NCBI GenBank assembly: GCA_022791495.1
Contig: JAAVZE010000090.1
Span: 1-39,652 of the forward strand
Origin: Eubacterium sp.
Lineage (GTDB): Bacteria; Bacillota; Clostridia; Lachnospirales; Lachnospiraceae
Length of the DNA stretch: 39,652 bases
Direction: 5' to 3'
Below, piece by piece: positions 1 to 39,652 of the stretch. The first letter of the stretch is position 1, and each line of letters begins with the position of its first letter. The position numbers and the translations under genes were made by a program. The notes under the pieces are model-generated. The model searched no databases. It was not told the origin of the DNA and saw only the letters and a program-made list of their open reading frames with translations.

Positions 1-406
1 CTTCAGAATCCACCAGAATGCCTTCCTTTGTCACCAGAAAACTTCCGTCCCTGGTATATCTGGTGGAAGTTTCTCCTCTCGAATTCGTGTAATTTATCGT
101 GAAAAATCCATTCCCGCTCAGTGCCAGATCAAAATTCCCCCCGGTGTTTCTCACCGATCCCTGGGTATAATCTGTATACACCTCACCAATTTTCACACCC
201 AGACTCATCGTGCCGATGGCCTCGTTGTGATATGCCTGAGATCCGTCTCTAATCTTAATTGTCAGCAACTTATCAAATGCCTGGCTGCTCACACTTTCCT
301 GCTTATACCCGGCAGTATTTGAATTCGCCAGATTATTTGAGATAACATCCAATCGATTTTGTTCGTTGACCATCACTGTCCACGAAGTATAAAGACCTCT
401 TAACAT
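1..406 (-). CDS. Flagellar rod / hook-basal body protein, FlgF/FlgG (FlhO-like), partial
   Basis: Minus-strand frame starting at the ATG at 404-406 with AGGAGG 4-9 nt upstream; it runs off the left edge, so only the first 135 residues are visible. The N-terminus MLRGLYTSWTVM followed by RLDVISNNLANSNTAGYK is the flagella basal-body rod signature (NNLANxxTxGYK). Further on, GNFDLALSGNGFFTI and RYTRDGSF match the central FlgG/FlgF region. Proteins of this family polymerise into the rod of the flagellum, outside the membrane. The gene begins 14 nt after mbl on the same strand, the order of mbl-flhO-flhP in Bacillus, so FlhO-like is the best call; FlgF and FlgG cannot be separated from this fragment. 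Confidence 0.9.
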   Translation of the reverse strand, partial: MLRGLYTSWTVMVNEQNRLDVISNNLANSNTAGYKQESVSSQAFDKLLTIKIRDGSQAYHNEAIGTMSLGVKIGEVYTDYTQGSVRNTGGNFDLALSGNGFFTINYTNSRGETSTRYTRDGSFLVTKEGILVDSE

Positions 407-420
407 GATTTTCCTCCTCT

Positions 421-1407
421 TCAGCTCTCATTGGTCGTTCCGCTCAGGAACTCCACATACTTACCGGTACCAATGGCCACTGCTGTCATTGGCTCCTCCG
501 CTGTCATGGTGGTGATACCTGTCTTGCTCTCGATCAGCTCTTCCAGGCCATACAAAAGGCTTCCTCCACCGGTCAGCACAATACCGCGGTCTGCGATGTC
601 TGCTGCCAGCTCCGGCGGTGTCTTCTCCAAAACACTGTGAACCGCTTCTACAATCTGCAGCGTCGTGTCCTTCAGTGCCTCTTCTGTCTCCTCGGAAGTG
701 ACTGTGATGGTCTTTGGCAGACCGGTCACCAGGTTTCGTCCACGGACATCCACTTCCTCCACTTCCGGTCTCGGAAATGCAGAACCAATGCGGATCTTTA
801 TGTCTTCAGCAGTTCTTTCACCGATCAGGAGGTTGTGTCTTTTTCTCATATATCTAACTATGGCATCATCAAAGTCATCCCCTGCGATCTTAATGGAGGT
901 ACTTACCACCGTCCCGCCCAGGGAGATCACTGCGATATCTGACGTTCCGCCCCCGATATCCACGATCATGTTTCCACAGGGTCTCGCGATATCAATCCCT
1001 GCACCTATCGCAGCAGCAATAGGCTCTTCGATAATCTTAACATCTCTGGCACCTGCCTGAAATGCCGCATCCTCTACGGCCTTTCTCTCCACCTCTGTGA
1101 CACCGCTGGGCACACATATACTGATCAGCGGCTTACGGAATCTTTGCTTGCCAACTGCCTTTTGAATAAAATATTTAAGCATCTTCTCCGTCACAGTATA
1201 GTCGGAGATGACTCCCTGTCTCAACGGACGGACCGCCACAATGTTTCCCGGTGTGCGGCCGAGCATCAGTCTCGCCTCTTCACCGATCGCCTTGATTCTG
1301 TTCGTATCTCTGTCAAATGCAACCACACTAGGCTCCTTCAGTACAACACCCTTGCCTTTCACGTATACAAGAATACTCGCTGTACCCAGATCTATTCCAA
1401 TGTCCAT
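421..1407 (-). CDS. mbl: MreB/Mbl-family rod-shape actin homologue
   Basis: 328 residues, the normal length for MreB/Mbl. The start ATG follows a GAAAGGAG ribosome site. Motifs seen: phosphate-1 loop DIGIDLGTAS at the N-terminus, phosphate-2 IVDIGGGTSDIAVISLGG near residue 150, and the adenosine motif GIVLTGGGSLLYGLEEL near residue 277. The family forms ATP-dependent filaments under the membrane that guide cell-wall synthesis in rod cells. The rod gene just downstream on the same strand matches the B. subtilis mbl-flhO context, which is why mbl is preferred over mreB; no mreC or mreD is adjacent. Confidence is high for the family, lower for the paralogue name. Confidence 0.88.
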   Translation of the reverse strand: MDIGIDLGTASILVYVKGKGVVLKEPSVVAFDRDTNRIKAIGEEARLMLGRTPGNIVAVRPLRQGVISDYTVTEKMLKYFIQKAVGKQRFRKPLISICVPSGVTEVERKAVEDAAFQAGARDVKIIEEPIAAAIGAGIDIARPCGNMIVDIGGGTSDIAVISLGGTVVSTSIKIAGDDFDDAIVRYMRKRHNLLIGERTAEDIKIRIGSAFPRPEVEEVDVRGRNLVTGLPKTITVTSEETEEALKDTTLQIVEAVHSVLEKTPPELAADIADRGIVLTGGGSLLYGLEELIESKTGITTMTAEEPMTAVAIGTGKYVEFLSGTTNES

Positions 1408-1505
1408 GACTTTCTCCTTTCTTAGCTCTCCCTAAATTTATCCATGTATTTTCTCTATCATCTATTTTCCCCAAATCCTGTGTCAAGTAAACATACCTAA
1501 TTTTT

Positions 1506-1533
1506 ATTATAAACCGAATCCGGCAATTTTCAA
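1506..1533 (-). promoter_or_regulatory. Promoter upstream of mbl
   Basis: On the minus strand there is a -35 TTGAAA (1528-1533), a 16-bp spacer and a -10 TATAAT (1506-1511). A second possible promoter, TTGACA (1481-1486), 16 bp, TAGATG (1459-1464), lies nearer the gene. Both would read through about 100 or 50 nt of leader into mbl. Confidence 0.6.
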
Positions 1534-1602
1534 AGGTTTTTTTGCAAAATTAATATATAATTTACATTTTGAGGTTTTCTGCACGAACAATATCGCCCGC
1601 TT

Positions 1603-2976
1603 TTAATCCTCTTCTGCTAGAGCAGCCTGTATCATAAGAGCACACTCGATCCTTTTTTTCTGTAACTGGCAGCCGATCTCATAAGGTTTATTAATGTCCT
1701 GATGCATATTAAATGCATTTGCAGCACATCCGCCGCTGCAGTAAAACCTGGCAAAACAGTTCCGGCACTCCTCTTTGGCATACACATTGCAGAGTTTAAA
1801 CTCATCCCGGATCTCTGTATTTACAATCCCATCTTCCACATTTCCCAGAAGAAAATCCTCATTTCCCACAAACTGATGGCATGGGTACAGGTCTCCCCAG
1901 GGTGTAACTGCCAGGTATTCCGTCCCGGAACCACAGCCAGATAATCTCTTATAAACACAGGGACCTCCCGTGAGATCAATCATATAGTGAAAAAAGTGAA
2001 ATCCTCTGCCTTCCTTTTTTCTTTTGATCATTTCCTGGGCCAGTCTGTCATACCCCTCGCAGATCACCGGTATATCTTCTTCACGGATGGCATAGGGCTC
2101 CTCTGGTCCCGCCACCACCGGCTCCACTGAGATCTGTTCAAATCCCTGGTCCGCCAGATGCAGCACATCCTCCACAAAATCCAGATTGTAGTGGGTAAAT
2201 GTTCCCCGCACATAGTACTTCTGTTGACTGCGGCTTTCTGCCACCTTCTTAAATTTATCGAGGATCAGATCGTAACTGCCATCCCCATTTTTATTGGGAC
2301 GCATATAATCATGCACTTCTTTTCTGCCGTCGATACTAAGGACGATATTATCCATCTCCCGATTGGCGAATTCTATGATTTCATCATTCAGCAATACCCC
2401 ATTGGTGGTAAGTGTAAATCGGAAATGCTTGTCATATTCTTCCTCCAGACTCCGACCATATGCCACCAGCTGTCTGACTACCTCAAAATTCAATAATGGC
2501 TCACCGCCAAAAAAGTCCACTTCCAGGTTCCGTCTGCCGCCAGAATTCTCCACAAGAAAATCCAATGCCTTTTTTCCCACTTCAAAACTCATCAGAGAAC
2601 GGTCACCCTTGTACTCTCCCTCACCGGCAAAACAGTAACGGCAGGAAAGGTTACAGGCATGGGCAATGTGAAGACAAAGAGCCTTCACTACCGTCTGGCG
2701 CTGTTTAAAATCAATTACACCCTCTTTGTAAGTATCCTCTGTAAATAAGGTTCCCTCTTCTTTCAACTGCTCTAAATCATTAAATAATTCCCCCAGCTCT
2801 TCCTCTGTGATCCCTTCATCACTATACTCTTTGCAGATGATCTCCGTAATTTCTTTTTTTCCTTTTTCTTCATACATGCCGATCACATCATATGCCACAT
2901 CATCTACCACATGAACAGAGCCACTATTTACATCCAGAACTATATTATATCCATTATTTTTATATTGATGAATCAT
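1603..2976 (-). CDS. scfB: SCIFF peptide radical SAM/SPASM thioether maturase
   Basis: About 457 residues. An in-frame ATG at 3003 exists, but the internal ATG at 2976 (MIHQYKNNGYNIVLDVNSGS) begins as this family does and is preceded by GGGGAAGAAAG, so it is chosen. An N-terminal peptide-binding (RRE-like) region is followed by the radical SAM CxxxCxxC motif (CNLSCRYC, about residues 108-115), the FFGGEP strand, and a C-terminal SPASM region whose cysteines include CGSGTEYL, YPCHQF and CRNCFARFYCSGGC. Such enzymes bind a radical SAM 4Fe-4S cluster plus auxiliary clusters and form thioether bonds from cysteine to an acceptor residue in the SCIFF peptide. The precursor gene lies 124 nt upstream on the same strand, which fixes the identity. 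Confidence 0.93.
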   Translation of the reverse strand: MIHQYKNNGYNIVLDVNSGSVHVVDDVAYDVIGMYEEKGKKEITEIICKEYSDEGITEEELGELFNDLEQLKEEGTLFTEDTYKEGVIDFKQRQTVVKALCLHIAHACNLSCRYCFAGEGEYKGDRSLMSFEVGKKALDFLVENSGGRRNLEVDFFGGEPLLNFEVVRQLVAYGRSLEEEYDKHFRFTLTTNGVLLNDEIIEFANREMDNIVLSIDGRKEVHDYMRPNKNGDGSYDLILDKFKKVAESRSQQKYYVRGTFTHYNLDFVEDVLHLADQGFEQISVEPVVAGPEEPYAIREEDIPVICEGYDRLAQEMIKRKKEGRGFHFFHYMIDLTGGPCVYKRLSGCGSGTEYLAVTPWGDLYPCHQFVGNEDFLLGNVEDGIVNTEIRDEFKLCNVYAKEECRNCFARFYCSGGCAANAFNMHQDINKPYEIGCQLQKKRIECALMIQAALAEED

Positions 2977-3040
2977 TTTTCTTTCTTCCCCGCTATCTTC
3001 CATCTTTCAAAGCATATCCCAATCTCGCTAACGCAAGAAA

Positions 3041-3075
3041 GGACTTTGCTTGATTTTTGCAAACCAAACAAGTCC
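3041..3075 (-). terminator. Hairpin between scfA and scfB, possible attenuator
   Basis: Read on the minus strand, GGACTTGTTTG (3065-3075) pairs with CAAGCAAAGTCC (3041-3052) with one bulge and one G-U pair, giving an 11-bp stem with a 12-nt loop. It is followed by TTTCTTG, a weak U-tract. It could trim transcription so the peptide is made in excess of its maturase. The function is inferred. Confidence 0.45.
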
Positions 3076-3100
3076 TCTATTGCTCAGATTCTTATGTCAA

Positions 3101-3241
3101 TTATTTGTTCTCACAACTCTGGTTCCCAACGGTACAGGACGTCTTACATGCAGACTGGCATGATGTCTGGCATTCGCCGCAGCCGCCTTTTTTTACAGTA
3201 TCTTTGAGATTTTTTGATGTAAGTGTCTGAATTCTTTTCAT
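3101..3241 (-). CDS. scfA: SCIFF ribosomally made peptide precursor (six cysteines in forty-five residues)
   Basis: A 46-residue gene. It starts at the ATG at 3239-3241 after GAAAGGAAG and stops with TAA at 3101. The N-terminal leader MKRIQTLTSKNLKDTVKKGG is followed by a core with Cys at 21, 24, 28, 32, 36 and 43, exactly six, interspersed with Thr and Ser (CGECQTSCQSAC, then KTSC). This is the SCIFF family (TIGR03973), almost universal in Clostridia, whose cysteines are crosslinked by the maturase encoded just downstream. The biological role of the mature peptide is not established. Confidence 0.95.
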   Translation of the reverse strand: MKRIQTLTSKNLKDTVKKGGCGECQTSCQSACKTSCTVGNQSCENK

Positions 3242-3282
3242 GATTGTCTTCCTTTCTTCGATACGTTTCCAATATTATTAGT

Positions 3283-3311
3283 AGTATATCACAAAAAGAA
3301 CAGGATTTCAA
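3283..3311 (-). promoter_or_regulatory. Promoter of the SCIFF cassette
   Basis: Minus-strand -35 TTGAAA (3306-3311), exactly 17 bp, then -10 TATACT (3283-3288). It sits 42 nt upstream of scfA and downstream of the TIGR04086-like gene, so the cassette can be transcribed on its own. Confidence 0.7.
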
Positions 3312-3323
3312 CTAAGAATCAAG

Positions 3324-3698
3324 CTATTTTATTCCGGACCGGATCATTCCTCCCAGCATTCCTGAGAAAATACAGACCAGGAACGCCGTAAGCATCCCCG
3401 GCATCTGCGCTGCTACACTTTGATTCCAGATGGCACTGACACAGTATACCACCGCAAAATACACAAGGCCCAGCAGACCACCGCCCAGATATCTTTTTTC
3501 TTCCAGTCCACCACTGAAAAGGAATCCTCCCGCCAGACAGGAAATCACATATGTAAACAAAATCCCCCCATTGGCCCCTGCCATAGACATCTTGCATTTA
3601 TACATGATAAAAGACAACACCAGCAGCACGACCGCAGTCAAAATATACGCCACCAGAATGCTTTTCAGCATTTTTACAGCTTTTGTTTTGATATTCAT
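3324..3698 (-). CDS. Small integral membrane protein, TIGR04086-like
   Basis: About 124 residues. A TTG at 3719 opens the frame, but the ATG at 3698 (MNIKTKAVKML) has GGAG 8 nt upstream and is preferred. Four hydrophobic segments are visible: ILVAYILTAVVLLVLSFIMY, NGGILFTYVISCLAGGFLFSG, GLLGLVYFAVVYCVSAIW and MLTAFLVCIFSGMLGGMI. The length, topology and position directly upstream of scfA fit the TIGR04086 membrane family, as I recall it from clostridial genomes; its function is unknown. It has the same orientation as the SCIFF genes but a separate promoter lies between, so co-transcription is possible and not required. Confidence 0.7.
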   Translation of the reverse strand: MNIKTKAVKMLKSILVAYILTAVVLLVLSFIMYKCKMSMAGANGGILFTYVISCLAGGFLFSGGLEEKRYLGGGLLGLVYFAVVYCVSAIWNQSVAAQMPGMLTAFLVCIFSGMLGGMIRSGIK

Positions 3699-3734
3699 TC
3701 TCATCGCTCCATATCTCAAACTTTATTATTTTTT

Positions 3735-3740
3735 ATTATA
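3735..3740 (-). promoter_or_regulatory. Possible -10 for the TIGR04086-like gene
   Basis: TATAAT on the minus strand 37 nt upstream of the chosen start. No convincing -35 lies 16-18 bp further upstream, so this is a weak call. Confidence 0.35.
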
Positions 3741-3766
3741 TGAGTCTACCAATTCTAATATGCTTA

Positions 3767-3775
3767 TGCTATAAT
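3767..3775 (+). promoter_or_regulatory. Extended -10 promoter of the PHP gene
   Basis: TGCTATAAT is an extended -10 element (TGnTATAAT) without a clear -35. It is about 100 nt upstream of the PHP gene, whose ribosome site AAGGAGG is at 3863-3869. Confidence 0.5.
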
Positions 3776-3877
3776 AGTTTGTTGAAAGCGGATTGTGAAG
3801 CATATGACATGACATTAAATAAATGCTAATTTGATTAAAATGGATAAATATAGATATATAGTAAGGAGGCATAATAA

Positions 3878-4729
3878 TTGAGATATATAGATTTACACGT
3901 ACACTCCACCTGCTCAGACGGTACACTTACGCCGGAAGAACTGGTACTTCGGGGAATAAAAAATGATCTTGTGGCATTTGCCCTCACTGACCACGATACC
4001 GTAGACGGAGTCGCCAGGGCAATGCGCAAGGCGGAGGAACTGGACCAGCATATTCAGGTGATCCCGGGAGTAGAACTTTCCTGCCAGTATCCGGCTGCCT
4101 CTGACCAGGATGTAGAGATCCACATTCTGGGCTATAACATTGACCATACGAATCCTGCTCTGGTCTCCACCTTAAAAAAAGTAGCTGAAGAAAGGGACAA
4201 CCGCAACAAAAAAATGTGTGAAAATCTTCACAATGCCGGATATCCCATTACCTACCAGGAGCTGACAGAAAAATTTGGCGACATGATACTGACCAGAGCT
4301 CATTTCGCCAAACTATTATTAGAAAATGGTGGTGTTCCCTCTATGGACGCAGCCTTCAAGACCTGTCTTGCTATAGACAGCCCTTATTTTGTAAACCGTG
4401 AATATTTAACACCAGAAGGCGCCATTCAGCTCATTAAAGAAGCGGGCGGCATCCCTGTACTGGCACACCCCCTTCTATATAAGCTGTCCGTCAGCCAGAT
4501 CCGAAAGATGCTTGAAACACTCAAAACCTATGGCATCCGGGGAATCGAAGCCCTCTACTCACGAAATCATGGGACCGATGAGGCATTTGTGCGCAAGCTG
4601 GCAAAGGAATATGACCTTTTTATCACTGGTGGATCTGATTTTCACGGTGACAACAAACCGGATATCGAGATGGGCACTGGGACCGGAAATCTGAGGATAC
4701 CGGTCATGCTATTGGAGAATTTAAGATAG
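3878..4729 (+). CDS. PHP-domain phosphoesterase (YciV/TrpH, RNase AM-like)
   Basis: 283 residues starting at TTG with AAGGAGG 8 nt upstream. Metal-binding PHP motifs are visible: HVH at 7-9 in DLHVHSTCSDGT, TDHD at 37-40, PGVE near 64, an ILGY strand with a His before it, LAHP near 189 and GSDFHG near 252. This set is typical of the PHP family related to E. coli YciV, which includes 3'-phosphatases of nucleoside 3',5'-bisphosphates and a 5'-3' exoribonuclease acting on short RNAs. The exact substrate cannot be read from sequence. It is a single gene, convergent with thiE and overlapping its end by 9 nt. Confidence 0.85.
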   Translation: MRYIDLHVHSTCSDGTLTPEELVLRGIKNDLVAFALTDHDTVDGVARAMRKAEELDQHIQVIPGVELSCQYPAASDQDVEIHILGYNIDHTNPALVSTLKKVAEERDNRNKKMCENLHNAGYPITYQELTEKFGDMILTRAHFAKLLLENGGVPSMDAAFKTCLAIDSPYFVNREYLTPEGAIQLIKEAGGIPVLAHPLLYKLSVSQIRKMLETLKTYGIRGIEALYSRNHGTDEAFVRKLAKEYDLFITGGSDFHGDNKPDIEMGTGTGNLRIPVMLLENLR

Positions 4730-5389
4730 CCGGCCAGGCGGCTGCCTTTTTATCCCTTCTAGTTTACCCACCATTTGCTCCGCTGCCCCGGTGATGTCTT
4801 TTGCTCCGATCACAGCGGAAATAACCGCCACACCATCCACACCGGTCCCCTGGAGTTTTTCCACATTTCCATGGTTTACGCCGCCGATGGCCACCATCGG
4901 GATCTTTACAGCGTTTCTTATTTTAGTAAGCTCCTCAATGGATACATGATGGGTGTCTGCTTTGGTAGATGTGCCAAATACGTCTCCCACACCGATGTAA
5001 TCTGCACCATCTTTTTGCGCCTGAAGTGCCAGCTCCGCATTGTAGGCAGACACCCCGATGATCTTATCCTGACCGAGAAGTTCTCTCGCCGTCATAGCCG
5101 GAATATCTTTCTGGCCCAGATGAACCCCGTCTGCATCCACTGCCAGAGCAATATCAATCCGGTCGTTTATAATCAGCGGGATTTCATAGGCATCTGTCAC
5201 TTCTTTTACACTATGGGCAATCTCCAAAAAATCTCTGCCGGAACAGTCCTTTTCCCGCAGCTGAACAACCGTCGCTCCCCCTTTGATGGCAAGCTCCACT
5301 GCCTCTTCAATAGAATCTGTAGTCATAAGTTCTCTGTCTGTGCAGAGATAAAGAGTATAATCCACTCGTGGTTTCATATGCTGTGTCAC
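4721..5389 (-). CDS. thiE: Thiamine-phosphate synthase
   Basis: 222 residues, usual length for ThiE. It joins the HMP pyrimidine diphosphate and the thiazole phosphate to give thiamine monophosphate. TIM-barrel motifs are visible: VQLREKD (42-48), IINDRIDIALAVDADGVHLGQ with the diphosphate-binding ND, YIGVGDVFGTSTK, and the phosphate-binding AIGGVN plus GVAVISAV. The GTG start overlaps the stop of the upstream CBS gene by 4 nt (GTGA), implying translational coupling; a second in-frame ATG lies four codons on. No TPP riboswitch is seen at this gene, and it is the last gene of a long operon otherwise unrelated to thiamine. Confidence 0.92.
   Translation of the reverse strand: MTQHMKPRVDYTLYLCTDRELMTTDSIEEAVELAIKGGATVVQLREKDCSGRDFLEIAHSVKEVTDAYEIPLIINDRIDIALAVDADGVHLGQKDIPAMTARELLGQDKIIGVSAYNAELALQAQKDGADYIGVGDVFGTSTKADTHHVSIEELTKIRNAVKIPMVAIGGVNHGNVEKLQGTGVDGVAVISAVIGAKDITGAAEQMVGKLEGIKRQPPGRLS
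4728..4752 (+). terminator. Terminator of the PHP gene, inside the 3' end of thiE
   Basis: AGCCG (4728-4732), loop GCCAGG, CGGCT (4739-4743), then GCCTTTTTA. This is a short GC-rich stem with a T-run, beginning in the PHP stop codon and lying within the last codons of the convergent thiE. Confidence 0.55.
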
Positions 5390-5817
5390 TCCTTTTCCTC
5401 CACCTTTTTTTTCAATTCCGATATCCGGTCCCTAAAATGCTTAATGACGGACTGTCTGGTGATGATCCCCACAAACAGGCCGCGGTCGTCCACCACCGGA
5501 ACAAAGTTCTGATTAAGCACACGCTCAAGCAGATCCTCTACGGTGGCACTGACTTTCACCGGATGGTTCCAGTCTTTTCGCAAAATATCCTTAACCAACT
5601 CCTCATCCAGATGTTTCAGGTCACCTTCATTGTTGCGAAAAATCCCCCGCAAAAAATCTCCCTCATTGATGGTTCCTACATAGTACCCCTCATGGGAGAG
5701 CACCGGCGACGCTGTATAGCTGTGGCTGCGCATCTTTTCCAGGCCCTGTCTGATCGTATCGTCATCATATAAATAGGAAACTGATTTTTTCGGTTTTAGT
5801 AAAAAAAGTATATTCAT
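5386..5817 (-). CDS. CBS-domain pair protein
   Basis: 143 residues forming one Bateman module: CBS1 about 8-64 (SVSYLYDDDTIRQGLEKMRSH, then SHEGYYVGTINEGDFLRG) and CBS2 about 75-130 (PVKVSATVEDLLERVLNQNF, then VDDRGLFVGIITRQSVI). Stand-alone CBS pairs of this type often bind adenine nucleotides or c-di-AMP (as in CbpA/CbpB); which ligand is used here is not visible. It ends with a charged tail (RISELKKKVEEKE). It lies 4 nt downstream of the coiled-coil membrane gene and is coupled to thiE, so it belongs to the same transcript as the actin-fold gene cluster. Confidence 0.85.
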   Translation of the reverse strand: MNILFLLKPKKSVSYLYDDDTIRQGLEKMRSHSYTASPVLSHEGYYVGTINEGDFLRGIFRNNEGDLKHLDEELVKDILRKDWNHPVKVSATVEDLLERVLNQNFVPVVDDRGLFVGIITRQSVIKHFRDRISELKKKVEEKE

Positions 5818-5821
5818 ACAT

Positions 5822-7054
5822 TCATCCCTCCAAATCCCTGTCTTTCAACATATCTTCGATTTCCTGTGCGTACTCTGGCTTTTTATTTCGGATCCGTTCC
5901 AGTTCCTGGATAAAATCCTGCATAATTCCATTGTTATAATCGATCTGGGCCCGGAGCTTCTGACGCTGCTCATTGAGCTCATGCCGGACTTCAACCATCT
6001 CTCTCGGATCCACGATAGCATTTGCCCTGCCAAGCCACAGATCCCGGTCTTTGACACCGAGCTTATTCAGCTCCGCCAGAAGAATCTCATTTTTTTCGTT
6101 CAAAAGAAAGGCTTCTTCCCGTTGTCTTGCCCACTCCCGTTTTGCCTTGCGGTACTGGTCGTAAACAAATTCCAGTTCCGTCACATTCCGCACACGATAT
6201 TTGGTACACATATAATCTATGGTTCTTGTGTTGTTTACATACTTAATCCTGACCCGGTTTGAAAAAGAGATAGCGCGGTTGCATCTTCGCTCTGTGAGAA
6301 CCATATCTCTTCGGTTTTTTCCAGCCTCGATAACGATAATGAGCGTCACCACAAAGGCAAATGCAGCCGTGGCGATAAATGGCACACGTATATCGGTCTC
6401 AAACACCACCAGTATCGTCACGAGAAGGATTCCAAATAATGCCAGCATAAAGCCAAGCACCTTGCTTACCAGCTGCAGCGTACTCTGCTTCCGGATGATA
6501 TCCCTCTTATCCCTCAGCAGCATCCTTTTTTCCCCGTCCAGCTGCCGCATATCGTGTTTGATCTTGATCTGATAATCCTCATATTCCTTTAATTTTGAGA
6601 TATCATCCTCTACCTTAGGTTCAAAATTTTCCATGGCTGCCCTCTGGGCATCCGTAAATTTATAACGGCGTCCCTTTCGTTTTTCCCGTTCTGCTGTCAG
6701 CTCTACAATGGCAGACGCAATATCCTTCAACACCGCTTTTTCTTCTTCTAATGCCTGATCCATCAGCTGAATATCTTTCAGATAAGAAGTCACCTGTCCA
6801 TACTCCGCCTTGATTTCCCCGCACTGCCGTTTCGCTTCGCGGATTCCATCATATAATCTCTGAATATAATCCAGCCGGATCGACTTATTCGCCAGATCAA
6901 CTTTTTCTTTTTCCAGCTTTATCTGCTCTGGTATGGCTTCCAAGTCGTTCTCTACGCCTTCCGCCTCTGTACCGTTTTCCATTTCGGCTTCTGCCGCCGG
7001 CTGTTGACCTCCCTTTTCTTTTTTCTTACTGCGAAACCATCGCAATCCCATCAT
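5822..7054 (-). CDS. Coiled-coil membrane protein of the actin-fold cluster, function unknown
   Basis: 410 residues. The N-terminus is basic then acidic (RSKKKEKGG, then EAEMENGTEAEGVEND), followed by a long heptad-like helical region (about 40-190), two closely spaced membrane segments (VLGFMLALFGILLVTILVVF and VPFIATAAFAFVVTLIIVI, about 199-242), and a second charged coiled-coil to the C-terminus. There is no signal peptide, so both coiled coils probably face the cytoplasm around a membrane hairpin. The start overlaps the upstream gene by 29 nt. I recognise no named family. In context it is likely the membrane anchor or stalk of the complex formed with the neighbouring actin-fold protein; this is inference. 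Confidence 0.8.
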   Translation of the reverse strand: MMGLRWFRSKKKEKGGQQPAAEAEMENGTEAEGVENDLEAIPEQIKLEKEKVDLANKSIRLDYIQRLYDGIREAKRQCGEIKAEYGQVTSYLKDIQLMDQALEEEKAVLKDIASAIVELTAEREKRKGRRYKFTDAQRAAMENFEPKVEDDISKLKEYEDYQIKIKHDMRQLDGEKRMLLRDKRDIIRKQSTLQLVSKVLGFMLALFGILLVTILVVFETDIRVPFIATAAFAFVVTLIIVIEAGKNRRDMVLTERRCNRAISFSNRVRIKYVNNTRTIDYMCTKYRVRNVTELEFVYDQYRKAKREWARQREEAFLLNEKNEILLAELNKLGVKDRDLWLGRANAIVDPREMVEVRHELNEQRQKLRAQIDYNNGIMQDFIQELERIRNKKPEYAQEIEDMLKDRDLEG

Positions 7055-7829
7055 TTACACCCCCATCTGAATAAGCGGACCGAAGCTCATTTTTACAGCG
7101 GTTGATGAACTCATCCCCACCACCGTCATCCTTCCCCCCGGTTTGCGCATCGATATAATTTTGTCTTAATTGTTGTAATTCTTCTTCAGTCTTTCCAAAA
7201 GAACTACCCTCCTGTGCAAACTGCTCCTCCTGACCATTGAGCAGCAACGCGTACAAATACTGTTGAAGGGACTGTTCCTTATGATTTCTGGCATATGCCT
7301 CCTTGAATCCATTGGCAGCTTCCCGGAAGGAAGATACATGAAACAAAGCAATTGCCTGATTGTGGAGAAGATTCCCATACTCCTCCGTTGAAAAATGTTC
7401 TGCCATCTCTCCATAGAGAAGCTGTTTATACTCCTGCAGGCTCCTGCCATACTTGCCGGCACGAAGATATTGATCTGCCTTTATCTTGTTCTTCTCATGG
7501 GCCGGGAGATTTTCAATCTTCTTCATCACCGTTACCAGCTGCAGGATCTCCTTTTCTTTGTAATAATCACAGGAGCACATCAATGTAACTACCAGATCTT
7601 TGAGGTCGTTCTTTTTCTGAATCAGCACGCGCATTTTTTCTGCCAGTGCCTCCAGGTCTGCCTGTTCACTGAGCCATTCCACCAGCTTCTCGTCAAAAAA
7701 CTCTTCTGTTACGCTGTATATATGATGATACATATAATAACAGAGTTCCTCCAGCGAATACACCGGCATCTCTGAGATAGGAATAATATAGGGCTCCTTT
7801 GCCAGTGCTCCCTTGCACATAATAAACAT
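7026..7829 (-). CDS. All-helical TPR-like protein of the actin-fold cluster
   Basis: 267 residues, no signal peptide or membrane segment. After an N-terminal alpha-rich part (SLEELCYYMYHHIYSVTEEFFDE), residues about 115-215 contain helix-turn-helix pairs like tetratricopeptide repeats: KADQYLRAGKYGRSLQEYKQLL, GNLLHNQAIALFHVSSFREAANGFKEAYARN, and QSLQQYLYALLLNG. Such repeats usually bind partner proteins. It starts 15 nt after the actin-fold gene (AAGGAAG ribosome site) and overlaps the next gene, so it is made together with both. Family and function are unknown to me. Confidence 0.78.
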   Translation of the reverse strand: MFIMCKGALAKEPYIIPISEMPVYSLEELCYYMYHHIYSVTEEFFDEKLVEWLSEQADLEALAEKMRVLIQKKNDLKDLVVTLMCSCDYYKEKEILQLVTVMKKIENLPAHEKNKIKADQYLRAGKYGRSLQEYKQLLYGEMAEHFSTEEYGNLLHNQAIALFHVSSFREAANGFKEAYARNHKEQSLQQYLYALLLNGQEEQFAQEGSSFGKTEEELQQLRQNYIDAQTGGKDDGGGDEFINRCKNELRSAYSDGGVNDGIAMVSQ

Positions 7830-7844
7830 TTCAAATCGCTTCCT

Positions 7845-9056
7845 TTACTCAATGGTGATAGTCTTTTCCCAGATTCGGCAGGAGGATGGAAAAAAATCTC
7901 CAAATCCTTTGTCTCTGACTGTGACAATGCATTTATCCTTACCGGCAAATCGCAGCTGCAGACCGACCCTCGCCCTTCTATCTATCCTTCCAGGAATCCC
8001 CTCCATCGGGATACATTGTTTCATCTTTTCCCTGGTCCGCATGTTCTTCACATTCAGTTCCAGTTCCCTGTCCCCATCGGGAATCAGGTCAATGTCGTAT
8101 TCAATCTGATACCAGGGAGTTCCCGCCCTGACAAGGAGAATCTCCTGCGGCTTCCCATCGGCATAAACATTCATGGAAACATTGACATCCACCGTATCCT
8201 CATCCAGATACACAAACTCATCCAGCCTGCGTTCTTCAGACATTTCCCTGGCACAATAGCAGGCTCCGCTCACATACAGGTTATCTCCCTGAAACAGATG
8301 GCGTCCCACGCAAAGCTTCTTCATCACAGCTCTGGCAAAACCTCTTTCAAACCCGGTCCCCGTCATATAAAGAGTCGTGATGATCTTCCCGTGAATGGCG
8401 CCCTGAACCATCCCCTCAAAGATCGCATTCTTTTCCTCTTCGCTACTGTCCTTTTCCTGAAACATCGGAATATAGTCGCTGTAATCCCTCGCCTCTACGG
8501 TGGCTAACATCGGCTGCTTATAACGATCCGTCTCCATCTGAAGATACATCAGCTTATCCCTCGTATAGTCAAATACACCTACATGATTGGTCCATAACTC
8601 TTTCTTCTGGCTCAACACATAATAGATAAAGCTTTGACGACGGTCAATGACCATGGCGCGGTCCCGGTGAATCCCGATCTTTGACAATGCCTGGTAGATA
8701 ATTCCAATAAACCGATAATCCCGGTACTCTGTAGTGACCACCAGCTGCCGGATGGATTCATTAGGATATTTTTTCCGTGTCTTAGACAGTATTTTCCGAA
8801 AAAATGTGGCCAGGATGTTTACCGGATCCGTCTCTCTGTCCACCGCCATCACCGGCTCCTGGCGGAGGATCTTCACCAAAAATCCCTCTATATAATCTTT
8901 TGTTCCCGGAACCGCCACCCTGGTAGGATAATCAATTCCATTTTGTTCTCCTCCAGACTTCAATATCTCCGGTTCCTGAAGCATCGGTCCCAGAACTGCG
9001 ATCTGGGAAATATCATTTCTAATATCCAAGCCTACATACAGCCTTCGCTGGCTCAT
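7845..9056 (-). CDS. Actin/Hsp70-fold protein with degenerate nucleotide site (DUF5716-like)
   Basis: 403 residues. The first half follows the actin/Hsp70 (ASKHA) plan: phosphate-1-like YVGLDIRNDISQIAVL (7-22, D11), a connect-1-like stretch FIYYVLSQKKEL (143-154), phosphate-2-like GVFDYTRDKLMYLQM (160-174), adenosine-type loop LYMTGTGFERG (229-239) and LYVSGACYCA (260-269). The usual DxGGGT of phosphate-2 is replaced by DYTRD, so nucleotide may bind without fast hydrolysis. The last ~100 residues form a separate, beta-rich region. I believe this matches the uncharacterised DUF5716 family of Lachnospiraceae; I cannot run the search. It sits in the centre of a five-gene cluster with scaffold-like and membrane partners. 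Confidence 0.78.
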   Translation of the reverse strand: MSQRRLYVGLDIRNDISQIAVLGPMLQEPEILKSGGEQNGIDYPTRVAVPGTKDYIEGFLVKILRQEPVMAVDRETDPVNILATFFRKILSKTRKKYPNESIRQLVVTTEYRDYRFIGIIYQALSKIGIHRDRAMVIDRRQSFIYYVLSQKKELWTNHVGVFDYTRDKLMYLQMETDRYKQPMLATVEARDYSDYIPMFQEKDSSEEEKNAIFEGMVQGAIHGKIITTLYMTGTGFERGFARAVMKKLCVGRHLFQGDNLYVSGACYCAREMSEERRLDEFVYLDEDTVDVNVSMNVYADGKPQEILLVRAGTPWYQIEYDIDLIPDGDRELELNVKNMRTREKMKQCIPMEGIPGRIDRRARVGLQLRFAGKDKCIVTVRDKGFGDFFPSSCRIWEKTITIE

Positions 9057-9111
9057 AGCAAATCATACCTTTCAAATCATACTGACTGCTGCTTTTATGG
9101 CAGCATCCGCC

Positions 9112-12100
9112 TTAAAGCGGAACAAACAGCTTTCCAGATATCTCCTGTATAGAACGGTACTTCTGGACCAGCTGGCGCAGCACTTCTTCTTCCCCATTCT
9201 CCTGCGCCCGGATCATTTGGTTCACCAGCTCATAAAAAGCCGCTGCCTCTTGCTCCGGATCTGCTTTCTCCCCTGCTGCTTCCTCATCTGCCCGGATCAC
9301 TCCCTGCCGGACGGGGCAGGGCTCTCTTCCGGCAAAAATTTGATAATGAACGGTTTCTCCCCGGAATAATAAGGTCTCATGTACATAGATATCCTCGAAT
9401 ACCGGCTTCATCTGACAGATCTCTTTTTCTCCATCCTCATGAGAAAGTTCAATATAGATATCTTTACTGCGGGAATAATACAGCTGGATGATACTGCCAT
9501 GAAGTACCGCAAAAGGAACCTCCACTTTACCGATAAATCCCTTCATAAAGGAAAATATCCTGCCAGTAGAAACATAATGGGACAGATGGTACTCAATGTA
9601 CTCCCTCTCCGCCTCTGTATACTCATCCTTTTGGGCATAATAGCGCAGAGAAGCCAGTATCATGCTCTGATTCTCCTCGGAAAGCCCCTCTCTGCGGATC
9701 TTCTCCCAGATCCTCTCCGGCATCTGCCATCTCTCCGTCAGATACCCATAAGAAATACCGGCCAAAAAAGCTTTTACAAGGATCCGGTTCGCCCCATACT
9801 CATAATAATCAACGAAAATATCCGCATATTTTTCCAGATTATCTTCCACGAACAAAGCCTGACCCAGAAGCCGTTCCGTCCCACCGTCAGATATGTCTGC
9901 CCCGTTCTTCCAGGCCGTCTGATATATGTCATAAAGCACAGAAATGCTCCCCATATAAAATTCTACCAAATAGGAAAGAATCTCATTGTTTTTTATCCCT
10001 CTCTGGTATAAAAAACTGCATAGTTTCATATAATACGGCTCAAAATGTTCCCGGTTCTCCTCCAGCTTCCAGGTGATTAGAAGCAAAAGAAGCTTCATGC
10101 TGCAACTGGTGATCTCATACTTTTTCAATACGCTCAGCGCCTCATCCTTCCATTCGTGCTGAATCATCGTCTGCAGGATTCCCGCACGCCTCTCCTGGGT
10201 CAGATAGCGGAAATCAATACCGCGGATCACCTCTTCCAGCAAAAGCTCCTCGCCAATGGCTTTATAATAATCATAAAGAATAAGCAGGGTTTTCTGCCGG
10301 TATTCCACTCCAGGCACCTGACGGCGTATCATAGTGTGCAAAAGAATGGCATCCTTGGCCACGATGTCCTTCTTTTTCAATATCTCTGAAAATAAATACA
10401 ACAAAAGTACCGGATTCTCGGAACCATTTTCGTAACAGCCCTGTGCCATATGTTCCAGATTTAATATCTTTGTCAGTGTGTAAGACACCGCATCTCCATG
10501 ATAATACCCGTTCTTATCTACAAAATATAATTTATAATTTAGTGTCCCGATGCTGATATCTGCCTCTCCATTGACCAGATTATAAACCATTGCCCCGCCG
10601 CCCTCATCATGGACGACTGCCACCCGCTCCATATTCCTGTTACCGCAGTGAAGCCGGTGGGCAAACAAAACCCCCGGCAGCTCTCTGGCGATCCGGTCTT
10701 TACAACTGTCCACACTGAGAAATTCTTCATATAACACCGCCAGTTCCGGACTGATGTGATGATCATACAGCTGCCGGAGTGTATATTCCTGCATCGCCTC
10801 ACGATAACTCTGATAATATTCTGGATACCTTTCCTGGTTCCTGACAATACTTGCGTAAAATCTTGCCCGGACGGAATCTCTAAGATGATTCTCATACTGA
10901 AAATAGGATGTGACCACTGGCAGGGCTTCATCATAGCAGGCTTTGTCCAACGTGTACATATAATATTCAAAGAGCTCCGTCAGGCGCAGTCTTCTCTCCA
11001 CCCCAAGGCGAAACCATTTAAAATATCTGGCCTCCAGTTTTTCCGTCCGGATCAGAAGGGCACAAATACTTTGAAGAGTATCCTCACTGCCATATACCTC
11101 ATAACAGCCCTGCAGCACAGACAGGAGCGCAGGGGTGCATTTCTTCTGGCGCGCTGCCAAAAAAGATATGGCAATCCCCAGATCCTCAGTAATTAAATCG
11201 TGCCTTATCCCAAACCTGAGAGCTCCTATTGTACTGCTGTCCAATTTCTTCAGCAGCTCCGGCTCCTGCAAAAACAGTAACATTCGATATAAATGCAGAT
11301 AAGGGCTAACTGCCCCCTCCTTCCAAAGCAGATCCAGCTCCTCCATCAACCCCTGGGAACTTCCCTCAAAATAACCCAGCCGCTCCAACATGACGAGAAG
11401 ACGCCAGTGATGACAGCCGTTGTCATAATACTCCCTGATCTTCCGGCACAACATGCTTTTTTCCTCAAGGGACCCCAGGGCAAGACACCGTATATACATA
11501 GTGGTCAGATAACAGTACACTTTTTCCATGCTGTCTCCCAAAGCCGGCGCCGGCATCCCGGTCACCGCATTGACAAAGGCCGCCATTTTCCTCTCTTCCC
11601 TGGTTAAGACCGCCATGTAGCCCCCCAGGAGAACATCATTTCCCTTACCCATACTGCCGATCATTTCCCGGTTCTCCACCAGCACCCGAAGCCACACATC
11701 TTTCAGACTGCTGTTCATCATGTACTGGATATGATATTTTGCCAGCAGCCCCGTCAGCTTGTCCAGACTACGCTTTTTCGCCCTTTCCTTCCTTCCCTGC
11801 ACCCCGTGAAGTCTCACCCTGATCTCCAGTTTCTGATACACATTTTCCAGAAGGATCGAACACCGGTGAATTCCCTCCGGAACCTCCGAAGCCTGAATAT
11901 GAAAAGCAAGTACTGCCTGATTCTGCAGAAAATCCTTATTGCTGAGACTGTTTTTCTGCAATGAGATGTAAGAGCTTTCCGTGCTCACCCGGATCCCCAC
12001 CATTCCCCAGCTGTCCAGTGCGATCAGGATCTCTCCATCGATATCTTCTTCCCTGACTTCAAAAGAAATCTGTCTTTTATTCGCTGCAAACCGTACCGGT

Positions 12101-12660
12101 TTTTTATCGCCGTGGGCCACTAAAAACTCCTCCAGCGCCTGTTTCTTTGGGTTTTTCAATGTTAAGTTTTGATATAATCTTTTTTCCCCCCACTCCTTCA
12201 GATAAATCTTTTTAAATTTATCATGATAAAAGATTGTGACTGCCTCCACAAAGTTTTCCCTGGCAAGCTCCACAAATTCTTCATAGGAATGAATCTCCCC
12301 GTCAGAACTGCGGAGACAGCGCGGTAATACCCTGACCTCATATGGCAGCATATGTTCCCCACAGTCTGTCACGATACAGAGATCTCCTGTCAAGATCTCC
12401 CCCGCTTTTTTATTACCCGCATATACCTTCGCTGTAATTTCATTTTCCTTCCCATCAAAAACCGGCAGAAATTCTATATTAAAATGATCCACTGCTCCGA
12501 ATCCTTTGATCTTCGTCCCGGCAGAATTGGACACCGTAAAGGAGGAAGCGGCTTCCCCTCCCTCAACTACTTCCAGCTTGAGACAGTCTATGGAACAGAC
12601 AATCTCAGGCTGCTCATATGTAAACCTGCCCTGAGCCAGTGACATGACTTTCTCTCTCAT
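9112..12660 (-). CDS. Giant scaffold-like protein of the actin-fold cluster (DUF5717-like)
   Basis: About 1182 residues. A TTG at 12696 opens the frame, but the ATG at 12660 (MREKVMSLAQGRFTYEQ) has GGGAG 8 nt upstream and is chosen. Residues about 10-290 look like two beta-sandwich domains (KLEVVEGGEAASSFTVSN, then FEVREEDIDGEILIALDSWGMVGIRV, ending in a stretch about ligating HGVQ). The bulk (about 300-1030) is a continuous array of amphipathic helices rich in Leu and Tyr, resembling TPR/HEAT solenoids. The end (about 1040-1140) returns to beta structure, then a Glu-rich helix. There is no signal peptide or membrane segment. I believe it belongs to the DUF5717 family. It probably scaffolds the complex; function unknown. 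Confidence 0.78.
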   Translation of the reverse strand: MREKVMSLAQGRFTYEQPEIVCSIDCLKLEVVEGGEAASSFTVSNSAGTKIKGFGAVDHFNIEFLPVFDGKENEITAKVYAGNKKAGEILTGDLCIVTDCGEHMLPYEVRVLPRCLRSSDGEIHSYEEFVELARENFVEAVTIFYHDKFKKIYLKEWGEKRLYQNLTLKNPKKQALEEFLVAHGDKKPVRFAANKRQISFEVREEDIDGEILIALDSWGMVGIRVSTESSYISLQKNSLSNKDFLQNQAVLAFHIQASEVPEGIHRCSILLENVYQKLEIRVRLHGVQGRKERAKKRSLDKLTGLLAKYHIQYMMNSSLKDVWLRVLVENREMIGSMGKGNDVLLGGYMAVLTREERKMAAFVNAVTGMPAPALGDSMEKVYCYLTTMYIRCLALGSLEEKSMLCRKIREYYDNGCHHWRLLVMLERLGYFEGSSQGLMEELDLLWKEGAVSPYLHLYRMLLFLQEPELLKKLDSSTIGALRFGIRHDLITEDLGIAISFLAARQKKCTPALLSVLQGCYEVYGSEDTLQSICALLIRTEKLEARYFKWFRLGVERRLRLTELFEYYMYTLDKACYDEALPVVTSYFQYENHLRDSVRARFYASIVRNQERYPEYYQSYREAMQEYTLRQLYDHHISPELAVLYEEFLSVDSCKDRIARELPGVLFAHRLHCGNRNMERVAVVHDEGGGAMVYNLVNGEADISIGTLNYKLYFVDKNGYYHGDAVSYTLTKILNLEHMAQGCYENGSENPVLLLYLFSEILKKKDIVAKDAILLHTMIRRQVPGVEYRQKTLLILYDYYKAIGEELLLEEVIRGIDFRYLTQERRAGILQTMIQHEWKDEALSVLKKYEITSCSMKLLLLLITWKLEENREHFEPYYMKLCSFLYQRGIKNNEILSYLVEFYMGSISVLYDIYQTAWKNGADISDGGTERLLGQALFVEDNLEKYADIFVDYYEYGANRILVKAFLAGISYGYLTERWQMPERIWEKIRREGLSEENQSMILASLRYYAQKDEYTEAEREYIEYHLSHYVSTGRIFSFMKGFIGKVEVPFAVLHGSIIQLYYSRSKDIYIELSHEDGEKEICQMKPVFEDIYVHETLLFRGETVHYQIFAGREPCPVRQGVIRADEEAAGEKADPEQEAAAFYELVNQMIRAQENGEEEVLRQLVQKYRSIQEISGKLFVPL

Positions 12661-12676
12661 CGCAATTTCTCCCTGG

Positions 12677-13654
12677 TTATGATGGTGTTTGCTCAATGCG
12701 TTGGATCAGTGCCTCGATGAAACGCATCTCCATATTGCGGCATCCCGTCAGGGAATAACTCCCCACCGCCTTCATCGCCTCCATGGCGATCTGCAGAGCT
12801 GCTCCTTTATCTTTTTTGACAAAATACAGCCAATAGGCGAAAACTCTCTTTATATTCGCCTCCTCATTGCCTTCCATTTTTGCCAGAAAAGGTTTTCCAT
12901 AAAAATGTGCCTTTCCCTCGTTGGGCTGAATGATTACATTGTAAAATACAAATTCACATAAACTGGATATCTCTCCACGGGACCATTTATCCGGCACATG
13001 ATCTTCCATCTCATCCATCACTTTCCGAAGGCTGTCATAATCACCCTGATCCAGAAAATGATAATACAGCATCAGAAGATACCTTTTGTAGACAGTCAGA
13101 TCTGTCAGCTTTCCCGTGTAAGCTACCGTCTGGACTTCCAACTCCGCCGGCGCCCTGCCTTCCCGGATCGCCGCATAGCACCGCTCGTACTCACGCCTCA
13201 TAATCCCAGCCGCCCCGCTGCCTGCTTTCTGCTTCTGATTGAATGCCAGAAGCACCATCAGCACAATGGTATATCCCACCATAACAATGGCCATCGAAAC
13301 CGTAAAGACATTTTTCGGCATAAGCTTTGTCCCCCAGATCTGGAAGCAGACTGTCTCCGTAAAGAACAATGCCACCGCCATGGAAAATGCCCCGTAGATC
13401 AGATTTCTCATACGGCTATCTTTCAGGTCTGTCATACGGCAGCTTATGTAGGGCTGTGGATCACACAGCCCGATAGAAAATCCTTTGTTTTTCTTACGGA
13501 TCTTTAGCATAAAAAAAATAAAGTGATCAAACTTAAAGTGTAACAATAACCCCCCCACGATCTTGCCAATAGCGGCAGCGATTCCTATGATGATAAAACC
13601 TGCCAGTGCACCGCCTGCACCCATAAAAAACTGTGCTGCCCCGTCCATACACAT
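12677..13654 (-). CDS. Three-TM membrane protein with C-terminal helical domain, first gene of the actin-fold cluster
   Basis: About 325 residues from the ATG at 13654 (MCMDGAAQFFMGAGG), which has AAAGG upstream; the frame is open further upstream across the promoter, so longer starts are rejected. Membrane segments: ALAGFIIIGIAAAIGKIVGGLLL (about 15-37), LIYGAFSMAVALFFTETVCF (about 85-104) and VFTVSMAIVMVGYTIVLMVLLAF (about 114-136). The rest is an alpha-helical cytoplasmic domain with TPR-like pairs (KRYLLMLYYHFLDQGDYDSL). It ends 16 nt before the giant scaffold gene. No named family recognised; likely membrane partner of the scaffold. Confidence 0.78.
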   Translation of the reverse strand: MCMDGAAQFFMGAGGALAGFIIIGIAAAIGKIVGGLLLHFKFDHFIFFMLKIRKKNKGFSIGLCDPQPYISCRMTDLKDSRMRNLIYGAFSMAVALFFTETVCFQIWGTKLMPKNVFTVSMAIVMVGYTIVLMVLLAFNQKQKAGSGAAGIMRREYERCYAAIREGRAPAELEVQTVAYTGKLTDLTVYKRYLLMLYYHFLDQGDYDSLRKVMDEMEDHVPDKWSRGEISSLCEFVFYNVIIQPNEGKAHFYGKPFLAKMEGNEEANIKRVFAYWLYFVKKDKGAALQIAMEAMKAVGSYSLTGCRNMEMRFIEALIQRIEQTPS

Positions 13655-13703
13655 ATCCGCCTTTCTCTGAAAGTCCCCGGATTCACATCCAGATTCTATT
13701 ATA

Positions 13704-13732
13704 ATTGTATATAAATACATCAGTTTTGTAAA
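13704..13732 (-). promoter_or_regulatory. Promoter of the seven-gene actin-fold/CBS/thiE operon
   Basis: Minus-strand -35 TTTACA (13727-13732), 17 bp, -10 TACAAT (13704-13709), 50 nt upstream of the first start codon. The following genes are spaced by at most about 55 nt or overlap, and I see no strong terminator between them down to 4721. Confidence 0.6.
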
Positions 13733-13763
13733 TAGGAAATTCCAGTGCATTCCTTCCTGCGCA

Positions 13764-14312
13764 CTACTGCAGCGCTCCCGCCAGCTGCATGACTCCGATG
13801 GCAGCCAGGGCGATCCCGGCAAAATAGTGAGAGGCTCCGATACATTTTACCCTTTTATCTGCCAGCAGCAAAAATGCATAGGTGAGGATCCCTACAACAA
13901 AGGGAAATATATACGCTTCTGCCCCCATGGTACACAGGCTGAGGCCACCGCAGAAAGAATCTGAGGCAAGAACACCTCCCAGCAGAACTCCCTCCCATGG
14001 ATCGATGGTCTTAGAGGAATCCGCGTCATAATTCTTTTCTTCCCGGTGATGATAGACACCCCAGACCGACCGCACACCGATCACAAACAGCACAAAACCT
14101 CCTGCCATCTGGATATAAGCTGTATCGATAAAATGTCCCATGCCGTTTCCCAGGAAAACAGCTACCATGGATGTGATAGCTGAAACCAGTGCCACGACCG
14201 CCTTCGTGTACCAGGGGATGCGGATGTCCCCCGCCCGGTAAGCAGCCCCCACCGCCCAGGAATCAATGCTGGCGGATAAACCAAGCAATATTATCTTGAT
14301 CACGTTCTCCAA
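13764..14312 (-). CDS. YtaF/MntP-family membrane protein
   Basis: 182 residues with six hydrophobic segments in two homologous halves. Each half begins with a small-residue/Asp motif: ILLGLSASIDSWAVGAAYRAG (8-28) and VLLGGVLASDSFCGGLSL (about 109-126). This repeat is shared by MntP manganese exporters and by the sporulation protein YtaF; the ASIDSWAVG wording and the second-half ASDS are closer to YtaF. The start is TTG with AGGAG very close upstream (3 nt), so the exact start is uncertain. It is divergent from the P-type ATPase gene, and the shared gap may couple their expression. Cation transport is a family inference. Confidence 0.78.
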   Translation of the reverse strand: MENVIKIILLGLSASIDSWAVGAAYRAGDIRIPWYTKAVVALVSAITSMVAVFLGNGMGHFIDTAYIQMAGGFVLFVIGVRSVWGVYHHREEKNYDADSSKTIDPWEGVLLGGVLASDSFCGGLSLCTMGAEAYIFPFVVGILTYAFLLLADKRVKCIGASHYFAGIALAAIGVMQLAGALQ

Positions 14313-14367
14313 ATTCTCCTAAAATCCGACTTATTTATTTTATCTTATGATTATTCTGGGGAAAAGT

Positions 14368-14373
14368 TATAAT
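14368..14373 (+). promoter_or_regulatory. -10 element for the P-type ATPase gene
   Basis: TATAAT 51 nt upstream of the ATPase start, with only a poor -35 (TTATGA at 14345-14350, 17-bp spacing). Confidence 0.45.
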
Positions 14374-14424
14374 TCCCGATTTAAAGACATAAAAATGATG
14401 TAAAACAGATTCGGGACAACAGGG

Positions 14425-16983
14425 ATGAAAAATAGAAGCGACTGGTACAACACACCTACAAAAGAGATTGAAAAACATTTTCACACAGATATGGAAAACG
14501 GGTTACAACAGAAAAAAGCGGAGGCACTTCTTCAAAAACACGGAAAAAACCAGCTGGCTCATAAAAAACCGGACAGCATGTTAAAAAACTTTATCGACCA
14601 GTTCAAAGATTTTATGATCATAACACTCCTGATCGCCGCCGGTATCTCCTTTGCTGTCTCCTGCCTGGAGCATCGAATGGACTTGATCGAGCCCTCCATC
14701 ATACTCGCCATCGTAATCATTAATGCGATCCTTGGCGTTGTTCAGGAGGCAAAAGCCAGGCGTTCGCTGGAAGCACTGAAAAATCTCTCCGCACCTCTGG
14801 CACTGGTGTATAGAGATGGAGAATTAAAGCAGATCGATTCCTCCCTCCTGGTTCCCGGGGATCTCATCGTACTGGAAGCAGGAAATCTTGTTCCTGCCGA
14901 TGCGAGGATCATATCTGTCATGGGACTCTCCATCGAGGAATCCACTCTGACTGGAGAGACAAATCCCATAGAAAAATCCACTTCTCCCCTTCACCTGGAA
15001 AATCTTCCGGTGGCTGAACAAGTCAATATGGCATTTTCCGGAACACTTGTTATCTCCGGACACGGTCTTGCCATCGTGACCGCCACTGGTATGAATACCG
15101 AGCTTGGGCACATCGCCGGAATGATCTCTTCTGAGACACCGCCGGATACCCCTCTCCAGAAAAAGCTGAATCATACAGGGAAACTCCTGGGGACACTGGC
15201 ACTGATCATCTGCCTTGTACTGTTTGTCCTTGGAATATATAAAAAGCAGCCTGTTTTTTCCATGTTTATGACCTCAGTCAGTCTGGGGGTGGCGGCGATT
15301 CCGGAGAGCCTTCCCGCCCTGGTCACCATCATGCTCTCCCTGGGGGTGGAGCGGATGGCAAAAAAACGCGCTATCATCCGCAGGCTCCCCGCTGTGGAAA
15401 CCCTTGGCAGCGCTACCGTGATCTGTTCTGACAAAACCGGAACTCTCACAGAAAACAAAATGACCGTTGTAAAAACCTATACCATGGACACCGCCCAGCG
15501 CCTGTTTACTTATTTCTGCCTGTGCAGCCACGGCATCGACCCTATGGAAAAGGCATTGTGGGAATACGCTGATACCCTGTCCATAAACATGGAGGCAGAG
15601 CAGAAAAAAAGACATCTGAAAGACGAACTTCCCTTTGATTCCAAGCGTAAACGAATGACTACATTCCATGAAACCTCAAAGGGACTTATGAGTATCACCA
15701 AGGGAGCTCCAGAAATTATTCTCAAACACTGCAGCCATATCCTGATCGACGGGGAAAAGAAACCCATCACCCACAGCATACGGCGGAATATAGAACAGAT
15801 TTGCCAGGAATTTGCCAGGGATGCCCTGCGGGTGCTTGCCCTTGCCTGCCGGGAGGATATTGGTACCCACTTGAAGCATGACAAATCCGTCTACGAGGAA
15901 AATATGGTATTTATCGGTCTTGCAGGCTTTATGGATCCTCCCAGAAAGGAAGCGGAATTTGCTGTCACAAAATGCCGCCACGCCGGGATCCGCCCGGTGA
16001 TGATCACCGGCGACCATCAGGTCACCGCCTCCGCCATTGCCCACAAACTGGGGATCTGCCGCCATCACGATCAAGTCATGAGCGGCGCCCAGTTGGACCA
16101 GATCAGCGATGCCGAGCTGTCCCGTGTCATCTATCAATACCCTGTCTTTGCCAGAGTTTCTCCAGCTCACAAAGTTCGTCTTGTGAAAGCATTTCAGAAC
16201 AATGGAGAGGTAGTAGCCATGACCGGGGATGGCGTCAATGACGCCCCGGCGCTCCAGAAAGCGGATATCGGCTGTGCCATGGGCAGATCCGGAACCGACG
16301 TAGCAAAAAATGCTGCCGATATGATCCTGATGGACGATAATTTTGCCACCATTGTCGATGCGGTGGAAGAGGGCAGAGGGATTTTCCAGAACATAAAAAA
16401 GGCCGTTCATTTTCTCCTTTCCTGCAACATTGGAGAGATCATGACGATCTTTGTGGCAATCCTGCTGGGAAGGGCCGCACCACTGCTCCCGGTACAGCTC
16501 CTGTTTATCAACCTTGTAACAGATTCCTTTCCCGCTATCTGCCTTGGACTGGAACCGCCGGAAAACGATATTATGAACCATCCTCCGGTCTCTGCAGCGA
16601 AGGGACTTTTCGGAGGCGGCGGCATGTTTACCATCATTGTTGAAGGAATGTTCATCGGCTCCCTCGCCCTGTTTGCCTACATGCTGGGGGGAGATACCGC
16701 AGGAAGTACGATGTGCTTCGCTGTGCTCTCCCTGTCTCAGCTGATCCATTCCCTGAACATGAGAAGCAGTACCCACTCCATCTTTCAGATCGGATTTTTC
16801 ACGAATAAAAAGCTTCTGTTCAGCGTGATCTTCTGCATCGCCCTGCAGTGCGCCGCCATATCGGTTCCCACACTGCAGATGATCTTCCACACCACATCCC
16901 TGACGATTTCACAGTGGATCCTGGTGGGGGTACTGGCACTGATGCCGATACCGCTGGTAGAACTGGAAAAAAGGGCTGGCTGA
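14425..16983 (+). CDS. P-type ATPase, Ca2+-transporting (P2A) type
   Basis: 852 residues, normal for bacterial SERCA/PMCA-like pumps. Order of motifs: N-terminal cation-ATPase domain, actuator TGET (176-179), TM4 cation site PESLP (293-297), phosphorylation motif DKTGTLT with D336, nucleotide domain with KGAPE, MITGDH and [17 protein letters not shown], and TM6 [22 protein letters not shown], the Ca2+-ATPase signature. It should move Ca2+ out of the cytosol using ATP; Mn2+ or other divalent ions are possible. Ribosome site is poor (ACAGGG just before ATG). It is a single gene, followed by several hairpins. Divergent from the YtaF/MntP-like gene. Confidence 0.9.
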
Positions 16984-16996
16984 AAAGCGCAGCCCT
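16972..16996 (+). terminator. Hairpin over the ATPase stop codon
   Basis: AGGGCTG (16972-16978) and CAGCCCT (16990-16996) form a 7-bp stem around GCTGAAAAGCG. The stop codon lies in the loop. It shares its loop plan with the hairpin at 17059-17083. No T-run follows, so it may be an RNA stability or pausing element rather than a full terminator. Confidence 0.5.
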
Positions 16997-16998
16997 CT

Positions 16999-17023
16999 GA
17001 AGAATCAGCTTCGCTGATTCTTC
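16999..17023 (+). terminator. Perfect 11-bp hairpin after the ATPase gene
   Basis: GAAGAATCAGC (16999-17009), loop TTC, GCTGATTCTTC (17013-17023). It directly follows the previous hairpin and abuts the 24-nt repeat starting at 17024. Role unknown; lacks a T-run. Confidence 0.5.
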
Positions 17024-17047
17024 GCTCCGCAAACGGAGAACTTTACT
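17024..17047. repeat. 24-nt direct repeat, left copy
   Basis: GCTCCGCAAACGGAGAACTT plus TACT, with an internal CTCCG-CAAA-CGGAG hairpin. An identical copy lies at 19953-19976. The two copies bracket the degraded mobile patch. Confidence 0.8.
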
Positions 17048-17058
17048 TTCTGGAAAAA

Positions 17059-17083
17059 AGGTGCGGCTGAAAAGCGCGCACCT
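17059..17083 (+). terminator. Hairpin of the AGGTGCG family
   Basis: AGGTGCG (17059-17065), GCTGAAAAGCG, CGCACCT (17077-17083). Nearly the same hairpin, with identical 7-nt arms, occurs 17.6 kb away at 34674-34698 between two genes, suggesting a dispersed terminator-like repeat. Confidence 0.5.
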
Positions 17084-17130
17084 CTAAAGGGGCTGTCGGT
17101 TCATACCGATTTTTAAAGCGCCTACACTAA

Positions 17131-17194
17131 AACAAGCATATCCACCAGAACTTCATGCTTTTCAGCATGGGAACTTCTGGTGGATATGCTTGTT
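17131..17194. repeat. Long inverted repeat, 20-bp perfect arms, terminator-like
   Basis: Arms AACAAGCATATCCACCAGAA (17131-17150) and its exact complement (17175-17194), with a nested CATGCT-TTTC-AGCATG hairpin inside. TTTTTTCTTTAG follows on the plus strand. It can serve as a terminator in either direction, including for the toxin gene at 17238. Its right half recurs at 19233-19292. Confidence 0.75.
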
Positions 17195-17237
17195 TTTTCT
17201 TTAGACAACACTCCGACCAATGATGCTTCTGCTAAAA

Positions 17238-17648
17238 CTACCCATTAATAATTTCCATCATTTCAGCAGGTGTTACAATAAAATCTTTTATCGGATAATG
17301 TTTTTGATTACCCGTTACTAAATAAGCATCATCGTCTCTCTTCTCCATTGCAACCTCATAAAATATCAAATCATCCATATCAACCAAGATTTCCCCCGTA
17401 GGCTGCGGAAATACTTCCATACCATATTGTTTTACTGCATTAATAACCAGCTGGATTGTCTCTTTCTTAAAATGAAATTTATTTCTATGAAGCACTTCAT
17501 CATACTCTGCCAAAATATCTTCATGATACAATGGTATGATTTTCCCATCAAACATTGCATCTAATACTCGTACTGTCGCTGAATCTGCTCGTTTTGAAAG
17601 CAAAGCAGAAATGAAAACATTTGTATCTATAACTGCATAATATACCAT
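17238..17648 (-). CDS. PIN-domain toxin of a type II toxin-antitoxin pair (COG1569-like)
   Basis: 136 residues from the ATG at 17648 (MVYYAVIDTNVFISALL), with AAAGG upstream; a GTG at 17654 directly abuts the antitoxin stop and is the alternative start. The PIN-fold acidic residues are visible: VIDTNVF near the N-terminus (first Asp), an EYDEVLHR glutamate, and DDLIFYEVAMEKRDDDAYLVTGN with the later Asp set. PIN toxins are Mg2+-dependent ribonucleases. The upstream antitoxin gene is contiguous. Codon use is AT-richer than in surrounding chromosomal genes, consistent with gain by transfer. Confidence 0.87.
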   Translation of the reverse strand: MVYYAVIDTNVFISALLSKRADSATVRVLDAMFDGKIIPLYHEDILAEYDEVLHRNKFHFKKETIQLVINAVKQYGMEVFPQPTGEILVDMDDLIFYEVAMEKRDDDAYLVTGNQKHYPIKDFIVTPAEMMEIING

Positions 17649-17654
17649 AAGCAC

Positions 17655-17951
17655 TTACCTTTTTCTTTCCACTCTAACAGCTGAGATTTCAGCATTGATT
17701 TCATCAAGAGACATCTCTGGCACATCAGCAGCCTGCTCTCTCAACTCATAGAATGCATTCTTAGCCTCTGCTCTTGTAATTGTTGTATCTGGTAACCTTG
17801 CCTCAAACGGAAGCCCTTTAACCATCTTACTTCTAGTCATAAACATACGGAAAGCTGTTGGTAAATCCATACCAAGAGTCTCGTAAATCTCTGCCACCTC
17901 CTGTTTTAATGCTTTATCTGCACGAAATTGAATCAATACCTGTTCTGCCAT
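17655..17951 (-). CDS. RelB/DinJ-family antitoxin
   Basis: 98 residues from the ATG at 17951, with GGAGGA 6 nt upstream; an upstream in-frame ATG at 17993 lacks a ribosome site. The N-terminus EQVLIQFRADKALKQEVAEIYETLGMDLPTAFRMFM is the RelB/DinJ ribbon-helix-helix DNA-binding domain, and the rest is the Glu-rich toxin-binding tail. It should neutralise the PIN protein encoded directly downstream and repress its own promoter. RelB-type antitoxin with a PIN toxin is a known shuffled pairing. Confidence 0.88.
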   Translation of the reverse strand: MAEQVLIQFRADKALKQEVAEIYETLGMDLPTAFRMFMTRSKMVKGLPFEARLPDTTITRAEAKNAFYELREQAADVPEMSLDEINAEISAVRVERKR

Positions 17952-18007
17952 AATGATTCCTCCTTCACCATACCTTTTGTAGTTATTTTGCATATGTTTG
18001 TAATATT

Positions 18008-18036
18008 ATTATATGTCACTTCATTAAATTTATCAA
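18008..18036 (-). promoter_or_regulatory. Promoter of the toxin-antitoxin operon
   Basis: Minus-strand -35 TTGATA (18031-18036), 17 bp, -10 TATAAT (18008-18013), about 57 nt upstream of the antitoxin start. Confidence 0.65.
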
Positions 18037-18173
18037 CATACATTTGCTTATTCCCGTCATCCGTTCCACCTACCCATTTTCGATTTCAAATATGCCATAT
18101 CCCATTTCTCCTTTCTGATTTTTTGTAATTGGTTTATAATCAAAACAATTACTCCCTGTCACTAATAGGAGAA

Positions 18174-18224
18174 ATGAACACACTAAATTGGAACAGTTTT
18201 GAAAAAAAATTTGAAATATTTTAA
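18174..18224 (+). pseudogene. Truncated 16-codon reading frame at the edge of mobile DNA
   Basis: ATG with AGGAG 2 nt upstream opens MNTLNWNSFEKKFEIF and then stops. The good ribosome site and a TATAAT at 18135-18140 suggest a former gene start whose body was lost. Family not recognised. Confidence 0.3.
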
Positions 18225-18274
18225 TTTACGGACAAAAAGCGGTGATTCCATAATGCAAAAGGAAACAGCAAACC

Positions 18275-18642
18275 ATGAGCGACCGTCCGCAGGCAGTTAC
18301 CATGAGTTTTCAGAGAGAGTATGCCGAACCGTAAGAATGGCTGGTAAAGAACTTTACAGACTGGGCATTTACCTTTCAGTCTGCCTTCCTGTACTATCAG
18401 GATATGGATAAAACTTGATGATATGCAGAAAGATTTATACCGTCAGGGCATGGCTGCGTGTGGCGAGATTGCACCAACTTACCACATAGAATTCTTCTCT
18501 GAAAGTCTGTAAGCATTGTGGCAAAGTGTTCCTTGCTTTCAGACCGAACACGGTATTTTGCAACGGGCAGTGCAAGAACCAGTATAATGTGTATAAGAGC
18601 AGAGGAAAAAGGAGAACGGAGGATTTACCGGATGGAGAATGA
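18275..18642 (+). pseudogene. Frameshifted zinc-ribbon gene of a mobile element
   Basis: Starting at the ATG at 18275 (MSDRPQAVTMSFQREYAEP), reading hits TAA, continues in frame as EWLVKNFTDWAFTFQSAFLYYQDMDK, shifts frame near 18415 to LDDMQKDLYRQGMAACGEIAP, and shifts again near 18510 to VCKHCGKVFLAFRP, then FCNGQCKNQYNVYKSRG, a CxxC-x(n)-CxxxC zinc-ribbon tail. The three pieces join into one plausible protein of about 120 residues, so the gene is broken by at least one stop and two frameshifts. Its end overlaps the RhuM start by 11 nt, so they were probably one operon. Confidence 0.6.
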
Positions 18643-19168
18643 CAAAACGATCGAGGTAGGAAATATCCTTATTTATCAGACAGAAAAAGGCGATACCAGA
18701 ATTGACGTGTTTTTTCAGAATGACGATATTTGGATGAGCCAGTCTGCCCTTGCCAAACTATACAATACAACTCCCCAAAATATAACCACGCATATCCGGA
18801 ATATTTACGCAGATGGGGAATTAGATGAAATTTCAACTTGTAAGGAATTCTTACAAGTTCAAACAGAGGGAAACAGGCAAATCAGACGAAAGAAAAAACA
18901 TTATAATTTCAAAATGATTCTTGCCATTGGCTACCGTGTCCGTTCCAATGTAGGAATGCATTTTAGGAATTGGGCTTCCCATGTCTTAGAGGAATATTCC
19001 CGAAAGGGATTTGCTATGGATGATGAGGCAAAATTATTTTTTAAGACAGTACAAAACAAAATTCATTACGGAGTACATGGGCATACCGCTGCAGAAGTAA
19101 TCATGCAAAGAGCAGATGCAACAAAAGACAACATGGGATTAACTGCTTTTGAAAATATCTCCTATTAG
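18632..19168 (+). pseudogene. RhuM-family protein, internally deleted and truncated
   Basis: 178 residues from the ATG at 18632, with GGAGG 9 nt upstream. The N-terminal part (IDVFFQNDDIWMSQSALAKLYNTTPQNITTHIRNIYADGEL) and KHYNFKMILAIGYRVRSNVG, then FRNWASHVLEEY, are the conserved RhuM (Fic-associated, phage antirepressor-like) region. After KGFAMDD the sequence jumps straight to EAKLFFKTVQNKIHYGVHGHTAAE, which in full-length members lies some 50 residues later, and the end is missing after MGLTAF. Full-length proteins are about 330 residues. The family is common on mobile elements; function is poorly defined. Confidence 0.75.
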
Positions 19169-19232
19169 TGAAGAAGCAACGGTCACATGCCTTGCGAGTG
19201 CCCTTATGCTGACAAGAAATATCTTTCAGGCA

Positions 19233-19292
19233 AACTTCATGCTTTCAGTATGGGGACTTCTGGTGGATATGCTTGTTTTTTCTTTAGACAAC
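19233..19292. repeat. Partial copy of the 17131-17212 element
   Basis: ACTTCATGCTTTCAGTATGG onward matches 17151-17212 with few differences, including the right arm TTCTGGTGGATATGCTTGTT and the tail TTTTTCTTTAGACAAC. The left arm is absent here, so this copy cannot form the long hairpin. Together the copies are direct repeats flanking the toxin-antitoxin and RhuM genes. Confidence 0.75.
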
Positions 19293-19945
19293 CTATTTGG
19301 GGGCGCAAAATCCCCCTTTTCCATGTTTGAGGATCCGGTCTGGATGGAACGAATCTGACGTTTCAGGTTTCCCTTCTCACTTTGGATGTTGGCATTGAAT
19401 GCTTCTTTCAGAGCAACAGTATTTATGTTCACAGCCGCTGCAGTCTGCACATCCGTAGACTTCCCATGTCTGTGTATATCCGTCCTGCTCCCTGCTTTCT
19501 GTCCGGATATGGCGAAGTTCCCTTCCGTCATGACAGATATAATAATGTTCATCTTCAAAAATACGGGTTGTCATGTTGTAATACTTGCTGATATCTTTCT
19601 TCCAGGCACGGGTCTTCCGTTTTTCGTGATCCTGGAGTTTGATATAACTTGCAATCCCGTTCTGTTTCAGATACAGAAGGTTTTTCTCGCTGCAGTATCC
19701 GCTGTCTGCGGTTACTTTTAAAACCGGGATCAGGGTATTGTAATCGGTACACAAATCCGTGAACGATGAAATAGTTCTCCACTGCGATCTGAACGTTGTA
19801 GGCTGGTTTTAACTGACCGTTCAGCATGTGGTCTTCCTTCATCCGCATAAAAATTGCTCCCAGATCCGTTTTGGAATAACTGTTGCGGTCTTTCCCCATG
19901 ATCTCAAAGCATTCTTTATATCCCATCAGGCATTTCCCGCATTCT
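19293..19945 (-). pseudogene. IS1182-family transposase remnant
   Basis: Minus-strand pieces in three frames: [20 protein letters not shown] and [19 protein letters not shown] (19926 to about 19755); [20 protein letters not shown], then [39 protein letters not shown] and CADCSGCEHKYCC (about 19754 to 19400); and ALKEAFNANIQSEKGNLKRQ then RSIQT (about 19420 to 19340). These are the DDE-core and zinc-ribbon segments of IS1182-type transposases. The N-terminal half is missing, a stretch between the first two pieces is deleted, and the C-terminus is lost. No terminal inverted repeats are identifiable. It cannot encode an active enzyme. Confidence 0.8.
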
Positions 19946-19952
19946 TCCTTTT

Positions 19953-19976
19953 GCTCCGCAAACGGAGAACTTTACT
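19953..19976. repeat. 24-nt direct repeat, right copy
   Basis: Identical to 17024-17047. It lies between the truncated transposase and the end of the BspA-like gene. GAATCAGCTTC, present just left of the first copy, also recurs just right of this one. Confidence 0.8.
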
Positions 19977-20020
19977 GCCCTTTTCTCCAGGGAATCAGCT
20001 TCATACTGGTACACCGTGTA

Positions 20021-21310
20021 TCATCCCATCTTATACACTTTCGATTTACTCCACATATCGTTCCCTTTATAGACATACTCCCCATCATATAACGCGAACT
20101 GGATATAGTATTTCTTTCCTTTTTTTGCTTTTATGGTAAACTTCTTTTTGTACCCTTTCGGCTTTACCAAAAAATACTGCCGTTTTATCTTACTGTTTTT
20201 CATGGACGGATCTGTGGAGTAGCGCACACCAATTCCATCCAGTATACAGCGTGCTCCGCTGGCATCTGCCGTGATTGTAAAACGATCCCTGCTTTTCTTT
20301 TTGACTGACACCTTTAAAAATCTTGGCATAACAACGATGGCCCCAGTATCTTTAGCACCATCTGGCACATAATTAAAACATTGAATCCATGACTTGGATT
20401 TCGCAAACCGTGTCTCATTCCAGTTCCATCCGAAAAATACATATCCTTTCTTTTTGGCCGCGGGCATTTTCGCATGAATTCCATATTCATATGTTTTGGG
20501 ACGCTTGCCCTGACAGGTGACGCCATTCATATATTTGTACACCAGCTTATACTCCTTCCCCTTTCCAAACGCCGTTTTCCCTGCTTCCACGACATCTTTC
20601 TTCACACCGTCTACTTTCCATTTGACCAGGTTTGTCTCAATGCCAAATTCTTTTAAACTAAAGTTAAGTGTGGAATGATTTTGAATCTCGCGCAATGACA
20701 CAGCATCCATATAGCTCTTATCCATACTCCTCACTCCTCTTCCGATGACAAGTTTCTTCAAAAACCTCATTTTAGACAGAGCATCCTTACAGATCTTCTC
20801 TACACCGTCCGGGATTATCAGCTCCTGTATGTAGCCAGAGTATTCAAATATACCCGCACTCAATATTTTCAAGTTTTCAGAAAGGCGAATTTTTTTCAAA
20901 TAATAGCAATCGGAGAAAGCGCTCCCACCCACCGAGACGACCGAATCCGGCATATACAATTCTCTAATATTTGAGCAACGAAATGCCGCACCCCCTATAT
21001 GTGTAAGACTATATGGCAGGATTACTTCACTTGCCCTGCACTCATAAAATGTCTCATCATCAATCGAGGTTATCCCCCCCTCCACAACAACTCTTTTTAC
21101 ATCCTCTTTACTTGCCCGCACCAATCGCCCTGAGGTACCGATGGCCCCTGTCCCCCGTATAACCATTGTCCCATCGTCATACAAAAACCACTGAGCTGTT
21201 TCTCCACAGATCCCTGTCTCTGCCACCTCCACCGCCTTGACAGGCGGCGCGAGAAAAAAGGTTAGGCACAAGGAGAACAGAGCTGTTAAGATAATATGTT
21301 TCATATGCAT
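20021..21310 (-). CDS. Secreted BspA-type leucine-rich-repeat protein
   Basis: 429 residues. A signal peptide (MKHIILTALFSLCLTFFLAPPVKA, starting at the third codon) is followed by the Firmicute BspA opener CGETAQWFLYDDGTMVIRGTGAI, then LRR_5 repeats at about 70-210 (repeats of the form ITSIDDETFYECRASEVILP, then LTHIGGAAFRCSNIRELYMP, then VVSVGGSAFSDCYYLKKIRL). A middle segment resembles List-Bact repeats (YKLVYKYMNGVTCQGKR, then GYVFFGWNWNETRF), and the basic C-terminus (TIKAKKGKKYYIQFALYDG) ends in a fibronectin-like strand pattern. There is no LPxTG anchor. It is the last gene of the glycerophosphotransferase unit. Adhesion or cell-surface binding is typical of the family; the target is unknown. 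Confidence 0.85.
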   Translation of the reverse strand: MHMKHIILTALFSLCLTFFLAPPVKAVEVAETGICGETAQWFLYDDGTMVIRGTGAIGTSGRLVRASKEDVKRVVVEGGITSIDDETFYECRASEVILPYSLTHIGGAAFRCSNIRELYMPDSVVSVGGSAFSDCYYLKKIRLSENLKILSAGIFEYSGYIQELIIPDGVEKICKDALSKMRFLKKLVIGRGVRSMDKSYMDAVSLREIQNHSTLNFSLKEFGIETNLVKWKVDGVKKDVVEAGKTAFGKGKEYKLVYKYMNGVTCQGKRPKTYEYGIHAKMPAAKKKGYVFFGWNWNETRFAKSKSWIQCFNYVPDGAKDTGAIVVMPRFLKVSVKKKSRDRFTITADASGARCILDGIGVRYSTDPSMKNSKIKRQYFLVKPKGYKKKFTIKAKKGKKYYIQFALYDGEYVYKGNDMWSKSKVYKMG

Positions 21311-21322
21311 ATAATCTCGCCT

Positions 21323-23080
21323 CTACTTTCTATCCAGCGACATAATTGACTGCGGGAACTTGCTCCCAGTTCCATCCTGATCTGCAGGTGCTACACAGAC
21401 GTATACCTTCTTTGCATCAATTTGTATCCCCTCCAGTTCCATCTTTGTCTTCTTAGAACCTGATACAATCCAAGAGAAGTCTTCCAGATCAAAGAGCTGT
21501 TTTTTCACTATTTTTTTCCCTTTCAACTGGATTCTGGACAATTGTAATTTTGACCCAGTCTGTCTGCCAGAGCTCATATAAATGTTTGAACTTCCGTATA
21601 AATCAATTCCCTGCATTGATGGGTTTGCACCTGACGCTTCAGGATAAAAATAACGATCATCCTTTAATGACTTATAAAAAAGCGGACTGATTATCTCCAC
21701 AGTACTAACCTGACTGCCATCTTTATATAGTATTTGTGTTTCTATACATCCCTGATCTTTTTTGTCGCTACAGAATGCAACCGTCCCCTTTTTCACCAAT
21801 GTCTTGACAAAATCGGAGAAATCATACATAGCTATTTGAATAGTCCTATCATTCTTTTTCTTCCAGATAACAAGTTTTTTATCGGAATATAACCCGGCTT
21901 CCACCTGACGAATCTCTCCATAGTTTTTTCCTGTCTTTGTGGCATATGCCAGGTTTTTGATCAAGCCGTACTTATCCGAATCCGTTCCGTAGTTAATGAT
22001 CTCTCCCGCTTCATACTCGATACACGCTATTTCCGTTCCAAAGTTATAATTTATTACATTATTTTTCTTACCTTCATCTTTTAATACATATGGTTTACAC
22101 GTCATCAGGAAATATGTCTTTCCTCCATGTTTGAAACGCTGCAGGGTCTGTCCATGTCCAAAGCCCTTCAGCAGCATTGCATCCTCAAGCTTACCGGTAA
22201 TCTTATCCTTTCCAGACCTTTTAAAGCGTAACAAAAATGTATGTTCACCGTGATGTTGTGTAGCATACACGTAGTTATCTGTCATACAAAAGTTTTGAAT
22301 TGCCTTTCCCTTCTGTGGATATAGTTTTTTTTCAGTACCTGCATTTTGGTCCGTATTTTCATTTACCTCTTCACTAATTTTCTTTTCCCAATAATCCTTA
22401 CATTTGTTCTCATCCAGATTCAAGTCACATTCCGCCTGGCTCTCCAAAAAGGAAGTATCTCCTTTCTCCAAGTTCAGCAACATCGGCCTATCTTCCCGAT
22501 ATTCGTAGGGGGCGTACTCATTTCGGCTTTTCAGATATGCTTCATAATCCGCATCGCACTCAAAGTCCTCCGGTCCCCAGATCGTCTCACCAAAATATGC
22601 TTCCTCCTCTTCCTCGTCATCATCTTCTTCCAGTGCCTGATCCCACATTCTTATTCCATAAACAGAATATTCCGATAATTCCAAATCATCCTTACATCTT
22701 GCAATAAATCCAAAGCTGACCTCACCACCTGGTGCGATGTTCTGGTTATAGGATTGGTTTTCCAGATAATGATATTCCTCTTCCTGCTCAATGATCATAT
22801 CTCCCCATCGACTGAACTGCCTATAAGAGACCTCACAGCCCTCCTCATATTCAGATAAATCGGTCGCATCATAGCATTCTGTGATCTCTGACTTCTCTTC
22901 ATCACAGCATACAGTTATGCCAAACTTAACGGAACCTTTTGCCTCGATATCCTGATTCCAATCCGCATTTTTTATTATATAGTGACCGGACTCGTGATAA
23001 ATCACCTCCGCATTCCAGATATTTTCAATGTCATCCTCAAAATCGAGGGCAACCATCCAGTTATCCATCTTCTCATCCAT
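21323..23080 (-). CDS. Helveticin-J-like propeller protein with N-terminal CBM2-like repeats, no signal peptide
   Basis: 585 residues. The N-terminus has two copies of a CBM2-like motif: IENIWNAEVIYHESGHYIIK then ADWNQDIEAKGSVKFGIT (about 19-55), and YHYLENQSYNQNIAPGGEVSFGF (about 103-125). A very acidic linker follows (EEDDDEEEEEAYFG). From about 265 to the end, the pattern IQNFCMTDNYVYATQHHGEH, then LLKGFGHGQTLQRF, then repeated beta strands, resembles helveticin J class III bacteriocins. The protein begins inside the first CBM2-like unit without a secretion signal, and the start has only a distant GAGGAG, so it may be a 5'-truncated gene. It starts 5 nt after a glycerophosphotransferase gene. 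Confidence 0.65.
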   Translation of the reverse strand: MDEKMDNWMVALDFEDDIENIWNAEVIYHESGHYIIKNADWNQDIEAKGSVKFGITVCCDEEKSEITECYDATDLSEYEEGCEVSYRQFSRWGDMIIEQEEEYHYLENQSYNQNIAPGGEVSFGFIARCKDDLELSEYSVYGIRMWDQALEEDDDEEEEEAYFGETIWGPEDFECDADYEAYLKSRNEYAPYEYREDRPMLLNLEKGDTSFLESQAECDLNLDENKCKDYWEKKISEEVNENTDQNAGTEKKLYPQKGKAIQNFCMTDNYVYATQHHGEHTFLLRFKRSGKDKITGKLEDAMLLKGFGHGQTLQRFKHGGKTYFLMTCKPYVLKDEGKKNNVINYNFGTEIACIEYEAGEIINYGTDSDKYGLIKNLAYATKTGKNYGEIRQVEAGLYSDKKLVIWKKKNDRTIQIAMYDFSDFVKTLVKKGTVAFCSDKKDQGCIETQILYKDGSQVSTVEIISPLFYKSLKDDRYFYPEASGANPSMQGIDLYGSSNIYMSSGRQTGSKLQLSRIQLKGKKIVKKQLFDLEDFSWIVSGSKKTKMELEGIQIDAKKVYVCVAPADQDGTGSKFPQSIMSLDRK

Positions 23081-23085
23081 TAAAT

Positions 23086-24267
23086 TTACCCAATCAGCTC
23101 CTCAATGAGCTTCACCACCTTTTCCGATGCTCTTCCATCGTCCCAGATGTTATATTTCTCGCGGAATTTCTCGAAGCGTTCTTCGTATTCCCTCGGATCG
23201 TAATTCAGGATATTACTTATAAGCTGTTCCGTATCGGATGAAATCGGTCCTGGCATCTCGCCTTCATAGTCAAAATAAAATCCTCGCAGATCATTTCTGT
23301 ACTTTTCCAGATCGTAGGCATAGAAAAACATCGGCCGATTCAGGATACTGTAATCAAACATGACAGAAGAATAATCCGTGATCAACATATCTGACGCAAG
23401 AAACAGTTCAGCTATGTCATGGCTCTGGTCAAAATGATAAATAAATCCTTTATAGGGAAACCAGTCAATATAATCCATGATCAGATAATGATACTTAACG
23501 ATCAGTATATAGTCCTCCTGGAGTTTCTCCATAAGAAGGTCAAAGGATAGTTTGGGGCTGAACTTATAACTGGAATTCTCCTCAAATTCATCGTCACGGA
23601 AGGTGGGCGCATAAAGAAGGATCTTTTTATCCAACGGCAGCCCCAGCCGCCTTTTCAACAGCCAGATATCCTCTTCATTGTTTTTTGAAAACAGCAGGTC
23701 ATTTCTCGGATACCCGATCTCCAACATCTCTTTATCAAAGGCAAAAGCGCGGCGGAACGTAGCTGTAGAAAATGGGTTCTGGGAAATCAGATAATCCCAG
23801 ATCTGCACATTTTTCACAAAACCCTTCTGATACGTGCCAATGTCTGTCTCATTCATCATGAATACATTATCCATGTCAAGAACCAGCTTCTTTAACGGTG
23901 TTCCGTGCCAGGTCTGGATATAAAAACAGTTTTTCCGCTTTACGAGCCATTCCGGCTGACGGCAGTCAAATACCCACACCTTTGCTGTCGCCATATAATA
24001 GAGATAACGCAGCCTTCCATAACGGAACTGGTAGCCATCCCCGGGGATCGGATAGGGAATACTTTCATAAAACCAGGTGCATTCCCATTTCTCCTGATAA
24101 CCATTTTCCACCATATATTCAAAGATATGCCTTGGATTCCCTGAATAACTCTTTCCCAGACTGGAATCAAATACGATCCTTTTTTTGTTTACCGGGAGCA
24201 CAACACACATAACACGGTATATGACAATCACTATTTTTTTTACGAGAAACCGAATCAAATTTCTCAT
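23086..24267 (-). CDS. CDP-glycerol:glycerophosphotransferase family protein (TagB/TagF-like)
   Basis: 393 residues. A hydrophobic, basic N-terminus (VKKIVIVIYRVMCVVLPVNK) suits membrane association. The catalytic region shows family motifs: FIQTWHGTPLKKL-type sequence YIQTWHGTPLKKLVLDMD (His and Lys of the active site), YPRNDLL, ILLYAPTFRD and TDYSSVMFDYSILNRPMFFY. These enzymes move glycerol- or ribitol-phosphate from CDP-alditol onto a teichoic-acid chain at the inner membrane face. The start overlaps the upstream bifunctional gene by 4 nt (ATGA). Whether it is a primase (TagB type) or a polymerase (TagF type) is not decidable here. Confidence 0.88.
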   Translation of the reverse strand: MRNLIRFLVKKIVIVIYRVMCVVLPVNKKRIVFDSSLGKSYSGNPRHIFEYMVENGYQEKWECTWFYESIPYPIPGDGYQFRYGRLRYLYYMATAKVWVFDCRQPEWLVKRKNCFYIQTWHGTPLKKLVLDMDNVFMMNETDIGTYQKGFVKNVQIWDYLISQNPFSTATFRRAFAFDKEMLEIGYPRNDLLFSKNNEEDIWLLKRRLGLPLDKKILLYAPTFRDDEFEENSSYKFSPKLSFDLLMEKLQEDYILIVKYHYLIMDYIDWFPYKGFIYHFDQSHDIAELFLASDMLITDYSSVMFDYSILNRPMFFYAYDLEKYRNDLRGFYFDYEGEMPGPISSDTEQLISNILNYDPREYEERFEKFREKYNIWDDGRASEKVVKLIEELIG

Positions 24268-26642
24268 GTCTGCTCCTTCCCGAACACAATATCAATGGCA
24301 CGCTGAGAAGCAAAACCGTCATCCACACTGCAGAATCTCTCATAAAACTGCTCATAACGCTCCTTGTACTGTTCCGTAACTTTATCGATATTATGAAGTG
24401 CTTCCACAAGTTCATCGTTTGTCTGAAGGATCGGTCCCGGAAGTTCTTTGTTCATATCAAAGTACATTCCCCGGATCTCTCCTTTGTAATCCTCATAATC
24501 ATACACAAAAAACAGCATTGGCCGCCTCAGGTTAGCAAAGTCAAAAAAGACAGAAGAATAGTCTGTAATACAGATATCCGAAGCCAGATACAACCTGGAT
24601 ACATCATTGTACGTACTCCCATTATATACAAAATCCTCCAGCCCTGTGAGATCAAGAATATCAGCGATATAATAATGGGTCCGCAGAAGCAGCACACTGT
24701 CTTTGCCAAATTCCCGGCGCATCCGCTCCAGATCCATAGCCAGGGTAAATTTATATTTTGCCTTGCCGTAAAATTGATTGTCACGCCATGTCGGCGCATA
24801 CAGGATCACTCGTTTGTCCTCCGGAATGCCAAACTCCCGTTTTACTTCCCTGGCGATCTCTCCAGCGCGTTCCGAATAGAGAATATCGTTTCGCGGGTAG
24901 CCCACCTCGATGATCTGCTCCCTTGGATAGCAGAAGGCGCGCTCAAATACATCCGTGGAAAAACGGTTTGCTGAGATCAAATAATTCCATGCCTTGCTCT
25001 GACGGTAAAACAATTTCTTATGATCCTGGCTCACTGCATGGATATCATCCAGGTCAAAGGCAAGCTTTTTCAACGGTGTTCCATGCCAGGTCTCCAGAAA
25101 TACGACGCCCTCCCGTTTTTTAAACCATGCCGGCTGTCTCGTATTACAGATGAAATATTTAGCCCGGGAGGTATAGTATACATACCTCAGAGAATGTCTC
25201 TTACAGATGGATGGATGTCCCTTCATCTCTGGCGCCCTCTTATTCAGACACCAGATATAACGATATTTATCGCCATAAGTATCATACAGATATTCATACA
25301 GATACTTCGGACTATCCGAATAGCTCTTCCCAAAAAAACTCTCCACAAATACCCAGTTTTCTTTTGTGGGCATTTTCTTGAAAAAACGTTTATCCAAAAA
25401 TCTCCAGTATTGAATGGGTTTACCAATCAGCCCTCTTTTCTTTTTAAAGATATAAGCGAGACGTCCCATAGGTTTTGCCAGCCGGTATTTGCCTCTCACG
25501 ATAAACTCCAGTTCCCGGCGCCTGAAAAACTTCAAATCCTTCTTAATACGCTTTAAATCTTCCTTTGGAATCTTCTGAAGATTCTGTGTATACCTGACGC
25601 TCTTCTTCCCCTTCAGGCTGCCAGGGAATTTACCGATGGTATACATACAGAGACAGCGGTACAAAGCATAACGAAGATGTTCATCTGCCTGGGCAAGAAT
25701 CTCATACGCCTGCTCGTGACTCTCTATGTACTCACGAGTTCTGCGTTTTCTCTTCTTCTGGCTCAGTGCCGGCAGATGAATCGGATCATTCCGATGTCTC
25801 CACACATAGATACTGCTGCCATCCACCCACATCTCCCCGGCTGCTCCGGCAAGAACCTTCGCCACCACAGGCATATCCGAGTAAAACGTATTGTATTCAT
25901 CAAAGGTCAGTCCCAGACTATCAAAATAGTCTCTTCGGATCAACAAATGCTGTATCGTAAAACGTTTCTTCAGGATCTGCTCCAGGCCTTCTCCCTCCAG
26001 AGGACAGATTCCCTCGATCTCGGAATCCGGTTTGGCTTTCTCAAAGTCAAAGCTTACAGGGCGGAACCAGGAACTCCAGCGATTACCAGTGACCACCTTT
26101 GCCTTCTTCTCATCTGCCAGCTTTACCAATTTTGCCAGTGCGTCTTCCCACAGATAATCGTCAGCATCCAGAAAATAAATATACTCACCCTCTGCATACT
26201 TCAGTCCCATATTTCTTGCTGCCGCCACGCCAAAAGGGCGCAGTGGGATCTCTAGTTCCCCCTCAAAAGGCATATCCCCACTCAACGCTTCACTACCGGA
26301 ATCATCCATATCATTATCATCCTCACTGGCTGCCCGGGAACGCTCCCGCTCTTCTTTATATGCCTCAAACTCTTCCTCTGTCATACCCAGTGATATTCTT
26401 TTTTTATTCTGAAAAAACTGATGTTTCCTGTCAAAATATTCATCTGCATCAATTTCATCATCCATCACAATATGCTTTACATTTTTCATAGCCAGCACCT
26501 GCTCTGGAACCTCATGACCATCCTTGTCATCTACCAGAATGATCTCAAAATCAGATAAATTCTGATCCTCAATACTTTGAATGCATTCCTCCAAATAGGA
26601 CGGCCCCTTCAGATAAGGGACGATAACACTAACCTTTGACAT
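24264..26642 (-). CDS. Bifunctional GT2 glycosyltransferase / CDP-glycerol glycerophosphotransferase
   Basis: About 792 residues from the ATG at 26642 (MSKVSVIVPYLKGPSYLEE), which has GGAGGAT just upstream; a longer start at 26669 lacks a ribosome site. Residues 1-310: GT-A (GT2) domain with SVIVPYLKG, FEIILVDDKDG, AAARNMGLKYAEGEYIYFLD and the metal-binding DADDYL. Within it lies an unusual charged insert of about 70 residues (DEYFDRKHQFFQNKKR through DDNDMDDSGSEALSG). Residues about 400-790: TagF domain with FLETWHGTPLKKL, YPRNDILY, ILYAPTWRD and ITDYSSVFFDF. It probably adds both a sugar and an alditol phosphate to a wall polymer. Confidence 0.88.
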   Translation of the reverse strand: MSKVSVIVPYLKGPSYLEECIQSIEDQNLSDFEIILVDDKDGHEVPEQVLAMKNVKHIVMDDEIDADEYFDRKHQFFQNKKRISLGMTEEEFEAYKEERERSRAASEDDNDMDDSGSEALSGDMPFEGELEIPLRPFGVAAARNMGLKYAEGEYIYFLDADDYLWEDALAKLVKLADEKKAKVVTGNRWSSWFRPVSFDFEKAKPDSEIEGICPLEGEGLEQILKKRFTIQHLLIRRDYFDSLGLTFDEYNTFYSDMPVVAKVLAGAAGEMWVDGSSIYVWRHRNDPIHLPALSQKKRKRRTREYIESHEQAYEILAQADEHLRYALYRCLCMYTIGKFPGSLKGKKSVRYTQNLQKIPKEDLKRIKKDLKFFRRRELEFIVRGKYRLAKPMGRLAYIFKKKRGLIGKPIQYWRFLDKRFFKKMPTKENWVFVESFFGKSYSDSPKYLYEYLYDTYGDKYRYIWCLNKRAPEMKGHPSICKRHSLRYVYYTSRAKYFICNTRQPAWFKKREGVVFLETWHGTPLKKLAFDLDDIHAVSQDHKKLFYRQSKAWNYLISANRFSTDVFERAFCYPREQIIEVGYPRNDILYSERAGEIAREVKREFGIPEDKRVILYAPTWRDNQFYGKAKYKFTLAMDLERMRREFGKDSVLLLRTHYYIADILDLTGLEDFVYNGSTYNDVSRLYLASDICITDYSSVFFDFANLRRPMLFFVYDYEDYKGEIRGMYFDMNKELPGPILQTNDELVEALHNIDKVTEQYKERYEQFYERFCSVDDGFASQRAIDIVFGKEQT

Positions 26643-26672
26643 TTTATCCTCCAAACCTTCCTCTGCCATATT

Positions 26673-28859
26673 TTACTTTTCCTGCCCAGTCAGACCAAAT
26701 ACGGCATTCACCACCTTTTCTGTGGCATGCCCGTCTTCCCAGGAACAGTATTTTTTGCAAAAACAATCATATTTTTCCTGATATTCCTCTTTTACCTCGT
26801 CGATCCGGCGAATGGAATCTATGATCTCTCCCGTTTCAAAAAGCATAGGCCCTGGAAGCTCTTCCTCCACATCCATATAAAATCCCCGGAGTACACTGCG
26901 GTATTTTTCCAGGTCATAGGTAAAAAATAACATAGGCCTTCTCAGATTCGCATAGTCAAAAAAGACTGAGGAATAATCGGTGATCAGAATATCCGATATC
27001 AGATAGAGTCTGGCGATATCATCGTATTTGCTCAGATTCCATGCAAAACCCTTATACTGACTCAAATCAAGAAAATCTGCAATAAAATAATGGGTTCTGA
27101 GGATCACCACATACTCCTCTCCCAGTTCCTTCTTCATCTGCTCCAGATCCAGTTTCAGAGTAAATTTATACTGGGCATGGCCATAAAATTCATCGTCCCG
27201 CCAGGTAGGCGCATAGAGGATCACCTTCTTATCCTCCGGTATGCCAAGCTCCGACTTAATCTGCCGCATCAGCTGTTCTTTGTCTTCCCGGTACAAAATA
27301 TCATTTCTTGGATAACCGGACTCCAGCATCTGTCCATCGTACATAAAGGCCCGGCGGAAAATGTCCTCCGAAAACTGATTCGGCGCCACCAGGTAGTCCC
27401 AGGAACGAGTCTGGATATAAAACTGCTCCTTATACAGTGGGGATGCCGTGGTCACATCTTCCATGTCAAATACCAGCTTCTTCAATGGCGTTCCATGCCA
27501 GGTCTCCAAAAACACATTGCCCTTCCGCTTGATAAAATACTGGGGCTGTCTTCCATTAAAAACAATATACTTTGCCCTTGCCATATAAAAGAAATACTTA
27601 AAACTAAACCGCTTCATCTGCCCAGAGGGATACGGAAGCTTTAGCTTATCCCCCGCATTCACCCACATATAGTTATATTTCCCCGGATATTTTTCGTTAA
27701 GGTATTCAAAAATATACTTCGGGCTGTCAGAATAACTTTTCCCAAAAAAGCTCTCAAAAATCACGGTATCCTCCATCATCTTCATCTTAGAAAATACCTT
27801 CTCATACAGATAGCGCTTCATCTTAGACCGGCTGGTGCAGATCCGGAACAACGTCTGTTTTCTCGCATGATTCCTGGTCTTGCTGGCAAGTCCCGCCGCA
27901 TCTCCAGCCATTCCATACCGTATCAGTTTTTTGGGATGATGCTTCAGCATAGAGTATACATTTTTTCCAAGCAGCTTTAATGTATCCTGTAGAACGATCA
28001 CCGTCTCTTTTTGTTTCGCCGGCTTTGCCTCCACCATAAAAGAAGCGATCCTGGTCACAAGCCACATAACAAGTTTATAATCCAGATACTGATTCTTACC
28101 CTCATCCTGGGCAGGAATAAATCTCTTTGCCTTTTGATAAGCCTCCATACCCTCAAACACTTTTTTCTCATCGTCCTTCGCCTGCAGCAGGGAAGGCAGG
28201 TTTACTGGATCATTATGTTTTCTTTTTATATATAAGCCCTCTTCACAAAATAACGTTTTTTCTGCATGAGAAAGCACCTGCATCAAAAAAGGCAGGTCTG
28301 AAAAATAATGCAGATCTTCGCAAAAACGAATCGAATGTTCCCGAATCACCTTACGGGAGATCAGCATTCCAAGAATCGTTATCCCCTGAAGACTCTTAGC
28401 CCTCATAGGAAGGTATTCATAGGCATTGTCCATATCCCCATCATACACCTTATGCTCTACACCGTTCTGGCGGTCCAGTTCCTCTCCGTTGTCAAAATAT
28501 ACCTTCCGGCTGTACCACGTACTCTGCAGTCTGCCGTAGACCACTCCGTCAGGCACTTCTCTTTCCATAAGCCTCTCCAGCGTATCGGGAGCCAGATAAT
28601 CATCGGCATCCATAAAAAGGATATATTCCCCGGCAGCTACATCAAGCCCGACGTTTCTTGCCGCCGCCACGCCGCCTGCATCTCCTGTGGCGGCAAAATG
28701 TATCTTCAATCTGTTCCATTCACTCACATCTGGTTTTTCACATCCGTCACATACCATGATCACTTCAAAATCATGGAAACTCTGATCTGCCAGACTTCCC
28801 AGGCAGTCCCGGATATAGTTCTTTTCATCGTGATAAGCTACAATTACACTTATCTTCAC
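26673..28859 (-). CDS. Bifunctional GT2 glycosyltransferase / CDP-glycerol glycerophosphotransferase
   Basis: 728 residues starting at GTG with GGAGG 9 nt upstream. N-terminal GT2 domain (SVIVAYHDEKNYIRDCLGSL, FEVIMVCDGCEK, AAARNVGLDVAAGEYILFMD then the DADDYL metal site), a helical middle, and a C-terminal TagF domain (about 335-728) with FLETWHGTPLKKL, YPRNDILY, ILYAPTWRDDEF and ITDYSSVFFDYANLRRPMLFF. It is a near-relative of the next gene, which carries an extra acidic insert, so the pair looks like a duplication. First gene of the unit; a promoter candidate lies at 28964-28993. No TagGH-type exporter is in the window. Confidence 0.88.
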   Translation of the reverse strand: MKISVIVAYHDEKNYIRDCLGSLADQSFHDFEVIMVCDGCEKPDVSEWNRLKIHFAATGDAGGVAAARNVGLDVAAGEYILFMDADDYLAPDTLERLMEREVPDGVVYGRLQSTWYSRKVYFDNGEELDRQNGVEHKVYDGDMDNAYEYLPMRAKSLQGITILGMLISRKVIREHSIRFCEDLHYFSDLPFLMQVLSHAEKTLFCEEGLYIKRKHNDPVNLPSLLQAKDDEKKVFEGMEAYQKAKRFIPAQDEGKNQYLDYKLVMWLVTRIASFMVEAKPAKQKETVIVLQDTLKLLGKNVYSMLKHHPKKLIRYGMAGDAAGLASKTRNHARKQTLFRICTSRSKMKRYLYEKVFSKMKMMEDTVIFESFFGKSYSDSPKYIFEYLNEKYPGKYNYMWVNAGDKLKLPYPSGQMKRFSFKYFFYMARAKYIVFNGRQPQYFIKRKGNVFLETWHGTPLKKLVFDMEDVTTASPLYKEQFYIQTRSWDYLVAPNQFSEDIFRRAFMYDGQMLESGYPRNDILYREDKEQLMRQIKSELGIPEDKKVILYAPTWRDDEFYGHAQYKFTLKLDLEQMKKELGEEYVVILRTHYFIADFLDLSQYKGFAWNLSKYDDIARLYLISDILITDYSSVFFDYANLRRPMLFFTYDLEKYRSVLRGFYMDVEEELPGPMLFETGEIIDSIRRIDEVKEEYQEKYDCFCKKYCSWEDGHATEKVVNAVFGLTGQEK

Positions 28860-28946
28860 TGATCATTCCTCCAGCATAATATATAATAAGGTATCATACA
28901 GATACCCAGCCTATTGTAACTAAAATTCTGCTTATTCTATCACATT

Positions 28947-28964
28947 TAAGTCCGACAGGACTTA
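28947..28964. repeat. TAAGTCC stem-loop at the glycerophosphotransferase promoter
   Basis: TAAGTCC-GACA-GGACTTA, followed on the plus strand by TTTTATCACAT. It overlaps the -10 and probable start site of the minus-strand promoter. The same plan (TAAGTnC, four bases, GnACTTA, TTTTATCA) occurs at 31503-31531. The rest of the 28860-29141 gap shows no gene. Confidence 0.5.
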
Positions 28965-28993
28965 TTTTATCACATGTATATCCTGTGTGGCAA
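28964..28993 (-). promoter_or_regulatory. Candidate promoter of the glycerophosphotransferase unit
   Basis: Minus-strand -35 TTGCCA (28988-28993), 18 bp, -10 TAAAAT (28964-28969), giving a leader of about 100 nt that also holds GGTATC-TGTAT-GATACC, a small hairpin near 28891-28907. Confidence 0.4.
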
Positions 28994-29141
28994 GAAATAA
29001 AATGCCTGGATATACTACAAGTTTACCCCTCTTTTACAAAAAGTACCTGTACTTTCCACACTTATTTGCAGAAAATACAGGTATTTGATACTTTGCCAGG
29101 CAGTAACTCAAAGATGCCCGACGACACCTGACAAGCTGTTA

Positions 29142-30050
29142 TCACCCAAACAATCCGGCAAACCAGCTGGCGATCTTTTCGGCGATCTCTGTAAAAAATT
29201 CAATGATCTTTTCAAAAAATCCTTTCGCCTGATCCAGATCGATGTCCAGGTCTTTGAGACGGTTATACACATCTTCTGCCTGCTGCTTCAGTTTATCCAC
29301 ATCCAGATCCAGGTCCTTGATCTTCTCCAGAAGAGCTGCCAGTCTCTGTTCCTGCTCGGCTGTCAGCTTCACATCCAATTCTCCGGCAGATTCTTGAATG
29401 ATCTCTTTGACCTCTTCCTTCGTTTCCACATCACCGTCCAGCACTCTTTGTTTTACCAAAGCTACCAGTTCTTCCGCTTTTTCCGCTCCCAGCTCCTGAC
29501 CAAGTTCACCGGTCAGCACGAGCTCATTCGTCGCGGCATCTGCATTTTCTTTTTTCAGATCCTCGCCGGTCATCGTAGAATACGCCTTCATGGCACCTAC
29601 CAGAGCCGCCGTTCCCGACAGATTAAAAGGACCTGCCACCGTCACTTTCGCGTCATTGATCCCCGCTGTGATCAGGGCATTGGTGTACATACCACTAGTG
29701 CAATAGGTAATATTTTTTGTGACAACACTGATTCCTTTTCCCTCTTCTGCTTTTTCGATGCGGACAGAAGAAAGCGCCTTAGTCCCGATCACCGAATCCG
29801 AGAGGTACTCATCCAGATAATCGTGTTCATCCTCGTTGGTCACCTGAATCACTTCATAATCTGCCAGTTCCTCTTCTGTCACATCCAGAAGAGAAAGAAC
29901 CGTATTTTTCTGTTCTTTCGTAAGGTCTGCTCCCAGGGATATATAGGGTTTTTCATCTCCCTCTACCGCATCCGCTTTTGAAACAGAGACCGGCATCAAT
30001 ACCATCCCCAGTGCAACAAGCCCCACCAGAACCTTTTTCCATTTACTCAT
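29142..30050 (-). CDS. Secreted DUF1002 protein
   Basis: 302 residues with a signal peptide (MSKWKKVLVGLVALGMVLMP, cleavage probably after SKADA). The DUF1002 core is clear: ISLGADLTKEQKNTVLSLLD, VTNEDEHDYLDEYL, ALSSVRIEKAEEGKGISV, ITYCTSGMYTNALITAGIND then AKVTVAGPFNLSGTAAL. The C-terminal third is a charged helical stretch ending in a strongly amphipathic, aromatic helix (FFEKIIEFFTEIAEKIASWF then AGLFG), which could bind membranes. The family is widespread in Firmicutes with no assigned role. The gene follows dapL by 80 nt containing two palindromes, so it may have its own promoter. Confidence 0.87.
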   Translation of the reverse strand: MSKWKKVLVGLVALGMVLMPVSVSKADAVEGDEKPYISLGADLTKEQKNTVLSLLDVTEEELADYEVIQVTNEDEHDYLDEYLSDSVIGTKALSSVRIEKAEEGKGISVVTKNITYCTSGMYTNALITAGINDAKVTVAGPFNLSGTAALVGAMKAYSTMTGEDLKKENADAATNELVLTGELGQELGAEKAEELVALVKQRVLDGDVETKEEVKEIIQESAGELDVKLTAEQEQRLAALLEKIKDLDLDVDKLKQQAEDVYNRLKDLDIDLDQAKGFFEKIIEFFTEIAEKIASWFAGLFG

Positions 30051-30065
30051 ATTTCCCCCTATTCC

Positions 30066-30081
30066 TGCGCAATATTGCGCA
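30066..30081. repeat. Perfect 16-bp palindrome upstream of the DUF1002 gene
   Basis: TGCGCAATATTGCGCA, 15 nt from the DUF1002 start codon. With TTGAGC at 30107-30112 (minus strand) and 17 bp, AATATT inside it could serve as -10, so it could be an operator. Speculative. Confidence 0.45.
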
Positions 30082-30093
30082 TATATCGCTTTC

Positions 30094-30112
30094 GCTCAAT
30101 GATGCATTGAGC
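30094..30112. repeat. 8-bp stem hairpin between dapL and the DUF1002 gene
   Basis: GCTCAATG-ATG-CATTGAGC, 18 nt after the dapL stop. No T-run follows in the minus direction (GAAAGCG), so it is a weak terminator; it may instead be a regulatory site for the next gene. Confidence 0.4.
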
Positions 30113-30130
30113 CTCAATAATTTACAGAAG

Positions 30131-31342
30131 CTATTTTTTCAGCCGCTGCATCGCCTCTTCGGTGTTTTCAAGAGATCCAAAAGCAGTAAGCCGGAAATAT
30201 CCTTCCCCGCTCGGTCCAAAACCACTTCCCGGAGTTCCCACAATATTGTGATTCTCCAGCAAATGATCAAAGAATTCCCAGGAAGTCATCTGATCCGGCG
30301 TCTTCAGCCAGATATACGGCGCATTTACACCACCAAATACTGTATAGCCGGCACTTGTGAGCCCTTCCCTGATAATCTTTGCATTGTTCATATAATAAGC
30401 GATCTGGTCTTTCGTCTGTTTCTGTCCCTCATCACTGTACACCGCCTCTCCGGCTCTCTGTATGATGTAAGGGGCACCGTTAAACTTCGTACCATGTCTT
30501 CTCGCCCAGAGACTGTTCAGAGAAACGCCGTCACATACCAGCTCTTTCGGGATTACGGTAAATCCAAGACGGGTTCCTGTAAATCCTGCATTTTTAGAAA
30601 AGCTTCGCATCTCAATGGCACACTTTTTCGCACCATCACACTCAAAGATCGAATGCGGAACATCGTCCTCAGAAATATATGCTTCATACGCTGCATCATA
30701 TATAATAACAGCACCATTTGTCAAAGCAAAGTCAACCCACCTCTGTAACTGCTCTTTATTTAATGTCGTTCCCGTAGGATTGTTCGGACAGCAGATGTAG
30801 ATCATATCCGGGATCTCCTTGGGTATCTCTGGCACAAAATCATTCTCTGCTGTACACGGCATATAGATCACATTAGACCAGCACTCCTTATCTTTCAGGT
30901 ACTCGCCGGTTCTGCCTGCCATGGCATTCGTGTCCACATACACCGGATATACTGGATCACACACTGCGATTCGGTTATTCTGGGAAAAGATATCTCCGAT
31001 GTTCCCGGAGTCACTCTTCGCACCATCACTGACAAAAATCTCGTCAATGGCAATGTCCACCCCTCTGGCTTTATAATCTTTCTGCGCAATGGCACTTCTC
31101 AAAAATTCATACCCCAGATCCGGCGCATAGCCCTTAAAGGTAGCAGCATCCGCCATCTCGTCCACCGCTTTATGCATCGCAGCGATCACTGCAGGTGCCA
31201 GAGGAAGGGTTACATCACCGATTCCAAGACGGATCACTTTTTTATCTGGATTCGCTTCTGTGTATGCATTTACCTTCTTGCCAATGGTGGAAAAAAGATA
31301 ACTGCCTGGTAATTTCAGATAATTGTCATTTATTTGGTACAT
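30131..31342 (-). CDS. dapL: LL-diaminopimelate aminotransferase
   Basis: 403 residues from the ATG at 31342 ([20 protein letters not shown]) with AGGAGG 7 nt upstream; the longer frame upstream has no ribosome site. It converts tetrahydrodipicolinate to LL-diaminopimelate in one step using glutamate, feeding lysine and peptidoglycan synthesis. The DapL start [31 protein letters not shown], the substrate loop [26 protein letters not shown], and the PLP lysine region [19 protein letters not shown] are all present. It is a fold-type I class, and the DapL branch is typical of Clostridia. Divergent from dinB. Confidence 0.95.
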
Positions 31343-31374
31343 AATAAAACCTCCTAGCATTAATGTATGCACTT

Positions 31375-31403
31375 ATTCTATCATCCTCCCCCATTTTATG
31401 CAA
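31375..31403 (-). promoter_or_regulatory. dapL promoter
   Basis: Minus-strand -35 TTGCAT (31398-31403), 17 bp, -10 TAGAAT (31375-31380), 32 nt upstream of the dapL start. The same -35 with flanking GGACTTGCATAAA occurs in the tRNA-Cys promoter. Confidence 0.65.
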
Positions 31404-31410
31404 GTCCTTC

Positions 31411-31439
31411 TTTACAAACATTTGTTCTTATGATAAAAT
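31411..31439 (+). promoter_or_regulatory. dinB promoter with LexA-box match
   Basis: Plus-strand -35 TTTACA (31411-31416), 17 bp, -10 TAAAAT (31434-31439). The spacer is covered by CAAACATTTGTTC (31415-31427), whose complement GAACAAATGTTTG fits the Gram-positive SOS box GAACRNRYGTTYG at every position. LexA bound here would block dinB and sit 11 bp from the dapL -35. The leader to dinB is about 175 nt. Confidence 0.65.
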
Positions 31440-31453
31440 TGTTTTATCATAAG
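31427..31453. repeat. 12-bp perfect hairpin at the dinB start site
   Basis: CTTATGATAAAA-TTG-TTTTATCATAAG. It overlaps the dinB -10 and the predicted transcription start. The half TTTTATCATAA recurs at 31521-31531. Confidence 0.55.
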
Positions 31454-31478
31454 TTCTGTGCATGATTTCTGCACATAC

Positions 31479-31498
31479 TAAGTTGCGTAAGCAACTTA
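31479..31498. repeat. TAAGTTGC stem-loop in the dinB leader
   Basis: TAAGTTGC-GTAA-GCAACTTA, a perfect 8-bp stem, four nucleotides before a sister stem at 31503. Confidence 0.55.
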
Positions 31499-31502
31499 CT
31501 AT

Positions 31503-31520
31503 TAAGTTCGTTAGAACTTA
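31503..31520. repeat. TAAGTTC stem-loop in the dinB leader
   Basis: TAAGTTC-GTTA-GAACTTA followed by TTTTATCATAA. Same layout as the element at 28947-28964. Confidence 0.55.
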
Positions 31521-31562
31521 TTTTATCATAATATTTGTGTATCAAATGAGGGCACCGATAAG

Positions 31563-31605
31563 ATCGTCTTTCACATTGTTATAAATAATGTCTATTTGAG
31601 TCGGG
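31563..31605 (+). repeat. Diverged copy of the dinB 5' end in the dinB leader
   Basis: This stretch matches 31623-31665, the first codons of dinB, at a period of exactly 60 bp with about seven differences in 43 nt. Translated in the same frame it gives IVFHIVINNVYLSRG beside the real IVFHIDVNNAYLSWE. The dinB ribosome site and start codon lie between the copies. Confidence 0.8.
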
Positions 31606-31619
31606 GGGGAGGAAATATT

Positions 31620-32840
31620 ATGATTGTCTTTCACATTGATGTAAATAACGCCTATTTGAGCTGGGAAGCGGTTTACCGTCTCACGGAACTGAATGAAACC
31701 CTGGACCTGAGAACGATCCCTTCTGTGGTAGGGGGCGACGAACAGAACCGTCATGGCATTGTTCTGGCTAAAAGCATGCCTGCCAAAGCATTCGGCATCA
31801 AGACTGCTGAGACTCTGGCAGAGGCCAGAAAAAAATGTCCGGATATTCTCATCGTTCCTCCCAGACACCATTTATATAGGATATTTTCCAATGAACTCAT
31901 CGCCTATCTCAGGACAGTCACCCCTGTAGTAGAACAATACAGTATAGATGAAGCTTTTGTCGATATGACCGGCTGCCCGCTTCTCACCAGGTATTCTCCT
32001 GTAGAAGCGGCGGAACAGATCCGGCAGGAGATCCATGATCGCTTCGGCTATACGGTAAATATCGGCGTATCTACCAATAAGCTTTTGGCAAAAATGGCAT
32101 CGGACTTTGAGAAGCCAGACAAAGTCCACAGTCTCTTTCCAAATGAAATAAAAGAAAAAATGTGGCCTCTCCCGGTGGGCGATCTGTTTTTTGTCGGGCG
32201 CGCTTCTGCCAAAAAGCTATACAATCTGGGGATCCGAACCATCGGTGAACTCGCCCGGACAGATAAGGCGATCTTACAGTCCCACATGGGCAAACACGGT
32301 ACCACCATCCACGACTACGCCAATGGCATCGACGTCTCCCCGGTGCAGAGTGAACAGGCGGACGCCAAGGGCTGCGGCAATTCCACCACTCTTCCGCGGG
32401 ATGTCACCGATGCCGGCGAAGCCAAAAACATCCTGTTAAATCTCTGCGAATCTGTGGGCAGCCGCCTCCGGGCAGATGAATTTATGGCGCAGGTGGTCGC
32501 TGTTTCGATCAAAGACAGCCAGTTCCACCACATCAGCCATCAGTGCACCCTGCCTTCTGCTACCAATACCACCAGTGAATTATACAGCTCTGTCTGTGGG
32601 CTTTTTGATGAATTGTGGGACGGTTCCCCCATCCGGCTGCTCGGTGTATCTACCTCAAAGCTCACAAGAGAGCGTCTCCGTCAGATCAACCTTACCGACA
32701 GCAGATATTATATAAAACAGGGACAATTAGAAAAAGCAGTAGACGACATTCGTAAAAAATATGGAAATAATGCAATTTTCCGTGCATCCTCTCTTGAAAA
32801 ATCAGCTGCTTTTAACGATAATAAAGATAGAAAAAAATAG
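31620..32840 (+). CDS. dinB: Y-family DNA polymerase IV
   Basis: 406 residues from the ATG at 31620 with GGGGAGGA upstream; an in-frame TTG at 31596 is rejected because it sits in the duplicated leader. The translesion polymerase active site is visible: FHIDVNNAYLSWEA with D7, and YSIDEAFVDMTG with D110 and E111. It continues through the fingers and thumb (NIGVSTNKLLAKMASDFEKP, the IRTIGELA helix-hairpin-helix) and the little finger. It copies damaged DNA with low fidelity. The HIDVNNAYLSWEA wording marks the Firmicute UmuC-like branch. Promoter architecture suggests SOS control. Confidence 0.93.
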   Translation: MIVFHIDVNNAYLSWEAVYRLTELNETLDLRTIPSVVGGDEQNRHGIVLAKSMPAKAFGIKTAETLAEARKKCPDILIVPPRHHLYRIFSNELIAYLRTVTPVVEQYSIDEAFVDMTGCPLLTRYSPVEAAEQIRQEIHDRFGYTVNIGVSTNKLLAKMASDFEKPDKVHSLFPNEIKEKMWPLPVGDLFFVGRASAKKLYNLGIRTIGELARTDKAILQSHMGKHGTTIHDYANGIDVSPVQSEQADAKGCGNSTTLPRDVTDAGEAKNILLNLCESVGSRLRADEFMAQVVAVSIKDSQFHHISHQCTLPSATNTTSELYSSVCGLFDELWDGSPIRLLGVSTSKLTRERLRQINLTDSRYYIKQGQLEKAVDDIRKKYGNNAIFRASSLEKSAAFNDNKDRKK

Positions 32841-32897
32841 TTTCAGCAGAATATGCCCTGGGCATTTTCCAATAAACCGGTAAAAGGAGTCGATTTC

Positions 32898-34670
32898 ATG
32901 CCTATTTCAAGCAACAGCGTACACAACAATCAGAATCAGTCCGGCAGTATGAACACTGCCGCTGCCAAACGTACCTTTCGTTCCGGAGGGGGCACCATTA
33001 CTGTAAGAGAGGGAGAGACCTTAAAAGGCGTCGTTAGCGATATTCACGGCAATGAGATCACCATCTCTATGGAAGACGGCTCCTCTTTTACAGGAAAGCT
33101 CCCTGAAGCCTCCCAGTACTCCATCGGTCAAAAAGCGGCTTTCCTGATCACGGGACTGGACAGCGGCACCATCTACATGAAGGCAGTATCCCAGGCATAT
33201 CTTTTGGGCATGGAAGACACCATTGAGCAGGCACTTGAAGAGGCAGGGCTCCCGAAAAGCCCAAGAAATCTAGAAATTGTCAGAAGCCTTCTCCTGAACC
33301 AGCAGTCTATAAGCCGGGAAAATATCGCAGAATCCCTGCAGCTGTGTGCTAAATATCCGGATGCGGATGTAAATTCTGTGATCACGATGAAGCGCTTGGG
33401 CATGCCTATGGACACGGCAACCGTAACCCAGTTTGACCAATACAATAAACAGACGCACCAGCTCCTGACCCGGATGGATGCCCTGGTAGACTCCGTCAAC
33501 GAACTTCTCACCGGACTCGCCGAAGAAAATCCATCCATCGCCCGGTATGCCACAGGGGAAGTGCTGGATATGATGCTGCAGTCCCTTCCTTCCTTAGAAG
33601 AACAGAACCTAACCGCCACACAGCTCCAGACAAACCTTTCCGCATCCCCGGAAGCCGAAACAGAAGGTGCTGAGCTACTTCCTGGAGAAGAGAACCAGGA
33701 AATTTCCCCGCAATCAGCAGAGGACAGCCAGACTGCCGGACAAACTGCCACTACACCTTTTGCCCGGATGAGACAGCTTCTGAACGGTATTACCGACCGG
33801 GTCTCTTCTCCAGCGGGTGCAGAGACAAAACCCACCGGATTTATTCCGGAACAGACCGGCCATCTTCTCACTGCGGAAGAACGCAGCTCCCTGTCTGATC
33901 TTCTGGGAAAATATACAGAAAATAAAGAGAGGCTTACATCTCTGGAAAAAGGAGATCTGACAGCAAGGGAACTGTTGACAAATATAAAAAACACCCTTGC
34001 CACCCTTCCCGATGAAGAACTTCATCAGCTGGTGTCACAAAAGGCGTTCCAAAAGGTAGTAAAAGGTCAGTTTTTATCCGGGTGGACTCTCTCTCCCGAG
34101 GGGCTGAAAGAAGAAGGAAGCATAGATACCCTCTACAGCCGGATGCAGCAGCAGTTTTCCGATCTCACGAACCTGAGTCGGATGTTTGCCACACGAAATT
34201 CCGGTGAACAGATCATCAACACTACCTCGGATCTACAGCAGAACCTTGCCTTTATGAAGATGTTAAACGAACAATTCGCTTACATGCAGCTTCCGCTGAA
34301 ATTATCCCAGCAGAATGCCCACGGTGATCTCTATGTCATGACGCGGAAAAACGCCCTGAAAAAATCGAAGGACAATCTCAAGGCTCTTCTTCACCTGGAG
34401 ATGGATTCCCTGGGAACACTGGACATCCACATCACAAAAGATCACACGAGTATTTCTACTCAGTTTTATGCAGCAAAAGAAGCGGCACGAAAGCTTTTAG
34501 AAAAAAATGTGGAATTATTAAAAGATGCCATAAATGAGCAGGGCTATAGCTTCACTTCCGAATTTCTCGCCAAAGAAAAAGACATCGACCTGGTCCATGA
34601 CTTTATTGAAAACGATTCTCCTGCCCCGCCGGCAGCTGTCAAGCGCTATAACTTTGACCTTAGGGCATAA
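32898..34670 (+). CDS. FliK-like protein, flagellar hook-length control type (DUF6240-like)
   Basis: About 590 residues from the ATG at 32898 with AAAGGAG 7 nt upstream. An N-terminal disordered Asn/Gln/Ser start is followed by a small beta domain (TITVREGETLKGVVSDIHGN, then ISMEDGSSFTGKL), a long helical middle, a Glu/Thr/Gln-rich linker (about 255-330), and a C-terminal region of the FliK type: LKALLHLEMDSLGTLDIHIT, then hydrophobic strand and AREAAR-like helix before GYSFTSEF. FliK proteins measure hook length and switch export specificity. I recall DUF6240 for this family but cannot confirm. It starts 57 nt after dinB; other flagellar genes are not adjacent. Confidence 0.65.
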   Translation: MPISSNSVHNNQNQSGSMNTAAAKRTFRSGGGTITVREGETLKGVVSDIHGNEITISMEDGSSFTGKLPEASQYSIGQKAAFLITGLDSGTIYMKAVSQAYLLGMEDTIEQALEEAGLPKSPRNLEIVRSLLLNQQSISRENIAESLQLCAKYPDADVNSVITMKRLGMPMDTATVTQFDQYNKQTHQLLTRMDALVDSVNELLTGLAEENPSIARYATGEVLDMMLQSLPSLEEQNLTATQLQTNLSASPEAETEGAELLPGEENQEISPQSAEDSQTAGQTATTPFARMRQLLNGITDRVSSPAGAETKPTGFIPEQTGHLLTAEERSSLSDLLGKYTENKERLTSLEKGDLTARELLTNIKNTLATLPDEELHQLVSQKAFQKVVKGQFLSGWTLSPEGLKEEGSIDTLYSRMQQQFSDLTNLSRMFATRNSGEQIINTTSDLQQNLAFMKMLNEQFAYMQLPLKLSQQNAHGDLYVMTRKNALKKSKDNLKALLHLEMDSLGTLDIHITKDHTSISTQFYAAKEAARKLLEKNVELLKDAINEQGYSFTSEFLAKEKDIDLVHDFIENDSPAPPAAVKRYNFDLRA

Positions 34671-34673
34671 AAG

Positions 34674-34698
34674 AGGTGCGGTCGAGAAACGCGCACCT
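34674..34698. terminator. Bidirectional terminator between the FliK-like gene and the MATE gene
   Basis: AGGTGCG-GTCGAGAAACG-CGCACCT followed by TTT on the plus strand and CTTTT on the minus strand. It ends both convergent genes. Arms match the hairpin at 17059-17083. Confidence 0.7.
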
Positions 34699-34715
34699 TT
34701 TGAAAATCAGCAAAG

Positions 34716-36074
34716 TTAATTTTTTTTGCTCCGCTTTAATATTTTTCCAAACAGACAGGCAAATAAAATACCACAGGTCAGCGCCGACGTCACATCAGAG
34801 ATCGGTTCTGCATAATAAATAAACATCACATCTCCTGTCAGTTTCGGCAGGATGATCGCCAGAGGGATCAAAAGGATCACTTTTCGCAAAAGGGCTATAA
34901 ACAGCGATATCTTCGCCTGTCCCAACGCAAGAAATGTGGTCTGGCTTGACATCTGCACACCAAATACCAGCATTCCACAGACAAATACCGGCATGATCTT
35001 TTCCACCAGCAGGATCAGTTCGGAACTGTCTGTAAACATTCTGGCAAATACCCCTGGTGCCGCCATGATCGATATGGTAAGCAGAATGGTATAAGACATA
35101 ACGATCCCCAGCATCGTAAAATACGTCTTCTTTACCCGTTCTGTATTTCCGGCGCCAAAATTATAACTCATAATGGGCTGGACTCCCTGGGTAAACCCAC
35201 TGACCGGAATACTCACAAACTGCATCACACTCTGCATGATGGTCAGCGTCCCCACATACATGTCTCCACCATAACGCTGCAGCCCACTGTTCATCACGAT
35301 GGAAATAAAACTTTCTGTCGCCTGCATGATAAAGGGCGCCACACCAAGAGACATGATCTTTGCCACGATCTTTCCCCGTATTTTCAAATAGTTTTTCCGG
35401 ATTCCCATCGCCCGTTCTTTTCTCGTCAAAAACCAAAGAACCCAGACTGCACTGACAAACTGTGAGATCACCGTAGCAAGTGCCGCCCCCCGGATTCCCA
35501 TGCCAAACCCGAAGATAAACAACGGATCCAGCGCGATATTCAGTACCGCGCCGATCAGCACGGACAGCATCGCCGTCCGGGAACATCCCTGGGCTGTGAT
35601 ATAGGGATTCATCCCCAGGGAGATCTGGACAAAGAGCGTACCAAATATATAAATGGTCATATATTCATCCGCAAAGGGAAAGGTGGCATCACTGGCGCCG
35701 ATTAGGAACAGAACTGGTCTTTTTATTATAAAAAATAGAATCATAAGGAAGGCAGAAAATATAAGAAGAAGGGAAAATCCGTTTCCCAGGATCCGTTCCG
35801 CCTCTTTTTTCTCTCCTCTTCCCAGCGCAATGGCGGAGAGCGGGGCTCCGCCCGCTCCCACAAATGCGCTGAATGCTGAAATGATCACGATCATAGGCAG
35901 CGCCAGTCCCACCCCGGTCAGCGCGGTTGCCCCCACTTCTGGAATATGACCAATATAGATCCGGTCTATGATATTGTACAAGAGATTAATGATCTGAGCC
36001 ACCAGGGTAGGGATCCCCATACTCATCATCAATCGAAACAGCGGGGCAGTGCCAAGTTTCTCTTCGTTCGTCAT
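34716..36074 (-). CDS. MATE-family multidrug/organic-cation efflux transporter
   Basis: 452 residues from the ATG at 36074 (MTNEEKLGTAPLFRLMMSMG), which has AAAGG 9 nt upstream; an ATG two codons earlier overlaps the leuS stop (TGATG) and is an alternative. Twelve hydrophobic segments in two halves, with MATE landmarks IPTLVAQIINLLYNIIDRIYIGHI in TM1, ALSAIALGRGEKKEAERILGN-type loop, and VSGFTQGVQPIMSYNFGAGN in the second half. MATE pumps export drugs or metabolites with Na+ or H+. The gene is translationally coupled to leuS, which may be simple co-transcription. Confidence 0.9.
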   Translation of the reverse strand: MTNEEKLGTAPLFRLMMSMGIPTLVAQIINLLYNIIDRIYIGHIPEVGATALTGVGLALPMIVIISAFSAFVGAGGAPLSAIALGRGEKKEAERILGNGFSLLLIFSAFLMILFFIIKRPVLFLIGASDATFPFADEYMTIYIFGTLFVQISLGMNPYITAQGCSRTAMLSVLIGAVLNIALDPLFIFGFGMGIRGAALATVISQFVSAVWVLWFLTRKERAMGIRKNYLKIRGKIVAKIMSLGVAPFIMQATESFISIVMNSGLQRYGGDMYVGTLTIMQSVMQFVSIPVSGFTQGVQPIMSYNFGAGNTERVKKTYFTMLGIVMSYTILLTISIMAAPGVFARMFTDSSELILLVEKIMPVFVCGMLVFGVQMSSQTTFLALGQAKISLFIALLRKVILLIPLAIILPKLTGDVMFIYYAEPISDVTSALTCGILFACLFGKILKRSKKN

Positions 36075-36079
36075 AATCA

Positions 36080-38491
36080 TCAGCCTTTCACTACGATATT
36101 AATGATTCTTCCCGGCACATAGATCTCTTTTACGATATTCATGCCGGCAATCTTCTCTGCCACCGCTTCTTTTCCGGCAGCAATCGCCGTATCCTTGTCA
36201 GCGTCGATGGCAAGTTTCACCGCAGCTCTCACCTTTCCGTTGACCTGAACTGCGATTTCCTGCATTTTTTCCACGGTCTTCTCTTCCTCATACTCCGGCC
36301 AGGAATTTTCAAACAGACGCTTATCATATCCCATAATCTCCCAGAGCTCCTCTGTCATATGAGGCGCTACCGGATTCAGCAGCAGAAGCAGTGTCTTAAA
36401 ATCGTCTTTCGTCAGCTTCTCCGCCTTATAGAACTCATTGATCAGCGCCATCATTGCCGCGATCGCCGTATTGTATTTGAGTGTCTCAAAATCATTACTC
36501 ACCTTTTTGATCGTTTGATGAATCTTCGTCTCCAGGTCTTGAGAATAGCCTTCTTCATCCACTACCATATCCTGAAGCTTCCACACACGGTCAAGAAAAC
36601 GGCGGCACCCTTTGACTCCATCGTCGGACCATGCCGCAGCCGCATCAAAAGTTCCAATAAACATCTCATAAGTACGAAGGGTATCCGCACCATAAGTATT
36701 GACAATATCATCAGGGTTTACTACATTTCCCCTGGATTTACTCATCTTCTCGCCATTTTCCCCAAGGATCATACCGTGAGAAGTTCTTTTCTGATAAGGC
36801 TCCTTTGTAGGTACCACCCCCTGATCATATAAAAACTTATGCCAGAACCGGGAATACAAAAGATGGAGGGTTGTGTGCTCCATACCGCCGTTGTACCAGT
36901 CTACCGGAAGCCAGTACTCCATCGCCTCACGGCTTGCCAGTGCCTCAGAGTTATCAGGATCAATATATCTAAGGAAGTACCAGGAAGATCCTGCCCACTG
37001 GGGCATGGTATCCGTCTCCCGTTCCGCCTTTCCGCCACAGCATGGACAGGTGGTCTCCACCCAGGAACGAATATTTGCGATAGGGGACTCCCCATTATCG
37101 GTAGGCATATAGTTATCTACCTCCGGCAGTTCCAGAGGAAGCTGTTCTTCCGGAACCGGCACAAATCCGCACTTTTCACATTTTACGATAGGGATCGGCT
37201 CTCCCCAGTAACGCTGTCTCGAAAATACCCAGTCCCGAAGCTTAAAGTTGGTCTTCGCAGTACCAACACCCTCTTTTTCCAGCCACTCTATAATCGCCTG
37301 CTTCGCCTCCGCTACGGATTTGCCGCTCAGAAAGCCGGAATTCACAAGAGTTCCTGTGGCTACATCTGTATAGGCTGCTTCTTCCACATTTCCTCCCTGG
37401 ATGACTTCTATAATCGGAAGTTCAAATTTTTTGGCAAATTCCCAGTCACGTTCATCGTGGGCAGGTACTGCCATAATAGCACCGGTGCCATAACTCATAA
37501 GTACGTAATCCGACACCCACACCGGAATCTCTTTTCCATTAACCGGGTTGACTGCTGATAATCCATCAATAGCCACACCTGTTTTTTCCTTGGCGAGCTC
37601 TGTCCTCTCAAAATCAGATTTTCTTGCCGCCATCTCCCTGTACGCCAGGATCTCATCCCAGTTTTTGATCTCATCTTTGTACTTATCCAGATAGGGATGC
37701 TCCGGGGACACCACCATATAGGTAACACCAAAAAGCGTATCCGGACGTGTGGTGTAGATCCTCAGCTTCTCTTCCTTATCCTTCAGCTGAAAATCCACTT
37801 CGGCTCCATTGGAACGGCCAATCCAGTTTTTCTGGGAAACCTTCACTCTCTCGATGTAATCCACGTCATCCAGATCATCAATAAGCTTATCTGCATACTT
37901 CGTGATCTTTAACATCCACTGGCTTTTTACCCGGCGTACGACCTCACTGCCACATCGCTCACATACACCATTTACGACCTCCTCATTGGCAAGACCACAT
38001 TTACAGGAAGTACACCAGTTAATGGGCATCTCTGACTTGTAAGCCAGCCCTGCCTTAAACAATTTAAGGAAGATCCACTGTGTCCATTTAAAATAATCAG
38101 GATCTGTTGTATTTACCTCCCGCTCCCAGTCAAAAGAATAGCCCAATGACTGCAGCTGCGCCTTAAATTTAGCTACATTATTTTTTGTTACTTCCTTTGG
38201 ATGAACCTTATTCTTTATTGCATAATTTTCTGTCGGAAGACCGAATGCATCCCAGCCCATAGGATAAAGTACATTGTAGCCCTGCATTCTCTTTTTACGT
38301 GCCACAATATCCAGTGCTGTATAGGGACGCGGATGTCCTACATGAAGTCCCTGGCCCGATGGATAAGGGAACTCCACCAGGGCATAGTATTTTGGCTTGG
38401 AAAAATCATTTGTCGCTGCAAATGCCTTCTCATCCTCCCATATTTTCTGCCATTTCTTCTCAATCTCTTTCGGATTGTACGATGATTTCAT
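36080..38491 (-). CDS. leuS: Leucyl-tRNA synthetase
   Basis: 803 residues from the ATG at 38491 ([18 protein letters not shown]) with AGGAGG 8 nt upstream; the frame opens earlier at 38515 without a ribosome site. It charges tRNA-Leu. The class I motifs are the HIGH-type HVGHP (50-54, in [14 protein letters not shown]) and KMSKS in [11 protein letters not shown] zinc-binding insert shows CTSCKCG and CERCG, and the editing (CP1) domain has [12 protein letters not shown] and [15 protein letters not shown]. The C-terminus WEIMGY through KVRA is the anticodon-binding part. Leader and promoter are at 38492-38699. Confidence 0.96.
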
Positions 38492-38555
38492 AATCTTTTC
38501 CTCCTGATTCAACAAGTCTTCGTTTCATCTATTTTAAGACAAAGGAATGTGTCAG

Positions 38556-38615
38556 TTACTTAATGTTTGTTGTACTACGGCGCTCAACAATAGAAAATAC
38601 CAGTTTCCAACGCAC
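38556..38615 (-). CDS. Candidate 19-residue leader peptide upstream of leuS
   Basis: AGGAGG (38625-38630) sits 9 nt before a GTG that opens MRWKLVFSIVERRSTTNIK and stops with TAA, 64 nt before leuS. The good ribosome site and position in the leader of a synthetase suggest a translated leader. A TTGTTG...CAACAA stem overlaps its second half, and GGTGC upstream can pair with GCGCC. It has only one Leu codon, so simple Leu-codon attenuation is not supported. No T-box sequence (AGGGTGGNACC) is present. Could be chance. Confidence 0.4.
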   Translation of the reverse strand: MRWKLVFSIVERRSTTNIK

Positions 38616-38670
38616 CCTGCTCTACCTCCTCTTTTGAAACATTTAAAATTTGTCATAACGTACGAAATTT

Positions 38671-38699
38671 ATTATAGCAAGTTAATTTCACTTCGTCAA
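38671..38699 (-). promoter_or_regulatory. leuS promoter
   Basis: Minus-strand -35 TTGACG (38694-38699), exactly 17 bp, -10 TATAAT (38671-38676), near consensus. The predicted transcript has a leader of about 170 nt before leuS. Confidence 0.75.
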
Positions 38700-38737
38700 C
38701 GCAGGTGCCTTTATTTCTTCGTAAACCATTAGCATTT

Positions 38738-38766
38738 TTGACAGTCTGCCTCCATATATATTAATA
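38738..38766 (+). promoter_or_regulatory. dedA-family gene promoter
   Basis: Plus-strand -35 TTGACA (38738-38743), 17 bp, -10 TTAATA (38761-38766) or TAATAA one base on. A GCGCACG-CCTTCCC-CGTGCGC hairpin (38780-38800) follows in the short leader, 13 nt before the start codon. Confidence 0.5.
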
Positions 38767-38813
38767 ACGATGTAATTACGCGCACGCCTTCCCCGTGCGC
38801 AGAATGAGGTATT

Positions 38814-39410
38814 ATGGATCAGCTGTTACAATGGATCGAATCCTATGGCACACCGGCCATCATCCTTTTAATCGCACTAGAGTACGCATGCTTTCCCATC
38901 TCCAGCGAACTCGTCCTCCCCTTCGCCGGCGCTTTTGGGGCGGGTATCGGTATTTCCCTGCCCCTTCTTATCCTTTATAGCAGCGCTGCCGGTCTGGCGG
39001 GTACCAGTCTCACCTACGCCATCGGCCGTTACGGAGGTTCTCCCCTGCTGGAGAAGATCATGGCGCGGTTTCCTTCCAGCAAAAAGCCAATCCTGGCATC
39101 CTACCGCACCTTTGGAGACCGGGGCAGACTCGCAGTCTGTGTAGGGAGAGTCATCCCCATCTGCCGGACTTACATAGCCTTCGTAGCCGGGGCATGCGGA
39201 CAGAGCTATCCCGCTTATGTGATTTTCTCTTCCATCGGCATCACGATATGGAATACACTGCTCATCTGCCTGGGTTACTATTTCTATAATTACCGGGATG
39301 TCTTTTTCCACTACTTCGATAAATACAAGACCTTCATTTTAATTATTGGACTTCTTCTGATCCTTCTGCTTTTGTTCTCCCGGAAAACTGAGACAGAAGA
39401 AGAGATCTAG
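38814..39410 (+). CDS. DedA-family membrane protein
   Basis: 198 residues from the ATG at 38814 with GAGGT upstream. Family signature: ESYGTPAIILLIALEYACFPISSELVLPF-type region near the N-terminus, SLTYAIGRYGG (about 66-76), FGDRGRLAVCVGRVIPICRTYIAFVAG with the conserved Gly/Arg region (about 101-127) and a C-terminal hydrophobic helix ending in a charged tail. DedA proteins act as undecaprenyl-phosphate or phospholipid flippases in several bacteria; the substrate here is unknown. Monocistronic, with a 22-bp palindrome over its stop codon. Confidence 0.9.
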   Translation: MDQLLQWIESYGTPAIILLIALEYACFPISSELVLPFAGAFGAGIGISLPLLILYSSAAGLAGTSLTYAIGRYGGSPLLEKIMARFPSSKKPILASYRTFGDRGRLAVCVGRVIPICRTYIAFVAGACGQSYPAYVIFSSIGITIWNTLLICLGYYFYNYRDVFFHYFDKYKTFILIIGLLLILLLLFSRKTETEEEI

Positions 39411-39430
39411 CTCGACGGCGCCGTCGAGCT
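39409..39430. repeat. Perfect 22-bp GC-rich palindrome over the dedA-family stop codon
   Basis: AGCTCGACGGC and its complement, joined with no spacer. The left end is the AG of the TAG stop. Not followed by a T-run; role unknown. Confidence 0.55.
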
Positions 39431-39488
39431 GGCATATTGTATCACCCACATCTCCAAATGAATGATACAGCACACTATGAGATACAAA

Positions 39489-39527
39489 AAAATGCTTTCA
39501 TTTGTACTATACAAATGAAAGCATTTT
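39489..39527. terminator. Bidirectional terminator between the DedA gene and tRNA-Cys
   Basis: A 17-bp perfect stem: AAAATGCTTTCATTTGT (39489-39505), loop ACTAT, complement at 39511-39527, with T-rich tails on both strands. It ends dedA rightward and the tRNA leftward. Confidence 0.9.
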
Positions 39528-39536
39528 CTTTTTCAA

Positions 39537-39606
39537 GGCGACAACCAGATTCGAACTGGTGATCAGGGTGTTGCAGACCCACGCCTTACCACTTGGCTAT
39601 GTCGCC
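39537..39606 (-). tRNA. tRNA-Cys (GCA)
   Basis: 70 nt on the minus strand. Acceptor stem GGCGACA/TGTCGCC, D-arm GCCAAGTGGTAAGGC, anticodon loop CTGCAAC with anticodon GCA, and T-arm ACCAGTTCGAATCTGGT. CCA is not encoded. The first anticodon-stem pair is a T-T mismatch, while the remaining pairs are intact. Confidence 0.95.
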
Positions 39607-39616
39607 ATACATTAAT

Positions 39617-39645
39617 AATATACCATAAAACCCAGATTTATGCAA
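39617..39645 (-). promoter_or_regulatory. tRNA-Cys promoter
   Basis: Minus-strand -35 TTGCAT (39640-39645), 17 bp, -10 TATATT (39617-39622), 10 nt before the tRNA 5' end. Confidence 0.65.
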
Positions 39646-39652
39646 GTCCTCC

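Follow-up and report, generated by a model that had tools for sequence, protein, structure and literature searches.

A conserved Lachnospiraceae gene cluster encodes a lidless, degenerate Hsp70 (DUF5716) beside a giant DUF5717 protein

RESULTS

Gene content of the locus

The window, by which we mean the whole 39,652 nt stretch of Eubacterium sp. contig JAAVZE010000090.1 that was analysed, contains five contiguous minus-strand genes, here termed A to E. The coordinates and lengths first assigned to them agree with the ORF listing. The features of the locus are as follows.

4721..5389, minus strand: thiE; overlaps the CBS-domain gene, possibly co-transcribed with the cluster
5386..5817, minus strand: CBS-domain protein (CbpB-like, below cut-off); 4 nt gap after the cluster, possibly co-transcribed
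5822..7054, minus strand: E, coiled-coil/two-TM hairpin/coiled-coil protein, 410 aa; 29 nt overlap with D
7026..7829, minus strand: D, TPR-like protein, 267 aa; conserved N-terminal domain (VYSLEELCYYMYHH...)
7845..9056, minus strand: C, DUF5716 protein, 403 aa; degenerate lidless Hsp70 (Pfam, model, Foldseek, motifs, tree)
9112..12660, minus strand: B, DUF5717 protein, 1182 aa from the ATG at 12660; a TTG at 12696 is also open and gives 1194 aa
12677..13654, minus strand: A, local membrane gene, 325 aa; two to three TM segments, outside the conserved cluster
13704..13732, minus strand: promoter-like site TTTACA-17-TACAAT upstream of gene A, from a consensus scan; weak evidence

The original prediction treated the five genes as one unit transcribed from one promoter. 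The single promoter is plausible only, with 12 promoter-like sites found against 14.2 in shuffles, and the five-gene unit did not survive comparison with other genomes: phmmer detected homologues of A in only three sister-species loci (L071–L073) among 80 named loci, a further 38 loci yielded none, and E was not found in six of 33 Lachnospiraceae. Gene A is under purifying selection relative to its three homologues (dN/dS about 0.1); its predicted membrane segments were recovered, numbering two by hydropathy scan rather than the three first described. The CBS-domain gene and thiE (4721..5817) possibly share a transcript with the cluster and were not counted as members of it; no gene resembling either was seen directly after the cluster among the loci listed, as judged by eye from protein starts.

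The cluster genes are packed tightly and their spacing recurs, with median gaps of 17, 13 and 14 nt in 94, 92 and 76 loci, respectively (gene pairs at least 3000 nt apart and genes shorter than 201 aa were dropped, and C is absent from the ORF calls of L070, L103 and L116, although the profile/pattern search found it there). The CIRCE heat-shock operator showed no excess over shuffles in 104 loci; the fetched dnaK stretches also gave no clear CIRCE, so the scan stands without a positive control. Only 20 of 98 loci had HtpG close by, and common descent gives related genomes similar neighbourhoods.

A Pfam profile search of all five proteins confirmed the family names DUF5716 and DUF5717 initially given to two of them, and returned no match above cut-off for A, D or E. 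Signal peptides of the five proteins were assessed by eye alone. B matched DUF5717_N (1.9e-192, 641.8 bits) and DUF5717 (2.3e-52, 178.5 bits), the cut-off being 25 bits for each. The beta-then-solenoid layout foreseen for this 1182 aa protein was borne out by its structure model (pLDDT 86), in which two Ig-like domains, possibly of PapD/ASH type (about residues 17–288), are followed by an alpha-solenoid, a small beta domain (about 666–731), a second solenoid, and a C-terminal beta domain with helices. The pTM of the model is only 0.58, so the mutual placing of the domains is unsure.

The homologue of D in locus L032 matched TPR_2 at 5e-26 in Pfam, and the family profile of D (A8), which includes six rows from sister families that are longer and richer in TPR repeats, matched TPR proteins in the PDB. 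Matches of D to HetE-N and GapS6a (E values of 0.09 and 0.04) were taken as chance. A hydropathy scan placed the TM segments of E at about 199 and 224; its coiled coil was recognized by eye, and the family alignment contains a conserved KIKYVNN..LDY..KY motif after the TM segments.

DUF5716 is a degenerate Hsp70

C matched DUF5716_C (PF18980) at 4e-98, scoring 328.5 bits against a cut-off of 34.7. The actin/Hsp70 core proposed for the 403 aa protein was retained when its structure was predicted alone (AlphaFold pLDDT 91.4, pTM 0.88), with Hsp70s as the best matches. Foldseek matched the model to DnaK at 1.1e-16, and the nearest structures were Hsp70 or Hsp110 chains among the best 50 of 351 Foldseek matches (E up to 0.001). 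VIA aligned residues 5–403 of C on DnaK 2–504 (up to 504–507), i.e. on the NBD and beta substrate-binding domain; the 50 VIA matches listed all read as Hsp70 or Hsp110 chains, and as VIA compared C only with Foldseek's own matches, the absence of other folds there is no evidence. At the profile level, a mixed profile (A3) aligned to DnaK over positions 10–410 (7.9e-13), and a Lachnospiraceae-only profile (A6) matched DnaK in its N-terminal part only (1.5e-4). The NLY[SVC][KS]GA[CY][YM] motif is invariant in alignment A6 because the loci were chosen by that pattern, the 80 named loci being the best 80 of 493.

C has the NBD fold of the actin/Hsp70 superfamily and, in the model alignment, the beta substrate-binding domain that follows it in Hsp70. 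There is no alpha-helical lid, and the protein ends after the beta-sandwich. We did not find the Hsp70 catalytic motifs DxGTT, Lys70, DxGGGT, Glu171 and GG(S/T) at the expected positions of C, which read VGLDIRNDIS, GFLVKIL, FDYTRDKL, RRQSFIY and LYMTGTGFE. The original observation that Asp11 and the adenosine loop GTG are present and that FDYTRDKL stands in place of DxGGGT was accurate. Of 20 Lachnospiraceae DUF5716 rows, none has the Lys, GGGT or TT, 18 keep the phosphate-1 Asp and all keep the first adenosine Gly; the conservation of Asp11 and the adenosine-loop Gly suggests that nucleotide or another ligand may still bind C.

The stretch of ~70 residues matching NBD subdomain IIB is missing from Lachnospiraceae DUF5716. 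The phosphate-2-to-adenosine length is 59–77 in 20 DUF5716 rows, compared with 142 in DnaK. Two papers describe how exchange factors move subdomain IIB and how GrpE tilts it (PMC4753570, PMC8215388).

The original prediction was of an actin-like membrane-tethered filament or switch, with DUF5716 polymerizing on a membrane scaffold. This idea draws on the actin/Hsp70 superfamily core of C, the membrane protein with coiled coils that the operon encodes in most species, and the fact that MreB also matches the joint profile. However, the full-length and best matches of C are Hsp70s, the beta substrate-binding domain included, and among the best 50 of 351 Foldseek matches C was not closest to the actin-like filament proteins MreB, FtsA or ParM, which lack that domain. 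Additionally, the orthologues in L032 and L034 score as HSP70 in Pfam, and C has neither a IIB-matching stretch nor an intact phosphate-2 motif. The two membrane proteins envisaged as machine parts also fell away: A is local, and E, besides its absences, is elsewhere sometimes located away from the cluster. The whole-length Hsp70/Hsp110 match and the Hsp70/GrpE neighbours in sister families point to a degenerate chaperone, and we consider a filament very unlikely. By its best matches, DUF5716 is a lidless degenerate Hsp70 rather than an actin-like filament protein.

We also considered DUF5716 as a stand-in for FtsA, which is not indicated. Strong, long FtsA-like matches, with E values no higher than 5e-24 and none reaching the family cut-off, were present in 14 of 20 cluster-bearing and five of six cluster-less genomes tested, and the best match of the other seven genomes was at the level of MreB.

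Distribution of the cluster

DUF5716 and DUF5717 were both found in 33/33 sampled Lachnospiraceae, a count read from the order of the match listing, where genomes without a match are ranked by kinship. E was present in 27 of the 33 and also in 44 of the 121 genomes that lack B or C; in several other genomes it lies away from the cluster. The notion of five genes travelling together holds for the core of B, C and D, while E is not constant and A is local: the travelling unit is DUF5717–DUF5716–TPR, usually with the two-TM coiled-coil protein. In genomes drawn from the phylum, few of which belong to the order outside the family, DUF5716 occurred only in the four of the window's family (299 genomes), and a mixed DUF5717 profile found the same four plus one marginal match at 9.3e-4 (249 genomes); E gave four and one marginal match at 8e-5. 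No relative was found in viral contigs.

Sporulation is common among members of the order, and a gene upstream in the window resembles YtaF, below cut-off, which could suggest that the cluster belongs to the sporulation machinery. The distribution of Spo0A contradicts such a link at this sampling: among the 33 cluster-bearing Lachnospiraceae, seven show a full Spo0A, six show in one frame no more than its C-terminal part, and in 20 nothing rises over the level of other response regulators; five of six tested cluster-less genomes have Spo0A. We regard a sporulation role as extremely improbable.

An expanded cluster in sister families

In sister families (12 loci looked at, some partial) we observed an expanded cluster, which encodes a DUF5717 protein, three Hsp70s, a GrpE-domain protein, a DUF5716 orthologue and a TPR protein. 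The three Hsp70s (H1–H3) have intact motifs, and one carries a VWA domain. The GrpE-domain protein was found in 0/33 Lachnospiraceae, compared with 76/92 cluster-bearing genomes elsewhere; the 16/92 outgroup genomes with B or C in which it was not seen include incomplete genomes. Pfam revealed no J-domain in the seven L032 cluster proteins. The tree, which is unrooted and has long branches, groups Lachnospiraceae DUF5716 with the sister-family orthologues (its row L038_7787, labelled H2, is H3, and was also counted among the H2 rows of the motif comparison). In G301 and G417, the DUF5716 orthologue retains a stretch of IIB length.

Hsp70-like matches beyond one DnaK and MreB were present in four of 12 tested Lachnospiraceae (G222, G346, G396 and G528), and were assessed as possible displaced H1–H3. 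Those of G222, G528 (one about 10 kb upstream of B) and G346:C8 are nearest to DnaK, and those of G396 are fragments of a DnaK copy that lie at the ends of contigs; the gene G346:C12 is distant from DnaK and H1–H3 alike. Since a more complete cluster, with Hsp70s that look intact, occurs in sister families, the cluster may be a dedicated chaperone machine minus its motors.

DISCUSSION

Hsp70 ancestry, loss of motifs and subdomain, co-occurrence, synteny and the absence of the GrpE-domain partner are supported by computation. We propose, with moderate confidence, that the cluster is a stripped-down descendant of a dedicated Hsp70 machine, and now probably an ATP-independent client-binding or scaffolding complex. 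The fuller version of this proposal is more tentative, and we would put it forward as a possibility only: a multi-Hsp70/GrpE/TPR assembly on an ASH-solenoid giant may have been reduced to one lidless, exchange-incompetent Hsp70 that serves, independently of ATP, as a fixed subunit for clients or docking, a core feature of the Lachnospiraceae.

In this scenario, sister families would have retained the ancestral type of machine, with its three motif-intact Hsp70s, GrpE-domain protein, TPR protein and giant DUF5717 protein. The Lachnospiraceae would have lost the motor parts, keeping as the remaining paralogue DUF5716, with its broken catalytic site and no IIB-matching stretch; gene order and the unrooted, long-branched tree suggest loss of the three Hsp70s in this family rather than gain elsewhere. 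DUF5716 would then have no ATP cycle and hydrolyse no ATP, and its beta-sandwich without a lid could act as a fixed client-binding or docking module, presumably binding peptide. It may be anchored to the DUF5717 scaffold, the TPR protein D serving as adaptor, in what would be a single complex, which E might link to the membrane in most sampled species. Several observations count against this reading: the Asp11 and adenosine-loop Gly that C retains, the additional Hsp70-like matches in four of 12 Lachnospiraceae, the 16 outgroup genomes in which no GrpE-domain protein was seen, the CIRCE and HtpG results, the lack of a J-domain in the L032 proteins, and the inconstancy of E.

Few bacteria are commoner in the guts of humans and animals than the Lachnospiraceae, yet two proteins conserved in the family carry DUF labels only; an unknown cluster now becomes a testable chaperone question. 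The sister families, then G301 and G417 with a IIB-length stretch, then the Lachnospiraceae without it, form a series of intermediates in which to study how the cycle of a nucleotide-driven chaperone may be lost. If the ATPase-shedding reading is true, the cluster is a natural experiment in which an ATP-driven machine turned into a passive scaffold.

The window proteins are clear members of Pfam DUF5716_C and DUF5717, the descriptions of which give no function. Our literature searches found no account of the cluster, including in passages of PMC11019930, in keeping with the original view that the function of both families is undescribed; the link between DUF5716 and Hsp70 is new here. C resembles Hsp70/DnaK (PF00012) in its NBD fold and beta substrate-binding domain, with ancestry indicated by profile, tree and structure, and differs in lacking the lid, the IIB-matching stretch and the catalytic motifs, and in that its gene shares an operon with the DUF5717 gene.

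Ssz1, of the fungal ribosome-associated complex, and Sse1/Hsp110 are structure matches of C of equal rank. Unlike C, both retain the whole NBD, and both are eukaryotic, with other partners (Zuo1 and Hsp70, respectively). DUF5716 could by analogy assist the house DnaK in the manner of Hsp110, as an exchange factor or as a co-chaperone, which we judge unlikely, as C has no IIB-matching stretch and the sister-family set has its own GrpE-domain protein. Ssz1 is termed a non-canonical Hsp70 in published abstracts, and ATPase-deficient Sse1 mutants are described as still rescuing (PMC4753570).

A final comparison is with systems of biological conflict. Kaur et al. 2020 (PMC7159879) describe GAP1-N2 neighbourhoods of which about 14% encode HSP70, GrpE and an FNIII protein with a DnaJ or TPR fusion, a subset having a second HSP70 without the peptide-binding domain. 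The expanded cluster, which also has a VWA domain, resembles this gene set in combining Hsp70 and GrpE with a beta-repeat protein and TPR. Similarly, CnuD of CoCoNuT, as portrayed in PMC11090510, is a degenerate Hsp70-like NBD/SBD protein predicted to hydrolyse ATP poorly within a predicted defence system, and the L032 Hsp70-VWA and TPR proteins had weak PADLOC matches (best 4e-7 and 4e-6). These weak matches look like shared domains. A defence-like role of this Hsp70-GrpE type has only a small probability in our view. Pfam detected neither a GTPase nor a tubulin or effector among the seven cluster proteins of L032 (GAP1 GTPase sought at E up to 0.1; other expanded loci partly scanned), and the five window proteins had no PADLOC match up to 0.1 and no PHROGs match up to 0.01. 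CnuD is linked to McrB/McrC homologues and predicted RNA-targeting defence, unlike C. The cluster is also not patchy within the Lachnospiraceae: its presence in all sampled genomes of this family sets it apart from the GAP1-N2-linked systems, as do the four Hsp70 paralogues of the expanded set, among them a VWA-bearing one.

Conservation of the gene cluster

Five neighbouring ORFs, here called A to E, run along the minus strand of the window from 13654 to 5822.

Cluster genes in the window
13654-12677, minus strand: A, membrane gene; ORF, no Pfam match over cut-off
12660-9112, minus strand: B, DUF5717; Pfam DUF5717_N (1.9e-192) and DUF5717 (2.3e-52)
9056-7845, minus strand: C, DUF5716; Pfam DUF5716_C (4e-98)
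7829-7026, minus strand: D, TPR-like; ORF, no Pfam match over cut-off
7054-5822, minus strand: E, two-TM coiled-coil; ORF, no Pfam match over cut-off

The Pfam matches of C and B confirm the family names DUF5716 and DUF5717 given in the original prediction. Among 80 loci found via C (the best 80 of 493 relatives), 58 carried the order B-C-D-E; the remaining 22 held B-C-D (13), B-C (4) or other parts (5), some of these sets being incomplete due to contig ends or a gene missed in ORF calling. Of 98 loci carrying a long B gene, 95 had C beside it, 92 had D and 76 had E, with median intergenic gaps of 17, 13 and 14 nt (94, 92 and 76 loci, respectively). Gene A occurred only in L071-L073 among the best 80 loci, where C is 91-92% identical to that of the window, and no relative of A was found in 38 further loci. 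Given this confinement and the recurring B-C-D(-E) order, B-C-D forms the conserved unit, in most cases accompanied by E, and A is local. The five-gene cluster originally proposed therefore holds for B-C-D and usually E, but not for A.

We sampled 246 genomes from the order, in which DUF5716 was present in 117 and DUF5717, searched with a mixed profile, in 123 (both in 115, DUF5716 only in 2, DUF5717 only in 8, neither in 121). All 33 sampled Lachnospiraceae had both, and phylum-wide samples gave clear matches only in the four family members that they contained. One cluster (L088) lies on a contig labelled Anaerolineaceae, which is perhaps misbinned Lachnospiraceae.

E belongs to an uncharacterized two-TM family found in 146/246 genomes of the order: 27/33 Lachnospiraceae, 75/92 other genomes with B or C, and 44/121 with neither. 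We inspected 15 E neighbourhoods (L158-L172; 11 from cluster-less and 4 from cluster-bearing genomes), and in 10 of them E lay a short way ahead of a gene judged by eye to be valS. This context, together with the spread of E beyond the cluster, makes E look like an older neighbour pulled into the operon. At L049 6261-9113 (minus strand, genome G532), E and a following glutamyl-tRNA synthetase-like protein (tRNA-synt_1c, 1e-103) share one continuous reading frame, either a fusion or an assembly error.

In the window, E is followed immediately by a CBS-domain gene and then thiE.

Other genes downstream of the cluster
5386-5817, minus strand: CBS-domain protein, CbpB-like (scoring 73 bits where the cut-off is 125)
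1603-3003, minus strand: radical SAM maturase of a SCIFF peptide (TIGR03974 above cut-off, 1.7e-238)
421-1407, minus strand: MreB (PF06723, 2.3e-142), a few kb past the downstream end of the cluster

CbpB is a c-di-AMP binder. A second, MreB-sized joint-profile match, called MreB by length, also lies downstream in L071-L073, L082 and L084. A JetA family gene (L001, G000:C128:31310-32608; PF18982, 315.6 bits) is present elsewhere in the same genome as the window, on a different contig; JetA is a Wadjet component.

The expanded cluster of sister families

Compared with Lachnospiraceae, sister families have a larger cluster. At L032, a sister-family locus, the order is B, H1, M, C orthologue, H2, H3, D, where H1, H2 and H3 are Hsp70s (HSP70 5.1e-76, 7.4e-63 and 4.5e-96; Pfam), H2 having a weak DUF5716_C match (7.5e-10) and H3 a C-terminal VWA domain (1.9e-10). 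M is a helical protein with a C-terminal GrpE domain (3e-13), D has clear TPR repeats (5e-26), and the C orthologue matches both DUF5716_C (1.5e-26) and HSP70 (1.4e-17). The L034 orthologue also matches both; those of L033 and L035 match DUF5716_C (L033 below cut-off) without HSP70.

H3, Hsp70 with C-terminal VWA domain (Pfam)
L032, 7498-9573
L033, 7549-9723

The GrpE domain was present in M at 5/5 loci tested. Scored by its non-GrpE part, M occurred in 76/246 genomes, all with B or C: 76/92 B- or C-bearing genomes outside Lachnospiraceae, compared with 0/33 inside. An HSP70 search of 26 genomes, 12 of them Lachnospiraceae, found three additional Hsp70s at the cluster in sister-family genomes, although in G302 the extra copies were scattered across contigs and in G301 H3 was split by frame breaks. 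Eight of the 12 Lachnospiraceae had DnaK and MreB only.

The other four (G222, G346, G396 and G528) gave additional matches, which we considered as displaced H1-H3. This was rejected for G222, G528 and G346:C8, whose sequences are nearest DnaK, and for G396, where the matches are pieces of a DnaK copy; the G346:C12 gene is distant from DnaK and H1-H3 alike. The G528 gene (L179 2087-3604, 505 aa, nearest DnaK) sits among other same-strand genes ~10 kb upstream of B.

Degeneration of C in Lachnospiraceae

All 20 Lachnospiraceae C rows aligned lack the phosphate-1 Thr-Thr, the catalytic Lys, the phosphate-2 GGGT and the connect-motif Glu-Pro, and keep the phosphate-1 Asp (18/20) and first adenosine Gly (20/20). 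H1, H2 and H3 (35 rows) retain the motifs, except for gaps in one fragment row. The distance from phosphate-2 to the adenosine loop is 59-77 residues in Lachnospiraceae C, against 142 in DnaK and 133-151 in the 12 outgroup C rows. The absent columns correspond to DnaK ~190-280 (numbering of the window genome's DnaK), which we take to be subdomain IIB. In Lachnospiraceae, the missing stretch coincides with the missing GrpE-domain protein; two reviews describe GrpE as tilting subdomain IIB, so opening the cleft (PMC4753570, PMC8215388).

In a 57-row tree, the 14 Lachnospiraceae C rows formed one clade (support 100/100) adjoining L035 C and then L033 C (100/97 and 100/99), and a 100/100 branch parted all C rows from H1, H2, H3 and DnaK. 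Loss of H1-H3 from Lachnospiraceae, rather than gain elsewhere, is the simplest reading, and not a proof, since the tree is unrooted with long branches flagged by the tool.

Proposed function and comparison with known systems

Sequence, structure, tree and gene content lead us to interpret the cluster as a degenerate Hsp70 remaining from a larger chaperone machine; the ancestry, absences and co-occurrence are supported. The original observation was largely sound and its actin/Hsp70 fold assignment for C is good, while its membrane-tethered filament found no support. We propose that B would act as scaffold, C as a fixed client-binding or docking subunit with no ATP cycle, and D as adaptor, with E, where present, tethering the assembly. 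Contrary to these roles, E is not constant, and Asp11 and the adenosine Gly of C are conserved, so C may still bind a ligand. Also against these roles, no heat-shock operator was found at the cluster in a scan that had no positive control, no J-domain was seen in the L032 proteins, and an HtpG-containing family, its HtpG (Hsp90) identity checked in L051 alone (2931-4979), lay within nine ORFs of B in only 20/98 loci. The 17 family genes with a recorded position are all upstream on the same strand, four directly upstream of B.

A literature search found no description of the cluster. Degenerate or unusual Hsp70s are described elsewhere: CnuD of CoCoNuT is another degenerate Hsp70 (PMC11090510), Sse1 is a relative able to work without hydrolysis (PMC4753570), and Ssz1 is termed non-canonical. 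Neither these descriptions nor that of the GAP1-N2 systems cover this cluster. Among published themes, the closest one found is a GAP1-N2 GTPase system variant with Hsp70 and GrpE; PMC7159879 (section 29) describes it as having an FNIII protein fused to TPR or DnaJ and, in a subset, a truncated second Hsp70. That variant, however, is centred on GTPases and viewed there as a conflict system.
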